A stretch of DNA of 64,000 bases, taken from Acidimicrobiales bacterium (GTDB taxonomy: Bacteria > Actinomycetota > Acidimicrobiia > Acidimicrobiales > SZUA-35). Positions 1-64,000 of this stretch are shown here, piece after piece (the first letter of the stretch is position 1; each line of letters starts with the position of its first letter). A program made the position numbers and the translations under genes. The stretch spans positions 9,810 through 73,809 of the forward strand of contig JAHDCV010000005.1 of assembly GCA_020629695.1 (NCBI GenBank), written 5' to 3'. A model generated the notes under the pieces. It was not told the DNA's origin and ran no database searches. It was given only the letters and a program-made list of their open reading frames with translations.

Positions 1-6
1 CCGGGA

Positions 7-996
7 TCAGACCGGGATGACGCCCCGGAGCCCTCGAGCTGCGGTGGCGCGGATCAGTTCGCGTCCCTCGTCGGACTCCGGTTCGTGGATCGACACGATC
101 GGCAGATCACCGTCCGGATACTTCTTCTGCTCGTCGACCGTGAGGGGCGACTGACGTCGCTCACCGGGCGGCGCGACGGCCACGACCCGTTCGCCGATCT
201 GGACCGACGGCCATCGCTCGAGCGTGCGGGGACCGGGGTGGGCGAAGCTGAGGTGACCGGCCCACAACCGCCCGTGGTGGAGCTCGAACACGTGGTGCTG
301 TCCGAAGATCTCATCGACGACGCCGACCGCGACCCGGGCGAGCGAGCAGAGCAGCACCGCATTGCGGTCGGCCAACCCGTCGAGATCCGCGACGCGGAGG
401 GGCCCGCGGTCGAAGGCGATGAGTTCGAGCGCCGGGCGATACATACCGCCGCGGCGGCTGCGAATCGTCTTGCGGACCTCCTCGGCGACCGAGCCCTTCA
501 CCTTCGCGACGCCGTCGAGACGACGATGTCGACGCAACCGTCGCGCCTGGCGTCCGAGCTGGCGGATCTCGGTGAGCATCGGGATCTCGTCCATCGGTGT
601 GCCGTACCGCTCGAGGTCCCGCGACGCCCGGTCCAGCAACGACAGTGCATGGAGCAGCACCCGATTGCCGGGGATGTCGACGGTGCGCTCGGGTCGCTTG
701 CACACGAAGAGGTCGCTCGGGAACCCGTTGGCGGCACGGGCGGAGATCGTCTTCGGCCACACGACCGGCCCGGAGATGGTGCCCATCTCGAGCGTTTCCC
801 GGGTCTGGAGTTCGTTGTCGAGCGATCGCATCATGCCGGGCGCGACCTCGATCAGCCGGCGGGCTTCGGCCGAGTCGAGCAGTCGACGGGCCAGCACGTG
901 GCGGACCGCTTCCGGGCTGAGCCCGAGCAGGGTCGACGCGAGCTGGGTTCGCGGGAGGTCGGGGGAGGTCCGCTCCAGCACGAACTCGATCGACAT
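7..996 (-). CDS. McrC-like / DUF2357-like protein, partner of the adjacent AAA+ ATPase; no obvious PD-(D/E)xK nuclease motif
   Basis: ORF track 7..1176; the start is probably the internal MSIEFVLERTSP, 11 bp after the upstream ATPase stop. McrC-like stretches GNRVLLHALSLLDRA and MYRPALELIAF. Same strand and tightly spaced with the McrB-like gene. Confidence 0.55.
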   Translation of the reverse strand: MSIEFVLERTSPDLPRTQLASTLLGLSPEAVRHVLARRLLDSAEARRLIEVAPGMMRSLDNELQTRETLEMGTISGPVVWPKTISARAANGFPSDLFVCKRPERTVDIPGNRVLLHALSLLDRASRDLERYGTPMDEIPMLTEIRQLGRQARRLRRHRRLDGVAKVKGSVAEEVRKTIRSRRGGMYRPALELIAFDRGPLRVADLDGLADRNAVLLCSLARVAVGVVDEIFGQHHVFELHHGRLWAGHLSFAHPGPRTLERWPSVQIGERVVAVAPPGERRQSPLTVDEQKKYPDGDLPIVSIHEPESDEGRELIRATAARGLRGVIPV

Positions 997-1006
997 CGGC
1001 CGGGCC

Positions 1007-1939
1007 TCAGACGAGGAGCTCGACACCGAGCACGTCGGTGATGGCCCGCCGGGCCTCGGCGCGTTCGGGCGGATCGAGCGCCGGCTCGACGGTGCGAAGC
1101 AGGCGGGTCGCCTTCTCGTCGTCGAATCCGTCGAACTGGGGGAGGAAGTAGCTGTAGAACACCTCGTACAGCGCACGCGACCGGGTCACACCGTCACGGG
1201 AACGTCGAGTGGCGTACTTGCCGGCATCGATGAAGATCGCGGGGCCGAGGTCGGCCAGCTGGCGAAGCGGGAGCAGGTCACCCACGGCGGTACCGGGACC
1301 GGCGAGCAGGTTGCGGTACACGTCGTCCGGCGGGCAGCCCACCTCGATGAAGGCGAATCGACGCATGAGCGCGTAGGACATGTCGAACAGCAGGTTCTTG
1401 TCGAACACGTTCATCGTGCCGATGATCCGCCAGCTCGACGGCACGCGGATCACGTCGGTGTTGTCGGGTGCGTCGACCCCCTGCGGGGTGATCGAGATCG
1501 GAACCGAGCGGCCGTTGCGCTTGAAGGGAAGCACCACCGGCGAGCCGGACAGCACCGTGAACAGCGGGCCGAACGCGCGGTCGAAGTTCGCACGGTTGAG
1601 CTCGTCGATGATGAGCCAGGCGCCGGTCTCGATCGCGTCCATGAACAGACCCGATCGGAAGATCAGGCCGTCGACGGCGGGCATCATGCCGCCGATGGTC
1701 TCGTACGTCGTCCATTCCGACGAAGCCGTCGTCGGCATGTAGCCGGTGCAGAGCATGGCCTTGCGAGCCACCTCGGACGCGATGTAGGCGAGCGTCGTCT
1801 TCCCGGTTCCCGGCGGACCCGTCATGATGATGTGCTTGCCCGCGTCGAGCGCGGCAGTCAACTGCTCGATGACGTGCGGCGGGGCGATGTAGCCCTGCTC
1901 GGCACAAGCAGCCTGGATGGCGTCGGACGTGAACTCCAC
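1007..1939 (-). CDS. McrB-like AAA+ ATPase (standalone AAA core)
   Basis: Walker A GPPGTGKTT, Walker B LIIDELNRAN, McrB/MoxR-type signature IIGTMNVFDKNLLFDMSYALMRRFAF. Confidence 0.85.
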   Translation of the reverse strand: MEFTSDAIQAACAEQGYIAPPHVIEQLTAALDAGKHIIMTGPPGTGKTTLAYIASEVARKAMLCTGYMPTTASSEWTTYETIGGMMPAVDGLIFRSGLFMDAIETGAWLIIDELNRANFDRAFGPLFTVLSGSPVVLPFKRNGRSVPISITPQGVDAPDNTDVIRVPSSWRIIGTMNVFDKNLLFDMSYALMRRFAFIEVGCPPDDVYRNLLAGPGTAVGDLLPLRQLADLGPAIFIDAGKYATRRSRDGVTRSRALYEVFYSYFLPQFDGFDDEKATRLLRTVEPALDPPERAEARRAITDVLGVELLV

Positions 1940-1989
1940 CTCGACCCATCGGCCACGCTCGCCCCGGGTTGACCCCCTAGCCTGGGGAA

Positions 1990-2193
1990 ATGCAGAACTC
2001 CGACCGGGTCATCGAGATGCACGACGAGCTGGCTCGTATGTCAGAAGCACTCACGGAGCTCCTGATCGACGAACTCCGGGCGGCGGTCGAGGCCGGTGAG
2101 GGTCGCAAGCCCCCGGCGGAGAAGCCCCTCAACCAAGCCCGTCGAGCCATCGAGAAGGCGGCACGCCACCTCGCCGAAGCGTCGGAACTCTGA
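1990..2193 (+). CDS. Small hypothetical helical protein (67 aa)
   Basis: Complete ATG-stop ORF between oppositely oriented genes; Ala/Glu-rich amphipathic composition. Confidence 0.55.
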   Translation: MQNSDRVIEMHDELARMSEALTELLIDELRAAVEAGEGRKPPAEKPLNQARRAIEKAARHLAEASEL

Positions 2194-2226
2194 TCCGAGG
2201 CACCGCCGGCCCGCGTCGCTCGACGT

Positions 2227-3351
2227 TCAGTTCTCGTCGGGCACGGGCTCGTCGTCGCGTCCGAAGTGCAGGTCGTGCGGCCGACCGGTCGGGGCCATGA
2301 TGTCGCCGTCGGCGCACAGGTCGTTGATACGCCAGATCAGTGAGATCAACCGGGCGTAGCTCTTGTTGTCGAAGCTGAACCCGAGGCGGGGGAGATCGAC
2401 GTTGTCGTCGGTCTGGCGTTCCGCCCGCGTCGGTTCGATCGCCCGGATCGAGCCGGAGACGACGATGTCGGCGTACTCGGCGTTGAGCTGTGCGATCGCC
2501 TCTTCGTTGAGGGCGTGGCGGAGCCTCAGCACGAGCGTGTTCCCGACGGTCCGCACCGAGTGATAGGCCGAGAAGAAGTGGCAGATGTGGTCGGCCGCGT
2601 CGGCCGCCGAGTGGGTGTGGAAGACCAGATCGAGGTCCTCCTCGGAGATCTTCCCGGTGGCGCCGAGACCGTCCCGGACGAAATCGGTCCAACGGTCCCA
2701 GTAGGGCGAGTCCTCATGGTCGAGCAAGACGATCGGCGCGGGCTGGGCCTTGCCGGTCTGGATGAGCGTCAGGAGCTCGAACCCCTCGTCGAGCGTGCCG
2801 AATCCGCCCGGGAACAGTGCGAATGCATCGGCCTCCATCACGAAGGCGAGCTTCCTGGTGAAGAAGTACTTGAACATGGCGAGCTTCGGGTCGCCGTCGA
2901 TGATGGGGGCGGGCTTCGCCTCGAAGGGCAGGACGATCCCGACGCCCAACGCGTTCTCGAGTCCGGCGCCGACGATGCCGGCCTCCATGATCCCCGGCCC
3001 GGCTCCGGTGATGGACATCCAGTTCCGCTCGGCCATGAGCCGACCGAATTCGGCGGCGAGCACGTAATCCGGATCGTCCGGCGCGGTGCGGGCCGACCCG
3101 AACACCGTGACCTTGGAGCGATCTCGGTGAGGGGCGAAGACCTGCGCGGAGTTCAGCAGCTCGGCGAGCGCCTGGGACGCGATCTTCAGGTCGAGCCGAT
3201 CGAGATCGTTGTCGTCCATCTGGAGCGCGGTCACGATGAGCGAGCGGACGAGATCGTCGTTCCGATCGGTACCGACGAGAGCCAACACCTGGGTCAGGAG
3301 ACGATCGATCTGACCATCGCCGTAGGTGGATGCGGGACGTGGAGCACTCAC
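2227..3351 (-). CDS. LOG family (TIGR00730-type) protein with extended N- and C-termini
   Basis: GAGPGIMEAGIVGA and PGGFGTLDEGFE motifs typical of LOG proteins; 374 aa. Confidence 0.8.
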   Translation of the reverse strand: MSAPRPASTYGDGQIDRLLTQVLALVGTDRNDDLVRSLIVTALQMDDNDLDRLDLKIASQALAELLNSAQVFAPHRDRSKVTVFGSARTAPDDPDYVLAAEFGRLMAERNWMSITGAGPGIMEAGIVGAGLENALGVGIVLPFEAKPAPIIDGDPKLAMFKYFFTRKLAFVMEADAFALFPGGFGTLDEGFELLTLIQTGKAQPAPIVLLDHEDSPYWDRWTDFVRDGLGATGKISEEDLDLVFHTHSAADAADHICHFFSAYHSVRTVGNTLVLRLRHALNEEAIAQLNAEYADIVVSGSIRAIEPTRAERQTDDNVDLPRLGFSFDNKSYARLISLIWRINDLCADGDIMAPTGRPHDLHFGRDDEPVPDEN

Positions 3352-3484
3352 GTCCTCACCGTACCGCCCGTCCCGAAATTGAGCGGTTCACCCGGCTCTG
3401 AAGCTGTGCGATCCGATCGAGAACACTGCGGCATGCGCGATTCGATCGAGAACGGCGCGCCTCGGACGCCGAGCGCGGCCGACC

Positions 3485-5092
3485 TCAGGTCCGCACGAAC
3501 CCGTCGTAGTCGGCCGCCACCACGCGGTTGCACTCCGTGACGTAGTCGGGGAAGCCGAGCAGCGGCATGAAGACCCGGGTCTTGCCCGGGATGTTCGCTC
3601 CGAGATACCAGCTGTTGCAGTGGGGGAAGAGGGTGAAATCGGCGATCGCGTTGACGTGCCCGACCCAACGCTCCGCCGAGTCCGCCGTCGGCTCGATCGT
3701 CCGGAGACCGTCGGCGTCGAGCGCTCGGATCGCGTCGTCGATCCACTCGACGTGCTGCTCGATCGACATGATCATGTTGGTCAGTACCGATGGCGAGCCG
3801 GGGCCCGTGATCGTGAACAGGTTCGGAAAGCCCGGCACCTGCAGGCCCAGGTAGTTCGTCGGCCCCGCAGCCCACGCCTCCGACAGCGGTGTCCCGTCCC
3901 GTCCCACGGGGTCGATCGCGAGCAAGGCGCCGGTCATCGCATCGAAGCCCGTGGCGAACACGATCACGTCGAGCTCGACATGTCGAGCAGCATCGTCGGG
4001 TCCGACCTCGATGCCGGTCGCCGTGATCCGCCGGATCGGCTCATCGGGGAGATGCACCAGATCCACGTCGGGCCGGTTGTAGGTCTCGAAGTAGCCCGTG
4101 TCGAGCACGAGCCGTTTGCATCCGATCACCTGCTCCGGTTGCAGTTTGCGGGCGGTGTCGGGATCCTCGACGATCGAGGCGATCTTGTCCCGGACGAAAC
4201 CGGCAGCGATCTCGTTCGAGTCGCCGTTGAGCACGAAGTCGTTCGCCGCACTCAACACCGCGAACCCGCCGACGTCGTTCCATCGACGTTCGAGATCCTC
4301 CACCACCGTCTCCACGCCGCGATCGGCGACCGCCATGTCGATGCGCTCGTTCTCGGAGCCGAACGCGCCGGTCTGCTGACGGTTCGCGGCCCGGAAGGTC
4401 GGATACCGGCCCTTGATGTCGGCGACTTCGGTGTCGGTGAGCGGACGGTTGAGGGCCGGAACCGAGTAGGTGGCCGTGCGCTGGAAGACGGTCAGATGCC
4501 CCGAGGCCTCGGCCAGGATCGGAATCGACTGGATCGCCGACGAGCCGGTTCCGATGACACCCACGCGTCTGCCGGCGACATCCACCCCCTCGTGGGGCCA
4601 GTTCCCGGTGTGCGCGGTCTCGCCGGCGAAGTCGTCGACCCCGGGCAGGTTCGGACGGTTCGCGTTCGAGAGACATCCGGTCGCCATCACCACGAACCGG
4701 GCGGCCAGCGTGTGCCCCGCACTGGTGTCGACGTGCCAACGGTCGTCGTCGTCCTGCCACACGACGTCGGTCACCCGCGTCTCGAAGGTGATGTCGCGTC
4801 GTAGATCGAACCGGTCAGCGACGTGGCCGGCGTAGCGGAGGATCTCCGGTTGGCCCGCGTATCGCTCGGTCCACTCCCACTCCTGCTCGAGGTCGGCGTC
4901 GAAGCTGTAGGAGTATTCGAGCGACGGCACATCGCAGCGGGCGCCGGGGTAGCGGTTCCAGTACCAGGTTCCGCCGACGTCGCTCGCGACGTCGAAGCAC
5001 CGCACGCTCAGTCCCGCCGCCCGGAAGCGATGGATCGAGTACATGCCGGCGAACCCGGCTCCCACGATGACGACGTCGACCTGGTCCCTCAT
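3485..5092 (-). CDS. Flavin-containing monooxygenase, Baeyer-Villiger type
   Basis: N-terminal VVIVGAGFAGMY (FAD Rossmann), VGVIGTGSSAIQ (NADPH Rossmann), and FAGETAHTGNWP matching the BVMO fingerprint FxGxxxHxxxWP. Confidence 0.87.
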   Translation of the reverse strand: MRDQVDVVIVGAGFAGMYSIHRFRAAGLSVRCFDVASDVGGTWYWNRYPGARCDVPSLEYSYSFDADLEQEWEWTERYAGQPEILRYAGHVADRFDLRRDITFETRVTDVVWQDDDDRWHVDTSAGHTLAARFVVMATGCLSNANRPNLPGVDDFAGETAHTGNWPHEGVDVAGRRVGVIGTGSSAIQSIPILAEASGHLTVFQRTATYSVPALNRPLTDTEVADIKGRYPTFRAANRQQTGAFGSENERIDMAVADRGVETVVEDLERRWNDVGGFAVLSAANDFVLNGDSNEIAAGFVRDKIASIVEDPDTARKLQPEQVIGCKRLVLDTGYFETYNRPDVDLVHLPDEPIRRITATGIEVGPDDAARHVELDVIVFATGFDAMTGALLAIDPVGRDGTPLSEAWAAGPTNYLGLQVPGFPNLFTITGPGSPSVLTNMIMSIEQHVEWIDDAIRALDADGLRTIEPTADSAERWVGHVNAIADFTLFPHCNSWYLGANIPGKTRVFMPLLGFPDYVTECNRVVAADYDGFVRT

Positions 5093-5149
5093 GGCGCCAT
5101 CTTGATCGGAATCAACCGCCGAGACCCAAATCGATCGGATCCGCCAGCC

Positions 5150-7636
5150 TCAGAGCTGGACGGATCGATCGAATTCGGGCAGGCGGCCGTAGAGCGTGGT
5201 GCGCTGGGCGAGCGTGCGGCCCAGGGGTTCGACGAGGTCGGCGAACCCGTCGGCCGTCATCATCTGGCCATGGGCCGCCCCGGCGGCCCGGCTGATGTTC
5301 TCGTCCATCAAGGTGCCACCGAGGTCGTTGCAGCCGGCCTGCAGCATCTGTCGCACGCCGTCGCGTCCCACCTTCACCCAGGACGCCTGGATGTTGTCGA
5401 TCGAGCCGCGGTAGGCGATGCGGGCCACGGCGTGCATCAACAGCACCTCTCGGAACGTCGGGCCCCGCCGTGCCATCTTCCGCAGATAGATCGGGGCGGC
5501 CATGTGGACGAACGGCAGACCGACGAACTCGGTGAATCCACCGGTCTCGTCCTGGAGGTCGCGGGTGCGCAGGATGTGGCGGGCCCAGTGCTCGGGTTGC
5601 TCGACGGCGCCGAACATGATCGTCACGTTCGATCGCAGGCCGACGGTGTGGGCGATGCGATGGGCCTCGAGCCACTCGTCGGTGTCGATCTTGTCCGGGC
5701 ACAGCAGCTCCCGCGCCGGATCGTCGAGGATCTCGGCGGCGGTGCCGGGCAACGTCTTCAGACCTGCCGCCATGGCCCGCACGAGGTAGTCGTCGAGCGG
5801 CTCGTCGAGCCGCTTCGCACCCTCGGTCACCTCGAGCGCGGTGAAACCGTGGATGTGGATGTCGGGGGCGGCGTCGTGCACGGCCCGGGCGACGTCGATG
5901 TAGTACTCACCGTCGAAGTCGGGATGGATGCCGCCCTGGAGACAGACCTCCGTGGCGCCTTCAGCGACCGCCTCGACGACCCGCCCCTGCATGTCCTCGA
6001 GGGTCAACAGATACGGCTTGCCCCGCAGGTTCAACGACAGTGGACCCTTCGAGAACCCACAGAAGCGGCACTTGAACGTGCAGACGTTGGTGTAGTTGAT
6101 GTTCCGGTTGACGACGTAGGTGATCTCGTCACCGACGATCTCGGCGCGCAGCTCGTCCGCCAGGGCGGCAACCGCCGCAACCTCCGGACCTCGGGCACGG
6201 AACAACGTCACGATCTCGTCGAACCCGACCCGATCACCGTCGCGCACCCCGGCGAGGACCTCGGCGACCGGCCCGCTGGTTGCCCTCGGACCCGAGACGA
6301 GATCGGGGGGTGTGGACGGCGCACCCGAATACCACTGCGTCGACCGATCGCCGATCTGGAGGACGTCGGCACCGTCGTCGCCCTGGGTGACGAACTCGAC
6401 CTTCTCGGGGAAGACCGCGCCCGGATCGTCCCGGCCCATGCCCTCCGCATCCGAACGATCGAGCACCGGAAACCGGAGCGTGTCGTCGAGCCACTGCACC
6501 GGGGCCCGGTCGAGTGGTGTGTGCGTCCGGACTCCGGCGCCGTCGCCGGCCTCACCGCGGAACCCCGCGGCGGCGTTCGTCGCCGACCAGCCGAGGCCGA
6601 CCGATTCGAGCACGAACTCCGGGTAGATCGTGAGCCGGGGAGCGAGCACGCGATCGCGTCCCTCGGTGATCTCCCGCAGGCGGTCGAGTTCCGGCCAGGG
6701 CCGTTCGGGGTTCACGTGATCGGCGGTCACGGGCGACACGCCACCCCAGTCGTCGATGCCACAGTCGAGCAGCACACCGAAGTCGTCCGACAGATTCGGT
6801 GGTGCCTGGAGATGGATCGACGTCGGCAGGATCAGACGGGCCAGTGCGAGTGAGCGGTGGTAGGTCTCGTCGGGACACGGGTCCGACTTCCACATCGCCG
6901 TGCCGGGCTTCGGCAGGAAGTTCTGCACGATGACCTCCTGCACGTGGCCATGGCGGCGATGCGACGCGGCGATCGCCTCGAGGGCGGCGATCCGGTCCAG
7001 CTCGGTGTCCCCGATGCCGACCAGGATCCCGGTCGTGAACGGGATGTGCAGCTCGCCCGCGGCCTCGAGGGTCGCGAGCCGACGCTCGGGGGTCTTGTCC
7101 GGAGCGTTGCGGTGGCAGTCGAGATCGTCCCGCAGTGACTCGATCATCATGCCCTGGCTCGGCGAGACCGGTCGGAGCGAGGCGAGTTCCTCGGCGGACA
7201 GTGCGCCCGCGTTGGCGTGCGGGAGCAGGCCCGTCTCGGTGAGCACGAGCTCGCACATCGCCCGGAGGTAGTCGACCGTCGAGGCATGGCCCCGCTCGGC
7301 GAGCCACTCGGCGGCGATCGGATAGCGCAACTCGGGTCGCTCACCGAGGGTGAACAGCGCCTCGTGGCAACCGGCCCGTGCGCCCTGGCGTGCGATGCGC
7401 AAGACCTCCTCGGGCTCGAGGAACGGGTGCTCGAGGCGGGCGGGCGGCTGGGCGAACGTGCAGTACCCGCACTGGTCGCGGCACAGCATCGTGAGCGGGA
7501 TGAAGACCTTGGGGGAGTAGGTGACGCGGCGTCCGAAGGCTGCGTCGCGCACCGCCGAGGCCCGCCGGAGCAGTTCGTCGGTCGAGAGCGCCGCGAGTGC
7601 GGCGCCGTCGGTCGACGGCTGATGGATCGTGGTCAT
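5150..7636 (-). CDS. fbiC: FO synthase, fused CofG/CofH radical SAM protein (coenzyme F420 biosynthesis)
   Basis: Two radical-SAM cysteine motifs in one ORF: CRDQCGYC in the N-terminal half and CTFKCRFC in the C-terminal half. Start MTTIHQPS at 7636. Confidence 0.92.
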   Translation of the reverse strand: MTTIHQPSTDGAALAALSTDELLRRASAVRDAAFGRRVTYSPKVFIPLTMLCRDQCGYCTFAQPPARLEHPFLEPEEVLRIARQGARAGCHEALFTLGERPELRYPIAAEWLAERGHASTVDYLRAMCELVLTETGLLPHANAGALSAEELASLRPVSPSQGMMIESLRDDLDCHRNAPDKTPERRLATLEAAGELHIPFTTGILVGIGDTELDRIAALEAIAASHRRHGHVQEVIVQNFLPKPGTAMWKSDPCPDETYHRSLALARLILPTSIHLQAPPNLSDDFGVLLDCGIDDWGGVSPVTADHVNPERPWPELDRLREITEGRDRVLAPRLTIYPEFVLESVGLGWSATNAAAGFRGEAGDGAGVRTHTPLDRAPVQWLDDTLRFPVLDRSDAEGMGRDDPGAVFPEKVEFVTQGDDGADVLQIGDRSTQWYSGAPSTPPDLVSGPRATSGPVAEVLAGVRDGDRVGFDEIVTLFRARGPEVAAVAALADELRAEIVGDEITYVVNRNINYTNVCTFKCRFCGFSKGPLSLNLRGKPYLLTLEDMQGRVVEAVAEGATEVCLQGGIHPDFDGEYYIDVARAVHDAAPDIHIHGFTALEVTEGAKRLDEPLDDYLVRAMAAGLKTLPGTAAEILDDPARELLCPDKIDTDEWLEAHRIAHTVGLRSNVTIMFGAVEQPEHWARHILRTRDLQDETGGFTEFVGLPFVHMAAPIYLRKMARRGPTFREVLLMHAVARIAYRGSIDNIQASWVKVGRDGVRQMLQAGCNDLGGTLMDENISRAAGAAHGQMMTADGFADLVEPLGRTLAQRTTLYGRLPEFDRSVQL

Positions 7637-8118
7637 GACGGCGCGACCTCCACGGTCGGGGCATTGCGGGAGCGGATCTGGGTCGGAGGGACGTGTTCGT
7701 CGCACGACTCGCATCGGACCTCGTGATGCAGCGGCGTGCCGCAGGCGGCGTGTTCGAGCACGGTCGGGGGCCCGTCGGCGTGGTACCAACGATCGCCCCA
7801 CTGCATCAGGGCGATGAGTGCGGGGGAGAGGTCGGCCCCCTTCTCGGTGAGCCGGTACTCGTGCCGGAGCGGCCGCTCCTGATACGGGACCTTGGCCAGC
7901 ACGCCGGTGTCGACCAACCGGTTGAGCCGATCGGTCAGCAGGTTGCGGGCGATGCCGAGTTCGTCGACGAACTCCGAGAAGCGATGGGTACCCCGGAAGA
8001 CGTTCCGGAGGATCAGCAACGACCAGCGATCCCCGATGACGTCGAGGGTCGCGGCGATCGAGCAGGCGTCCTGGTCGACGGCCGCCGGGAATCCGGGTGA
8101 GTTCTGTTTTGCAACCAT
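7633..8118 (-). CDS. HxlR family winged-helix transcriptional regulator
   Basis: CSIAATLDVIGDRWSLLILRNVFRGTHRFSEF...GIARNLLTDRLNRLVDTGVL is the HxlR signature. Start MVAKQNSP at 8118; its stop overlaps the fbiC start (ATGA). Confidence 0.9.
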   Translation of the reverse strand: MVAKQNSPGFPAAVDQDACSIAATLDVIGDRWSLLILRNVFRGTHRFSEFVDELGIARNLLTDRLNRLVDTGVLAKVPYQERPLRHEYRLTEKGADLSPALIALMQWGDRWYHADGPPTVLEHAACGTPLHHEVRCESCDEHVPPTQIRSRNAPTVEVAPS

Positions 8119-8158
8119 GTCGGTTGCGAATCTAGATCGACCCGGCTGCGGTCCGCAA

Positions 8159-9280
8159 TCAGGGACTCGATCCCCACGCTGCGAGCAGCTCCGGCGCCTC
8201 CTCGACGAGATCCTCCGCGGTGGTCTCGGTGTTGGCCAGCAGCACCAGGCCGACGCCGCTGTCGGGAGCAACCGCGATGACCGAGAGGAAGCCGTCGAAG
8301 GCCCCTTCGTGGAACCGCACCGCCGACGAGTCGTCGACGATCTGCCAGCCGAGGCCGTAGCCGTCGAGCACCGGCGTCCACATGCGTTCGATCTGCCCCG
8401 GCGAGACGATGCCGCCGCCGTCCTGCAACATCACGGTCAGGAACCGACCGAGGTCGGTCGCGGTCGTCTTGAGCCCGCCGGACGGCAGCAGCACGTCGTC
8501 GTCGAGGTCGACAGAGTCGAGCACGAGCATCTCGCCGTCGACGACCTCGTGGGAGCGGGACAGCTCGCCCGAGGCCTGCGCCTCGGAGGCGAGCAGGTCG
8601 GTGTCATCCATACCCAGCGGTGCCAGGACCCGGTCGCCGAACGCCTGCACGTAGGCCGCGTGGGTGTCGTCGATCGTCGGCTCGTCGACGCCGGCCGCCG
8701 CATAGCCGGCGAGGCTCGCCGAGAGGTTGGAGTACTCGAACACCTCGCCGGGGTCCCCGAGGGGCTCGCTCGCACCGATCGCCTCGAAGGCGAGTTCGTC
8801 GATCGGGCCGTCGTCGAGCGCACGCTCGCCGATGTCGTCCTCGGCGTCGTCGGGGATCCCGCCCGTCATCGACAACAGGTCGGCGAGCGTGATGCCGGGG
8901 CCGACACCAGGATCATCGAGGAGGTCGACGACATCGTCGTCCCAGTCGAGGAGGCCGTCGTCGACCAGTGTGGCGACGAAGAAGGCGTTCAGCGCTTTGT
9001 GCGTCGAACCGGCGTGGAAGCGCGTGTCGACGGTGACGGGGGCACCGGTCTCGGCGTCGGCGACACCACCGACGGCCGTGGCGAGCAGTCCATCGGCGTC
9101 GACGATCGCCACCGACACACCGGGGACGCCGTCATCGAGCGCTCGATCCACGAGCGAACGGGCGAATTCCTGCGCCCCGGTTGGTGGGTCGTCGGCGAGC
9201 ACGACACCATCGGTGGGGTTCGACGCGCAGGCCACCGTGAGCACGAGTACCGCGACGATCAGCACCCAGGTTCGACGCAT
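8159..9280 (-). CDS. Serine hydrolase (beta-lactamase/class C-like) lipoprotein
   Basis: MRRTWVLIVAVLVLTVACAS lipobox; STHK (SxxK), YSN and HEGAF motifs of the beta-lactamase-related family. Confidence 0.8.
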   Translation of the reverse strand: MRRTWVLIVAVLVLTVACASNPTDGVVLADDPPTGAQEFARSLVDRALDDGVPGVSVAIVDADGLLATAVGGVADAETGAPVTVDTRFHAGSTHKALNAFFVATLVDDGLLDWDDDVVDLLDDPGVGPGITLADLLSMTGGIPDDAEDDIGERALDDGPIDELAFEAIGASEPLGDPGEVFEYSNLSASLAGYAAAGVDEPTIDDTHAAYVQAFGDRVLAPLGMDDTDLLASEAQASGELSRSHEVVDGEMLVLDSVDLDDDVLLPSGGLKTTATDLGRFLTVMLQDGGGIVSPGQIERMWTPVLDGYGLGWQIVDDSSAVRFHEGAFDGFLSVIAVAPDSGVGLVLLANTETTAEDLVEEAPELLAAWGSSP

Positions 9281-9915
9281 CACTCGAACGCAGCCCGCGT
9301 TGAACCGCCCGATGTGGGCCGCATCGACAACCGGGGGATGAAGAACTGCGCCAGCGGGCCGATCCCGAGGGCGAACACGAGTGTGCCGACACCCGCCGTG
9401 CCCCCGAGGAGCATGCCGATCACGAGAGCCGACAGCTCGACGAGCGTGCGAGCGAGACGGATCGACCAGCCCCGTTCGGCGAGTCCGGTCATCAGTCCAT
9501 CCCGGGGACCCGGCCCGAGCCCGGCCCCGATGTAGAACCCCGAGCCGACCGCGATCAACACGACACCACCCAGCAACGCGATCCATCGCGTGACGAGCGA
9601 CTCGAGGTCGGGGATGAGGGGCAGGCTCAGGTCGACGGTCGCGCCGATCATCGTGGCGTTCATGATCGTGCCGAGCCCGAGTGTGACCTCGAGCGGCCAC
9701 CACAGGCCGACGACCACCAACGAGGTCAGGATGATGACCACGCCGATGCCGAGCCCGATCCGATCGGCGACACCCTGGTGGAACACGTCCCAGGGGGCCA
9801 GGCCCAGCTCGGCCCGCACGATGGCGGCGATGCCGAGACCGAAGATGACCAGGCCGAACGCGCATCGAGTCACTCGTTCGATCACCCGGTCGTCGGGGCG
9901 GAGGCGCACCTGCAT
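9280..9915 (-). CDS. YczE/YitT-like integral membrane protein
   Basis: Multiple hydrophobic segments; LGLAPWDVFHQGVADRIGLGIG and IGAGLGPGPRDGLMTGL resemble the YczE family. Start MQVRLRPDDR. Confidence 0.7.
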   Translation of the reverse strand: MQVRLRPDDRVIERVTRCAFGLVIFGLGIAAIVRAELGLAPWDVFHQGVADRIGLGIGVVIILTSLVVVGLWWPLEVTLGLGTIMNATMIGATVDLSLPLIPDLESLVTRWIALLGGVVLIAVGSGFYIGAGLGPGPRDGLMTGLAERGWSIRLARTLVELSALVIGMLLGGTAGVGTLVFALGIGPLAQFFIPRLSMRPTSGGSTRAAFE

Positions 9916-10030
9916 CGCCGCACCGTAACGAGGCGCACTCTGCGGACCCCGCACCAACTCCGACGAATCGGCCCACCGAGTCCACCTCTGCGGTTGCCGT
10001 GTCCGACCCGGCCTGGCTAGCGTCGAACAC

Positions 10031-10639
10031 ATGTTCGCCAGCACGATCCAGGCCGCCTTCCAACCGTCGCTGCTGGCCACCGGCCCGGTCGGGACACCGG
10101 AGCGACTCCGACTGAATCGGGTCGACCTGGGGTCCGGATCCTGGCTCGATCACCGCGCCGAGGTGCTGCCGGGAGCGGACGATCTCGCCATCGACCTGAT
10201 GCGGGATCTGCCGTGGACGTCCAGCAGCCGAGCGATGTACGACCGCATGGTCGATGTCCCCCGACTGACGTGTTGGCTCGAACGAAGCGACGACATCGTC
10301 CCGGATCCGCTCGTCGAACTCGGCACGATGCTGTCGGAGCACTACGACCGACCGATGAGCACCCTTGGCTGCAACTGGTATCGGGACGGCGACGACTCGG
10401 TCGCCTGGCACTCGGACCGGGTCGAGCGGCCCGGCGATGCGATCATCGCCATCCTCTCGTTGGGCACCCGCCGACCGTTCCTGCTCCGCCCGAAGATGGG
10501 CGGGCGGTCGATCCGCTGGGAACTCGGCCACGGCGATCTGCTCGTCATGGGCGGGACGTGCCAGGCGTTCTTCGACCACGCCGTGCCGAAGCAGACCCGC
10601 CCGACCGGCCCTCGGGTGAGCGTGGTGTTCAGAGGCTGA
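10031..10639 (+). CDS. AlkB-like 2OG-Fe(II) dioxygenase
   Basis: LGCNWYRDGDDSVAWHSDRVERPGDAIIAILSLGTRRPFLLR...HAVPKQTRPTGPRVSVVFR contains the HxD...H...RxxxxR AlkB pattern. Confidence 0.88.
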   Translation: MFASTIQAAFQPSLLATGPVGTPERLRLNRVDLGSGSWLDHRAEVLPGADDLAIDLMRDLPWTSSSRAMYDRMVDVPRLTCWLERSDDIVPDPLVELGTMLSEHYDRPMSTLGCNWYRDGDDSVAWHSDRVERPGDAIIAILSLGTRRPFLLRPKMGGRSIRWELGHGDLLVMGGTCQAFFDHAVPKQTRPTGPRVSVVFRG

Positions 10640-10664
10640 GTCTCACCCCGGCTGAGGATGTCGA

Positions 10665-11774
10665 TCAGGACGTGAAGTCCTCGGCCCGGGTGGCCAGGGT
10701 CTGGAGCACGTCCTCGAAGGCCTTGGCGAAGCTCGCCACACCCTCGTTCTCGAGCTTCACGGCGACCTCTTCGAGATCGATGCCGAGCTCGGCCAACTCG
10801 GCCACGATCGCCTTCGCACCGTCGACATCGGCGTCGATCGTGCGAGCCACGGTGCCATGGTCGTCGAAAGCCAGGATCGTCTTGTCCGGCAGCGTGTTGA
10901 CGGTGTCCGGGCCGATCAGGGTGTCGACGTACAGGGTGTCGGGGTAGGTCGGGTTCTTCGTGGACGTCGAGGCCCACAACGGACGCTGGATCCGGGCGCC
11001 GCGGGCGACGAGGGCGTCCCAACGCTCGCCGGCGAAGGTGTTCATGGCCATCTCGTAGGCCAGCACGCCGTTGGCGACGGCGGCCTTGCCGCGGAGGGCC
11101 AGGGCCTGCTCGGTGCCGATCTCGTCGAGGCGGCGATCCACCTCGACGTCGACCCGACTGATGAAGAACGACGCCACCGAGGAGATCTGCGAGAGGTCGG
11201 TGTCCTCCGGCAGCGCCTCGAGCCCGGCGATGTAGGCCTCCATCACGTCGGCGTAGCGGCTGAGGGAGAAGATCAGGGTGACGTTGACCGAGGTGCCCTG
11301 CGAGATCAGCGTCTGGATCGCCGGGATCCCCTCGACGGTCGCTGGCACCTTGATGTAGAGGTTCGGACCCTCGATGCGATCGTCGAGGTCACGTCCGGCG
11401 GCGATGGTGCCCTCGGTGTCGTTGGCGAGCGTCGGCGAGACCTCGACCGAGACGTAGCCGTCCTCACCGCCGGAGCCGTCGTAGATCGGACGGAGCAGCG
11501 CCATCGCACCGGCGATGTCGCCGACCACGAGCTGCCAGTAGGCGTCGTCGATCGACGCCCCGGCCTGCACGAGCTCCTCGAGCTCGGCGTCGTAGTCGTC
11601 GGACTCCATCATCGCCTTCGCGAAGATCGACGGGTTCGAGGTCAACCCGCGCACGCCGAGATCGAGCCAACCCTGCAGCTCGCCGTTGGAGATCCAGTCG
11701 CGGCGCAGGTTGTCGAGCCACGGGCTCTGGCCCTGCTGGTCGAAGAGGTCGTGCAGTCGTCCCATGGCGGACAC
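10665..11774 (-). CDS. tal: Transaldolase
   Basis: LRRDWISNGELQGWLDLGVRGLTSNPSIFAKAM, NLYIKVPATVEGIPAIQTLISQGTSVNVTLIFSLSRY. Confidence 0.93.
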   Translation of the reverse strand: MSAMGRLHDLFDQQGQSPWLDNLRRDWISNGELQGWLDLGVRGLTSNPSIFAKAMMESDDYDAELEELVQAGASIDDAYWQLVVGDIAGAMALLRPIYDGSGGEDGYVSVEVSPTLANDTEGTIAAGRDLDDRIEGPNLYIKVPATVEGIPAIQTLISQGTSVNVTLIFSLSRYADVMEAYIAGLEALPEDTDLSQISSVASFFISRVDVEVDRRLDEIGTEQALALRGKAAVANGVLAYEMAMNTFAGERWDALVARGARIQRPLWASTSTKNPTYPDTLYVDTLIGPDTVNTLPDKTILAFDDHGTVARTIDADVDGAKAIVAELAELGIDLEEVAVKLENEGVASFAKAFEDVLQTLATRAEDFTS

Positions 11775-11802
11775 TCCTGATGGTCGGTGGCTTGGGGGGG
11801 GT

Positions 11803-13776
11803 TCAGTCCAGCAGATCGCGAGCGGCGGCGATGACGGAGTCTGCGGTCATGCCGAGCTTCTCCATCACGACGCCGCCCGGCGCGGAGGCGCCGAAGCGAT
11901 CGATGCCGAGTGCGACGTCGGCGAAGCGATGCCAGCCGAGCGTGACCCCGGCCTCGATCGAGACCGTCGGTACACCCTTCGGGAGCACGGCGGCCTGCTC
12001 TTCGGCCGACCGGGCGAGGAAACGATCCCACGACGGCATCGACACGACACGGGCGGCGACACCGTCGACCGCCAGGGCCTCGGCCGCGGCGACGCAGTGC
12101 TGGACCTCGGAGCCGGTGCCGACCAGCACGATCGCGGGATCGGCCACGTCGTTGATGGCATAGGCGCCCTCGGCGACCCGAGCCGCCGATGCACCGGCGA
12201 GGGTCGGCACGTTCTGCCGGGTGAAGAACAGCGCCGTCGGGCCGTCGTGTTCGAGGGCGAGCTTCCACGCACCGGCGGACTCGTTGGCGTCGGCCGGGCG
12301 GATCACCTGCAGCCCGGGGATGACCCGCAGCGACATGACCTGTTCGATCGGCTGATGCGTCGGGCCGTCCTCGCCGACGCCGACCGAGTCGTGGGTGAAG
12401 ACGAACACACACTTGGCGTGGGACAGGGCGGCGAGACGGATCGGCGGCCGCATGTAGTCGGCGAAGACACCGAATGTGCCACCGAACGGCACCACACCGC
12501 CGTGCAGGGCCATGCCGACCAGGATCGATCCCATGGCGTGTTCGCGCACGCCGAAGCGGATCTGGCGCCCGCCGCGGTTGGCGGCCGAGAGGTCGTCTCC
12601 CGGCATGGTCGTACCGGTGTTGCCGGTGAGGTCGGCGCCGCCGCCGATCAGGCCGGGCACCACGTCGGCGAGGGCGGACACCGCAGCCTGGGAGGCCTTG
12701 CGGGTCGCGACCGAACCGCCGACCTCGAACTCGGGCAGGGCGTCGGCCCAGCCGTCGAGGCCGGTACCGGCGAGTGACGCATCCCAGGCGGCCCGGTCGA
12801 TTCCGGCGGCATCGAGGCGGGCCTGCCAGGCGGCTCGTGCCTCGGCCCCGCGAGCGCCCGCGGTCCGGTACATCTCGAGGACCTCGTCGGGCACGAAGAA
12901 CGACTGGTCCTCCGGCAGTCCCATGACCCGCTTCGCCTCGGCGATCTCCTCGGCACCGAAGGCCAGGCCGTGGGCGTGGGGATCGTCGGTGAGGCTCGGG
13001 CTCGGGTAGCCGATGTGCGAGCGGAGGATGATCACGGTCGGGCGCTCGGTGTCGCTCTTCGCCTCGGCGAAGGCGGCCTCGAGCGCATCGAGGTCCTCGG
13101 CGACCGAGCCGACCTCGAGCACCTGCCAGCCGTAGGCCCGGAACCGCACCCCGGCGTCGTCGGAGAGCGCGAGTTCGGTGACACCGTCGATCGTGACGTG
13201 GTTGTCGTCGTAGACGGCGATCAGCTTGCCGAGCCCGAGATGGCCCGCCAGCGAGGCGGCTTCGTGCGAGACCCCTTCGGACAGGCACCCGTCGCCCATC
13301 ACCGTGTAGGTGAAGTGGTCACAGACCTCGGCGCCGAACCGTGCCCGCAGGTTCTGCTCGGCCATCGCCAGGCCGACCGCATTCGCGAACCCCTGGCCGA
13401 GCGGCCCGGTGGTGACCTCGACGCCGGCGGTGTGGCCGGCCTCGGGGTGACCGGGCGTGGCCGAGTCCCACTGGCGGAAGTCCTTCAGGTCGTCGAGCGT
13501 GAGCCCGTGCCCGGTGAGGTGCAGCATCGAGTACTGCAGGATCGAGGCATGGCCGGCCGAGAGCACGAACCGGTCACGGTCGAACCACTGCGGATCGGCG
13601 GCGTCGTAGTCCATCACCCTGGTCCACAGCACGTGGGCGAGGGGAGCGAGCGCCATGGCCGTGCCCTGGTGCCCCGAGTTCGCCGCCGCCGGGCCGTCCA
13701 TGGACAGCCCGCGAAGCACGTTGATGCCGAGCGCCTCGATCTCCGAGGCTCCGGCGATGGTCAATTCCTCAGCCAC
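11803..13776 (-). CDS. tkt: Transketolase
   Basis: TPGHPEAGHTAGVEVTTGPLGQGFANAVGLAMAE; TPP motif GDGCLSEGVSHEAASLAGHLGLGKLIAVYDDN; 657 aa. Confidence 0.95.
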   Translation of the reverse strand: MAEELTIAGASEIEALGINVLRGLSMDGPAAANSGHQGTAMALAPLAHVLWTRVMDYDAADPQWFDRDRFVLSAGHASILQYSMLHLTGHGLTLDDLKDFRQWDSATPGHPEAGHTAGVEVTTGPLGQGFANAVGLAMAEQNLRARFGAEVCDHFTYTVMGDGCLSEGVSHEAASLAGHLGLGKLIAVYDDNHVTIDGVTELALSDDAGVRFRAYGWQVLEVGSVAEDLDALEAAFAEAKSDTERPTVIILRSHIGYPSPSLTDDPHAHGLAFGAEEIAEAKRVMGLPEDQSFFVPDEVLEMYRTAGARGAEARAAWQARLDAAGIDRAAWDASLAGTGLDGWADALPEFEVGGSVATRKASQAAVSALADVVPGLIGGGADLTGNTGTTMPGDDLSAANRGGRQIRFGVREHAMGSILVGMALHGGVVPFGGTFGVFADYMRPPIRLAALSHAKCVFVFTHDSVGVGEDGPTHQPIEQVMSLRVIPGLQVIRPADANESAGAWKLALEHDGPTALFFTRQNVPTLAGASAARVAEGAYAINDVADPAIVLVGTGSEVQHCVAAAEALAVDGVAARVVSMPSWDRFLARSAEEQAAVLPKGVPTVSIEAGVTLGWHRFADVALGIDRFGASAPGGVVMEKLGMTADSVIAAARDLLD

Positions 13777-13872
13777 GTCTGCTCCCGTGGGTCCGTCCGC
13801 GAGCGGTCAACCTACTTGCCGCCGACCCGACTCCGGGTCTTCTCCGGTCACAACCGGGCCAGACTCCCACGC

Positions 13873-14250
13873 ATGCCCGATCGTTTCTTTCCCTACCGAC
13901 TCGACCAGCGCTACCGACCACTCCTGATCGCCTTGCGGGTGTCCGACCGCGACGGCGTCACGCTGACCGACGACGGCCGCTTCATCGCCACCTACGGCCC
14001 GAAGACCCTCGAGACCACGATCGACAACATCGACCACACCGACATCGCCGGCCCCTACCGCTGGTGGACCTCGGTCGGCCTGCGGTTGAGCCTCGCCGAC
14101 GACGGTCTGACCATGGGCACCAACCCGACGGCCGGGCTCTGTGTCGGCTTCGTCGAGCGGGTCCCGAAGGTGATCGGGCTCAAGGACCACTCCGCACTCA
14201 CGGTCACCGTGGCCGACCCCGCCGGACTCCGGGACGCCATCGGGCGCTGA
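13873..14250 (+). CDS. Hypothetical protein (125 aa)
   Basis: ATG in the frame of ORF 12970..14250 after the divergent tkt gene; MPDRFFPYRLDQRYRPLL... The upstream part of that ORF is antisense to tkt. Confidence 0.6.
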   Translation: MPDRFFPYRLDQRYRPLLIALRVSDRDGVTLTDDGRFIATYGPKTLETTIDNIDHTDIAGPYRWWTSVGLRLSLADDGLTMGTNPTAGLCVGFVERVPKVIGLKDHSALTVTVADPAGLRDAIGR

Positions 14251-14313
14251 CTGCCGCACACCTCGCCGACGCTCGTCGTGGCTCCGAGCGCCCACGATGC
14301 GGCAGCGGGTGGG

Positions 14314-15447
14314 TCAATCGAACGTGCAGATCGTCGCGGTGAAGCCGTGGATGGCGTTGCGGCGGTCGACCGGGCCGATCTCGCCGGCACAGAACATGCC
14401 GGCGATCGCCGCCTCGGGCGACAGATCGGCCAGGATCGAGGCGTCGTTCGGGCCGTCGTCGAACAGGTGCGACCCCCGCCCGTTGCAGGTGAAGACGAGG
14501 GCGGCCGATCCGATGCCCTGCCCTGCCTGGAGACCGAGATCGTCGCGGGCCGAGCCGGCGTCGCGGACCTGGAACTGGACGACCTGGCCCACCTCGAGAC
14601 GATCACCGACCACGACCGCGCCCCGGTCGCGATCCGCGCCCAGCACCCCACGGATCAGGAAGTCGCCGCGGCGGAAGTCGTCGGCCCGATCCCTGGCGAC
14701 CACTCCGAGGTGCAGTCCCTGGGACGCGAGGAACCGATCGCCGGGGGAGAGGCCGTCGATGACCTCCCGGAGACGCTCCATCGCCGGTCGTCCACCGAGA
14801 CCCTGCAACCGCTGACCGTCGACGTCGGTCACGACCCAGGGGTCGCCGATGGGACGGCAACCCTGCGAGACGACCGAGCCGGCGACACCGGCGGGGAGGA
14901 CCACACCGATCGCACCGTCGGTGTGGGTTTCGTCATCGAGGACCAACACGTTGCCACCCGGTGCCCTGGCCGCCGAGGCCAGCCCGCCGACGACGGCCAC
15001 GTCGGGCCCGACGGCGTCGAACACGGCATCGATCGGCGTCGTGAACGGATCGGCCAGGAGCAGCAGGGTCGAACCCTCCGGTACCGGTCCGAGACCGACC
15101 AACACCGGCGGCGCGCCCGGTAGCACGCGGAGCCGCACGGGTTCGACCGGTCCGGTCCGACCCGCCCAGATCGAGATCGACCCCCCACGCTCGATCTCCC
15201 GTCCACCACCGAGCAGGCCGGCCGCCGACACGGCGAGGAGCCGATCGGGGGCGAGCACCGTCCGGACGACGTCGAGCAGGTCGTCCATCGCGGCGATGAA
15301 CGGACCCGAGACGAACACCACACACAGATCCGGAGCCATGCCGACCCGCTCGACCACGTCGCCCACCGCTTCGGCGATCGCGACGGCAGGATCGGGGTGG
15401 TTCGAGACCTGGGCGGCGAAGCGGGCCTGGCCCGGACCGGTGCTCAC
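14314..15447 (-). CDS. FIST N/C domain sensory protein
   Basis: FIST_C-type ending AIAGMFCAGEIGPVDRRNAIHGFTATICTFD; FIST_N-like VVGGLASA region. Confidence 0.82.
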   Translation of the reverse strand: MSTGPGQARFAAQVSNHPDPAVAIAEAVGDVVERVGMAPDLCVVFVSGPFIAAMDDLLDVVRTVLAPDRLLAVSAAGLLGGGREIERGGSISIWAGRTGPVEPVRLRVLPGAPPVLVGLGPVPEGSTLLLLADPFTTPIDAVFDAVGPDVAVVGGLASAARAPGGNVLVLDDETHTDGAIGVVLPAGVAGSVVSQGCRPIGDPWVVTDVDGQRLQGLGGRPAMERLREVIDGLSPGDRFLASQGLHLGVVARDRADDFRRGDFLIRGVLGADRDRGAVVVGDRLEVGQVVQFQVRDAGSARDDLGLQAGQGIGSAALVFTCNGRGSHLFDDGPNDASILADLSPEAAIAGMFCAGEIGPVDRRNAIHGFTATICTFD

Positions 15448-15857
15448 TCGACCGGCGGGAGGAGCGTGTAGGGCACCGGATGCACCGGACCGTCACCCAT
15501 CTTGCACTCGGCCACGATCGAGCCGTACTCGGTGAACGGCAGCTCCGCCCGCACCAGGCGGTAGTTGAACTTGCCGGGCTCGATCTGGAGCGGCTGGACG
15601 TTGCGGGCGATCGGCTCGGCCTCGGCGTCGATCGCACCGTCGTCGGCCATCGACCGGAAGACCACCTCGAGCGCGCCGAACCCCTCGGCGTCGGGCGGAC
15701 ACCAGACCACCACCACCAGATGTGGGGCGACCGTCACCGGCACCGGGCCGGGCGCCGGTGCGGAGAACTGCACACCCGACAGGTCGAGCCTGGTGGAGGG
15801 CCCCGGCACGGGTCGTGTCTGGATGTCGTCGAGGAAGAGCGCCGCGATGATCTTCAT
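15444..15857 (-). CDS. Hypothetical protein (137 aa)
   Basis: Start MKIIAALFLDDIQTRP; 4-bp overlap with the following FIST gene. Confidence 0.6.
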   Translation of the reverse strand: MKIIAALFLDDIQTRPVPGPSTRLDLSGVQFSAPAPGPVPVTVAPHLVVVVWCPPDAEGFGALEVVFRSMADDGAIDAEAEPIARNVQPLQIEPGKFNYRLVRAELPFTEYGSIVAECKMGDGPVHPVPYTLLPPVE

Positions 15858-15929
15858 GCCGGCAAGGTAGCGACTCGGAGCGGTCGGATCCGTACTCGGG
15901 ACGGAGCCGACCGGCGTAGGCTCGGCGTG

Positions 15930-16538
15930 ATGGAGGACCCACGTTCGACCCGTGAACAGATCCTCGACGAGGCCCGGGCGCTGTTCGCCAACCAGGGATT
16001 CGAGGGCACCTCGCTGAACGACATCGCCGCTGCGGTCGGCGTGAAGCGGCCGAGCCTGCTCCACTACTTCGGTTCGAAGGACGACATCTACCGCCAGGTC
16101 CTGTCCGAAGCCGTGCTCGACTGGACCGAGCGGGTCGAGAACGCTCGTCGGGTCGAACTGAACGGCTGGGCCCTCGTCGACGAGGTGTTGCGGGCGAGCT
16201 TCGACTTCTTCCGGGAGAACCCCGACATCATCCGGATCGTGCGGCGCGAAGCCCTGACCGAGCATTCGCCGCTCGGCATCGACCTCGGCACGACCCTCCG
16301 CCCCTACTACAACCGGGCGACGGCGTTCTTCCGCCGGGAGATGGAGGCCGGGCGGTTCAAGACGCAGGACCCGGAGCATCTGGTGTTGACCGGCTACGGC
16401 GCCCTGCTGACCTACTTCAGCGACCACGTCATGCTGCGTGGGCTGCTCGGCACCGACCCGTTCGCCGAGGACCGGCTCGAGGCCCGCTACGACCATCTCG
16501 TGACGTTGTTCCGGGAGATGCTCGAACCGACACCCTGA
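15930..16538 (+). CDS. TetR/AcrR family regulator
   Basis: STREQILDEARALFANQGFEGTSLNDIAAAVGVKRPSLLHYFGSKDDIYRQVL is a classic TetR HTH. Confidence 0.9.
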   Translation: MEDPRSTREQILDEARALFANQGFEGTSLNDIAAAVGVKRPSLLHYFGSKDDIYRQVLSEAVLDWTERVENARRVELNGWALVDEVLRASFDFFRENPDIIRIVRREALTEHSPLGIDLGTTLRPYYNRATAFFRREMEAGRFKTQDPEHLVLTGYGALLTYFSDHVMLRGLLGTDPFAEDRLEARYDHLVTLFREMLEPTP

Positions 16539-16568
16539 GCCGACGTCGTCCGTCCTCGTCCGGCCCGC

Positions 16569-19500
16569 TCAGCGGTCCGGTTCGACGATGACCTCGACCC
16601 GCTGACCATCCGGCAACAACCGCCGCACGGCGGCGGCGAGGTCGGCTGCGGTCCGGGTGCGGAGCGGACCGACGATGTCGGCCGGTTCCAGCTGCACGTC
16701 GGGTTCGTCGACGGCGAAGAGGCGGTCGACGAGCTCGGGGTTGTTCACGAGATCCAACTCGCGGCGGGCGAGAACCCGGGCCCGCTCGAGGGTGTCGGCG
16801 TCCGGCCCGACGGCGGCCAGCTCGTCGACGATGGCCACCGCCTCGTCCCGGATCTCGTCGATCCGATCGGGATCGCCCTGGACGACGATCCAGACCGCGG
16901 CCGTGTCGTCGAACGCCTGGAGATCGATCGACGCCCGGCCGCCGTAGGTCGCACCCAGTTCCTCGCGGATCCGCTCGAAGATCAGATCGGCCAGCACGCC
17001 CTCGAGCAGCATCCGGTCGGCCTGCCCGCTCGCGGTGCGATCCGGATCCACGGTCCGCCAGGTGAGGACGAGTTGCGCGGCGCCTTCGGCGTCGCTGCCG
17101 ATCCGGAGTCGCTCCGAGACGTTGCTGTCCAAGGGGGCGGGCAGCGGGCGGGCCTCCGGGTCTCCGTCGACCTCCGCCCCTGCCGACAACGTCCCGAGAT
17201 ACCGGGCGGCCAGCGATTCGACGCGCTCGCGGGCGATGTCGCCGACCACCACGACGGTGAGACCGCCGTCGATGTGACCCAGGCGTTCCGTGACGAGCGC
17301 CGCTGCCGTCTCCAGATCGAGCGCGTCGAGTTCGGCCGGCGTCGGCAGGAGGCGCCAGGCCGGATCTTCCCCCAGCGACAGGCGATGGGCGGTGGTGATG
17401 GCGGCTGCCGTCGGGTCGATCTGGACCGCGTCGAACGCCTCGGCCGCGGCGTCGAGCGCCCGCGCCAGCGGGACCGGATCGACGCGTGGCCCGTCGATCG
17501 AAGCATGCAGCAGCTGGAACAGCAGCTCGGCGTCGTCCGGTGACGCCGATCCGCCGAAGCCCTCGGCCGCGTCGTTGATGAACGGACCGAGGCCGACGGT
17601 GCGGCCCGCCAGGAAGGTGTCGAGCTGCACGGGATCGAACGAGCCCACGCCGGATCCGGCCATGGCGTCGGTCGCGGTGTCGAGGGCGCCGAGACTCCAG
17701 TCGGGCATCGTCCGGGCTCCTCCCGGTGAGGCGGCCACGAGCGAGAACCGGTCCGAGGCGATGGTCGAGAACCGATGCCGGACCACGACACCGTTGGCGA
17801 AGGTCCACTCGACGGCGTCGTCGCCGAGATCACGGGTCGAGAGCGGCGCGACCGGTTCGGCGACGGTCGCGAGCGCCGCCGGGGCGGCGGTCGCTCCGTC
17901 GGAGGATCCGGCGGCACCGACCGCGGCGTCGAGGGCGCGCCGGAGGTCGGCTTCGTCGGGGAGATCGTCGGCCGACGGTCCGGCGACGACGACGATGGGC
18001 GCCGAGACCGAGTCGATCCACGCGGCGTGCTGCACGAGTTCATCGATGTCGATGTCGTCGAGCAGCGCTCCGAGCCGGGCGACCCGGTCGGGCGCGGACG
18101 ATGGGTCGCCACGACCGATGGCCACCTCCACGAGTGCGTCGGCCAGCTCGGCGTCCTGGACCGAGTCGATCGTGTCCAGTTCGGACTCGATGGCCGTCCG
18201 GAACGCGGCGACGGTCCGGTCGAGCTCGTCACGGTCGAGCTGGCCCGCCGCCGTGCTGCGGAACGCCTCGACCACGACACGTGTGGCGTCGGCGAGGTCG
18301 TCGGCCTCGGCGTAGAAGCCACCGGCGGCGACGGTTCGGGTGACCCCGAACCGTCCACCACCCACCACGAGCAGGTCGTTGGTGCCTCGCAACGAAGCGT
18401 CGTCGAGGCGGGTCCGCACGATGGCGAAGAGCAGTTCCTCGATGAGGAGGAGCCGTTCCCCACCGACGGTCGAGCCGTCCCACGCCGGCAACATCCAGTC
18501 GACCGAGGTGAACGACGTGGTCGTGTCCGGCGCCTCCACCACCCGGATGACCGGCTCGGTCGGTAACGGCGGGCTCGGCTCGACCAGCTCGGGACCCGCA
18601 CCGCGGTCGGTGAGGCCGCCGAACGCCTCGACGATCATCGCCTCCACCTCGGCAGGGTCCACGTCGCCGACGGCCACCACGGTCATGCGATCCGGTCGGT
18701 ACCAGTCGTCGTAGAACCGTCGGAGCGTGGCGACATCGAGATCGGCGACCAGATCCGCCCGGCCGATGGGGTCGTGACCGGCGTAGGCGGTGTGCCCGAG
18801 GTAGGCCTCGGTCGAGGCGTTCTGGATGGGGGCACGGGGCGAGGACTCCGAGAGTCGGAGCTCTTCGAGCACCACCGGCAGTTCGGCCTCGACCTCGTCC
18901 GGATCGAGGCGCAGGGCGCCGGCCCATTCGGCGAGGGCGGTGAACGCGAGGTCGATGGCCTCGTCGCTCGCGGGGATCGAGAGTTGGTAGACGGTCTCGT
19001 CGAAGGACGTGTAGGCGTTGAGGTGCGGCCCGATCGCGGCGCCGACCGCCGCGAGGCGATCGTCGAGTGAGTTCCCGGGGAACGACTCGGTGCCGTTGAA
19101 CGCCATGTGCTCCAGCACGTGCGCCGACCCGTCGCCGGGATCGGACTGGTGGAGCGAGCCCGCACGGATCGCCAGTCGGAGCTCCAGCGCACCACCGGGA
19201 GAGTCGTTCTCCCGGATCAGGTAGCGCACACCGTTGTCGAGCTGCCCGGTCGTGACGGCCGCATCTGCGTCGAACCGTGTCGGATCGGGGTCCGGGTCGG
19301 GCACGACACGCTGCGGTTCGGTGGTCGTCGTCGACACCTCGCCGGCGGAGACCGGCGGGATCGTCGTCCCGGATGACTCCGAGGTGGTGCCCGCACCATC
19401 GAGCCCGGAGGTGCACGCGGCCACGACCAGCACGAACGGGGCCAGCACGACGCCGAGGGCCCTTCGTCTGCAATGTGCCTCGACCACGACGACCTCCGAC

Positions 19501-19583
19501 CACGACCGGCGACGAGCCGATCCACCACGATGGTTCACCATCGGCGCCTCGTCGGCGGGGATGAGATCACCTCCGGAGGGCAT
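16569..19583 (-). CDS. M16 family zinc metallopeptidase, lipoprotein-like
   Basis: HVLEHMAFNGTESFPGN (HxxEH) and a second M16-like half; lipobox VVAAC near the N-terminus. The start may be internal. Confidence 0.87.
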   Translation of the reverse strand: MPSGGDLIPADEAPMVNHRGGSARRRSWSEVVVVEAHCRRRALGVVLAPFVLVVAACTSGLDGAGTTSESSGTTIPPVSAGEVSTTTTEPQRVVPDPDPDPTRFDADAAVTTGQLDNGVRYLIRENDSPGGALELRLAIRAGSLHQSDPGDGSAHVLEHMAFNGTESFPGNSLDDRLAAVGAAIGPHLNAYTSFDETVYQLSIPASDEAIDLAFTALAEWAGALRLDPDEVEAELPVVLEELRLSESSPRAPIQNASTEAYLGHTAYAGHDPIGRADLVADLDVATLRRFYDDWYRPDRMTVVAVGDVDPAEVEAMIVEAFGGLTDRGAGPELVEPSPPLPTEPVIRVVEAPDTTTSFTSVDWMLPAWDGSTVGGERLLLIEELLFAIVRTRLDDASLRGTNDLLVVGGGRFGVTRTVAAGGFYAEADDLADATRVVVEAFRSTAAGQLDRDELDRTVAAFRTAIESELDTIDSVQDAELADALVEVAIGRGDPSSAPDRVARLGALLDDIDIDELVQHAAWIDSVSAPIVVVAGPSADDLPDEADLRRALDAAVGAAGSSDGATAAPAALATVAEPVAPLSTRDLGDDAVEWTFANGVVVRHRFSTIASDRFSLVAASPGGARTMPDWSLGALDTATDAMAGSGVGSFDPVQLDTFLAGRTVGLGPFINDAAEGFGGSASPDDAELLFQLLHASIDGPRVDPVPLARALDAAAEAFDAVQIDPTAAAITTAHRLSLGEDPAWRLLPTPAELDALDLETAAALVTERLGHIDGGLTVVVVGDIARERVESLAARYLGTLSAGAEVDGDPEARPLPAPLDSNVSERLRIGSDAEGAAQLVLTWRTVDPDRTASGQADRMLLEGVLADLIFERIREELGATYGGRASIDLQAFDDTAAVWIVVQGDPDRIDEIRDEAVAIVDELAAVGPDADTLERARVLARRELDLVNNPELVDRLFAVDEPDVQLEPADIVGPLRTRTAADLAAAVRRLLPDGQRVEVIVEPDR

Positions 19584-19661
19584 GGGCCGGACGAACGACT
19601 CCCTGTTGGGTGAGGAGACTCACCCGTAGCCAGTTCGAACGGCCTGTGCGACACTGACGCC

Positions 19662-20060
19662 GTGGAGCGAACGGTGACCGAGATCTCGGCCAACGCGGCG
19701 TCGATCATCGGCCGCCCGATCGTCGCTGCCGTACCCGTGGTCGAGGTCGGGCCGACGCGTCGTGTTCGCCGTCGGTTGCCCGCCGGCAACCGCATCCTCG
19801 CCTTCTGTGACGGTGATGCGATCGTGCTGCGATCCTCGGTCTTCTCGGCGACGCTGCCCGGACCCGTGATCGATCGGCGCAGGGTCAAACCCGAAGGCGT
19901 CGTCATCCAGCCCGGTTTCGGCACCGACCCGGCGACGCACGTCCTCACGGTCGGCACGAGCCGTTGGCTCATCGCCCGGGATCACGTTCCCGAACTGACC
20001 CGCCGTCTCATCGCCGCCGGCTGGATCGAACGGCCGACGACGCTGTCACACGCCGCCTGA
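19662..20060 (+). CDS. Hypothetical protein (132 aa)
   Basis: Complete ORF, probable GTG start, in the gap between two minus-strand genes. Confidence 0.5.
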   Translation: MERTVTEISANAASIIGRPIVAAVPVVEVGPTRRVRRRLPAGNRILAFCDGDAIVLRSSVFSATLPGPVIDRRRVKPEGVVIQPGFGTDPATHVLTVGTSRWLIARDHVPELTRRLIAAGWIERPTTLSHAA

Positions 20061-20093
20061 GCCGGCGTCGCCGGGGCGGGCACACCGCCGTGG

Positions 20094-21185
20094 TCAGAAG
20101 CGGACCTCGTGATAGAGATTCGTCGAGTCGCCGAGGTCATGGGTCGTGATCTGCTCGAAGCCGGCCGATCGAACCAACTCGGTCAACTCGGCGGTGTGCA
20201 GGCCGAGCGTGCCGTACCCGAGCCCGTCGGGGCTCGACATCGCCGACTGCAGGCACGACGCGATCGAGAAGCCGTACATGAGGGCGAGCATCGGATTCCG
20301 GCGGTTCTTCTCGAAGTCGCCGGCCGACTTGATCTCCTTGATCAACCAGGTGCCATCGGGTTGCATCGCCGCGGCGATCGCCGCCGCCGTCTTGTCGGGC
20401 CGAGCCATGTCGTGCAGGCAGTCGAACGTGAGCACGACATCGGCCGCGGTGTCGGGTGCCAGGTCGGCCCCGTCGGCGGCGATGAACTCGACGTTGTCCA
20501 GGCCCAGCTCCGCGGCGCGGTCGATGGCCATCGCGACCGCCGTCTCCGACGGATCGATCCCGACACAGCGCGCGGCGGGGAACGACGCGGCGAGTTCGCA
20601 GAGCATGTAGCCCGCGCCGCACCCGACGTCGACCACGGTCGCGCCGGCGACGAGCTTGTCGACCACACCGTCGAGTGCGGGCAACACGATGTCGGTGAGT
20701 GCGAGGCGGCTCCAGGGGCCGGTCATGCGGGCGAGTCCGGCAGCGGCCGACGGGCCCTGCTGCTCGTAGGTGATGCCGATCCCGGTACGGAACGAGTCGG
20801 CGATGGCGTCCACGGTCTCCGGGGCGATCCCTCCACGGAACGCGCCGGCCGAGAACGAAAGGCTGTCGTCCTCGTCGGCCAGCACCGCCGCGGCGGTCTC
20901 GGTCAACTCGTACGTCGCCTCGGCGTCGCTCGCGTTCTCCGGTACCACCCGTTCGAGCAACCCGGCCGCCGCCTGGCCCAGCAGCCACTCGGTCACGAAC
21001 CGTTCGTGGGTCTCGGTCCGTGCCGCGAGTTCGGCCGGCAGGATCGGTCCGGCTCCCCGCATCGCCGCATAGAAGCCGAGGCGATCACCGAGATGGATCA
21101 GCAGGCTGACCTGCTCACCCATCTTGTACGACCACACTTTGAACGAGAACGCACGGACCTCATCGGAGGGGAGTTCGATCGGCAT
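20094..21185 (-). CDS. Class I SAM-dependent methyltransferase with N-terminal winged-helix-like region
   Basis: VVDVGCGAGYMLCELAASFPAARCVGIDPSETAV (motif I/II), DVVLTFDCLHDM. Confidence 0.83.
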   Translation of the reverse strand: MPIELPSDEVRAFSFKVWSYKMGEQVSLLIHLGDRLGFYAAMRGAGPILPAELAARTETHERFVTEWLLGQAAAGLLERVVPENASDAEATYELTETAAAVLADEDDSLSFSAGAFRGGIAPETVDAIADSFRTGIGITYEQQGPSAAAGLARMTGPWSRLALTDIVLPALDGVVDKLVAGATVVDVGCGAGYMLCELAASFPAARCVGIDPSETAVAMAIDRAAELGLDNVEFIAADGADLAPDTAADVVLTFDCLHDMARPDKTAAAIAAAMQPDGTWLIKEIKSAGDFEKNRRNPMLALMYGFSIASCLQSAMSSPDGLGYGTLGLHTAELTELVRSAGFEQITTHDLGDSTNLYHEVRF

Positions 21186-21325
21186 GCGACCGACACTACG
21201 CCCTCACGAAATCCTCAGCCCAGGTGACGTCTGACGTGCCGGATTCCCGCTCGTTCTGGTCAGCGGGCGACGCCCTGACCGGGCCCGTTCGAATCGCGAC
21301 GGCACCGGCCACTACCGTCGCCGCC

Positions 21326-21970
21326 GTGACGACCCTCTCCGAAGCGGCCTCCAAGGCCCATCTCGCCACCCACGGCGTGCCGTTCCTGCCCGAACACATC
21401 GTCGCCGACGCCGATGCCGCCGCTGCGGCCGCCGAGGAGCTCGGCTACCCGGTGGTGGCGAAACTCAACGGCGCCGCGATCGCCCACAAGACCGAGCGCG
21501 GCCTCGTCCGCCTGGGTCTGGGTGACGCCGACAGTGTGCGCCGGGCCGCCGACGAGCTCCTCGCCGCCGCCCGACCCGAGGATGGTGAGGTGTCGGTGCT
21601 CGTGGCCCCGATGGTGCGGTCGAACCGGGAGTTCATCTGCGGTGTCGCCACCGACGAACAGTTCGGACCGACCGTGCTCCTCGGCGTCGGGGGGATCCTC
21701 GCCGAGGCCATCGCCGATGTCTCGCTCCGACTCGCCCCGATCACACGAGCCGACGCCGCCGACATGATCGACGACCTCGCCACACAAGCCCTGTTCGGTG
21801 AGTTCCGCGGCGAGGCCGCGGTCGACCGCGACGGCCTGATCGCCGTCCTGATGGGACTGTCGGCCGCCGTCACCGCGGACGAATCGATCGTGTCGATCGA
21901 CCTCAACCCCGTGCTCATCCACCACGGCGCTCCCGTCGCCGTCGACGCTCTCGTGGAGGTGGCGTCGTGA
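21326..21970 (+). CDS. Acyl-CoA synthetase (NDP-forming) ATP-grasp (beta) subunit
   Basis: HLATHGVPFLPEHIV...ELGYPVVAKLNGAAIAHKTERG...GVGGILAEAIADVSLRLAP ATP-grasp motifs; GTG start. Confidence 0.83.
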   Translation: MTTLSEAASKAHLATHGVPFLPEHIVADADAAAAAAEELGYPVVAKLNGAAIAHKTERGLVRLGLGDADSVRRAADELLAAARPEDGEVSVLVAPMVRSNREFICGVATDEQFGPTVLLGVGGILAEAIADVSLRLAPITRADAADMIDDLATQALFGEFRGEAAVDRDGLIAVLMGLSAAVTADESIVSIDLNPVLIHHGAPVAVDALVEVAS

Positions 21971-23457
21971 GCGCCCGCATCACCGACGACCAACTCGACG
22001 CCCTGTTCAATCCCCGGGGCGTGCTGATCGCCGGGGCGTCGACCCACCCCGGCAAGTTCGGCTTCGTGTCGCTCCACAATCTCCTGGCCTCCGGGTACCA
22101 GGGCAAGGTCTTCGCGACCAACCGAGATGGCGCCGAGGTGCTCGGCATCCGATCCGTCGCCGACGTCGCCGACCTGCCCGACGGTGAGATCGACCTCGTC
22201 TTCGTGTGCACCCCGGCCTCCTACAACCCCGAGCTGCTCCGCGCCGTGGCCGCCAAGGGCGTGAAAGCCGCGTTCCTCACCTCCGCCGGCTACGGCGAGG
22301 CGGGGGAGGAGGGCCGCAAAGCCCAGGACGAGCTCATCGCCCTCGCCGAGTCGCTCGGCGTGCTCATCGCCGGCCCGAACGGCCAGGGCGTGGTGTCGAC
22401 GCCGGCGCAGCTCTGCGCCCAGATCGTGGCCCCGTATCCGCCGGCCGGCGCCATCGGCGTGGCGAGCCAGTCGGGCAACTTCGTGTCGTCGTTCATGAAC
22501 TGGTCGGCCCAGACCGGTGTCGGCATCAGTCGGGCCGTGTCGGCCGGCAACGCCGCGATGGTCACCGTGCCGGACTACCTCGGTTGGTACGCGGGCGACG
22601 ACGCCACCAGGGTCGGCCTCGCCTACCTGGAGGGCATCACCGACGGTCGAGCGGTCTACGAACGGTTCCGGTCGATCACGCCCGACATGCCGCTCGTGGT
22701 GGTCAAGGGTGGGGCGACCGCGGGAGGCGCGAAGGCCGCCGCCTCGCACACGGGGTCACTCGCCGCCGACGACAAGGTGTTCGACGGCGCCATGCGCCAG
22801 GCCGGCGTGAACCGGGCGGCGACGGTCGAGGAGGCCTTCGAGGCCGCCGCCACGTTCGCCACCCAGCCGCTCCCGCAGGGCAACCGGGTCGTCATCATGA
22901 CGACCGCCGGCGGCTGGGGCGTCGTGACCGCCGACGCCATCCACAACTCGTCGCTCGAGTTGCTCGACCTTCCCGACGACCTGCGCGACGCCATCGACGA
23001 ACATCTGCCTCCCCGATGGAGCCGGAACAACCCCGTCGATCTGGCCGGCGGCGAGACCCGCGACACCGTGCCGACGGTGATGCGACTCATCGCCGAGCAC
23101 CCCGACGTGGACGCCGTCATCTACCTCGGGCTCGGCATCCAGCACAACCAGGGCCGCATGATGGAGCGGGGAGCGTTCTATCCCGATCACGGGCTCGAGC
23201 GCATCGTCGCCTACCACGAACGCCAGGATCGCCGCTTCGCCGAAGCGGCGGCCGAGATCTCCGAGGCCACAGGGAAGCCGATCCTGTGTGCGACCGAGCT
23301 CGCGACGGCCGACCCGTTGAATTCGGGTCCGATGGCGATCCGGGAGAGTGGTCGGCTCTGCTACGGCTCCGGGAATCGGGCCGTCACTGCACTCGACCAT
23401 CTGTGGCGGTACGTGTCCTGGCGCAACCGTCACCTGGACGGAACCGTCGAGCCCTGA
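21967..23457 (+). CDS. Acyl-CoA synthetase (NDP-forming) CoA-binding/ligase (alpha) subunit
   Basis: LFNPRGVLIAGASTHPGKFG CoA-binding start; GPNGQGVVS, IGVASQSGNF, ASHTGSLAADD; 4-bp overlap with the beta gene. Confidence 0.88.
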   Translation: MSARITDDQLDALFNPRGVLIAGASTHPGKFGFVSLHNLLASGYQGKVFATNRDGAEVLGIRSVADVADLPDGEIDLVFVCTPASYNPELLRAVAAKGVKAAFLTSAGYGEAGEEGRKAQDELIALAESLGVLIAGPNGQGVVSTPAQLCAQIVAPYPPAGAIGVASQSGNFVSSFMNWSAQTGVGISRAVSAGNAAMVTVPDYLGWYAGDDATRVGLAYLEGITDGRAVYERFRSITPDMPLVVVKGGATAGGAKAAASHTGSLAADDKVFDGAMRQAGVNRAATVEEAFEAAATFATQPLPQGNRVVIMTTAGGWGVVTADAIHNSSLELLDLPDDLRDAIDEHLPPRWSRNNPVDLAGGETRDTVPTVMRLIAEHPDVDAVIYLGLGIQHNQGRMMERGAFYPDHGLERIVAYHERQDRRFAEAAAEISEATGKPILCATELATADPLNSGPMAIRESGRLCYGSGNRAVTALDHLWRYVSWRNRHLDGTVEP

Positions 23458-23492
23458 CCCATCTCGGCAGCGTGGCGCCCTAACATCGCACG

Positions 23493-24965
23493 GTGTCCAC
23501 CCGCACCCTCCGTCGATGGCTCCCGCTCGCGATCCTCGCGTTCATCGCTGTCGGCGCCTGGTCGGGGGCCGGCGCGGCCAACCTCGACGACCCGATGCTC
23601 AGCCCCGTCGTGTACGACGAGTCGCTGACCACCCCGATGTTCTCGGCTCGGCGGGTCCCTCAGACCCTGCAACAGCCGATCGCCGATGACGCCGTCGTCG
23701 CCGACGCCCAGACGTTCTTCGCGAAGCTCGCCCGGGAAACGCCCGACGGGGCGACCTGGTGTGTCACGGTCGACATCGACGGTCGCCGTCTGGTCTCGGC
23801 CAACGACGAACTCGGCCTGATCCCGGCGTCGAACATGAAGGTGCTCACGACCTACGCCGCGCTCGAACTGCTCGGCGCGGAGACCCGCTTCCGCACGACC
23901 GTCGCGGCGCCGCTGCCGATCGTCGATGGTGTGCTCGACGGCGACCTGTTCCTCATCGGCGACGGCGACCCGTTCCTGTCGACCGCCGGGTTCCGCCAGG
24001 AGTTCGCCGACCAGCCGCCGCGGGCGTTCTCCTCCCTGGAGGACCTCGCCGATCGGATCGTCGCCCTCGGACTCACCAGGATCGAGGGTGCCGTCGTCGG
24101 CGACGGCTCGGCCTTCGACGAGCTCCGCCTCGTGCCGACGTGGCCCGAGCGATTCCAGAACCTGTCGCAGACCGGCCCGCTCGGTGGCCTCGTGGTCGAC
24201 AACGGGGTCGTGAGCTGGCCGGAGGGCCAGTTCTCGTATCGGGCGACGCTGGCCGAAGACCCGGCGGCCCACGCCGCCGCCGAGTTCGACGATCTGCTCG
24301 AGGCCCGTGGCGTCACGATCGTCGGGCGTGCCCGGGCCGAGGTCGCGCCGACCACGGCGATCGAGCTCGCCGGGGTCGAGTCCGCATCGGTGGCCGAGAT
24401 GGTCACACACGTCAACAGCCACTCCGACAATCACGGCGCCGAGGCGCTCCTCAAGCAGATCGGGCGGGCGACGAGCGGCGAAGGGTCGACCGAAGCCGGC
24501 GCCACGGCGGTCCTCGGTGTCCTGATCGAACGGGCCGGGGTCGACACGACAGGGCTCGTGGTGTCGGACGGGTCCGGACTCGCCGAGTCGAACCGGGTCC
24601 CGTGCCGGCTGTTCGTCGATCTGCTCGACTCCCAACCGTTCGACGGCCTGCTCGCACAGTCGATGGCCATCGGCGGCACCCGGGGCACCCTCGCCGACCG
24701 ATTCCTGCCTCCGTCGGCCGGCAACGGCGTGGTCTACGCGAAGACCGGCACGCTCAACCCTGCGGTCGGCCTGTCGGGGTATGTCCAGACCGCCGCCGAT
24801 CCGACCGTCGTGGCCCGCTTCGCCTACCTGCTCAACGGCGAACTCATCGGGATCACCGAGGGGGTCCGCACGCTGCCCGACGACTTCGTCGCCGCGTTGA
24901 CCTCCTATCCCGCAGCGCCGCCACTCGCCGAGTTCGCCCCTCGGCCCACCAGCCCGGCAGGCTGA
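23493..24965 (+). CDS. D-alanyl-D-alanine carboxypeptidase/endopeptidase (PBP4, S13 family)
   Basis: PASNMKVLTTYAALELLG (SxxK), SHSDNHGAEALLKQIG (SxN-like), YAKTGTLN (KTG). Confidence 0.9.
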   Translation: MSTRTLRRWLPLAILAFIAVGAWSGAGAANLDDPMLSPVVYDESLTTPMFSARRVPQTLQQPIADDAVVADAQTFFAKLARETPDGATWCVTVDIDGRRLVSANDELGLIPASNMKVLTTYAALELLGAETRFRTTVAAPLPIVDGVLDGDLFLIGDGDPFLSTAGFRQEFADQPPRAFSSLEDLADRIVALGLTRIEGAVVGDGSAFDELRLVPTWPERFQNLSQTGPLGGLVVDNGVVSWPEGQFSYRATLAEDPAAHAAAEFDDLLEARGVTIVGRARAEVAPTTAIELAGVESASVAEMVTHVNSHSDNHGAEALLKQIGRATSGEGSTEAGATAVLGVLIERAGVDTTGLVVSDGSGLAESNRVPCRLFVDLLDSQPFDGLLAQSMAIGGTRGTLADRFLPPSAGNGVVYAKTGTLNPAVGLSGYVQTAADPTVVARFAYLLNGELIGITEGVRTLPDDFVAALTSYPAAPPLAEFAPRPTSPAG

Positions 24966-24969
24966 GCGC

Positions 24970-25596
24970 GTGGCTCCACTCCCGCAGTTCCCGATCGGTT
25001 CCGTGCTGTTCCCGACGATGGTGCTACCGCTCCACGTCTTCGAACCCCGCTATCGAGCCCTCATGCACGAGCTGATGGCCGACGCCGATCCCGCGAACCG
25101 CGAGTTCGGGGTGCCCCTGATCGAGCGGGGGAGCGAGGTCGGCGGCGGGGAGGACCGGTCCTCGATCGGCACGGTCGCTCGCATCATGGAGGCCGAGGAG
25201 TTCGAGGACGGCCGGTGGGGGCTCGTCGCGGTCGGGGTCCGTCGGTTCCGGGTCGTGTCGTGGCTCCCCGATGATCCGTATCCGCTGGCCGACGTCGACG
25301 ACTGGCCCGACGAACCACCGTCGGCGCCGCTCGACGACGCCTATCGCGACGTGTGCCGGTCGTTACGACGGGTGCTCGGCCTCGCGGCGGAGTCGGGGAT
25401 CGACGTCGGCGCACTCCCGGAGATGGTCGATGATCCAGCGCTCGGTTCACACCAGGCGTCGGTGGTCGCTCCGGTCGGACCGCATGACAAACAGCGACTG
25501 CTCGGCGCCGCCGGTCCGACCGAGCGTCTGGCGCTGCTCAGCGAACTGCTCGGCGACGCCGAGGAACTCCTCAGCCTCCAACTCGGCCAGCAGTGA
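24970..25596 (+). CDS. LON substrate-binding (N-terminal) domain protein
   Basis: FPIGSVLFPTMVLPLHVFEPRYRALMHELM...FGVPLIERGSEVGGG. Confidence 0.88.
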   Translation: MAPLPQFPIGSVLFPTMVLPLHVFEPRYRALMHELMADADPANREFGVPLIERGSEVGGGEDRSSIGTVARIMEAEEFEDGRWGLVAVGVRRFRVVSWLPDDPYPLADVDDWPDEPPSAPLDDAYRDVCRSLRRVLGLAAESGIDVGALPEMVDDPALGSHQASVVAPVGPHDKQRLLGAAGPTERLALLSELLGDAEELLSLQLGQQ

Positions 25597-25621
25597 GCGA
25601 CTCGTCCCGACCCGTGTGCGC

Positions 25622-27061
25622 TCAACTGTGCCCGGCGTGGGCGCCGAGTCCGCCGAGCACGACCTCGGGGTCGAGGCCGGCGCCGTCACCGTGCACCGAG
25701 GCGACGAGCTGATCGTCGACACCGGACAACCGGAACCCGTTGGCCAGGTTGCCGTCGTGGCAGTCCAGACCCGAGCGGATGCACCCCTCGACGATCGCCG
25801 CCATCACCTCGGGGTGCCAGCCGTTGATCCAGTCGGCGTGCAGCGACGCTCCGCCCGAGCCGCCGTCCACGGTGTAACCGTCGGATGACAGACGCCAGCC
25901 CGTGCTCGTGCGGGTCTCGGGGTCGTAGACGTCGGGTTTGACCCCGAAGGCGTAGTGGTAGCTGACCCGGACGACCGGCACGGGGTGCGTCTCGGGGCAC
26001 ACCGTCTCGCCGGCCACTCGCACCGGATAGGCCATGTGGCTGCGGTGGTCGTCGCTGTCGAGATCGACACCGTTCCAGCAGCTCGGGAAGAAGATGTCCA
26101 TCCGGACCCGGTCGGGCGCTTCGCACGCCGGGATCGTCGTGGTGAACACCGGGTTGGTGGCATCGTCGGATGCCCAGCTCTGACAATGCCAGCGAACGAT
26201 CGACGTGTCCTGCGGGTCCTCCGGCGTCGCCGTCGGATCTCCGGCGACCATGCGGAGACCCTCCGGCAGCGGCTGGACCGACTCGAGATCGTCGACGGCC
26301 GCCGAGTAGTAGAACACCTCGTGGGCCTCGTCGTCGCCGCCGACCACGGCCGGCACCGGCTGCCACCCGTCGGCCTCCGACGACGGTGCGAGCAGCGACG
26401 GAATCCAGTAGCCCGAGCGATTGAGTTCCCCGCCCTGGCACGTCGTGTCGCCCTCCAGGTGGAGTGACTCGATCGTGGTGGTGTGATCGATGGCGGTGTT
26501 GCCGTAGAAGCGGTGGAGGTGGGCGCCCCCCTCCTCACCGGGAACGACGATCGGATCGTTGTAGGAGGCGTGCGACAGGTCGCAGTTGATCCGGAAGATC
26601 CCGCGCCATCCGCCGGGCTCGGCCGGATCGGGTTCTCGGGTGGCCGCCAGCAGATCGTCGTGTCCGGCGGTGAACACGTCCGCGGCGAACACCGCGTCGA
26701 GGAACGAGTCGCCGAACGAGTCGGCGGTGGCGGCGAGCTCGACGGGAGCGTCTTCGGCACCTGCGGGGTCGGGGGCGGTGATCGTCTCCCGGTGTTCGGC
26801 GTCCGCCGCCTCCACATCGATCGGGGTCACCGGCGTCGCATCGACGCTCCCGTCGGCATTGCTCGCCGGTGAGCACGCACCGGCGAGCACGAGCGCGGCG
26901 AGGAGGGCGATGGCCATCGGGGAGGGGACGGTGGGCGCTGTTCGGGTCGGGGCGATGTCGATCTTCACCCCACCACCATCGGAACGGGCGATCATGATTG
27001 GACGAGGGCCAGATGAGCACCGTGTGAAGACCGTCGAACCCGACGATCCTCCCCCCACCAA
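25622..27061 (-). CDS. DUF1996 domain-containing secreted/lipoprotein
   Basis: HLHRFYGN, GYWIPSL, FPSCWNGVDLDSDDHRSHMAYP are DUF1996 hallmarks; LAGACSPA lipobox. The start is probably internal (e.g. MAIALLAALVLAGAC). Confidence 0.8.
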   Translation of the reverse strand: MVGGGSSGSTVFTRCSSGPRPIMIARSDGGGVKIDIAPTRTAPTVPSPMAIALLAALVLAGACSPASNADGSVDATPVTPIDVEAADAEHRETITAPDPAGAEDAPVELAATADSFGDSFLDAVFAADVFTAGHDDLLAATREPDPAEPGGWRGIFRINCDLSHASYNDPIVVPGEEGGAHLHRFYGNTAIDHTTTIESLHLEGDTTCQGGELNRSGYWIPSLLAPSSEADGWQPVPAVVGGDDEAHEVFYYSAAVDDLESVQPLPEGLRMVAGDPTATPEDPQDTSIVRWHCQSWASDDATNPVFTTTIPACEAPDRVRMDIFFPSCWNGVDLDSDDHRSHMAYPVRVAGETVCPETHPVPVVRVSYHYAFGVKPDVYDPETRTSTGWRLSSDGYTVDGGSGGASLHADWINGWHPEVMAAIVEGCIRSGLDCHDGNLANGFRLSGVDDQLVASVHGDGAGLDPEVVLGGLGAHAGHS

Positions 27062-27119
27062 ACGCCGTCATGGCCCTACACTCAAAGCACCCGATTCGTC
27101 GAGAATCGATGTGGAGGCA

Positions 27120-27437
27120 GTGAGCGTGGCGACCAACCCGATTGACGAGGCGAAGGAACTCCAGCAGATGCTGGTGACCTACGCGAAGCAGGAGACGGTC
27201 GAGCCGCTCAAGACGCTCGGCAAGTACATCGGCGTCGGCCTGGCCGGCGCCCTGCTCATCGGATTGGGCGGGATCTTCCTGGGCCTCGGTGCCCTCCGTC
27301 TCGCTCAGGCCGAGGTGTCGGACAGCAACAGTTGGGGCTCGGTCGGCACCTATGCCATCGGCCTCGCCGTGCTCGTGCTCCTGATGGGCGTGCTCGGCCT
27401 CCTCATGAAGCGGGCGATCAAGAAGGTGAACCCATGA
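27120..27437 (+). CDS. Small membrane protein, putative holin-superfamily-like
   Basis: Two hydrophobic segments (IGVGLAGALLIGLGGIFLGLGAL; YAIGLAVLVLLMGVLGLLM); GGAGG-like RBS upstream of a GTG start. Left boundary approximate. Confidence 0.6.
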   Translation: MSVATNPIDEAKELQQMLVTYAKQETVEPLKTLGKYIGVGLAGALLIGLGGIFLGLGALRLAQAEVSDSNSWGSVGTYAIGLAVLVLLMGVLGLLMKRAIKKVNP

Positions 27438-27643
27438 CCGAGACGACCCCCGTCACCCCCGCCGACATCGAAGCCAAGATGCGAGACATCCAGGGCCAGG
27501 TCGACACGGTGGCCGAAGACGGCAAGAAGAAGGCGGCGATCGGCGGCTCGGTCGTCGCGATCCTGCTGCTGCTCATCATCTACACCCTCGGCCGCAACGC
27601 CGGGAAGAAGAAGAGCACGGTCGTCGAGATCCGCCGCCTCTGA
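27434..27643 (+). CDS. Small single-pass membrane protein
   Basis: MTETTPVTPADIEAKMRDIQGQVDTVAEDGKKKAAIGGSVVAILLLLIIYTLGRNAGKKK; 4-bp overlap with the preceding gene. Confidence 0.65.
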   Translation: MTETTPVTPADIEAKMRDIQGQVDTVAEDGKKKAAIGGSVVAILLLLIIYTLGRNAGKKKSTVVEIRRL

Positions 27644-28212
27644 TGGGCCTGTTCAGCCGACTGGCCCTCCGGGGGCTCCAGTCCTACATCGGCGGTCCGG
27701 CCCGTTCGTGGGTGTTCGTCGGAGCGTTCCAGCTCCTGCTCCGATACGTCTCGAACCAGAGCGGCAAGCGTGAGGTCATCGACCTCTCCGGCTCCGCGCC
27801 CGGCGACAAGATCGTGATCGAGCATCTCGACATCACCCACGGCGAGCAGATCAAGCAGATCAAGAAGCAGAAGAAGGCCGACAAGCGGCAGGCCAAGATC
27901 GACGGCAAAGCGGCGCAGATCGCCGCTGCCGAAGCCGCGACCGCTGCGGCGCTCGCGAAGCGAGCGGCGAAGGCCGAGGCCCGGGCGGCCAAGGCCGAGG
28001 CGAAGGTCGCGAAGGCGGCGAGAGCCGCCGATCGCAAGGCGAGCCGCTCGGCTGCCAAGGCTGCCAAGCGTTCCTCGGCGCAGGCCGGCCCGTCCCGGGC
28101 CGAGCGCCGCGCCGCCAAGCGTGCGGCCGACCAGGTCAACGACGTCGCACGGACCACACGCGATCGCTCCATCACGAACTTCGGCAGCCGGCGCCGTTCC
28201 GCCGACGACTGA
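27643..28212 (+). CDS. Hypothetical protein with long Ala/Lys/Arg-rich basic tail
   Basis: MGLFSRLALRGLQSYIGGPARSWVFVGAFQLLLRYVSNQ then KAEARAAKAEAKVAKAARAADRKASRSAAKAAKR low-complexity tail. Confidence 0.65.
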   Translation: MGLFSRLALRGLQSYIGGPARSWVFVGAFQLLLRYVSNQSGKREVIDLSGSAPGDKIVIEHLDITHGEQIKQIKKQKKADKRQAKIDGKAAQIAAAEAATAAALAKRAAKAEARAAKAEAKVAKAARAADRKASRSAAKAAKRSSAQAGPSRAERRAAKRAADQVNDVARTTRDRSITNFGSRRRSADD

Positions 28213-28225
28213 CCCGGACGTCCAG

Positions 28226-28462
28226 ATGATCACGGTGGTGCTGCGGCATCCGACCCGAGAGGTGACGGTCGACGGGCCCATGTCGGTCGTGAAGCTGTTG
28301 CGACAGTTCGACCTGCAACGAGAGGGTGTGCTGGTGATCGCCGACGGCACGCTCGTGCCGGGAGACTCGATGATCGCCGACGGCACGACCGTCGAGATCC
28401 GCCCCGTCATCTCCGGCGGTGCCGTCGAGAGGCCGGGCCGGATCGGCACGGTCGTCGCATGA
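28226..28462 (+). CDS. ThiS/MoaD/TtuB-like beta-grasp sulfur-carrier protein with C-terminal extension
   Basis: 78 aa: ITVVLRHPTREVTVDGPMSVVKLLRQFDLQREGVLVIADGTLVPGDSMIADGTTVEIRPVISGG + AVERPGRIGTVVA; ATGA overlap with the TtuA-like gene. Confidence 0.75.
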   Translation: MITVVLRHPTREVTVDGPMSVVKLLRQFDLQREGVLVIADGTLVPGDSMIADGTTVEIRPVISGGAVERPGRIGTVVA

Positions 28463-29409
28463 AGTGCCGGGTCTGTCGAGGCCCGGCGGTCATCGATCTC
28501 CGGCGCCACAACGCGAACTTCTGCCCCGAGCACTTCCTGGACTTCACCCGGAAGCAGGTCGAGAAGGCGATCGACGACTTCGAGATGTTCGGCCCGGACG
28601 ACCGGATTCTCGTCGCGGTCTCCGGAGGGAAGGACTCCCTCGCCATCTGGGACCTGCTGCTCGATCTCGGGTACCAGGCCGACGGCCTCTACATCGGGCT
28701 CGGGATCGGGGACTACTCCGACGTCTCCGGCCGCCACACCCGCGCCTTCGCCGAGGCGAAGGGCGCCACGCTGATCGAGATCGACCTCCGCGCCGACCAC
28801 GGCTTCGACATCCCGACCGCCGCCCATGCGACACGTCGGGTCCCGTGTTCATCGTGTGGCCTGTCCAAGCGCCACCTCTTCGACTCGGCTGCCGTCGAGG
28901 GTGGCTACGACGTGGTCGTGACCGGCCACAACCTCGACGACGAGGCCGCCGTGCTCTACGGCAACGTGCTCACGTGGCAGGCCGACTACCTCGGCCGTCA
29001 GCTCCCGGTGCTCCCGGCGCGCAACGGGTTCCCCCGCAAGGTGAAGCCGCTGGTCCGCCTGACCGAACGGGAGATGGCGGCGTACTGCGTCATCACCGGC
29101 ATCGACTACATGATCGACGAGTGCCCGATGGCGGTGGGCAACAAACACATCGCCTACAAAGAGGCACTCAACCTCATCGAAGAGCAGTCGCCGGGCTCGA
29201 AGTTCACCTTCTATCACGGCTTTCTCGCCCGGGCGCAGGAGCGTTTCGCCGCCAGCTCCGGCGACGGGACCGACGACCGGCCCGGCCTCCGGACCTGTGA
29301 ACGATGTGGGTCACCGTCGTCGAATGAAACCTGCGCGTTCTGCGCACTCACCGACAAGGTCGCCGGTCACGAACCGGTGCCCGTCGAACTCATCCGCCCT
29401 CGACGCTGA
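28459..29409 (+). CDS. TtuA/TtcA/Ncs6-like tRNA 2-thiolation enzyme (PP-loop ATPase with zinc-finger ends)
   Basis: N-terminal CRVCRG, PP-loop VSGGKDSLAIWDLL, VPCSSCGLSKR, C-terminal CERCGSPSSNETCAFC zinc finger. Confidence 0.87.
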   Translation: MKCRVCRGPAVIDLRRHNANFCPEHFLDFTRKQVEKAIDDFEMFGPDDRILVAVSGGKDSLAIWDLLLDLGYQADGLYIGLGIGDYSDVSGRHTRAFAEAKGATLIEIDLRADHGFDIPTAAHATRRVPCSSCGLSKRHLFDSAAVEGGYDVVVTGHNLDDEAAVLYGNVLTWQADYLGRQLPVLPARNGFPRKVKPLVRLTEREMAAYCVITGIDYMIDECPMAVGNKHIAYKEALNLIEEQSPGSKFTFYHGFLARAQERFAASSGDGTDDRPGLRTCERCGSPSSNETCAFCALTDKVAGHEPVPVELIRPRR

Positions 29410-29418
29410 GGACCTTCG

Positions 29419-30255
29419 TTGACCAACGACCCCACCACCGACCCCGCCGCGCCCGATGCGGTCGCCGAGGCCGACGTACCTCCCGCCGGGGCATTCGAGC
29501 CCGGCGAACTCGTCCTGCTCATCGACCACAAGAAGCGGCAGTACCTCATCACCCTCGAGACGGGGGGCGAGTTCCACACCCACTCCGGCATCCTGATGCA
29601 CGATCAACTGATCGGTCAGCCCGAGGCCAGTGAGTTCGCGTCGACCCGCGGCCAGACCTTCCAGGCGTTCCGGCCGACCCTCGAGGACTACATCCTCACG
29701 ATGCCCCGGGGCGCCCAGGTCATCTATCCGAAGGACATCGCCCCGATGATGATGCTGGCCGACGTCGGCCCGGGCATGAAGGTGCTCGAGACGGGCCTCG
29801 GATCCGGTGCTCTGTCGATGGCGCTGCTCCGGGCCGGTGCGGTGATCCACGGCTACGAGCTCCGTGAGGACTTCGCGTCCCGGGCGAAGAAGAACGTCGC
29901 GGCGTTCCTCGGCGACGAGGCCCTCGAGCGCTACCACGTCAACATCGGCGACGCCTACGAGGGTGTCGACGCCGTCGACATGGATCGGGTGATCCTCGAC
30001 ATCCCCGAGCCCTGGAATGTCGTGCCCCATGCTCGGGGTGCGCTGCGGTCAGGCGGCATCCTCGTCGCCTACACCCCGTCGATCACCCAGGTCATGCAGC
30101 TACGCGACGCCCTCGACACCGCAGGCTTCTCCGCCATCGAGACCATCGAGGTCCTGCACCGGGGGTGGTACTTCAAGGACCGCGCCGCCCGACCGGATCA
30201 CCGCATGGTCGCCCACACCGCCTTCCTGACCAAGGCGCGCCTCCTGTCGATCTGA
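29419..30255 (+). CDS. trmI: tRNA (adenine-58-N1)-methyltransferase TrmI
   Basis: THSGILMHDQLIGQPEAS...PRGAQVIYPKDIAPMMMLADVGPGMKVLETGLGSGALSMALL, RVILDIPEPWNVV; TTG start 10 bp after the TtuA-like gene. Confidence 0.9.
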   Translation: MTNDPTTDPAAPDAVAEADVPPAGAFEPGELVLLIDHKKRQYLITLETGGEFHTHSGILMHDQLIGQPEASEFASTRGQTFQAFRPTLEDYILTMPRGAQVIYPKDIAPMMMLADVGPGMKVLETGLGSGALSMALLRAGAVIHGYELREDFASRAKKNVAAFLGDEALERYHVNIGDAYEGVDAVDMDRVILDIPEPWNVVPHARGALRSGGILVAYTPSITQVMQLRDALDTAGFSAIETIEVLHRGWYFKDRAARPDHRMVAHTAFLTKARLLSI

Positions 30256-30263
30256 TCTCGCCG

Positions 30264-31601
30264 TCAGTCGACGCTGAGGCGGGGCATGTCCGCCGCGGTC
30301 ATCGGCCGGTTGAACGCCGAGGCCATCGAGGGACCGATCTTGTCCCGCTTGGGACCACCGAATCCGAACAGGAACTGGGCGACCCGGCGGATCTGGATCT
30401 CTTCGGCTCCTTCGGTGATCCGGTAGCGCCGGTGATGCCGGTAGATGTGCTCGAACGGCAGGTGCCGGGAGTAGCCGATGCCGCCGTGGGTCTGGATCGC
30501 CTGGTCGGCGGCCTGGCAGACGAGACGGTTGGCCCGGTAGTTGCACATCGCGACCTTGTCCGAGATCGAGGTCGGATCGATGCCCTGGTCCATCTCCCAC
30601 GCCGTCTTGCGGACGAGGCCACGGATCATCTCGTTCTCCGTGTGCATCTCGGCGAGCGGCCACTGGATGGCCTGGTTGGTGGACAGCGGCTTGCCGAACG
30701 GTGCTCGCTCACGCGCGTACGCCACCGACTGGTCGATGCAGAACTGGGTCGCTCCGACCCCCGAGGCGGCCTGGCGGATGCGGTTCTCGTGCACGAACGT
30801 CTGGGCGACGGCGAGGCCCTGACCCTCGTCGCCGAGAATCGTCGAGTCGGCGACCCGCACGTCGGTGAGGGAGACCTCCGCGTGATCGGTGGGCATGTTG
30901 AACGTCCACCACATGAACTCGGCGTTGAAGCCGGGCGTGTCGACCGGGACGATGAAGCAGGTGATGCCCCGGCCCTCGCCGGGTTCACCGGAGGTGCGGG
31001 CGAACACGAAGTCGTGGGTGGCCGCGTGGAGTCCGGTGTTCCAGCGCTTCGCACCGTTGATGATCCACTCGTCGCCGTCACGGACGGCGGTGGTCTCCAT
31101 CCAGGTGGCGTCCGAGCCGTGCAGCGGCTCGGTGAGACCGAACCCGATGCGGGCCTCACCGGCCAACATCTTCGGCACCCACTCGGCCTTCTGCTCCTCG
31201 GTGCCGTAGAGGTCCATCATCAGCACGGTCGGGAAGTTGCCGACGATCGACGACTCGTTCTGGAGGTCGTTGTGGAGTCCGAGCCCCTTGGCGGCGAGGT
31301 GCTCGCGGATCACCGCCATGCCGAGGTTGGTGCCGTCCATACCGCCGAACTTCTTCGGGAGTGCGTAGCGGAGGAATCCCGCCGCATCGGCCCGCTTCCG
31401 CATCTCGCGCAGCAGCGCTTCCCACTCGGCATTCGGCCAGCCGTCCCGTTCGAAGTCGGTGCGGGCGGCCTCGCGCCGGTGGTCGAAGAACCGGATGTTG
31501 TCGTTCTCGCGCTCGAGCGGCGTGATCTCGTCCTCGATGAACTGGTCGAGCTGGTCGAGCAGGTCGGTGAGTTCGGCAGGCAGCGTGAAGTCCATGGTCA
31601 T
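30264..31601 (-). CDS. Acyl-CoA dehydrogenase
   Basis: EARIGFGLTEPLHGSDATWMETTA, DSTILGDEGQGL, HGGIGYSRHLPFEHIYRHHRRYRITEGAEEIQ. Start MTMDFTLPAEL. Confidence 0.92.
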   Translation of the reverse strand: MTMDFTLPAELTDLLDQLDQFIEDEITPLERENDNIRFFDHRREAARTDFERDGWPNAEWEALLREMRKRADAAGFLRYALPKKFGGMDGTNLGMAVIREHLAAKGLGLHNDLQNESSIVGNFPTVLMMDLYGTEEQKAEWVPKMLAGEARIGFGLTEPLHGSDATWMETTAVRDGDEWIINGAKRWNTGLHAATHDFVFARTSGEPGEGRGITCFIVPVDTPGFNAEFMWWTFNMPTDHAEVSLTDVRVADSTILGDEGQGLAVAQTFVHENRIRQAASGVGATQFCIDQSVAYARERAPFGKPLSTNQAIQWPLAEMHTENEMIRGLVRKTAWEMDQGIDPTSISDKVAMCNYRANRLVCQAADQAIQTHGGIGYSRHLPFEHIYRHHRRYRITEGAEEIQIRRVAQFLFGFGGPKRDKIGPSMASAFNRPMTAADMPRLSVD

Positions 31602-31725
31602 CCCCAGTCGGCGTGCGCTCGAACCTACGTGCCGGCGGGGGAGCGGGTCACATCCCGACGCGACCCGCGGGACCGGCGGCGAGCACCGTTGCACGCCGCG
31701 ACCTCGATCTCGCCCTCGCTGATCC

Positions 31726-32658
31726 TCAGCGTTCTTCGCGCCGGAAGGGGCGACCGATCGCGGCCGGTGCTGCGCTCGGTCGGTTGCGGCTCCGGATCGA
31801 CAGCAACACCATCGCGAGAATCGTGAGCAGATAGGGGAGCATCGACACCAGAATCGGCGAGATCTCGACGCCGAACGTCTGCAGGCGGGGCTCGAGGGCG
31901 ATCAGGCCGCCGAACAGCACCGAGCCGAGCAACACCCTCCCGGGCTGCCAGGCGCCGAAGATCACGAGCGCCACGGCGATCCAGCCTCGTCCGGCCGTGG
32001 TGCCTTCCGTCCATCCTGGCGCCAGCGCGAGCGTGAGGTAGGCGCCGGACGCACCGGCGAACGCGCCTCCGATGCCCACCGCCATCAGCCGTACTCGGGT
32101 CACCGAGGTGCCGACCGCATCGGCAGCGGCGGCGTTCTCGCCGACTGCCCGCAGCTTCAGGCCGGCGTGGGTGCGTGTGAAGACGAACCAGGTGACGACC
32201 CCGGCGAACAGGGCCAGCCAGCTCACCGCCGACATCGAGAACAGGGTCTCACCGATCCACGGGATGTCCGCCAGAGGCCCGAGATCGAGGGTGTCGAAGC
32301 GCGCCCGTGGCGCTTCGACGATCAACGACTCGCCGAGGAAGGCTGCGAGCCCCAGTCCGAGAATCGTGAGAGCCAAGCCCGACACCACCTGATCCGCCCC
32401 GAGCACCACCGCGACCACGCCATGGATCATCGAAAAGGCCATGGCGGAACCGGCGCCGACCACGAGCGCCAGCCACGGGTTCCCCGTCTCCACCCCGGCC
32501 CAGAACGCCGCCATGCCACCGAAGGCCATCATGCCTTCGACGCCCAGGTTCAACACGCCTGACTTCTCGGCGATCGTCTCGCCCAGGGCGGCCAGGTAGA
32601 GCAGGGTCGCGAACTCGATCACGGAGACGAGCAGGCCGAGCACGGTCTCGGTGCTCAT
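31726..32658 (-). CDS. ABC transporter permease (BMP/nucleoside-type)
   Basis: LGETIAEKSGVLNLGVEGMMAFGGMAAFWAG plus hydrophobic segments; first permease of a BMP cassette. Confidence 0.88.
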   Translation of the reverse strand: MSTETVLGLLVSVIEFATLLYLAALGETIAEKSGVLNLGVEGMMAFGGMAAFWAGVETGNPWLALVVGAGSAMAFSMIHGVVAVVLGADQVVSGLALTILGLGLAAFLGESLIVEAPRARFDTLDLGPLADIPWIGETLFSMSAVSWLALFAGVVTWFVFTRTHAGLKLRAVGENAAAADAVGTSVTRVRLMAVGIGGAFAGASGAYLTLALAPGWTEGTTAGRGWIAVALVIFGAWQPGRVLLGSVLFGGLIALEPRLQTFGVEISPILVSMLPYLLTILAMVLLSIRSRNRPSAAPAAIGRPFRREER

Positions 32659-33755
32659 GCACCCGCCCCCGCGGCTGCTGCCGAACCAGCGCCGCCCTCG
32701 ACCGACCGGCCCGTGCGAACGACGCGGTAGTTGACCCAGACCGCGGCAGCGAGTGCGCCGAACAGGATCAGCGCCTGCAGCAGGTTCGAGATCGCTGACG
32801 GCACACCCTGTGTCTGGATCGACTCACCGCCGATCTGGACCGCGCCGAACGCGATCGCCACGGCCGCCACACCCGAGGGTCGCATGAGTGCCAGGGCGGC
32901 CACGATGATCCCGGCGAATCCGTAGCCGTTGGCGACACCCTCGACGAGGCGGGTCGAAGACCCCGTCAGCTCGATCCCGCCAGCCAGACCAGCGATCGCA
33001 CCGGACACGACCAACACCGAGAACAACTTCGCCTTCAGGGAGATCCCGACGTATTCGGCGGCACGCTCCGACGAACCGGCGATCCGCAGCTCGTACCCCC
33101 ATGTCGACCGAGCCGCGTACCAGCCGACGCCGATCACGACCACAGCGGCGATGACCACGCCGATGTTCGAACGCTCGAACAACGTCGGCAGTCCGGATTG
33201 TTCGGGCAACACCGGCGCCACAGGAAAGTTGTTCCCGTCCGGGTCCTTCCACGGGCCATTCACGAGGTATCGCACGATGCGGATGGCGACCTCGTTGAGC
33301 ATCAGCGTCGTGATGATCTCGTTGACCCCGAGGCGGGCCCGGGCGATGGCCGGACCCAAGGCGAGCGCCGCGCCGCCTGCAACAGCGGCGAGCAGCATGA
33401 GCGGGATGAGGGCGGGCCCGGCGAGATCGGGGGCCAGGCGGGCGACCCAGGCACCACCGATCGCCCCGGCGATGATCTGGCCCTCCGCCCCGATGTTCCA
33501 GAGCCCCATCGAACCGGCGATCGCCACGGCCAGGCCGGCGAGACCGAGCGGCACGGCGCGGGTCAGGGTCGCAGACCAGCCGCGGGGTGAGCCGAGCGCA
33601 GCGTCGAACATCGACCGGTACACCTCGATCGGTGCATGGCCGGACATCGCGAGCAGGGCGGCCCCCACAACGAGCGCAGCGAGCAGCCCGACCGCGAAGG
33701 CCAACACCTGACCGCCGCGCACCGGCGACTCCCGACGGGCGAGTCGGAGCCCCAT
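32655..33755 (-). CDS. ABC transporter permease (BMP/nucleoside-type)
   Basis: PLGLAGLAVAIAGSMGLWNIGAEGQIIAGAIGGAW; 4-bp overlap with the flanking permease. Confidence 0.88.
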   Translation of the reverse strand: MGLRLARRESPVRGGQVLAFAVGLLAALVVGAALLAMSGHAPIEVYRSMFDAALGSPRGWSATLTRAVPLGLAGLAVAIAGSMGLWNIGAEGQIIAGAIGGAWVARLAPDLAGPALIPLMLLAAVAGGAALALGPAIARARLGVNEIITTLMLNEVAIRIVRYLVNGPWKDPDGNNFPVAPVLPEQSGLPTLFERSNIGVVIAAVVVIGVGWYAARSTWGYELRIAGSSERAAEYVGISLKAKLFSVLVVSGAIAGLAGGIELTGSSTRLVEGVANGYGFAGIIVAALALMRPSGVAAVAIAFGAVQIGGESIQTQGVPSAISNLLQALILFGALAAAVWVNYRVVRTGRSVEGGAGSAAAAGAGA

Positions 33756-35275
33756 CAGCTCACTCCCTCGGTGGACACGGCGCCGGCCATCGCGGCGCCG
33801 ATGGCGGTTCGGTCAGCATCGTCGGGGTCGAACGACGCGACGACGGCACCTCCGTGCATCACGAGCAGGCGGTCGGAAAGGGCGAGCAGCTCGTCGAGGT
33901 CCTCACTGATCAACAGCACCGCGACGCCGGCGGCGGACTGATCGAGCAGGATCTGCTGAATGGCGGCGACCCCCTGCACATCGAGGCCGCGAGTCGGCTG
34001 CGCCGCCACCACGACCGTCGGCTTCTCGTCGAGCTCTCGTCCGACCAGGAGGCGTTGGAGGTTCCCACCCGACAGACCTGCGAGCGGAGCGTCCATGCGG
34101 GCGACCTTGACTCGATAGCGATCGATCAGACCCTCGGTGTGGGCACGAGATGCCGCACGATCGACGATCCTGCGCCGAGCGAATCTCCGGTACGACCGCA
34201 TCACCGCGTTCTCGACGGCGTCGAGCCGCGGAGCGAGCCCGACCCCGAGGCGATCTTCGGGCACGTAGGAGAGTCCCGCTGCACTCCGGGCTGCAGGCGA
34301 CGCGGTGCTGAGGTCGGCATCCGCGACCACCACCTGACCGTGCTCGGCCGGACTCAGGCCGGCGATGGCATCGGCAAGGGGACGCTGACCGTTCCCGGCG
34401 ACGCCGGCGATGCCGACGATCTCTCCCGGCCGAACATCCAGCGAGACATCGTCGACGACCGCTCGACCGTGAACGTCGCGAACTCGCAGATCGCGGACCA
34501 CCAGCGCCGGGGACTGCTCGCCGTCGACCTGCGCCGCGCGTTGACGGCGTTGGGAGACCGCCGTGGCCTGACCGACCATCAACTCGGCCAGTCGGCTGGC
34601 GTCGAGCTCGCCGACCGGCAGCGACGCCGCGACGGTGGCGCCGCCTCGCATGACCGTGGCCTCGTCGCAGAACGCCGTCACCTCGTCGAGCTTGTGCGAG
34701 ATGAAGATCACGGACCGACCATCGTCGGCCATCGCTCGAGTCACCCGGCCGAGCTCGACGGCTTCACCGGGCGTCAACACAGCCGTCGGCTCGTCGAGAA
34801 TGAGGACGCTCGCGTCGCGCCAGAGGGCCTTCAGGATCTCGACCCGTTGGCGTTCTCCCATCGAGAGCTGCCAGACCGGACGTCCTGGATCCGTGAGGAG
34901 ACCGAACCGCTCGGCGAGCTCACCGACCTGTGCGCGCAGTGAACCTCGATCGAGGCGCGTCGGCGCAGCTCCGAGGACGACGTTCTCGGTCACTGTGAAC
35001 GTCGGGATGAGCCGGAACTCCTGATGGACCATCCCGACTCCACAGGCGATCGCGTCGGCAGGCGAGGCGAATCGCTGTGGCTCGCCGTTGAGCACGACGG
35101 ATCCCTCGTCGGGCTGGTAGACGCCAGCGAGGACGTTCATCAACGTCGACTTCCCGGCGCCGTTTTCGCCGAGCACGGCATGAACCGAGCCCGAACGAAC
35201 CCCGAGGGTCGCGCCAGCATTGGCGACGACCCCCGGGAAACGCTTCCAGATGTCGACGAGCTCGACGGCCAGCAT
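33755..35275 (-). CDS. ABC transporter ATP-binding protein (tandem ABC domains, sugar/nucleoside type)
   Basis: GENGAGKSTLMNVLAGVYQPDEG, LSMGERQRVEILKALWRDASVLILDEPTAVLTP; second half LSGGNLQRLLVGREL. Confidence 0.93.
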   Translation of the reverse strand: MLAVELVDIWKRFPGVVANAGATLGVRSGSVHAVLGENGAGKSTLMNVLAGVYQPDEGSVVLNGEPQRFASPADAIACGVGMVHQEFRLIPTFTVTENVVLGAAPTRLDRGSLRAQVGELAERFGLLTDPGRPVWQLSMGERQRVEILKALWRDASVLILDEPTAVLTPGEAVELGRVTRAMADDGRSVIFISHKLDEVTAFCDEATVMRGGATVAASLPVGELDASRLAELMVGQATAVSQRRQRAAQVDGEQSPALVVRDLRVRDVHGRAVVDDVSLDVRPGEIVGIAGVAGNGQRPLADAIAGLSPAEHGQVVVADADLSTASPAARSAAGLSYVPEDRLGVGLAPRLDAVENAVMRSYRRFARRRIVDRAASRAHTEGLIDRYRVKVARMDAPLAGLSGGNLQRLLVGRELDEKPTVVVAAQPTRGLDVQGVAAIQQILLDQSAAGVAVLLISEDLDELLALSDRLLVMHGGAVVASFDPDDADRTAIGAAMAGAVSTEGVS

Positions 35276-35315
35276 CAGTGCAGTCTCGTCTCGTCAGCCT
35301 TCGGTCGCCAGCGAC

Positions 35316-36494
35316 TCAGCCGCTGACCGAACCCTCGACGTTCGAGACGAAGAAGTTCATGTTGAGCAGAACACCGTCGTTGAGGCCGTCACCTTCGGCG
35401 GCGACGACCACCGAGTCGTCGAACGGATTCAGCAGCTCGGTCTGGATGACCCCGTCGGAGATGATCACATTCCCGTCCTGGTCGACGATCTCGCCACGAT
35501 CGAACACGTCGAACTCGCCGGCGATGATCTCGTCCTTGACCGCCTGCATCTCCGCGGCGACGGGCGAATCGGCGGGGATCGCGATGTCGACGACGCCGTC
35601 CGCCATTCCGCCCCACCAGGCTTCCGGCGTGAACGACCCGTCTGCAGCAGCTTGCATGATGTCGGCGTAACGGGCGCTCCAATCCCAGACCGGAGCGGTG
35701 AGGTACGACTCGACCTGCTCACTCATGTCGGAGTGGTACCCGATGAAGGTGCCACCGGCATCCGTGATGGCCTGTCCGGTCGCGGTCGAGTCCTGGTGCA
35801 TGGTCAGCACATCGGCGCCGGCATCGATCAGGGCCTGGGCGGCGTTGCCTTCGACACCCGGGTCGAACCAGGTCGAGGTCCAGGCGACCTCGACCACGGC
35901 GTCGGGGTTGGTCTCGGCGACACCGAGAGCGAAGGCGTTGATCCCGCGGATGACCTCCGGAATCGGGAAGGCGGCGACGTAGCCGATACGCCCCGACTCC
36001 GTCGCTGCTCCGGCGGCCATGCCGGCGATGTACCGGGGCTGGTACATGCGACCGAAGGAGTTCCCGAAGTTGGTGTCGTTCATCTTGAAACCCGAGACGT
36101 GCTCGAACACGACGTCGGGGTTCTCGGCGGCGAATTTCTCGGTCGCGTCCATGTAGCCGAACGACGTCGTGATGATGACGTTGAAGCCCTGGTCGATGAA
36201 GTTCTGCACGGCGTTGTCGAACTCCGCACCGCCTTCCGGGATCGAGTCCACGAATGCGGTCTCGATGCCCGTCGAGGCCTCCGCACCGAGGCGGCCTTCG
36301 TTGTGCATGAAGTTCCAGCCGGCATCGCCGATCGGCGCGACCATCACGAAGGCGGCCTTCGTATCCGAGGTCGCTGCGGACTCGCCCTCGGACCCGGCTG
36401 CAGCCGAGTCGTCATCGTCCGAGCCGCCGCACGCGGCAGCGAAGAGCAGGAACGGGAGCAGGAGCGCCAGCCAGTGGCGTCGCTTGGGGGTCAT
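35316..36494 (-). CDS. BMP family (basic membrane lipoprotein) ABC substrate-binding protein
   Basis: Lipobox LLFAAACGG; AFVMVAPIGDAGWNFMHNEGRLGAEASTGIETAFVDSIPEG; start MTPKRRHW. Confidence 0.9.
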   Translation of the reverse strand: MTPKRRHWLALLLPFLLFAAACGGSDDDDSAAAGSEGESAATSDTKAAFVMVAPIGDAGWNFMHNEGRLGAEASTGIETAFVDSIPEGGAEFDNAVQNFIDQGFNVIITTSFGYMDATEKFAAENPDVVFEHVSGFKMNDTNFGNSFGRMYQPRYIAGMAAGAATESGRIGYVAAFPIPEVIRGINAFALGVAETNPDAVVEVAWTSTWFDPGVEGNAAQALIDAGADVLTMHQDSTATGQAITDAGGTFIGYHSDMSEQVESYLTAPVWDWSARYADIMQAAADGSFTPEAWWGGMADGVVDIAIPADSPVAAEMQAVKDEIIAGEFDVFDRGEIVDQDGNVIISDGVIQTELLNPFDDSVVVAAEGDGLNDGVLLNMNFFVSNVEGSVSG

Positions 36495-36799
36495 GGGTTT
36501 CCTCCGGGTCTCTCGCCGACGAACGTCCGGCGAACGACGAGGTACGGATCCGCCCTCGCCTCCGACCGGCAGGTTGCCAGGAAAATCGTCTCGGCGCGTT
36601 GCCAACGCGTGAAATCCCATCGCTGTGATTCACATCTCCACGCACCGTGGTCGCGCACGCGCCGAGGGCGAACATCTCATGCGTTCACGGTGGTCCTGGG
36701 CCATCGGGATCAAACCTCGATCGAACCTTGATCGCCGACGGGGCGCACCGATGGAACGAGGTCGACATCGCCGAGCCACGGCGGAGTGGCTAGGTTCTT

Positions 36800-36919
36800 C
36801 ACCGGCAACGTCGCCGGTGTCGGTGTCGACACCAATGCATCCAGGTGGCGGGAATCAGTCCTCTGCTGGGGCAGAAGCGGCACGGCCTCCGACTCGCTCG
36901 GAGGTCGTGCCGCTTTTGC
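36800..36919 (+). ncRNA. Candidate structured small RNA or rhomboid leader ending in a terminator-like hairpin
   Basis: Series of hairpins: CACCGGC(aacgtc)GCCGGTG, palindrome GGTGTCGACACC, then a long terminal stem. A -10-like TAGGTT lies at 36791..36796. No CDS explains the segment. Confidence 0.35.
36871..36919 (+). terminator. Rho-independent-like hairpin upstream of the rhomboid gene
   Basis: GCAGAAGCGGCACGGCCTCCGA-CTCGC-TCGGAGGTCGTGCCGCTTTTGC: 22-bp stem, two G-U wobbles, 5-nt loop. The T4 lies inside the stem's 3' arm. Confidence 0.6.
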
Positions 36920-36958
36920 GTTCACGAACCGGCCCGGGGCCGGCAGTAACTTCGGACC

Positions 36959-37624
36959 ATGGCGTTCACCTCCCCGGTGCCCGACGACCTCGAGTCGCCG
37001 CTCGGTCCCGTTCGTCGACGCATCAGCCAGTTCGGCTGGATCGCCAGGGTCCTCGTCGGCGCCCTCGCGCTGATGTGGGCGATCGAGATCATCGACACCT
37101 TCGTGCTCGGCGATCGCCTCCAGGCCAATGGCATCCGGCCCCGTCGCGCCGATGGGCTCGACGGCATCCTCTGGGCCCCGTTCCTCCACGGCGGCTTCTT
37201 CCACCTGATCGGCAACAGCATTCCGTTCCTCATGCTCGGCGGCTTCGTCGGGCTCCGCGGCACCCGCTACTGGTCGACGATCGCCGTGCTCGGTGTGGTC
37301 GTGGGCGGCGGACTCACCTGGTTGTTCGCCGTCGGCGACGGCAACCACATCGGTGCGAGCGGTGTCGTGTACGCGTTCTTCGGTGCGATCCTGACCGCGG
37401 CCGTGGTCGAGCGCCGTCCCGGCCCCGCGGCCATCGCGATCGTCACGATCATCCTCTACTCGAGCTTCTTCGTCGGGCTGATCCCGCAGGGACGGATCTC
37501 GTGGGAGGGCCACCTGTTCGGAGCCATCGCCGGCGCGATCGGCGCCAAGTCGATGGCCGAACCCCGCCCACCGAAGCGGGTGCTCGACGAGCCGCCGCTC
37601 GACGATCCCTACTGGGAGGTCTGA
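36959..37624 (+). CDS. Rhomboid family intramembrane serine protease
   Basis: HGGFFHLIGNSIPFLMLGG (HxxxN), HIGASGVVYAFFG (GxSG), EGHLFGAIAGAI (catalytic His). Confidence 0.9.
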   Translation: MAFTSPVPDDLESPLGPVRRRISQFGWIARVLVGALALMWAIEIIDTFVLGDRLQANGIRPRRADGLDGILWAPFLHGGFFHLIGNSIPFLMLGGFVGLRGTRYWSTIAVLGVVVGGGLTWLFAVGDGNHIGASGVVYAFFGAILTAAVVERRPGPAAIAIVTIILYSSFFVGLIPQGRISWEGHLFGAIAGAIGAKSMAEPRPPKRVLDEPPLDDPYWEV

Positions 37625-37707
37625 CGGGAAGGGCCGGCACCTAGCCTGGGCGGGCGGATCAACGGCGATCCCTGCTCGGAGCCAGCGACCAGACGAGGCC
37701 GACCGCC

Positions 37708-40437
37708 ATGACCCCAGCCCAACTCGTTGCCGCCGACGAAGCACTGCGTTCCGACATCCGGCGCATCGGTGCCCAACTCGGCCAGTCGATCGTCCGACAG
37801 GAGGGCGGGGAGTTCCTCGAACTCGTCGAGCAGGTCCGGGTGCTCGCCCGGCGCCTCCGCAAGGAGGAATCCGATGCCGCCGGTGATCAGCTCGCCGATC
37901 TCCTCGACGGTGTCGACCTCGTCGACGCCGTGCGGCTGGTCCGCGCCTTCACGACCTACTTCCACCTGGCCAACGTCGCGGAGCAGGTCCATCGCATCGA
38001 CGACCTCAATGCGAGCAAGGAAGACCAGGGCCGGATCGCCGACACGATCGAACGGCTGCTCGGCGCGGGCTTCGACACGGCGACGATCGCCACGGCCCTC
38101 GACGCGTGCGAACTGCGTCCCGTGTTCACCGCCCATCCGACCGAGGCGTCCCGTCGCTCGATCCTCGACAAGCTGACCGAGATCTCCACGCTGCTCGAAG
38201 AACGGCTCTCGACACGCACGACCAACGCCGATCGCGTCCGCCTCGACCGCCGGATCGACGAGTTGATCGACGCCATGTGGCAGACCGACGAGATCCGCCG
38301 GGAGAAGCCCCTGGTCGTGGACGAGGCCCGCTCGGCGCTGTACTACCTGGAACTCATCGTGTCCGAAGCGCTGCCGGCCGTACTCGACGATGTCGCACTC
38401 GCCGCCGATCGACACAACATCGACGTGGCCGACGACACGAGCCCGATCCGGTTCGGCAACTGGGTCGGCGGCGATCGCGACGGCAACCCGTTCGTCCTGC
38501 CGTCCACGACCCGGGAGGTGCTCCAGCTCCAGCGCACTCGTGCACTGCGCCTGCTCCGTCGTGAACTCGTCGATCTCGCCGCCGAACTCTCACCGAGCGA
38601 CGTCATCCGCCCCGTGTCCGACGAACTCCGCGACGCGGTCGAAGCGGACCGCGCCATGTTCCCCCGGGTCTTCGACCGCGTCGGTCGGATCAACGACGGC
38701 GAGTGGTACCGCCTGAAGCTCGCCGTCATGGCCGAACGGCTGGAGCGCGCCGAGCACGAGGTCGCCCGCGACGGGGCCTACTCCCGACCGCAGCAGCTGG
38801 CCGATGACCTGGCGGTGCTGAGCCGCTCACTGTGCGCGAACAACGGCCGGCTCCTGGCCGAAGGCCGCCTCGCCCGGGTGCGCCGCCTCGTCGCCACCAT
38901 CGGCTTCCACCTGGCCGTGCTGGACATCCGTCAACACGCGGACAAGATGCACGCGTCACTCGGTGGCCTCTTCGCCGCTTCGGGCACCGCCTACCCGGAG
39001 GACGAGGCGGGACGCACGGCGTTGCTGGTCGCCGAGCTCGGCAGCAGGCGGCCGCTCGCCCCCGCAGGGACGCCGGTCGACGAGGGCGACGCCCTGGCCG
39101 TGTTCCGTGTGCTGCGCGAGACCATGGACCTCTGGGGCGACGACATCGTCGAGTCCTGGATCGTTTCGATGACCCGAGGCGTACACGACATCCTCGCGCC
39201 GGCGCTGCTCGCCCGGGAGGTCGGATTGATCGACCTCTCGAGCGGCGTCGCCCGACTCGGCTTCGTGCCGTTGTTCGAGACCATCGAAGATCTCCGCAAC
39301 GTCGGGCCGGTGCTCGACAAGCTCCTCACCATCCCGACCTATCGCCGCATCGTCGAACTCCGTGGCGGTGTCCAGGAGGTCATGGTCGGCTACTCCGACT
39401 CGAACAAGGACGGCGGCATCGCCACCTCCCAGTGGGAGATCCACAAGGCGCTCCGCACGATCGCGGAGGTCTCGCGACGCCACGGTGTGCACATCCGTGT
39501 GTTCCACGGTCGAGGCGGCACCGTCGGGCGGGGCGGCGGCCCGACCAACGAATCGATCCTGGCCCAGCCGCCCGGCGCGATCGCCGGCGACATCAAGATC
39601 ACCGAACAGGGTGAGGTGATCTCGGACAAGTACGGCCAACCCGAGATCGCCCACCGCAACCTCGATCTGGCGCTGTCGGCGGTGCTCGAGGCGACCGTGG
39701 CCCGAACCAAGCCGGCCAACGATCCGGCCCGGCTCCAACGTTGGTCCGAGGTCATGGAGCTCGTCTCCGGTTCGGCGTTCTCGGCCTACCGGGGCTTCGT
39801 CGAGCATCCGGACCTGCCGGCCTACTTCAAGGCGTCGACCCCGGTCGAGGAGCTCGGCCAGCTCAACATCGGCTCCCGGCCGGCGCGCCGATCCGGCGGC
39901 GGTCAGTCGATCGACGACCTCCGGGCCATCCCGTGGGTCTTCGGGTGGACCCAGTCGCGCCAGATCATCCCCGGCTGGTTCGGTGTCGGCTCCGGCCTCG
40001 GCGCCGCGATCGACTCGGGCCACGGCGAGACGCTCGCCGAGATGCTGGAGCACTGGACCTTCTTCCAGACGTTCCTCGGCAACGTCGAGATGACGCTCGC
40101 GAAGACCGACCTCAGGATCGCCGAGCGCTACGTGCACGCATTGGTCGACGAGTCGTTGCGCGGCCCGTTCGAGATGGTGATCGCCGAACACGAACGCACG
40201 CTCGCCCACGTGACCGCGCTCACGGGCGGAGCGCCGCTCGACTCGCTGCCGATCCTCCAGCGCACGCTTCGGGTGCGTGACACGTATCTCGACCCCTTGC
40301 ACACCCTGCAGATCGCGTTGTTGCGCCGATCTCGGCAGCTCGACGACGGCGCCGACGACGACACCGCTCGTCGGGTCCGACGAACCCTGCTCCTCACGGT
40401 GAACGGCGTCGCGGCCGGAATGCGGAACACCGGTTGA
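37708..40437 (+). CDS. ppc: Phosphoenolpyruvate carboxylase
   Basis: VFTAHPTEASRRSIL, VMVGYSDSNKDGGI, FHGRGGTVGRGGGPTN, C-terminal RNTG. Confidence 0.96.
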   Translation: MTPAQLVAADEALRSDIRRIGAQLGQSIVRQEGGEFLELVEQVRVLARRLRKEESDAAGDQLADLLDGVDLVDAVRLVRAFTTYFHLANVAEQVHRIDDLNASKEDQGRIADTIERLLGAGFDTATIATALDACELRPVFTAHPTEASRRSILDKLTEISTLLEERLSTRTTNADRVRLDRRIDELIDAMWQTDEIRREKPLVVDEARSALYYLELIVSEALPAVLDDVALAADRHNIDVADDTSPIRFGNWVGGDRDGNPFVLPSTTREVLQLQRTRALRLLRRELVDLAAELSPSDVIRPVSDELRDAVEADRAMFPRVFDRVGRINDGEWYRLKLAVMAERLERAEHEVARDGAYSRPQQLADDLAVLSRSLCANNGRLLAEGRLARVRRLVATIGFHLAVLDIRQHADKMHASLGGLFAASGTAYPEDEAGRTALLVAELGSRRPLAPAGTPVDEGDALAVFRVLRETMDLWGDDIVESWIVSMTRGVHDILAPALLAREVGLIDLSSGVARLGFVPLFETIEDLRNVGPVLDKLLTIPTYRRIVELRGGVQEVMVGYSDSNKDGGIATSQWEIHKALRTIAEVSRRHGVHIRVFHGRGGTVGRGGGPTNESILAQPPGAIAGDIKITEQGEVISDKYGQPEIAHRNLDLALSAVLEATVARTKPANDPARLQRWSEVMELVSGSAFSAYRGFVEHPDLPAYFKASTPVEELGQLNIGSRPARRSGGGQSIDDLRAIPWVFGWTQSRQIIPGWFGVGSGLGAAIDSGHGETLAEMLEHWTFFQTFLGNVEMTLAKTDLRIAERYVHALVDESLRGPFEMVIAEHERTLAHVTALTGGAPLDSLPILQRTLRVRDTYLDPLHTLQIALLRRSRQLDDGADDDTARRVRRTLLLTVNGVAAGMRNTG

Positions 40438-41690
40438 CCACGGGCGCGGCGGCCGGGACGCTCCCCGTCTGGGCCCCGCTGCGGCGACCGACGATCCGAC
40501 GGCTGGTCGGTGGCCAGTTCCTCGCCGAACTCGGTGACGGCATCGTGCTCGTCGCGCTGCCGTTGTTCGTGTTCGCCGAGACCCGCTCCGAGCTCGCGAC
40601 CTCGCTCGCGTTCGCCGCCGAGATGGGGCTCGGGATCGTGCTCGCGGTCCTGGGTGGCGTCGCCGCCGACCGGTTCGACCGCCGACGGAATCTCCTGATC
40701 AGCTATGCGGTGCGCGCCGCCCTGCTCCTGGCGACGCTGATCGCGTTCCCGGTCGCGGTCATCGCCGCGATGGCCATCGCCGCCCGGGCGCTCGGCCAGG
40801 GTGACAATCCGTCGTTCGACGCGCTGCTGCCCGACCACGCCGATGGCGATCTCCAGCAGATCCTCGCCCTCCGCCGCTCGGTGCAGGCGGCATCGTTCCT
40901 GGTCGGGCCGGCGATCGGGGCGCTGCTGGTCAGTGTCATCGGTGCCGCCACGACCCTCGCGCTGCCCGCTGTCGGATTCATCCTGTCGGGATGTGCGATC
41001 GCGACGCTGCACGGCATCGATCACACACTGCCGGAACGTCGCGATCGGCAGGGCGAGAGCCGGGGCCGGGAACAGTTCGTCGAGCTCACCCGGGGCATGA
41101 GCATCATCGTGACCACCCCGATCGTGCGCCGCCTCGTCGGCTACCAGATGCTCGTGTTCGCCTCGGTCGGCATCGCGATGGCATCCGCCGTCGTCTGGTA
41201 CGAGGTCACGCTCGAGGCCCCCGAGTGGTGGTTCGGCCTGGCCATCGCCGGGTACGGCATCGGCGCCACCGTCGGGATCGGCTGGGCGGGCAGCCGAACC
41301 TGGTCGATGTCGCTCCCGAACGTGATGCTCACCCTCGCCCCGATCTACGCCGCGTGCTGTGTGCTCGGTGTGATCGCCGAGCTTCCCTGGTTGATGCCGC
41401 TCAGTTGGTTCCTCTGGGGCATCGCCACCGGACCCGACCAGGTGCTCGGCGAACTCACCTTCGTGAATCGGATTCCCGAGGCATCGAGAGGGCGGGCGTT
41501 CGCCGGGTTCAACGTCGTCGTCTCCGCCGGCCAGTTCCTCGGCTTCCTGGTCGCCGGGCCCGCACTCGAACTCATCGGTGCCCGGCCCACGTTCTTCGGG
41601 ACCGCCGTGCTGATCGTGCTCACGGGCCTCATCTGGCTGGGCCCCGCCCGTCGGGGTGAACGACCGGCGCTGTCTCCGGCACTCAGCTGA
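40434..41690 (+). CDS. MFS transporter
   Basis: About 12 hydrophobic segments; GGVAADRFDRRRNLLISY motif-A-like loop; overlaps the ppc stop. Confidence 0.85.
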   Translation: MTTGAAAGTLPVWAPLRRPTIRRLVGGQFLAELGDGIVLVALPLFVFAETRSELATSLAFAAEMGLGIVLAVLGGVAADRFDRRRNLLISYAVRAALLLATLIAFPVAVIAAMAIAARALGQGDNPSFDALLPDHADGDLQQILALRRSVQAASFLVGPAIGALLVSVIGAATTLALPAVGFILSGCAIATLHGIDHTLPERRDRQGESRGREQFVELTRGMSIIVTTPIVRRLVGYQMLVFASVGIAMASAVVWYEVTLEAPEWWFGLAIAGYGIGATVGIGWAGSRTWSMSLPNVMLTLAPIYAACCVLGVIAELPWLMPLSWFLWGIATGPDQVLGELTFVNRIPEASRGRAFAGFNVVVSAGQFLGFLVAGPALELIGARPTFFGTAVLIVLTGLIWLGPARRGERPALSPALS

Positions 41691-42948
41691 GGCCGGCCAC
41701 CCGCTGGCCGACCTCGTCGACCAACTGCTCGGAGACGCCCGGCACACGACGGGCGGCGCGCTCGACCACCTCACCCAGCCGGACGATCGCCTCGTCGACC
41801 ACGTCGGCCGCGGCATCGGCGCGCAGGCCCGGCCAGCTCGCGGCCTCGGCGACCAGGTCGTTCACCGTGACGTCGTCGATCGTCGTGGCCGCGCCGATGG
41901 GCATCGCCAACTGGCGGCTGATCGGCACGTCGCCGTCGGCGGTCAGCATCGTCCGCCAGTGTCCCGTCGGGACGAGGTCGTAGAGCGGAGCGAGCCGGAA
42001 CGACGGCAACAACAGGGCGTAGTTCTTCCCGTGGGCGTCGGCGTTGCCGAGCGCCACCTGGACCACCATGGCGGCCGCGAGTGCTCGGAGGTCGGCCCGT
42101 GCGTCGCTCGAGACCCGGTCCAGGAGGGCCGCGACGTCGGTGAAGCGGGGCCCGCCGGCCACGGCGTACTTGGCGTCGGGCACCCGGGTCGTGTCGATGC
42201 CGAGTGCCTGGCAGAGGTCTTCCTGGTGCAACCGTTCGATCGTGCCGTCGAGATGACGCACCCGATCGAATCGCTCCACCGACAACACCGGCCGGCCGGC
42301 GAGCTCGAGGACCGCGGCGTCGATCATCGACAGCCCGAGCAGCGAAGCGATCGCGAGGCCGAACGCCTCGGCCCGGGCCGACCCCGGCAGGCGGGCGTCC
42401 TCCGGTTTGAAGATGTGGGTCGACGGTGTGCCGTCGACCGGTCGACCCCAGCCGTCCTCCAGCCGGGTCACGAGCAGCTTCGACTGCTGCCCGGCCAGCG
42501 ACACCCGAACGTCGGTCGCCGCGCCGAGCGGCCGATCGGGCAACGCCGACAGCAGTCGACCGATGGTGGCCTCATCGAGTGGATCACCGGCGGGAACGAC
42601 CCGATGGGCGGGTGGATCCCGATCGGCGTCGGTGAAGGTGACCGCTCCGGCGCAGTCGCGGCCAGCTGCCGCGAGCAGATCGAAGGTGAACCCCCGGCGG
42701 ATCCCGAGTGTGTCCTCCATCCGATCCCGCGCCGCACCTTCGGGCAGCAGACCCTCGAGGAACGGGCTGATCTCGGCGTGGGTGTACGGGCGGGCACGCA
42801 ACGGCAGGCGCGCCGAAAGCAGGGGCACACCCAGCGGGCCGGCGGCGACCACGTCGTCGGCGTAGGCGAATCGGAGCTTGTTCGTGCGCGCCTCGGACAA
42901 CGTGCCGACCCGACGGCCGCCGAGATGAACGGCGAGGTCCCGGCTCAC
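41683..42948 (-). CDS. hipA: HipA-family serine/threonine kinase toxin
   Basis: SLAGQQSKLLV, LSVERFDRV, VALGNADAHGKNYALLL, LAPLYDLVPT kinase motifs all present. Confidence 0.9.
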   Translation of the reverse strand: MSRDLAVHLGGRRVGTLSEARTNKLRFAYADDVVAAGPLGVPLLSARLPLRARPYTHAEISPFLEGLLPEGAARDRMEDTLGIRRGFTFDLLAAAGRDCAGAVTFTDADRDPPAHRVVPAGDPLDEATIGRLLSALPDRPLGAATDVRVSLAGQQSKLLVTRLEDGWGRPVDGTPSTHIFKPEDARLPGSARAEAFGLAIASLLGLSMIDAAVLELAGRPVLSVERFDRVRHLDGTIERLHQEDLCQALGIDTTRVPDAKYAVAGGPRFTDVAALLDRVSSDARADLRALAAAMVVQVALGNADAHGKNYALLLPSFRLAPLYDLVPTGHWRTMLTADGDVPISRQLAMPIGAATTIDDVTVNDLVAEAASWPGLRADAAADVVDEAIVRLGEVVERAARRVPGVSEQLVDEVGQRVAGLS

Positions 42949-43268
42949 CCGATACCCGCCGAGGATCCGTCCGCCGGGGCGGGCACCTCGATCGTGATCT
43001 CGAGGCCGAGCCGCCGCAGCACCCGGAAGAGGCGCTCGGTCTGGTCGGTCGAGATCCCCCGCTCGAGATTCGACAGGTACGACCGGTGGAGCCCGGCGGC
43101 CTCGGCGAGGTCGGCCTGGGTCATGCCGTTGGCGTCACGAGCGGCCCGGATGACCTCGCCCAGCACCGACGGATCGCGGACGACCCAGGTCTCGGCGCCG
43201 GCTGTCGGCTCGGGTTCCGACCCCGACACCGACGAGCCGACGAGTTCAGCGTCTTGATTTTCAGACAT
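42945..43268 (-). CDS. hipB: HipB-like XRE-family antitoxin/regulator
   Basis: IRAARDANGMTQADLAEAAGLHRSYLSNLERGIS HTH; 4-bp overlap with hipA. Start MSENQ (MCGMSENQ is an alternative). Confidence 0.85.
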   Translation of the reverse strand: MSENQDAELVGSSVSGSEPEPTAGAETWVVRDPSVLGEVIRAARDANGMTQADLAEAAGLHRSYLSNLERGISTDQTERLFRVLRRLGLEITIEVPAPADGSSAGIG

Positions 43269-43303
43269 GCCACACACTCTACAGGATGTCGGCAGATCAA
43301 GAC
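43251..43303. promoter_or_regulatory. Inverted repeat spanning the hipBA start, candidate autoregulatory operator
   Basis: GTCTTGAT (43251..43258) and ATCAAGAC (43296..43303), with nested GACAT (43264..43268)/ATGTC (43286..43290). Confidence 0.4.
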
Positions 43304-43359
43304 ATCATGTGAATCGGTTCGAATGTCCCGAGATCCCGACACGTGCCAGACTCGCCCGC

Positions 43360-44505
43360 GTGAGCTTCGAGACCCGACCCGTCAGCCTCGCCTTCGACGA
43401 CGAGGCCATCACCGACCTCCACGCCCGACTGGACCGGGCCCGCCTGCCCTCGGCGGCACCCGGTGCCCCCTGGGCCTATGGCATCGAGTTGGACCTCCTC
43501 ACCGAAGCGCTCGACCACTGGCGCCACCACTACGACTGGCGCACGGCCGAGGCCGAGCTGAACTCGTGGAACCTGCACGAGTGCGAGATCCAGGGGGAGC
43601 GGATCGTCTTCGCCCACCTCCGCTCCGAGCGCGACGACGCCATGCCGCTGCTGCTCACCCACGGCTGGCCGGGCTCGATCATCGAGTTCGCCGACGTCAT
43701 CGCCGACCTCCGGGCACCGGAGCAGGACGACGACCCTGCGTTCCACCTCGTCATCCCGTGTCTGCCCGGGTTCGGACTCAGCGGTCCGACCGTGACGACC
43801 GGGGTGGGGCCGTCCCGGATCGCGACCATGTGGGCCGAGCTCATGGCCGGCCTCGGTTACGACCGATACGGCGCACAGGGGGGCGACTGGGGTGCCATCA
43901 TCACCGGCCATCTCGGACTCGCCGACCCCGAGCACTGTCTCGGCATCCACATCAACATGGTCACCGCACCGCCGAGCGAGGAGATGATGGCGGACATGAC
44001 CGAAGCCGAACAGGCGGCGCTCGGCGAACTCCTGCACTTCCAGACCCACGAGACCGGCTACCAGGCGATCCAGGGGACCAAACCCCAGACGCTCGCGGTC
44101 GGGTTGACCGATTCACCGGTGGGTCTGTGCGCCTGGATCCTCGAGAAGTTCTGGACGTGGTCGGACCACGGCGACGACCTGTGGGCCGACGTCGACAAGG
44201 ACCGGTTCTGCACCAACCTCATGCTCTACTGGCTCACCGACACGGTCGGTTCGGCAGCTCGGATCTACCACGAGTTCCAGCAGCACGAGCAGCGTGCACT
44301 CGCGACCGGGGTCGAGGTCCCGACCGCGGGGGCGATCTTCCCCCGTGAGATCTACAAGGCCTCCCGGCGATGGGCGTCGGCCCGATTCAACGTCACCCAT
44401 TGGAGCGAATTCGACCGCGGCGGCCACTTCGCCGCACTCGAGGAACCCGACCTGCTGGTGGCCGACATCCGGTCGTTCTTCGCCGACCCCGCCGGCGGCA
44501 ACTGA
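43360..44505 (+). CDS. Epoxide hydrolase (alpha/beta hydrolase with EHN domain)
   Basis: LLTHGWPGSIIEFADVIADL (HGWP), YGAQGGDWGAII nucleophile elbow, GGHFAALEEPDLL catalytic His. Confidence 0.9.
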   Translation: MSFETRPVSLAFDDEAITDLHARLDRARLPSAAPGAPWAYGIELDLLTEALDHWRHHYDWRTAEAELNSWNLHECEIQGERIVFAHLRSERDDAMPLLLTHGWPGSIIEFADVIADLRAPEQDDDPAFHLVIPCLPGFGLSGPTVTTGVGPSRIATMWAELMAGLGYDRYGAQGGDWGAIITGHLGLADPEHCLGIHINMVTAPPSEEMMADMTEAEQAALGELLHFQTHETGYQAIQGTKPQTLAVGLTDSPVGLCAWILEKFWTWSDHGDDLWADVDKDRFCTNLMLYWLTDTVGSAARIYHEFQQHEQRALATGVEVPTAGAIFPREIYKASRRWASARFNVTHWSEFDRGGHFAALEEPDLLVADIRSFFADPAGGN

Positions 44506-44570
44506 GTCGCCCACGACGTGGATTCCGCCGACGGTGGGGGTCCAACACAAACCCTCCGAGTCCTGCGAGC

Positions 44571-45128
44571 ATGGGCGGTCTGATGGATCGGATCGAGCGA
44601 CACGACGTCCTCAACGCGCTCGGGCTGGCCGTGGCCCTGGTCGTGATGGGCTTCATCATGCTCTGGGGACTCCGCGGCCTCGGCGGCGCCATCGGCGGCG
44701 TCATCGACACGGGTCCGGACGAGACCCTCGTCGAGGGGGAGACGACCACGGACGGGACCACGTCGACCTCCACGACCTCGACCACGCAGCCGACGTCGAC
44801 GACCACGACGACGTTGCCGCCCTCGACCCGTCCGCCGGCCGAAGTCACCGTGCTCGTCTCGAACGCCGCCCGTATCGGGGGCATCGCCGGCCGAGCCAGC
44901 GGCGCGATCGAATCGGCCGGATTCAACGTGCTCACTCCGACGAACAGCGACTCGCAGGACGCGTCCGAGGTGTATCACCTGCCGGAATACGCGACCGAAG
45001 CGCTCGACGTCGCCCGGGCCGTCAACATCGACGCTGCGAACCTCCGCCCGATGGACCAGCTCACCGCGGTCCAGCCGGGCACGGCCCACGTCGTGGTCGT
45101 GGTCGGTCGGGAGAACGCCGTTCCCTAG
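44571..45128 (+). CDS. LytR C-terminal (LytR_C) domain membrane protein
   Basis: One TM segment, Ser/Thr-rich linker (TTTDGTTSTSTTSTTQPTSTTTTTLPPS), then VTVLVSNAARIGGIAGRASGAIESAGFNV. Confidence 0.75.
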   Translation: MGGLMDRIERHDVLNALGLAVALVVMGFIMLWGLRGLGGAIGGVIDTGPDETLVEGETTTDGTTSTSTTSTTQPTSTTTTTLPPSTRPPAEVTVLVSNAARIGGIAGRASGAIESAGFNVLTPTNSDSQDASEVYHLPEYATEALDVARAVNIDAANLRPMDQLTAVQPGTAHVVVVVGRENAVP

Positions 45129-45132
45129 CGGC

Positions 45133-45621
45133 CTACCCCTCGTCGCTCGGCGTGAAGTCGATCGGCTCGCTCGGGAGATCGCCGGTCGCGAGCCGGGGGA
45201 GAAGCTCCGGCAACCACGGCGGCAGGAACGGCTCGGTACTGGCCACGACCTCGTCGACCGTCCACCATCGGTCCTCGCCGAACGCGAGCTCCTCGAGCCG
45301 CTCGAGGTGGCGGGGCCCACGATCGTCGGGTTCGTCGGTGAACGCGACGTGGATCACCTCGTCACTCTCGAAGTGGATCCCGGCGAAGTCGAACTCGACG
45401 TACTGGGTCGCCACGATCGGCCCCACCTCGAACGACCGGAGCCCGACCTCCTCCCGCAGTTCCCGGGCAGCGGCGTGCGCCGAGGCCTCACCCGGATCGA
45501 TGCCACCGCCGGGGATCTCCCACCAGGCTGGTTTGGAGGCGTCCGCTGGGTCGCGGCCCTGGATCAGGAGCACCCGCCCGGTTCCGTCGAGGGCGATCAC
45601 TCGGGCCGCAGGGCGTCGCAT
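45133..45621 (-). CDS. NUDIX hydrolase
   Basis: Nudix box GGGIDPGEASAHAAARELREEVGL (GX5EX7REUXEEXGU). Confidence 0.93.
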   Translation of the reverse strand: MRRPAARVIALDGTGRVLLIQGRDPADASKPAWWEIPGGGIDPGEASAHAAARELREEVGLRSFEVGPIVATQYVEFDFAGIHFESDEVIHVAFTDEPDDRGPRHLERLEELAFGEDRWWTVDEVVASTEPFLPPWLPELLPRLATGDLPSEPIDFTPSDEG

Positions 45622-45720
45622 GGTCCACACGACCCCCAACCTAGGCGGATCGACATCCCGACCCGGCGTTGAGCGAATCGACTCGCTCCGGCCTCGGCGT
45701 GGTGCCGGAATACTGGTCCG

Positions 45721-46941
45721 GTGCGGAAACGGCGGATCGGTTTCGTGCTGGCATCGACGATGCTGGCGTTGTCCAGTGCTCTCGCGACCCCGTCGGCCGG
45801 GGCCGACGAGCGACCGGTCGTCTATCTGACCTTCGACGACGGCCCGAGCGCCGGATCGGTGACGACCGAGCTGCTCGCCGTGCTCGCCGAGCACGGAGCG
45901 ATCGCGACCTTCTTCGTGCAGGCACCCGATGTGCGAGCCGACCCCGCTGCGGTGGCGGCGATCGTGGCCGGCGGTCACGCCATCGGCAACCACGCCGACA
46001 GTCACGACAACGTGCTCGGCTACGGGCTGGGCACATCGGGGAAGTCGCTCGACGACCTCCGGGCGAGGTTCGCCGCGACCGAGTCGGCACTGGCAACCGC
46101 AGGGGCTCCGGCGTCGCAGTGCTGGCGTGCCCCGTTCGGAGCGACCGACGCGAACGCGGATGCGGTGGCGGCCGAGCTCGGCTTCGGCGACGCCGCCATC
46201 CGCTGGTATCTCGATCCGAAGGACTGGGACGCAGACGTATCGGCCGCCGACATCCGCCGAACCCTCGACCGGGTCGTCGACCGTGACATCGTGCTCATGC
46301 ACGACGGCCAAGGCGACCACACGGCGACGCTCGAGGCGGTGCGGTCGTTCCTCACCGATCGTGGCGACGAGTTCCGGTTCGCGGCCCTGCCGCAGTGTCT
46401 CGGCCAGGCGGCACCCCAACCGCCCGACACGAACGCACGGCCCCCGGAGCAGAACGTCGATCCGGCACCGGTCGACCCGGCACCGGTCGACCCACCCGCC
46501 GACCCCGACCCGACCGAGCCGGAGGTCGTCTGTGGCGGGACCCCGTCGAGTGACTACGCAACCGAAGTCGACGCCGACGCCGACGCCGCCCAGATCTGGC
46601 GCCTCTACCTCGCCCACTTCCGCCGGCAGCCGGACAGCGCCGGGTTCGCCTATTGGCTCGGCCTGAAGCGCAGCGGTCTGACCTTGCCGGACATGGCCCA
46701 ACAGTTCCAGGCGTCGAAGGAGTTCGACCTGACCTACGGCGCGCTCACGAACCTCGGGTTCGTCGACCTCCTGTACGACAACGTGTTGTGCCGCGACCAC
46801 GACACCGACGGCCGCAACTACTGGGTCTCGGAACTCGAGGCCGGCTTGACCCGCCATGACATGCTGATCCTCATGTCGGAATCGACCGAGTACCTCCGCC
46901 GCACCGGGACCCGCTGGTCGGCCACGGGAAGCCCCTCCTGA
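45721..46941 (+). CDS. Secreted polysaccharide deacetylase with C-terminal DUF4214 domain
   Basis: Signal peptide; YLTFDDGPSAGSV, HAIGNHADSH motifs; C-terminal LYLAHFRRQPDSAGFAYWLG...LLYDNVLCRDHDTDGRNYWVSEL (DUF4214). GTG start. Confidence 0.87.
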   Translation: MRKRRIGFVLASTMLALSSALATPSAGADERPVVYLTFDDGPSAGSVTTELLAVLAEHGAIATFFVQAPDVRADPAAVAAIVAGGHAIGNHADSHDNVLGYGLGTSGKSLDDLRARFAATESALATAGAPASQCWRAPFGATDANADAVAAELGFGDAAIRWYLDPKDWDADVSAADIRRTLDRVVDRDIVLMHDGQGDHTATLEAVRSFLTDRGDEFRFAALPQCLGQAAPQPPDTNARPPEQNVDPAPVDPAPVDPPADPDPTEPEVVCGGTPSSDYATEVDADADAAQIWRLYLAHFRRQPDSAGFAYWLGLKRSGLTLPDMAQQFQASKEFDLTYGALTNLGFVDLLYDNVLCRDHDTDGRNYWVSELEAGLTRHDMLILMSESTEYLRRTGTRWSATGSPS

Positions 46942-47615
46942 TGGGCCGGGCAGCGGAGCGCCTCCGGGTCCTCACCGATCAGGCCCGGTCGGGCGACTGG
47001 TCCGGCGCGGCCGCCGACCTCCGTCGCTGGATCCGATCCGACACCGTCTCCGCGCAGATGCGCCGGGACTTCTCGGTCCCGTTCGAGCCGAAGCCGGCCG
47101 AGGTCGCCCTGACCGCCGTGCCCCTCGACGACGACCTCGCCCGCAAGCTGTTCGACGTCGACGTGAGCCCCCAGGATCGGGTCTATCTCGAACGCCGACG
47201 TTCGTTCTGGGAGACCGGGTTCGACGGCGGCTTCGTCGCCGTCACCGACGATGGCGACCCCGCCTACCTGCAGTGGCTCATCCCGAATCGCCAGCACGAT
47301 CTCGTGACCGACTACTTCGGCCCGCTCTTTCCCGACCTCGGTCCGGATGGGCTCGTGGTCGAGGGTGCCTGGGTCCCACCGGCATACCGGAAGAAGAAGG
47401 TGATGGGGGAGGGTTTGTCGCTCGTCTCCGAAGCGGCGGCCGCCCACTTCGGCGCCGCCTCGGCGACCTGTTTCCCGGAGGCGGGGAACAAGGGCGCGGT
47501 CCGTGGCTCGCAGGCCGGTGGCTACGTCATCGAGGGGCGCCGGATCGATTCCTGGCGGTTGGCCCGACGCTCGGTTCACTTCGAGGCCTGCACCGCCGCA
47601 GACCTCGGCTACTGA
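46941..47615 (+). CDS. GNAT-like acetyltransferase (putative)
   Basis: Complete ORF 1 bp overlapping the previous gene; GLVVEGAWVPPAYRKKKVMGEGL resembles a GNAT acetyl-CoA loop. Confidence 0.5.
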   Translation: MGRAAERLRVLTDQARSGDWSGAAADLRRWIRSDTVSAQMRRDFSVPFEPKPAEVALTAVPLDDDLARKLFDVDVSPQDRVYLERRRSFWETGFDGGFVAVTDDGDPAYLQWLIPNRQHDLVTDYFGPLFPDLGPDGLVVEGAWVPPAYRKKKVMGEGLSLVSEAAAAHFGAASATCFPEAGNKGAVRGSQAGGYVIEGRRIDSWRLARRSVHFEACTAADLGY

Positions 47616-47643
47616 CCGGATCCGCAGCGGCCAGACTGGGCCG

Positions 47644-48540
47644 ATGCAGCACCCACCCGCCGACCGACAGATCGACGCCGATCAGCTGCGAGCCGAACTG
47701 GCGGCGGCCGATCCCCGTCTTCCCGTCGACGAGCTCGAGCTGGTCGCGCACGGCTGGGACAACGAGATGTGGCGGCTCTCGGACGATCTGGCCGTGCGGG
47801 TCGCCCGCCGGACCTCCGCGCTCGAGTTGCTCACGATCGAGTCCGTCTGGCTGCCCCGCATGCCCTCGATCGATCCCGTCCTCGCTCCGGTCCCCGTCCT
47901 GAGCGGTCCCGCCGATCCGGACGGCCGGGTCCCGTGGATCGTGGTTCCTTGGATCGAAGGGACGGATCTCCGGCACCACACACCCGCGGCGCTCCCGATC
48001 GCCGATGACCTCGGCGTGACGCTCGCCCGTCTCCATCAGCCGGCACCGACCGACGCCCCACGGAACCCGGTGCGCGGCGTGCCGCTCGGCGATCGAGCCG
48101 ATCGTGTCGTGCAGAACGTCACCGACCTCGGGCACCCGGACCTGGCCGAGCCGATCGGACGTCGAGCAACGACGCTCGCTCCGATGGTCGGGCCGGAGCG
48201 ATGGCTCCACGGCGACGTCCACCCCGGCAACATGCTGGCGAACGCCGGACTCGACCGACTCGTCGGACTCATCGACTTCGGCGACCTCGGACGGGGCGAC
48301 GTGGCCAGCGACCTCGCGGGTGCGTGGGTGTTGTTCGACGAGCCCGGACGGTCCCGGTTCCGGTCGGCCTACGAGACCCACCGGCCCGAGGCGCGAACCG
48401 ACGTCGACCTGTGGCGACGCGCCGAGTGGTGGGCGGTGAGTTTCACGACCGCCGTCTTCGCCATCGCACCGCAGGGCCCGCTCGGCGAGAGGTGTCGGGT
48501 GGTCTGGGACGAGCTCCGTCCACTCGTGGCGAGGTGGTGA
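47644..48540 (+). CDS. Aminoglycoside phosphotransferase (APH) family kinase
   Basis: RWLHGDVHPGNMLANAGLDRLVGLIDFGDLGRGDVASDLAGAW (Brenner HGDxxPGN and DFG-like). Confidence 0.9.
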   Translation: MQHPPADRQIDADQLRAELAAADPRLPVDELELVAHGWDNEMWRLSDDLAVRVARRTSALELLTIESVWLPRMPSIDPVLAPVPVLSGPADPDGRVPWIVVPWIEGTDLRHHTPAALPIADDLGVTLARLHQPAPTDAPRNPVRGVPLGDRADRVVQNVTDLGHPDLAEPIGRRATTLAPMVGPERWLHGDVHPGNMLANAGLDRLVGLIDFGDLGRGDVASDLAGAWVLFDEPGRSRFRSAYETHRPEARTDVDLWRRAEWWAVSFTTAVFAIAPQGPLGERCRVVWDELRPLVARW

Positions 48541-48544
48541 GGGC

Positions 48545-49444
48545 TCAGCGCACGTCGGCGTTGTAGCCGATCGTCGTGCGATGCAGCAGCCGTTCGTGGC
48601 CGTCGTAGCCCCCCGTGGCCCGGTGCAGCACGCAGCGGTTGTCCCACATGAGGAGCATGTCCGGCTCCCACACGTGCGAATACCGGAATCGTTCGTCGTG
48701 TTGCAGCCCGTAGATCTCGCCGAGCCGCCCATGGTCGAGCTCGACCGTGGCGGCCTCGTCCGCCGGGATGAACCGACGCCCGTCGTCCGGCTCGGCGACG
48801 CCGATGATGTAGCCGAGACAGCTGTACAGCGTGCGGCGTCCGGTCTCGGGGTGCACCCGGACCAACGGGTGGCGCTGCATGGCGTAGGCCGCCGACGACG
48901 GGCGGATCGCCATGCTCCGATCATCGGGGTCGCCCTCGCCGTAGAGCCCGTCGGGTGCGTACCCACCGCGTGCCGAATGCCAGACGTCGGTGGCGTCGGC
49001 CCACGCACGGAGGTCCTCGGGCAAGGCCTCGTAGACGGCGTACTGGTCGACGAATTCGGTGTTCCCCCCGACCGGCGGCACGATGCGGCTGTGGAGGCAG
49101 GTCCCGTCGGGGCCGAACTCCTGGAAGGTCCAGTCGGCGTGCCAGTTCTCGGCGAACAACGGTGACGTCTCGTTCGCGCCCCGCTGGATCGCGGCGATGT
49201 GGTGGCGCCCCTCGATCGCCGCGAAGAACGGGTCCTCCCCGAACGGGCCGAAGCGGAGCGTGAATCGTTCGAGGTCGTCGTCGTTCATCGGCTGGTCGGG
49301 AAAGGCGAGCACCTGATGCTCGAGCCATGCCGCTCGGATCGCGGCGACCTGCTCGTCGGTCAGCGGCGCGGTCAGGTCGACGCCACGCACCGCCGCGCCG
49401 ATCGGCGCTCCGGAGGGTCGGATGTCCAGTTTCGCGTCGGCCAT
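48545..49444 (-). CDS. TauD/TfdA family 2OG-Fe(II) dioxygenase
   Basis: WHADWTFQEFGPDGTCLHSRIVPPVGGNTEFVDQYAVYEAL (HxD); LMWDNRCVLHRATGGYDGHERLLHRTTI. Confidence 0.92.
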   Translation of the reverse strand: MADAKLDIRPSGAPIGAAVRGVDLTAPLTDEQVAAIRAAWLEHQVLAFPDQPMNDDDLERFTLRFGPFGEDPFFAAIEGRHHIAAIQRGANETSPLFAENWHADWTFQEFGPDGTCLHSRIVPPVGGNTEFVDQYAVYEALPEDLRAWADATDVWHSARGGYAPDGLYGEGDPDDRSMAIRPSSAAYAMQRHPLVRVHPETGRRTLYSCLGYIIGVAEPDDGRRFIPADEAATVELDHGRLGEIYGLQHDERFRYSHVWEPDMLLMWDNRCVLHRATGGYDGHERLLHRTTIGYNADVR

Positions 49445-49453
49445 GTGGCCAAG

Positions 49454-50731
49454 CTACGAACCACCCGAAGGTGCGTCCAGCTCCGGCGCACCCCGTGTCT
49501 CGCCGACGACCACGATCAACCAGACGACGGCGACCGCCAACATCGCGCCGAGCGCGGCCGCGGAGGTCCCCAGTCCGGCGGCGTCGGCGATCAATCCGAC
49601 GAGCAGCGGCCCGACGAACTTCCCGATGTCGGAGACCGTGGCGATGGCGGCGAGGAACGGACCGGGATCGTCCGCAGGAGCGAGATCGCTCGACAACGTG
49701 AGCATCGTGCCCGAGGCCAACCCGTTGCCGACACCGATCACGATGCTCGCGCCGATCGCCGTGCCCGCGTTGTCGGCGAAGGCGAGCCAGAACAGCCCGG
49801 CCGCCATCAACCCGTAGGCCGGGACCATGCACCAGAGGCGACCGAAGCGGTCCATCGTCGCACCCGCCGCGGGGAACAGGATCAGCTCGGCGGCGAGGCC
49901 CAGGGAGATGACGAGGCCGACCTCGGCGACGTTGAGCCCCACCTCGTCCAGCAGGAGCGGCAGCACGAGGAGTCGGCCGGAACGTGCCCCGGTGACGAGC
50001 GCAGCGGCGACACCACCGCGGAGCAGAGCCGGGCCGGCGCTGCTCAGGCTCGCCCGGATGCCGGGCCGTTCGTCGATGCCGGCCGGCGCGAGCAACCGGT
50101 GCTCGGCCCGACGACGGGGGAACAGGGCGACCCCGGCGAGGGCGACCGCCCCGGCAGCGATGAACGCGGCGCCGAACCCGAACACCTCCGCGACCAGACC
50201 ACCGAGGGCGGGGCCGACGACCAGTCCGACCCGGGCGGTGCCTCCCATCAACGCCATCGCCCGACCCCGACGGGCGACCGGCTGGGTCGTGGTCAACATG
50301 GCCTGACGTGAGAGTCGGATCGCCGTGCTCGCCGCACCGGCGAGCAGACGCAGCAGAGCGACGACCGCGGCCAGTGCCAGCAGTGGCCGGACCGCCGTGG
50401 CGGGGGCGAGGAGGGCGGCCGAAGCCGCCAGTGCGCCGACCGCCACCATGAGCACACGGTCCTCTCCGAGACGACGGATCAGGACGGCGACGGGCAGCCC
50501 TCCGGCCATCGATCCGATGCCCGAGATCGCGAGGAGCAGACCGACGATCGTGGTCGACAGTCCGGCTCGCTCGAGCACGAGCGGGAAGGTGGCCGCCAGG
50601 ACGCCGGAGCTGGCGGCGAACCCGAACCACGGGAGGTAGACGGCGGGCGCGAGACGGAGCAGCAACGTCGGCGAGCCGACGGGACGGTTCGCATCGACCC
50701 CGTCGATGGGCGGGGGAGTGGTGGCGCTCAC
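49454..50731 (-). CDS. MFS transporter
   Basis: Polytopic; GGLPVAVLIRRLGEDRVLMVA motif-A-like loop. Confidence 0.85.
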   Translation of the reverse strand: MSATTPPPIDGVDANRPVGSPTLLLRLAPAVYLPWFGFAASSGVLAATFPLVLERAGLSTTIVGLLLAISGIGSMAGGLPVAVLIRRLGEDRVLMVAVGALAASAALLAPATAVRPLLALAAVVALLRLLAGAASTAIRLSRQAMLTTTQPVARRGRAMALMGGTARVGLVVGPALGGLVAEVFGFGAAFIAAGAVALAGVALFPRRRAEHRLLAPAGIDERPGIRASLSSAGPALLRGGVAAALVTGARSGRLLVLPLLLDEVGLNVAEVGLVISLGLAAELILFPAAGATMDRFGRLWCMVPAYGLMAAGLFWLAFADNAGTAIGASIVIGVGNGLASGTMLTLSSDLAPADDPGPFLAAIATVSDIGKFVGPLLVGLIADAAGLGTSAAALGAMLAVAVVWLIVVVGETRGAPELDAPSGGS

Positions 50732-50787
50732 GCGGATCGGACCGTAACGGGTCGGACATCGGGGACCGCCGCCCGTAGCTTGTCCCG

Positions 50788-51771
50788 ATGACGACCAGCC
50801 GGGCGACCGACCCCCTCCGCGTGGTTCGCCGACGCGGTGACCACGACGAGTCCGAGCACGTGATCGACGCCGTGCTCTGCGACGCGGACGGCACGACGGT
50901 TCGTTCCTGGGGTGACCCGGATCGGCTCGTCATGGCCCGATCGGCCATCAAGACGATCCAGGCGCTGCCGCTGGTGGCCTCGGGGGCGGCAGACGCGCTC
51001 GGGGTGACCGACGACGAACTCGCGCTGGCGTGCTCGAGCCACAGCGGCAGCGCACGCCACGTGGCGGCCGTCCGGGCCTGGCTCGACCGAATCGGACTGA
51101 CCGATGGGCTCGAGTGTGGGCCCGACCTGCCTCTCGGGGTCGAGGACCGGAGCCGCTGGCTCGGGTCCGGACACGCACCAGCTCGGATCGCCAACTGCTG
51201 CTCGGGCAAACACGCCGGGTTCCTCACCGTCGCCGCGCATCGTGGGGTCGATCCGTCGGGCTATCTCGACGCCGATCATCCGGTGATGGCCGAGGTGATC
51301 GCCGCGGTCGCGACCGCGGTGGGTGTCGACCCCCGCCGGGCACCACGGGGGAGCGACGGTTGCGGCATCCCGACGATGGCGCTGCCCCTGACCGCACAAG
51401 CCGGCGCGATGGCCCGATTGGTCGCCGGCCGGCTCGGCGACGAGGCACTCGACGCCGCCGCACGGCGCATCGTGCACGCGCACCTCGGCCGGGCGTGGTG
51501 GGTCGCCGGCGACGGTCGACCCGAGGTCTTCATCGAGACCAACGAGCGCGAGCCGATCGTCAGCAAGGGCGGCGCCGACGGTGTCTTCTTCGCCGCTCTG
51601 GTCGATCGAGGTCAGGGCCTCGCCCTCAAGGTCCGATCCGGCAGCGACCTCGCCGCCGAGCAGGCGATCATCCACCTGCTCGGCGAGCTCGGCGCCATCG
51701 ACGCCTCGGGCTGGACGGCGACGTTCACGAACAAAGACGGCGCACCGGCGGGCCGATTCGAGGTCCGCTGA
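50788..51771 (+). CDS. L-asparaginase II-family (asparaginase) protein
   Basis: ARSAIKTIQALPLVASGAAD, ELALACSSHSGSARHV, NCCSGKHAGFL, RGSDGCGIPTMALPL are typical of the asparaginase II family. Confidence 0.88.
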   Translation: MTTSRATDPLRVVRRRGDHDESEHVIDAVLCDADGTTVRSWGDPDRLVMARSAIKTIQALPLVASGAADALGVTDDELALACSSHSGSARHVAAVRAWLDRIGLTDGLECGPDLPLGVEDRSRWLGSGHAPARIANCCSGKHAGFLTVAAHRGVDPSGYLDADHPVMAEVIAAVATAVGVDPRRAPRGSDGCGIPTMALPLTAQAGAMARLVAGRLGDEALDAAARRIVHAHLGRAWWVAGDGRPEVFIETNEREPIVSKGGADGVFFAALVDRGQGLALKVRSGSDLAAEQAIIHLLGELGAIDASGWTATFTNKDGAPAGRFEVR

Positions 51772-51821
51772 TCGATCGACGACTCATCCGTCGATCGTGA
51801 CGCAGCACCTACGATCGCATC

Positions 51822-52190
51822 ATGAGTCTCGAACGAGTCACCGAGATCTGCGGCCGACTGCCGGAATGGGAGCGGGTCGACATCGAGGCCTGGGGTGGAG
51901 AACCGACGTTCCGCATCCGCGGTAAGAACTTCGTCTTCTCGAGCCACGACGGCCGGATCCTGAGCTTCAAGCTCGGCAAGGAGGAGGCCCACGCCGTCGT
52001 CGCATCCGACGACGAGTGCGACCCGACGGGCTACGGCCTCGGCCGACATGGCTGGATCACCCTCGTGATGACGGCGACACCGGACGACGACCGTTGGGAC
52101 GAGATCGAGGAGTGGATTCGTACGAGCTACACGCTCGTCGCCCCGAAGAAGCTGGCACGTGCGGTGCTGGAGGCCGACGGCCTCGGCTGA
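51822..52190 (+). CDS. MmcQ/YjbR family protein
   Basis: FRIRGKNFVFSSHDGRILSFKL...WDEIEEWIRTSYTLVAPKKLAR pattern. Confidence 0.8.
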   Translation: MSLERVTEICGRLPEWERVDIEAWGGEPTFRIRGKNFVFSSHDGRILSFKLGKEEAHAVVASDDECDPTGYGLGRHGWITLVMTATPDDDRWDEIEEWIRTSYTLVAPKKLARAVLEADGLG

Positions 52191-52199
52191 GCCCCCCGG

Positions 52200-53273
52200 T
52201 CAGCCGCCGACGGCGACCACGCCGTCGACGAGCCACGTCGGGTCGCCACACGCACGAGCTCGCTCGACGAACCACGGCGACGCGATCACGGACGGAGACA
52301 ACACGCCGAACGTCTCCACGAGCCCTGCCACGCTCGAGTGGAACCCGACGCACTCGTCGAGCTCCCGGTCGTCCACCTCCGGGATCGCCAACGGGTCGAT
52401 CGGGGCGGGGGAGGGGGTGGCCACGAACGCCGCGGCGCCGTCCTCCACCGCGGTGGCCGTGGTCGAGTCGGCCCCGAGGACGCTGCTGGTCGTGGCCCCG
52501 GGAACCGTCGTGGTGTCCGACGCCGACGAACGGAACGCCGGCGCCGGGACCGTGTGCCAGCCAGTCGCGTCGGTGACCGGCGTTCTCACCACGATCGGGA
52601 TCTCGAGGTCATCGCTCGTGATCTCCGCCTCGACGACGATCGGTGCGACCTCGATGGTCACACCGGTGGGGGCCGGCACCGACGTCGATGCGGCGGCGAC
52701 GTCCATTCCATCACTGGTGTCGTCGGGGTCGAGCGGGATCAGGGCGGCGAGTGTGACGGCGACGAGCGAGGTCACGGCGGCGACGCCGGCGATCGTGATG
52801 GCGGGCGCCCGCCCCGCGCCGCGTCCGGCGGGATCGAGCGCACCCGTCGCCCGGATCGATCGTCGGACACCGGCGAGCGACCGTCGGTCGTCGGGGGACA
52901 GCATCGGATCCTCGACCAGACGACGGATCTCCTCCCGCACCGCCAACCGGTCCCAGGTGGCGGCCGTGCCGTCATGCCGCTCGAGCTCGCCCCGGAGCCG
53001 ACGCAGGCGGGCCGCGACCGGCCCCGAAGCCTCACCCTCCGCCGCATCCACGGCCTCGACGAGGCCGTCCCACGACGATCCGGCGAGCTCGCTGGTCGCT
53101 CGGGCCTGCCACCATCGGGCGAGGGCGTATCCCGCCGCGGCGACACCGACGAGGCTCGCCGACCAACGCACCGGCGCACCCGGCGCCGCGACCACCACGA
53201 CCCCCGCGACGAAGAGCGCCACCATCGCCGCCAGCCAGGTCATTCGGGTCGATGTCGGGTCGCCGTTCCGCAC
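52200..53273 (-). CDS. Hypothetical multi-TM/secreted protein
   Basis: Hydrophobic segments at the N-terminus and mid-protein (ITIAGVAAVTSLVAVTLAALIPL); Thr/Val-rich C-terminal region. Confidence 0.6.
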   Translation of the reverse strand: MRNGDPTSTRMTWLAAMVALFVAGVVVVAAPGAPVRWSASLVGVAAAGYALARWWQARATSELAGSSWDGLVEAVDAAEGEASGPVAARLRRLRGELERHDGTAATWDRLAVREEIRRLVEDPMLSPDDRRSLAGVRRSIRATGALDPAGRGAGRAPAITIAGVAAVTSLVAVTLAALIPLDPDDTSDGMDVAAASTSVPAPTGVTIEVAPIVVEAEITSDDLEIPIVVRTPVTDATGWHTVPAPAFRSSASDTTTVPGATTSSVLGADSTTATAVEDGAAAFVATPSPAPIDPLAIPEVDDRELDECVGFHSSVAGLVETFGVLSPSVIASPWFVERARACGDPTWLVDGVVAVGG

Positions 53274-53330
53274 GCGGCCCCGACCCTAGAAGACGGCGAC
53301 GCTGTCGACGAGCCGTGCGAGACTCAGCGC

Positions 53331-54704
53331 ATGACGACGCCGCCGCTCGATGACGCCCGCCTGGAACCGCACACGCGGCAGCGGCTCGACGAACAGGTCG
53401 TGTATCCGTGGGCCGACGTGTCGGTGCGCTCCACGCCGAGGACCTTCCTCGCACGGGGCGACGGCGTGTACGTCTGGGACACCGATGGGAACCGATATCT
53501 CGACGGACCGGGCGGGATGTGGTGTGTCAACGTCGGCCACGGACGGGCCGAGATCGCCGATGCCATGGCGGCACAGGCCACGACGCTCGGCTATTCCTCG
53601 CCGTGGTCGTTCGGATCCGACGCAACGCTCGAACTCACGCGCCGACTCGTCGCCGAGAGTCCGGGCGACCTCGATCACGTCTTCTACACGACGTGTGGTT
53701 CGACGGCGGTCGACTCCGCGTTGCGCTTCGTCTTCTTCTACAACAACTGCCGCGGCAAGCCGGACAAGAAGCAGATCATCGCCCGGGTGAACGGCTACCA
53801 CGGTTCGACCTTCCTCACCGGCACGGTGTCGGGCAAGACGTCCGACAAGGCCCACATGGAGATGGTGGACGGCCTCGTCCATCACGTGAGCGAACCCAAG
53901 CCCGCCGATCGTCGAGCGGGACAGACCGTCGAGCAGTTCTGCGACGAACTCGTCGAGGAGTTCGAGTCGGCCATCGTCGACATCGGACCGGACCGGGTCG
54001 CCGCGTTCATCGCCGAACCCGTGCTCGGGTCCGGGGGAGTGGTGGTGCCACCCGCGGACTACCACCGCCGCATGCTCGAGGTGTGCCGCCGCCACGACGT
54101 GCTCTACATCTCCGACGAGGTGGTCACGGCGTTCGGTCGGCTCGGTCACCTCTTCGCCTCGGAGCACGAGTTCGGCATCGTGCCCGACCTCATCACCACG
54201 GCCAAGGGCTTGACGTCGGGTTACGTGCCGATGGGTGCGGTGTTCATCTCGGCCCGGTTGTTCGACGAGCTCCGGGATCTGCGGGCCGACCCGACGTATT
54301 TCACCAGTGGGTTCACGTACTCGGCGCACCCGGTCGCCGTCGCCGCCGCGTCCGCCAATCTCGACATCATCGAGCGTGAGGAACTGATCGCGCACGTACG
54401 CGATGTCGGGCCGTACTTCCAGCAACGGCTGGGGGAGTTGTCCGACCTCGAACCGGTCTGGGACGTCCGCGGCGTCGGGTTGATGGGCGCGGTCGAGGTC
54501 CGTCTGCCCGGCACGGCCGCCGACGACGCACGCAACGCCGCCTTCCTGGCCACCGTCGACCGGCTCTGCCAACAACGCGGCCTGATCCTGCGGCCCGTCT
54601 ACTCGAGTTGTGTGCTCTCTCCGCCACTCGTGATCACGAGAGCGGAGATCGACCAACTCGCCGACACGCTCCGGAGTGCACTCGTCGACGCGGCGACGGC
54701 CTGA
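53331..54704 (+). CDS. Class III aminotransferase (omega-amino acid type)
   Basis: ISDEVVTAFGRLGHLFASEHEFGIVPDLITTAKGLTSGYVPMGAVFIS (PLP lysine region). Confidence 0.93.
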   Translation: MTTPPLDDARLEPHTRQRLDEQVVYPWADVSVRSTPRTFLARGDGVYVWDTDGNRYLDGPGGMWCVNVGHGRAEIADAMAAQATTLGYSSPWSFGSDATLELTRRLVAESPGDLDHVFYTTCGSTAVDSALRFVFFYNNCRGKPDKKQIIARVNGYHGSTFLTGTVSGKTSDKAHMEMVDGLVHHVSEPKPADRRAGQTVEQFCDELVEEFESAIVDIGPDRVAAFIAEPVLGSGGVVVPPADYHRRMLEVCRRHDVLYISDEVVTAFGRLGHLFASEHEFGIVPDLITTAKGLTSGYVPMGAVFISARLFDELRDLRADPTYFTSGFTYSAHPVAVAAASANLDIIEREELIAHVRDVGPYFQQRLGELSDLEPVWDVRGVGLMGAVEVRLPGTAADDARNAAFLATVDRLCQQRGLILRPVYSSCVLSPPLVITRAEIDQLADTLRSALVDAATA

Positions 54705-54722
54705 ACGACGACGGGGTGCCGC

Positions 54723-54760
54723 CATGGGCCGTCCGGCCCGGAGGGGCCGAAAGACCCATG
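54723..54760. terminator. Symmetric hairpin between convergent genes (terminator-like)
   Basis: Outer stem CATGGG/CCCATG, 5x5 internal loop (CCGTC/AAAGA), inner stem CGGCCC-GGAG-GGGCCG. Confidence 0.45.
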
Positions 54761-54787
54761 TGCTGCATAATGACGCTTATGTCGGTT
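54760..54787. other. dif: Candidate chromosomal dif (XerC/XerD recombination) site
   Basis: GTGCTGCATAA-TGACGC-TTATGTCGGTT: CATAA/TTATG inverted core around a 6-bp spacer with TTATGT arm, as in E. coli dif GGTGCGCATAA-TGTATA-TTATGTTAAAT. Intergenic, between convergent genes. Confidence 0.5.
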
Positions 54788-54807
54788 TTGGTATCCGAAT
54801 TCCGGGG

Positions 54808-55116
54808 CTAGGCACCGACGGCCCGTGCCGCCGCCGTGGCGGCCGCAGCGAGCACCACGACGAGCACGAACGGCGCCCGCCGCCACAGCGCGATCGCCGC
54901 AACGGCCAGACCGACGGCGCGGGCGTCGAGTCGCCAGGCGCCGGCGTCGGTGAAGGTCGCCACGACGACGAGCGCCGCGAGCAGCGGCGCGGGCAACAGT
55001 TCGGCGAGACGGTCGACGACGGGCGGCAGCTCACGGCCGCCGAGCAGCAACGGTCCGGCCGACTTGAACAGGTAGGTGACGGCTGCGAGGGACAGCAATG
55101 CGAACCAGACGGTCAT
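54808..55116 (-). CDS. azlD: AzlD family branched-chain amino acid transport protein
   Basis: Small 3-4 TM protein starting MTVWFALLSLAAVTYLFKSAGPLLLGGRELPP; overlaps azlC. Confidence 0.85.
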   Translation of the reverse strand: MTVWFALLSLAAVTYLFKSAGPLLLGGRELPPVVDRLAELLPAPLLAALVVVATFTDAGAWRLDARAVGLAVAAIALWRRAPFVLVVVLAAAATAAARAVGA

Positions 55117-55865
55117 GACCCCTCCCCCGCCGATTCGATCGATCTCGCCGAGCGGGGCTCCCACGGGCGCACGATCGACACCGCAGCCGCTGCGGCGACG
55201 ATCGGCACACCGGCGGGAACGAACGGGACGAGCAGAAAGGCGATGACCGCACCGAGGCCGGCGATCCGCCGTTGCTCGCCATCCGCGAGCCGGGGCCAGA
55301 TCAAGCCGAGAAACGCCGCCGGAATGGTCGCATCGACACCGAACCGTTCGATCAGGTCGACGGCGTCACCGAACGCGACGGCACCGATGAACGTCGTGAG
55401 GTTCCAGACGACGAAGACGCCGAGCCCGGCGGCGAAGTACCCGTACCGCCGCAGCGCGGGGTCCTCCGAGACCGTGCCGATGGCGGCCGCCTCGTCGATC
55501 ATGAGCTGCGACGCCAGCGCCCGCCACCAGCGAGGGCCCTCGAGCACCGGCGCCATCACCACGCCGTAGGCCAACGACCGCAGCGACAGCAACAGACCAG
55601 CGGTCACGGCGGCCACGGCCGCTCCCCCATCCGCGAGCACCGTGACGGCGGCGAACTGCGAGCCACCGGTGAACACGAGGGTGGAGAACCCCATCGCCTG
55701 GGCCACGGACATGCCGGCTTCGGAACACACGGCCCCGAACGCCACACCGAACGGCGCCACGGCGGCGACGACGGACATCGCGAGCCGCTTCAGACGGCGG
55801 CGGTCGGCGGCCGCCTCGATCGGCTCGGCGCCACGGCAGACGGCGTCGTCCGGTCCCCGATCCAT
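55113..55865 (-). CDS. azlC: AzlC family ABC/branched-chain amino acid export permease
   Basis: VAAVAPFGVAFGAVCSEAGMSVAQAMGFSTLVFTGGSQFAAV is an AzlC hallmark. Confidence 0.92.
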   Translation of the reverse strand: MDRGPDDAVCRGAEPIEAAADRRRLKRLAMSVVAAVAPFGVAFGAVCSEAGMSVAQAMGFSTLVFTGGSQFAAVTVLADGGAAVAAVTAGLLLSLRSLAYGVVMAPVLEGPRWWRALASQLMIDEAAAIGTVSEDPALRRYGYFAAGLGVFVVWNLTTFIGAVAFGDAVDLIERFGVDATIPAAFLGLIWPRLADGEQRRIAGLGAVIAFLLVPFVPAGVPIVAAAAAVSIVRPWEPRSARSIESAGEGS

Positions 55866-55897
55866 CCCGGCGAACCTAGCGGTGCCACGATGCGTCG

Positions 55898-56392
55898 ATG
55901 ACGCCACGACGCATCGAGCCGGGACCGGGCCAGGAGTCCGTCTGGGACTATCCACGACCACCGATCGCCGTGGCGTTCGACGGCACCGTCCGGATCGAGT
56001 TCAACGGGCAGGTCGTCGCCGAGACCACCTCGGCGATCCGGGTGCTCGAGACGTCGCAGGCCCCTGCCTACTACCTGCCGCCGACGGACGTCGCGCTCGA
56101 CCTGTTGGTGCCGATCGCCCGGCAGACGGGATGTGAATGGAAGGGACGTGCGTCATACGTCGACGTCGTCGTCGGTGATCGACGCGCCGCCGGAGCCGGC
56201 TGGCGCTACGACACGCCCACGGATCGCTTCGCCTCGATCGCCGGGTACTACGCGTTCTACGCACAGTCGATGGATCGCTGCCAGGTCGACGACCACGTCG
56301 TCGAGGCCAACGGCGGCGACTTCTACGGCGGATGGATCACCCCGAACGTGGTCGGCCCGTTCAAGGGTGCGCCGGGGACGGCGTTCTGGTGA
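55898..56392 (+). CDS. DUF427 domain-containing protein
   Basis: VRIEFNGQVVAETTSAIRVLETSQAPAYYLPPTDV...WKGRASYVDVVVGDR...YAFYAQSMD. Confidence 0.9.
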   Translation: MTPRRIEPGPGQESVWDYPRPPIAVAFDGTVRIEFNGQVVAETTSAIRVLETSQAPAYYLPPTDVALDLLVPIARQTGCEWKGRASYVDVVVGDRRAAGAGWRYDTPTDRFASIAGYYAFYAQSMDRCQVDDHVVEANGGDFYGGWITPNVVGPFKGAPGTAFW

Positions 56393-56442
56393 GTCACCTC
56401 CGCTGAGCGTCATCGCCGAGGGCGCACCGACCTGCGACAATC

Positions 56443-57177
56443 GTGACCGTGGCAGCTCGTTCGCTCTATGACGTCCTCGGCGTGACGTCGAGCGCGGACG
56501 GCGACACGCTGCGCTCGGCGTTCCGGCAGCGGGCTCGGGTCCTCCACCCCGATCACGGCGGTGACGCGACGGACATGCAGGAGCTCCACGAGGCCTGGAC
56601 CGTGCTGTCGGACCCGACCCGACGTGCGGCCTACGACCGCGAGCTGGAACGAACCGCACCGTCGAGTCGACCCGGATCGACGACGTCGACCACACCCCCA
56701 CCGACCGACGCACCGACGGCGGCACGCCGGCCCGCCGGCTCGGCGGTGCGACGAACGAGTCGACGGCAGGCCTGGGTCGCGGGTGTCCAGGCCCAGATCA
56801 TCCGGCTCAGCCGACTGGCCGGCCGGTCGGCGACCCAGACGATGTTGATCCGTGGGCCGAGGGCCGATCGGGCGGGCTACGAGGCGGTCGTCGCCGACAT
56901 CGTGACGGCGTTGGCCTCCGACACCGAACCCCGACTGCGAGCAGCACGAGCCGCCGGCGCCGCACCACTCGACCTGGGCGTCGCCGCCACCCTCGTCGGC
57001 ATCCGGCTGGAGGCCGAACGCATCCGGAGGGAGACCACGACCGCCGACGACGAGGTCCTCATGCGGGCCGAGCTCCTCGACCGGATGTGGGACGTGCTCG
57101 CCCACGAACTCCCCAGCGGGCTCACCGCTCAACTCGGCGGCAACCCGGACCTCGCCCGTCGCCTTCGACGGCGCTGA
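56443..57177 (+). CDS. J-domain (DnaJ-like) protein
   Basis: SLYDVLGVTSSADGDTLRSAFRQRARVLHPDHGGDATDMQELHEAWTVLSDPTRRAAYD with HPD motif. Confidence 0.87.
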   Translation: MTVAARSLYDVLGVTSSADGDTLRSAFRQRARVLHPDHGGDATDMQELHEAWTVLSDPTRRAAYDRELERTAPSSRPGSTTSTTPPPTDAPTAARRPAGSAVRRTSRRQAWVAGVQAQIIRLSRLAGRSATQTMLIRGPRADRAGYEAVVADIVTALASDTEPRLRAARAAGAAPLDLGVAATLVGIRLEAERIRRETTTADDEVLMRAELLDRMWDVLAHELPSGLTAQLGGNPDLARRLRRR

Positions 57178-57199
57178 GCCCGTTCGGGAATTTCCCACG

Positions 57200-58423
57200 G
57201 TGACGACCCCGGTCCGTTCACGGCCGGGCGCCGATGGCCGATGGAACCACATGGGTCACACCGACGCGCGCCGAGATGAACTCGCCGCCACCGCACAGCT
57301 CCATCTGTGTCGCCACCACCGCGCTGCGCTCCTGGTCGATGCGCTCGACCTGCTCGCCGCTCCCCTCGGGCCGGCATCACCCGCCACGCTGGCAGATGTG
57401 TTGCGGTCCTTCCGATGGAAGACCGCCGATGCCGAGCTCAGTGTCGAGATCGAGCCCCCCGACGCGGAGAACTCGGATCTGCTCGTCTCCATCGATCCGG
57501 ATCTCGTGACCGCCCTGCTCGCCTCGATCGCCGTCGCGTCGCATGGTGTCGTCGAGCTCGAGGTCGACGATGTCGCGGTGCGCATCCGCGTCACGGACGC
57601 ACCCGGAACCGACGAGAATGCAGAGGCTGCGATCGGCCTGAGCCTCGCCCTCGTCGACCACGCGGGCCTGGCGGTCGAGGACGGCCGAATCGTGCTGCCG
57701 GCGGTCGCCGACCGCCGAGCCCAGCAGCGTCGAGCCGCACGAGTGCTCGTGGTCGAGGACAACGCGACCAATCAGATTCTCGCCACCAAGCAGCTCCAGC
57801 GCCTCGGCACCGAGCCCGTGATCGCACCGACGGGCCTGCGCGGCGTCGAACTCGCCCGGGGTGAAGCGTTCGACCTCATCCTGATGGACTGGAACCTCCC
57901 CGACATCGACGGCCTCGAGGCAACCCGCCGGATCCGCGCCGAGGGTGCATCGTCCGGCAGCCCGATCGTCGCCATGACCGCGAACGCCATGGCGGGCGAC
58001 CGCGACACCTGTCTCGCCGCCGGGATGAACGACTTCCTCTCGAAGCCGGTGCGGATGGAGGCGATCGGTGACGTCGTCGCGACCTGGACGGCGCGAACAC
58101 GACGAGTCGACCCGACGGTGCTCGGCCATCGGCTCGCGACCGACCTGGGTGGACGAGACGTCGCCCGAGCCGTGGCGGCGTCGTTTCTCGACGAACTCGA
58201 ACCCCGGATCGATGCGATCCTCGGCTCCGACGGTGAGACTCGACGACGCGCCGCCCACACCCTGAAGTCGACGGCGTCACTGATGGCGCTCGACGACCTC
58301 TCGACGATGTGTGCCGACATCGAACTCGGCCGTGTCGAACCGGATGCGGTCGAGCTGCGAGCCGAGGCCGACGACGCCAGGTCACTGCTCCGTCTGATGA
58401 TCGCCACCCTGGCGAACAGCTGA
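57200..58423 (+). CDS. Hybrid signalling protein: degenerate HATPase-like N-terminus, REC receiver, HPt domain
   Basis: REC: ARVLVVEDNATNQILATKQL...FDLILMDWNLPDIDGLEATRRIR...GMNDFLSKPVR; HPt: RRRAAHTLKSTASLMALDDLS. Confidence 0.85.
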   Translation: MTTPVRSRPGADGRWNHMGHTDARRDELAATAQLHLCRHHRAALLVDALDLLAAPLGPASPATLADVLRSFRWKTADAELSVEIEPPDAENSDLLVSIDPDLVTALLASIAVASHGVVELEVDDVAVRIRVTDAPGTDENAEAAIGLSLALVDHAGLAVEDGRIVLPAVADRRAQQRRAARVLVVEDNATNQILATKQLQRLGTEPVIAPTGLRGVELARGEAFDLILMDWNLPDIDGLEATRRIRAEGASSGSPIVAMTANAMAGDRDTCLAAGMNDFLSKPVRMEAIGDVVATWTARTRRVDPTVLGHRLATDLGGRDVARAVAASFLDELEPRIDAILGSDGETRRRAAHTLKSTASLMALDDLSTMCADIELGRVEPDAVELRAEADDARSLLRLMIATLANS

Positions 58424-58459
58424 CCTCGACGGCGAGACCGCCCGGGGTCCGGGGTTCGC

Positions 58460-59155
58460 TCAGCTGGCGAGCTCGGGTGCGACCAGACGCAGCCCGACCC
58501 CACGAACGCTGACGACCTTGCCGGTCCAGCCGAGGTCGCGCAGCTTGCTGCGGAGGTTCGACACGTGGGCGTCGATCGCGTGTGACACCCCGTCCCACCC
58601 GGTGCCCCAGATCGCCTCGGCCAAGGCCTCCCGGCTCGCGACCTCGCCGGAACGATGCACCAGATGCTCGAGGATGCGGAACTCGGTCTTGGTCAGCTCG
58701 ACCACCGCATCGGCGAAGGCCACCGTGCGCAGCTCTTCGTCGAGCCGGAGATCCGTCGCGTTCACCGGTTCGATCAACCGCCGTGACCGTCGCATGACCG
58801 CGCCGATACGCGCGTCGAGTTCGATCGCGGAGAAGGGCTTCGTGATGTAGTCGTCAGCACCGGCGGCGAACCCCGCCGCCAGGTCCTGGTCGGCGCGGCG
58901 ACCGGTCACCATGACGATGTAGCTGTCCGTCGTGGTCCGGAGCCGACGACAGACGTCGAGGCCGTCGATGTCCGGGAGCCCCAGATCGAGGATGACGAGG
59001 TCGGGGCGTTGCTGCGCGGCGAGGTCGAGACCGTCGGTTCCGTTCTCCGCCCCGAGGACCTCGAATCCGGCCTGCTCGAGCACGTGGGCTGCGGCGAGGA
59101 AGAACTCGGGTGAGTCCTCGATGATGAGCGCCTTCATGGTTCCGGGGGCCTTCAT
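58460..59155 (-). CDS. OmpR/PhoB-family response regulator
   Basis: MKALIIEDSPEFFLAAAHVLEQAG...PDLVILDLGLPDIDGLDVCRRLR...DDYITKPFSAIELDARI; wHTH LTKTEFRILEHLVHRSGEVASREAL. Confidence 0.93.
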   Translation of the reverse strand: MKAPGTMKALIIEDSPEFFLAAAHVLEQAGFEVLGAENGTDGLDLAAQQRPDLVILDLGLPDIDGLDVCRRLRTTTDSYIVMVTGRRADQDLAAGFAAGADDYITKPFSAIELDARIGAVMRRSRRLIEPVNATDLRLDEELRTVAFADAVVELTKTEFRILEHLVHRSGEVASREALAEAIWGTGWDGVSHAIDAHVSNLRSKLRDLGWTGKVVSVRGVGLRLVAPELAS

Positions 59156-60729
59156 GTGGTCTCCACGAGTGCGGGATCGCTGACGAGGGGCATCTCGAAC
59201 ACGAACGTCGAGCCGGTTCCGACGATCGACCGAACCGAGAGCGCCCCACCCATGGCCTCCGACATCGACCGCGAGAGACAGAGACCGATGCCGGTGCCCT
59301 CGACCTCGCCTCGTTCCTGTCCGAGCCGATCGAAGGGCACGAAGAGCCGTTCGAGGTCCTGTTCGGCGATGCCGGGGCCGGTGTCGGTGACCGACACCGA
59401 CGCCATGCCGCCGCTGACGCGGCAGCGCAGTTCGACCGTGCCCTCGAAGCGGTTGAACTTGACCGCGTTCGTGAGCAGGTTCACGAGCACCTGTCGGGCT
59501 CGAACGGGGTCGACCATGACCACGGGGTGCCCGTCACAGACCGGCGGGATCAGTTCGACGCCACGCTCACCTGCGAACGCACCGACCATCCGGAATGCAT
59601 CCTCGACGACGTCGGTGAGGGGGACCGGTTCGATGTTCAGCGAGAGCTCGCCGGCCTCGACACGCGACACGTCGAGGACGTCGTCGATGAGCGTGAGAAG
59701 ATGGCGACCGGCCCCGAGGACACGCTCGAGGGACTCGGCGGTCTCGTCGTCGATCTCACCGAGCGTGGCGAGCTCGGTGAAACCGAGCACGGCGTTGAGC
59801 GGGGTCCGCAGCTCGTGCGAGACCCTCGACAGGAATCGGGACTTGGCCCGGTTCGCTTCGTCGGCGGCCTCGCTCGCGAGACGCAACGCGTCGGCACGGC
59901 TCCGCCAGTTCGTCACATCCGCCGCGGACGCCACGATTCGGCTCGCACCGCCGATGTGGGCCGAGACGAGCGACCAGGACAAGGTCCGGGTCTGACCGGA
60001 GGGGTCCACCACGTCGTTGGCGTCGACGCGGAGCTTGTCGCCCTCGGGGGCGAGGCCGATCTCGGCCACGGCGGCTTCGAGCGGCCTCCCGTTCGCGGAG
60101 AGCTCACAGAGATACACGGCCGTGTTGGCGGCCGCGCTCCAGGTCTTCATCCGATCGTTCATCTGGACGATGCGGCCGTCGGGTTCGCAGACGACGATGC
60201 CGTCGTTGACGGCGTCGAACAGCAGATCACGCTCGAGCCGCTGCTCCTGCGATCGGTTGTACGCGTCGCAGGCCTGCAGCGAGATCGCGAACTGCTCCAT
60301 CAGCGGCTGCAGCTGTGCGAGCGCTGCGTAGTCGAACGGCTGGCCGGTTTCGCCGCGTCGCACGGTGAGGACACCGATACCGGGAAGGGCGAACATCGCC
60401 CCCTCACCGTCGGAGACACCATGGGCCGCCTCGATCGGTTCCCAGCCCTGCTCCCCCGGGCAGACCGCGACGGGTTGCCCGAGGCCGAGGTTGTTCGGGA
60501 GATCGATGTCGACTGGTTCCATCGCCACCGTCGGCAGCGCCCACACCGGTTCGAGGCCCCGGTCGCCGCATCGCCAGACCACCGCATGCGAGAGGTTCTT
60601 ACGCGACATCAGCGGCACGACGAAGCCGCCGCACGCCTCGTCGAAGTCGAGCGACCGCCCGATCGTCAGCGAGAGCTCGTACAGGACCGAGAGGGTCCCC
60701 AGCAGGCCGACGTCGGACGGACTCGACAT
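59152..60729 (-). CDS. Soluble PAS-type sensor histidine kinase
   Basis: SRVSHELRTPLNAVLGFTEL (H box), LLTNAVKFN (N box), VTDTGPGIAEQDLERLFVPFDRL, GTGIGLCLSRSMSEAMGG; no obvious TM segment. Confidence 0.93.
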   Translation of the reverse strand: MSSPSDVGLLGTLSVLYELSLTIGRSLDFDEACGGFVVPLMSRKNLSHAVVWRCGDRGLEPVWALPTVAMEPVDIDLPNNLGLGQPVAVCPGEQGWEPIEAAHGVSDGEGAMFALPGIGVLTVRRGETGQPFDYAALAQLQPLMEQFAISLQACDAYNRSQEQRLERDLLFDAVNDGIVVCEPDGRIVQMNDRMKTWSAAANTAVYLCELSANGRPLEAAVAEIGLAPEGDKLRVDANDVVDPSGQTRTLSWSLVSAHIGGASRIVASAADVTNWRSRADALRLASEAADEANRAKSRFLSRVSHELRTPLNAVLGFTELATLGEIDDETAESLERVLGAGRHLLTLIDDVLDVSRVEAGELSLNIEPVPLTDVVEDAFRMVGAFAGERGVELIPPVCDGHPVVMVDPVRARQVLVNLLTNAVKFNRFEGTVELRCRVSGGMASVSVTDTGPGIAEQDLERLFVPFDRLGQERGEVEGTGIGLCLSRSMSEAMGGALSVRSIVGTGSTFVFEMPLVSDPALVETT

Positions 60730-61820
60730 CAGTGATCCACGATGGAGGGGCTCGCCGAGACGACCGTCGTCTTGTTGAAGAACTCGATGAAGCCGGTGCC
60801 ATAGGAGGAGATCTCACCGAGCGAGAGCACACCGTCGACACGCCGGCGGTCGGAGCCGAGCGGACCGACCAGGCGCTCGAGCTCGAGATCGAACTGATCG
60901 TCGAGGAAGAGCGTTCGCGAGATGCAGTCGACGACGAAGGCGTCGATCGGACCGTCCTCGACACCGGCCACGGCGCTCTTCGATGCGGCCTCGGCCGCGG
61001 TGAGCAGCGAATCCACGGTGCCCCGCAGCAGGTGCAGGACCGAGTTCGGCGGAACATCACCGACGCACATCAGCGCGCCGTCGGCGCGCATCTCGATCGG
61101 GTCGCGCACGACATCCTCGACACCGTCACGGACGATGCCGAAGGGGTAACCCTTCGCGACGTCGAAGAAGCCGTCGATCGTGATCTCGACACCGGCGTCG
61201 GGTTCGACGAACTCGCGGTAGACCTCAGCCGCAGGGCGCCAGTTCAGCTCGTGGATCAGGTTGCCCTCGGTGCGGGTCGCGACCAGGGGGCCGGCGAAGC
61301 GCTCCCACCCGTGGGCCACTCCGAGGGAACTGGACGAAGGCGAGCACGCCACGACCGCCGCATCGATGGCCGAGCCGTTCTCGGTGAAGACCGCGGGTCG
61401 TCGTTCGAACGTGAGCGATCCAGCACCACCACCGACGACCGAGACATCGCTGCCGTTGGCAGCGAAGAGCCGTTGCAGGTAGCCGGCGACGCCGTCGCCG
61501 AGTCCGTCGACGAAGACCGTCGCCGAGACGGTGCCGGCGGGAAGCGGTGTCGATCCTTCGGCGAGCGGAACGAGCTGGGTCCCGAGCCCTCCGAGCCGGA
61601 TGTGGCGAATCGTCACGCCGCTCGTCTCCCGACGTCCGTCGGCGATCACGGCGGGGAACACACCACCGATCGTCGGCGTCGAACCGAGCCCGGCGATGAT
61701 GGCGGGAAGCCGGGCATGCTCCTCGTCGCAGACCATCACGATGACGCCGTCGCCATCAGGGATGGCCAGCGCATCGAGAGCGGCTGCCACGGACTCGGTG
61801 GTCGGATCTTGGAGGTGCAT
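60729..61820 (-). CDS. FIST domain sensory protein
   Basis: Start MHLQDPTTESV; SDVSVVGGGAGSLTFERRPAVF (FIST_N) and RVDGVLSLGEISSYGTGFIEFFNKTTVV (FIST_C). The longer track ORF to 62759 is not supported. Confidence 0.85.
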   Translation of the reverse strand: MHLQDPTTESVAAALDALAIPDGDGVIVMVCDEEHARLPAIIAGLGSTPTIGGVFPAVIADGRRETSGVTIRHIRLGGLGTQLVPLAEGSTPLPAGTVSATVFVDGLGDGVAGYLQRLFAANGSDVSVVGGGAGSLTFERRPAVFTENGSAIDAAVVACSPSSSSLGVAHGWERFAGPLVATRTEGNLIHELNWRPAAEVYREFVEPDAGVEITIDGFFDVAKGYPFGIVRDGVEDVVRDPIEMRADGALMCVGDVPPNSVLHLLRGTVDSLLTAAEAASKSAVAGVEDGPIDAFVVDCISRTLFLDDQFDLELERLVGPLGSDRRRVDGVLSLGEISSYGTGFIEFFNKTTVVSASPSIVDH

Positions 61821-61906
61821 GGGTTGGTTCCTGTCGCCCGGTTGCATCGGATGTGTCGACCATCCTGATCGGATGAGCGCACCCCGATCTGTATGTCCTG
61901 TCGGGG

Positions 61907-61928
61907 ATCTTGAGGGTCTCTTGAGGAT
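61907..61928. promoter_or_regulatory. Tandem 11-bp-period direct repeat, candidate OmpR-family regulator site
   Basis: ATCTTGAGGGT CTCTTGAGGAT (9/11 identical) in the divergent FIST/EAL intergenic region. Confidence 0.4.
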
Positions 61929-61934
61929 TGGTCC

Positions 61935-63329
61935 TTGAGTTCTGACCGCCTGCTCGCCGATGCAACGGGGGTGACCGATCTTCGACTGCCGCCATCCGGC
62001 CACGACCCCGTTCCGGGTGGTGGCACCTCCGACGAACATCGTCGAGCCCAGATGGTCGACCGTCTGGAGCAGGTCGCCCGTCTCGACCCCACGACCGGGC
62101 TGACTCGGCGGCTCGGCGTGATCGAACGCATCGCCGCGCAGCTGCCGGGCCCGGGCCCTGCCCTCGCGCTGTTCCAGGTCCGACGCCTCCGAGCGCTCAA
62201 CAGTGCGCTCGGCCACTCGGTCGTCGACGGCCTGTTGGGCACGCTCGGACGCCGCCTGGAGGGCAGCCAACACGTCGCGTGGGCTGGCGTCCTCGGCCCC
62301 GGCATGTTCTTCGTCGAGCTGGCGACTTCTCTCCGGGAAGTCCCGGAAGAACAGACCGAGATCCTCGTCCGTGAGCTCCGCAAGCCCATCGAGCTCGACC
62401 GATGGCTTCGTGTCCCCGACGTCGTCGCGTCGCTCGTGCTCCCCGGTCCGGGCCATCTCGACGCCGACCAGATCCTCCGGGACCTCGACACCGGCACCGC
62501 AGCGGCCTCCGAAGACGAGCGTGTGGTGCTCGTCGACGAGCGTCGGCGCTCGACCGGACTCCGTCGGAGCCGGGTGGAGTCCGACCTCGCCTCGGCGATC
62601 TCCGGCGGTGACCTTCGATTCCGCTATCAGCCCATCGTCCGCATGGTGGACGCTCGACCGGTCGCCGTGGAGGCGCTCGCCCGCTGGCGTCACCCGGCCC
62701 TCGGACCGATCGGGCCAGACGAATTCGTGGCCGTCGCCGAAGGAAGCGAATTGATCCATGCCCTCGGCGACCGGGCGCTGGCCGACTCCCTGGCTGCGCT
62801 GGCCTCATGGAACCGGAACGGCTGCGGGGTCGATCTGGTCCATGTGAACGTGTCGGCGGTGCAGCTCACCCAGCCGGGGCTCGTGGACCGGATCGCCGAA
62901 CTCCTGACCACCCGCTCGGTGCCAGCCGGGTGCCTCGAGATCGAGGTGACCGAGTCGGCCGTGCTCGACACCTCGGGCATGTGGCGCCACACGTTGCGAG
63001 CGCTCCGGGCGCTCGGTGTCCGCATCGCCATCGACGACTTCGGTGCCGGCTTCTCCTCGCTGTTGTCGCTGCGAGACGTCCAGGCGGACACGGTCAAGCT
63101 CGACCGGTCCATGATCGAGGGCATCGCGACCAGCGACGGCGCACGCTCCCTCGTCCAGGCGACGATCGACCTGGCGCACCAGTTCGGCATGCACGTGGTC
63201 GCCGAGGGGGTCGAGACCGCCGAAGACCATCGGATCCTGACCGAGCTCGGCTGCGATTTCGGTCAGGGCTGGTTGTGGCACCGCGACCTCGAGGCCGACG
63301 AGATCGCCGAGCTCTGGCAGCAACGCTGA
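61935..63329 (+). CDS. Degenerate GGDEF + intact-looking EAL cyclic-di-GMP phosphodiesterase
   Basis: VEALARWRHP (EAL), VHVNVSAVQL, EIEVTES, IAIDDFGAGFSSLLSL, VKLDRSMIEGI, VVAEGVETAED; GGDEF position reads GPGMF. TTG start assumed. Confidence 0.87.
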   Translation: MSSDRLLADATGVTDLRLPPSGHDPVPGGGTSDEHRRAQMVDRLEQVARLDPTTGLTRRLGVIERIAAQLPGPGPALALFQVRRLRALNSALGHSVVDGLLGTLGRRLEGSQHVAWAGVLGPGMFFVELATSLREVPEEQTEILVRELRKPIELDRWLRVPDVVASLVLPGPGHLDADQILRDLDTGTAAASEDERVVLVDERRRSTGLRRSRVESDLASAISGGDLRFRYQPIVRMVDARPVAVEALARWRHPALGPIGPDEFVAVAEGSELIHALGDRALADSLAALASWNRNGCGVDLVHVNVSAVQLTQPGLVDRIAELLTTRSVPAGCLEIEVTESAVLDTSGMWRHTLRALRALGVRIAIDDFGAGFSSLLSLRDVQADTVKLDRSMIEGIATSDGARSLVQATIDLAHQFGMHVVAEGVETAEDHRILTELGCDFGQGWLWHRDLEADEIAELWQQR

Positions 63330-63351
63330 TTCGTCTGGCAGGCTCGGCGCC

Positions 63352-64000
63352 ATGGACATCGGCCTGAGCATCTTCCCCACCGACACCACGATCCAGCCGG
63401 TCGAGTTCGGTCGCGCCGCGGAGGATCTCGGCTACGAGTCGATCTGGTTCCCCGAGCACTCCCACATTCCGACGAGCCGGACGACGCCGTGGGGAGGTCG
63501 GGAAGGTGCCCCTCCCCTGCCGGAGTTCTACTGGCGGACCCATGACCAGTTCGTCGCCCTCGGCGCGATCGCCGCGGTGACGTCCGAGATCAAGCTCGCC
63601 ACGGGCATCACGCTGGTGTCCCAGCGCGACCCGATCTGGACGGCCAAGGAGGTCGCCACGGTCGATCAGATCTCGGGCGGTCGCTTCGTGTTCGGGGTCG
63701 GCTACGGCTGGAACGTCGAGGAGATGGAGGATCATCGGGTGTCGTACGGCAATCGCCGCGCCCGTCTCCGGGAGAGCGTGCTGGCGATGAAGCAGTTGTG
63801 GACCGAGGACGAAGCCGAGTTCCACGGCGACCAGGTGAGTTTCGACAAGACGTGGGCCTGGCCCAAGCCGGCGCAGGCCGGAGGCCCGCCGGTGGTGCTC
63901 GGCGGCGGTGCCGGTCCCAAGACTGCCGCGCACATCGCCGAATTCTGCGACGGCTGGATGCCGATCGGCGCACGCCACGGCCTGAAGGGCATCGAGCACG
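63352..64000 (+). CDS. LLM-class (F420-dependent-type) oxidoreductase, truncated by window end
   Basis: Translated from 63352: MDIGLSIFPTDTTIQPVEFGRAAEDLGYESIWFPEHSHIPTSR...LVSQRDPIWTAKEVATVDQISGGRFVFGVGYGWNVEEMEDH. Runs off the right edge. Confidence 0.88.
   Translation, partial: MDIGLSIFPTDTTIQPVEFGRAAEDLGYESIWFPEHSHIPTSRTTPWGGREGAPPLPEFYWRTHDQFVALGAIAAVTSEIKLATGITLVSQRDPIWTAKEVATVDQISGGRFVFGVGYGWNVEEMEDHRVSYGNRRARLRESVLAMKQLWTEDEAEFHGDQVSFDKTWAWPKPAQAGGPPVVLGGGAGPKTAAHIAEFCDGWMPIGARHGLKGIEH

Follow-up and report, generated by a model that had tools for sequence, protein, structure and literature searches.

A nuclease-less McrBC-derived gene pair at a housekeeping locus of Acidimicrobiia

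The window, a 64-kb piece of a 4.17-Mb draft genome (G000:C1:9810-73809), begins with a gene pair that is probably an exapted, reduced and non-cleaving motor derived from McrBC, inherited vertically, repeatedly lost and no longer a restriction enzyme. The upstream gene encodes an McrB-type AAA+ core protein of 310 aa with a GTG start (1007..1939, minus strand). The downstream gene lies 10 nt away on the same strand and encodes a nuclease-less, McrC/DUF2357-like partner of 329 aa (7..996, minus strand). Genes were called by a simple script, and most of the genomes compared were metagenome-assembled genomes; the nearest named relatives of the window genome are themselves Acidimicrobiales MAGs.

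The AAA core and its partner

The AAA protein matched Pfam AAA_5 (9e-15) and NCBIfam McrB (9.7e-12), and its best PDB matches were McrB and midasin. No N-terminal domain is present: the protein is AAA-only and about 310 aa long throughout the Acidimicrobiia clade, as the sequence-only reading had described it for the window. The protein is 61-94% identical across the order, with about 90 invariant residues. The Walker A motif, GPPGTGKT (residues 41-48; 1796..1819, minus strand), is directly followed by Thr49. The segment containing Walker B and the McrC-coupling residues, DELNR (1592..1606, minus strand), was invariant in 23 sequences; its residues D112, E113, N115 and R116 are equivalent to D279, E280, N282 and R283 of E. 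coli McrB. The NxxD signature, NVFD (1400..1411, minus strand), provides N177 and D180, the counterparts of N333 and D336, and the Arg-Arg pair R193/R194 (1358..1363, minus strand) corresponds to R348 (sensor II) and R349 (arginine finger). All of these residues and K47/T48 of Walker A were invariant in the family. E. coli McrB N282, the equivalent of N115, is required for stimulation by McrC (PMC6624300; PMC7680126 for residue roles).

McrB has been described as the sole AAA+ protein that prefers GTP, and the residue after Walker A in McrB proteins is a stacking Trp, Phe, Tyr or Arg (PMC7680126). Here, Thr49 stands in place of the stacking aromatic and MNVFDKN in place of MNxxDRS, and GTP selectivity is therefore not to be assumed. 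It was possibly lost, and the activity of the AAA protein may differ from that of McrB. The aromatic residue is also missing in several nuclease-bearing relatives.

Searches of Pfam, NCBIfam and PADLOC gave no match to the partner, and none above chance level to its relatives. Single-sequence searches of PDB sequences and viral contigs, and a search of BFVD with the partner model, returned nothing usable. A tblastn search gave weak matches to plasmid proteins, which provided a route to nuclease-bearing relatives on Priestia, haloarchaeal and Paenarthrobacter plasmids, several of them adjoining DNA methyltransferases or restriction genes. When a profile of 24 reduced partners was compared with the nuclease-bearing McrC-like proteins by hhalign, the match was highly significant (99.1% probability, E 5e-19) and spanned about 200 columns, stopping where the nuclease starts. 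The link to McrC was made through this intermediate family; when the partner was aligned directly to E. coli McrC by hhalign, the score was not significant, though the register agreed. The AlphaFold model of the partner (pLDDT 92.4) was searched with Foldseek, and the first four matches were the four PDB chains of McrC, from E. coli and T. gammatolerans. These had a probability of 1.00 and were the only high-probability matches, with low TM-scores of 0.27-0.35. The profile comparison and the predicted fold point to the same family, and the partner is a real McrC relative, in agreement with the earlier McrC/DUF2357-like assignment.

Residues 28-238 of the partner (283..915, minus strand) form the McrC-like finger/DUF2357 region, which is conserved and carries the motif G-x-I/V-x-G-P-V-x-W...T...AR...FVC...R...D...EN/GNR-L. 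A basic cluster lies close to where E. coli McrC has K157 and T. gammatolerans McrC has R263, with the exact residue not fixed. A C-terminal remnant without catalytic residues (residues 239-329; 10..282, minus strand) replaces the PD-(D/E)xK nuclease of the relatives. No PD...(D/E)xK pattern was found in the partner or elsewhere in the reduced family; the catalytic residues of E. coli McrC (D244, D257 and K259) and the motif in the plasmid relatives are readily visible. The absence of a nuclease motif noticed in the sequence-only reading was borne out. The C-terminal part measures about 55-125 aa in the reduced family versus 180-226 aa in the nuclease-bearing relatives. In the AlphaFold2 model it is arranged as alpha-beta-beta...alpha-beta-alpha. 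It gave no sequence alignment with the nuclease domain, so that a degenerate PD-(D/E)xK fold is conjectural.

The sequence-only reading had also raised the possibility of a defence variant with its effector encoded just left of the window. Immediately left of position 1 lies a 100-N scaffold gap (L002:9710-9809), which is flanked on either side by an identical 18 bp, CCGGGATCAGACCGGGAT. This repetition suggests that the contigs overlap and that the gap is probably artificial. The stop codon of the partner falls within the shared 18 bp, and in a congener (G014) the partner homologue, also 329 aa and 61% identical, adjoins a ClC chloride channel gene on an unbroken contig. Therefore, the partner is not cut off by the window edge. 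The first gene beyond the gap is likewise a ClC channel gene, as it is next to other homologues, ruling out a hidden effector gene and leaving that proposal unsupported.

Chromosomal locus and descent

Of 198 sampled genomes of the order, 17 encode the AAA protein and 17 encode the partner; 16 have both. The pair is present in only about 9% of the sampled genomes and is therefore dispensable. In the genome with the partner only (G049), the AAA, LOG and TauE genes alike have frame breaks, which suggests sequence errors. The genome with the AAA protein only (G229) carries a diverged solo copy, DEINRADLDLSFG, at L188 (G229:C290):3780-4643 (minus strand), without an adjacent partner and on a 4.6-kb contig with a different context from the pair locus. 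A search of 397 genomes of the phylum added no family member and gave only two weak matches. A scan of named genomes found the pair in about 50 Acidimicrobiia species or genomes, with AAA identities of 61-93%; one carrier, Actinobacteria bacterium IMCC26207 (L140), is a record other than a MAG. Two MAG records under the name Bifidobacterium breve and one under Acidobacteria (L141, L146 and L139) contain Acidimicrobiia-like sequence with the same synteny, and these names look wrong.

Wherever contigs were long enough to read the context, the pair occupied one housekeeping locus, with the backbone TKT-TAL-6PGL-FbiC-LOG-F4-[pair]-(BipA, ClC, amylase, TauE or F34)-RNase D-MobA-...-PyrK. No defence genes adjoined the pair at the readable Acidimicrobiia loci. 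The same site was found empty in 18 genomes of the order that lack the pair, each with the F4 neighbourhood but no pair in it. In G003, from the same family as the window genome, F4 and ClC are 21 bp apart. In the window, the conserved backbone gene upstream of the pair is a LOG-family (Lysine_decarbox) gene (2227..3351, minus strand). A FAD-dependent monooxygenase-like gene (3485-5092, minus strand), identified by eye, lies between it and an FbiC-like gene and is not among the backbone families of other loci.

F4, for example at L048:10677-11450 (minus strand), encodes a Cys/Trp-rich protein of about 255 aa with the motifs GCCSxGAhF ... ACIfLNR ... GCALH ... WKPxVCWQ and has no match in Pfam or NCBIfam. 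It usually lies directly upstream of the AAA gene, but it is missing from this locus in the congener and also in the window genome, where the interval between LOG and the AAA gene is 1940..2226. F4 was present in 154 of the 198 genomes, pair or no pair, and it was rejected as an obligate third component since it is near-universal regardless of the pair and absent at the window locus. No other third gene was tied to the pair across homologous loci. Another family, F20 (about 570 aa, no Pfam match; L036:1694-3409, minus strand), adjoins LOG in five genomes, all from one genus of the window's family, and in one of these (L040) it is flanked by F4 and the AAA gene.

The 45 in-group AAA sequences tested formed one clade (SH-aLRT 98) in a quick-search tree. 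Its sisters were five nuclease-bearing systems from Mycobacterium sp. E3198, an Akkermansiaceae MAG, Actinomadura, Motilibacter and Herbidospora (L167:4870-8252, L168:3676-7613, L169, L170 and L171). The sister AAA proteins are 670-900 aa long, with N-terminal extensions of about 330-580 aa. Their cores are 41-48% identical to the in-group AAA protein and have in common with it the block MNVFDK(S/N)LLFxMS(F/Y)ALMRRF. The Mycobacterium extension is SRA-like (E 9.5e-5, below Pfam's cut-off) and the Akkermansiaceae extension is Pua-like (E 1.2e-8). The sister partners, of about 410 aa, have an intact nuclease motif (PD...ExK), and their N-terminal part aligns with the in-group partner; for those tested, neither Pfam, NCBIfam nor PADLOC returned McrC. 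Some of the sister systems adjoin a resolvase/recombinase, IS110 or DndB. The nuclease motif was present in every one of the 17 outgroup partners found and, at that position, in none of about 50 in-group partners, one of which (L117) has a single loose match in its middle region. Since the sister systems still have N-terminal extensions and an intact nuclease, the Acidimicrobiia branch appears to have lost reader and nuclease. A loss of both at the base of the in-group would be the simplest history, with loss rather than gain as the probable direction.

Trees of the AAA protein, RNase D and F4 were compared over 32 loci. The normalised Robinson-Foulds distances of the AAA tree to the other two were 0.38 and 0.45, versus 0.52 between RNase D and F4. 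Because this agreement matches that between two backbone genes, the pair was inherited along with its locus. The fixed locus and the tree agreement also suggest that the pair was lost repeatedly. One copy is clearly decaying: at L173:5974-7524 both genes have internal deletions, with the surrounding FbiC, LOG, F4, ClC and RNase D intact. Selection was estimated by NG86 on one pair of genomes, the window genome and its congener. The AAA gene had the lowest dN/dS of nine locus genes (0.064), and the partner had the highest dN in the locus (0.34), with a dN/dS of 0.42.

Possible functions of the pair

With reader and cutter lost, one fixed spot in the chromosome and a strongly conserved AAA protein, the motor was most likely given a different job in the cell. 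We propose that an ancestor of the Acidimicrobiia order acquired an McrBC-like Type IV restriction system at a single site in its chromosome, and that McrB then shed its N-terminal modified-base reader and McrC its nuclease. From then on the pair was inherited vertically, probably with many losses. The AAA protein would assemble into an NTP-hydrolysing ring, and the McrC-like finger of the partner would insert into this ring and stimulate hydrolysis. The ring would then perform mechanical work on a client, which could be DNA or a protein; it would translocate or remodel this client and leave DNA uncut. The fast-evolving end of the partner would probably confer specificity or tethering. The fuller version of this proposal, in which domestication turned McrBC into an AAA+ machine of the chromosome that has no part in defence, kept the motor and its McrC-type activator, discarded reader and nuclease, and leaves its client uncut, is more tentative, and we give it slightly less than an even chance. 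A non-defence role is suggested by the genomic context and the missing domains. The sequence-only reading had posed an either/or between a left-effector defence variant and a non-defence AAA regulatory pair, and the latter is the better fit, as all of the roughly 50 Acidimicrobiia copies with readable context share one metabolic and housekeeping locus without defence neighbours, a placement that the reading itself had named as counting against defence.

The patchiness of the pair and its fast-evolving partner fit a defence function too and count against exaptation. Another possible explanation is, therefore, a non-cleaving defence system that senses invaders, either at DNA ends or with the help of a trans-acting reader, and then uses translocation to block them or triggers another effector. 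The McrBC ancestry of the pair, its patchy presence and a partner with the highest dN at the locus favour this, and the dead-nuclease McrC homologues of CoCoNuT Types II and III are still predicted to belong to defence systems (PMC11090510). However, no effector or reader is tied to the pair, and F4, the usual neighbour, occurs regardless of it. The readable homologue loci are metabolic and free of defence neighbours, and the pair was inherited vertically at a single site. A defence function is for these reasons disfavoured, and we consider it unlikely.

Two other explanations are far less probable. E. coli McrB-S, the short form of McrB, probably forms mixed or sequestering complexes, and the domain make-up of the pair resembles a short McrB with an inactive McrC. 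An AAA-only McrB and a dead McrC could thus act as a regulator or decoy of a true McrBC in such complexes. Canonical McrC was, however, lacking in 15 of 18 sampled carriers, the window genome included; its occurrence in 3 of 18 carriers versus 23 of 180 non-carriers shows no clear association, which speaks against the pair either depending on canonical McrBC or antagonising it. In addition, the closest nuclease-bearing AAA cores are only 41-48% identical to the in-group AAA protein, and we regard this role as very improbable. There is a similarly slim chance that the pair is a decaying relic without function. The variably eroded C-terminal domain of the partner and the deletions in both genes at L173 are what a relic would show, but the identity, invariant residues and low dN/dS of the AAA protein, together with a partner dN/dS below 1, already disfavour it.

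Exaptation of the motor is the preferred reading. To our knowledge, the McrC-stimulated McrB motor has been characterised in restriction only. A clade that kept motor and finger and discarded both defence ends separates motor function from restriction and provides a case of a defence enzyme put to another use. The pair is also a minimal natural system of 640 residues for studying McrC-type activation, and the five nuclease-bearing sister systems allow a direct before-and-after comparison. The literature searched, mostly non-subscription papers, contained no account of a pair reduced in this way; the census paper leaves its NxxD branches to a later publication.

Comparison with known systems

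The sister systems differ from the pair in their longer AAA proteins with extensions and in their partners with PD...(D/E)xK; the pair has neither. CoCoNuTs combine an NxD motif with coiled-coil proteins, a UPF1-like helicase and HEPN RNases, and in Types II and III the predicted effectors are other nucleases and the nuclease of the McrC homologue is dead (PMC11090510). In Types II, III-B and III-C the McrC homologue retains an inactivated PD-(D/E)xK fold; the partner of the pair is similarly an McrC homologue, with no nuclease motif. Its AAA protein has NxxD (NVFD) rather than NxD, and no helicase, HEPN RNase or coiled-coil protein was found in the pair neighbourhoods examined. For these reasons, the pair is not a CoCoNuT, as judged from motif and neighbourhood.

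Compared to McrBC of E. coli and T. gammatolerans, the pair has the same adjacent AAA and partner genes and an McrC-type partner fold. The AAA protein conserves Walker A and B, NxxD, the Arg-Arg pair and the McrC-coupling Asn, and the partner has, by homology in hhalign and Foldseek, a predicted N-terminal DUF2357/finger domain. Unlike McrBC, the pair has no N-terminal reader, no PD-(D/E)xK nuclease and no defence neighbourhood; it is vertically inherited and has Thr as the residue after Walker A. Since reader and nuclease were both looked for and are both missing, the pair is, by its sequence, not a Type IV restriction enzyme. What it retains suggests that it would work like the motor half of McrBC.
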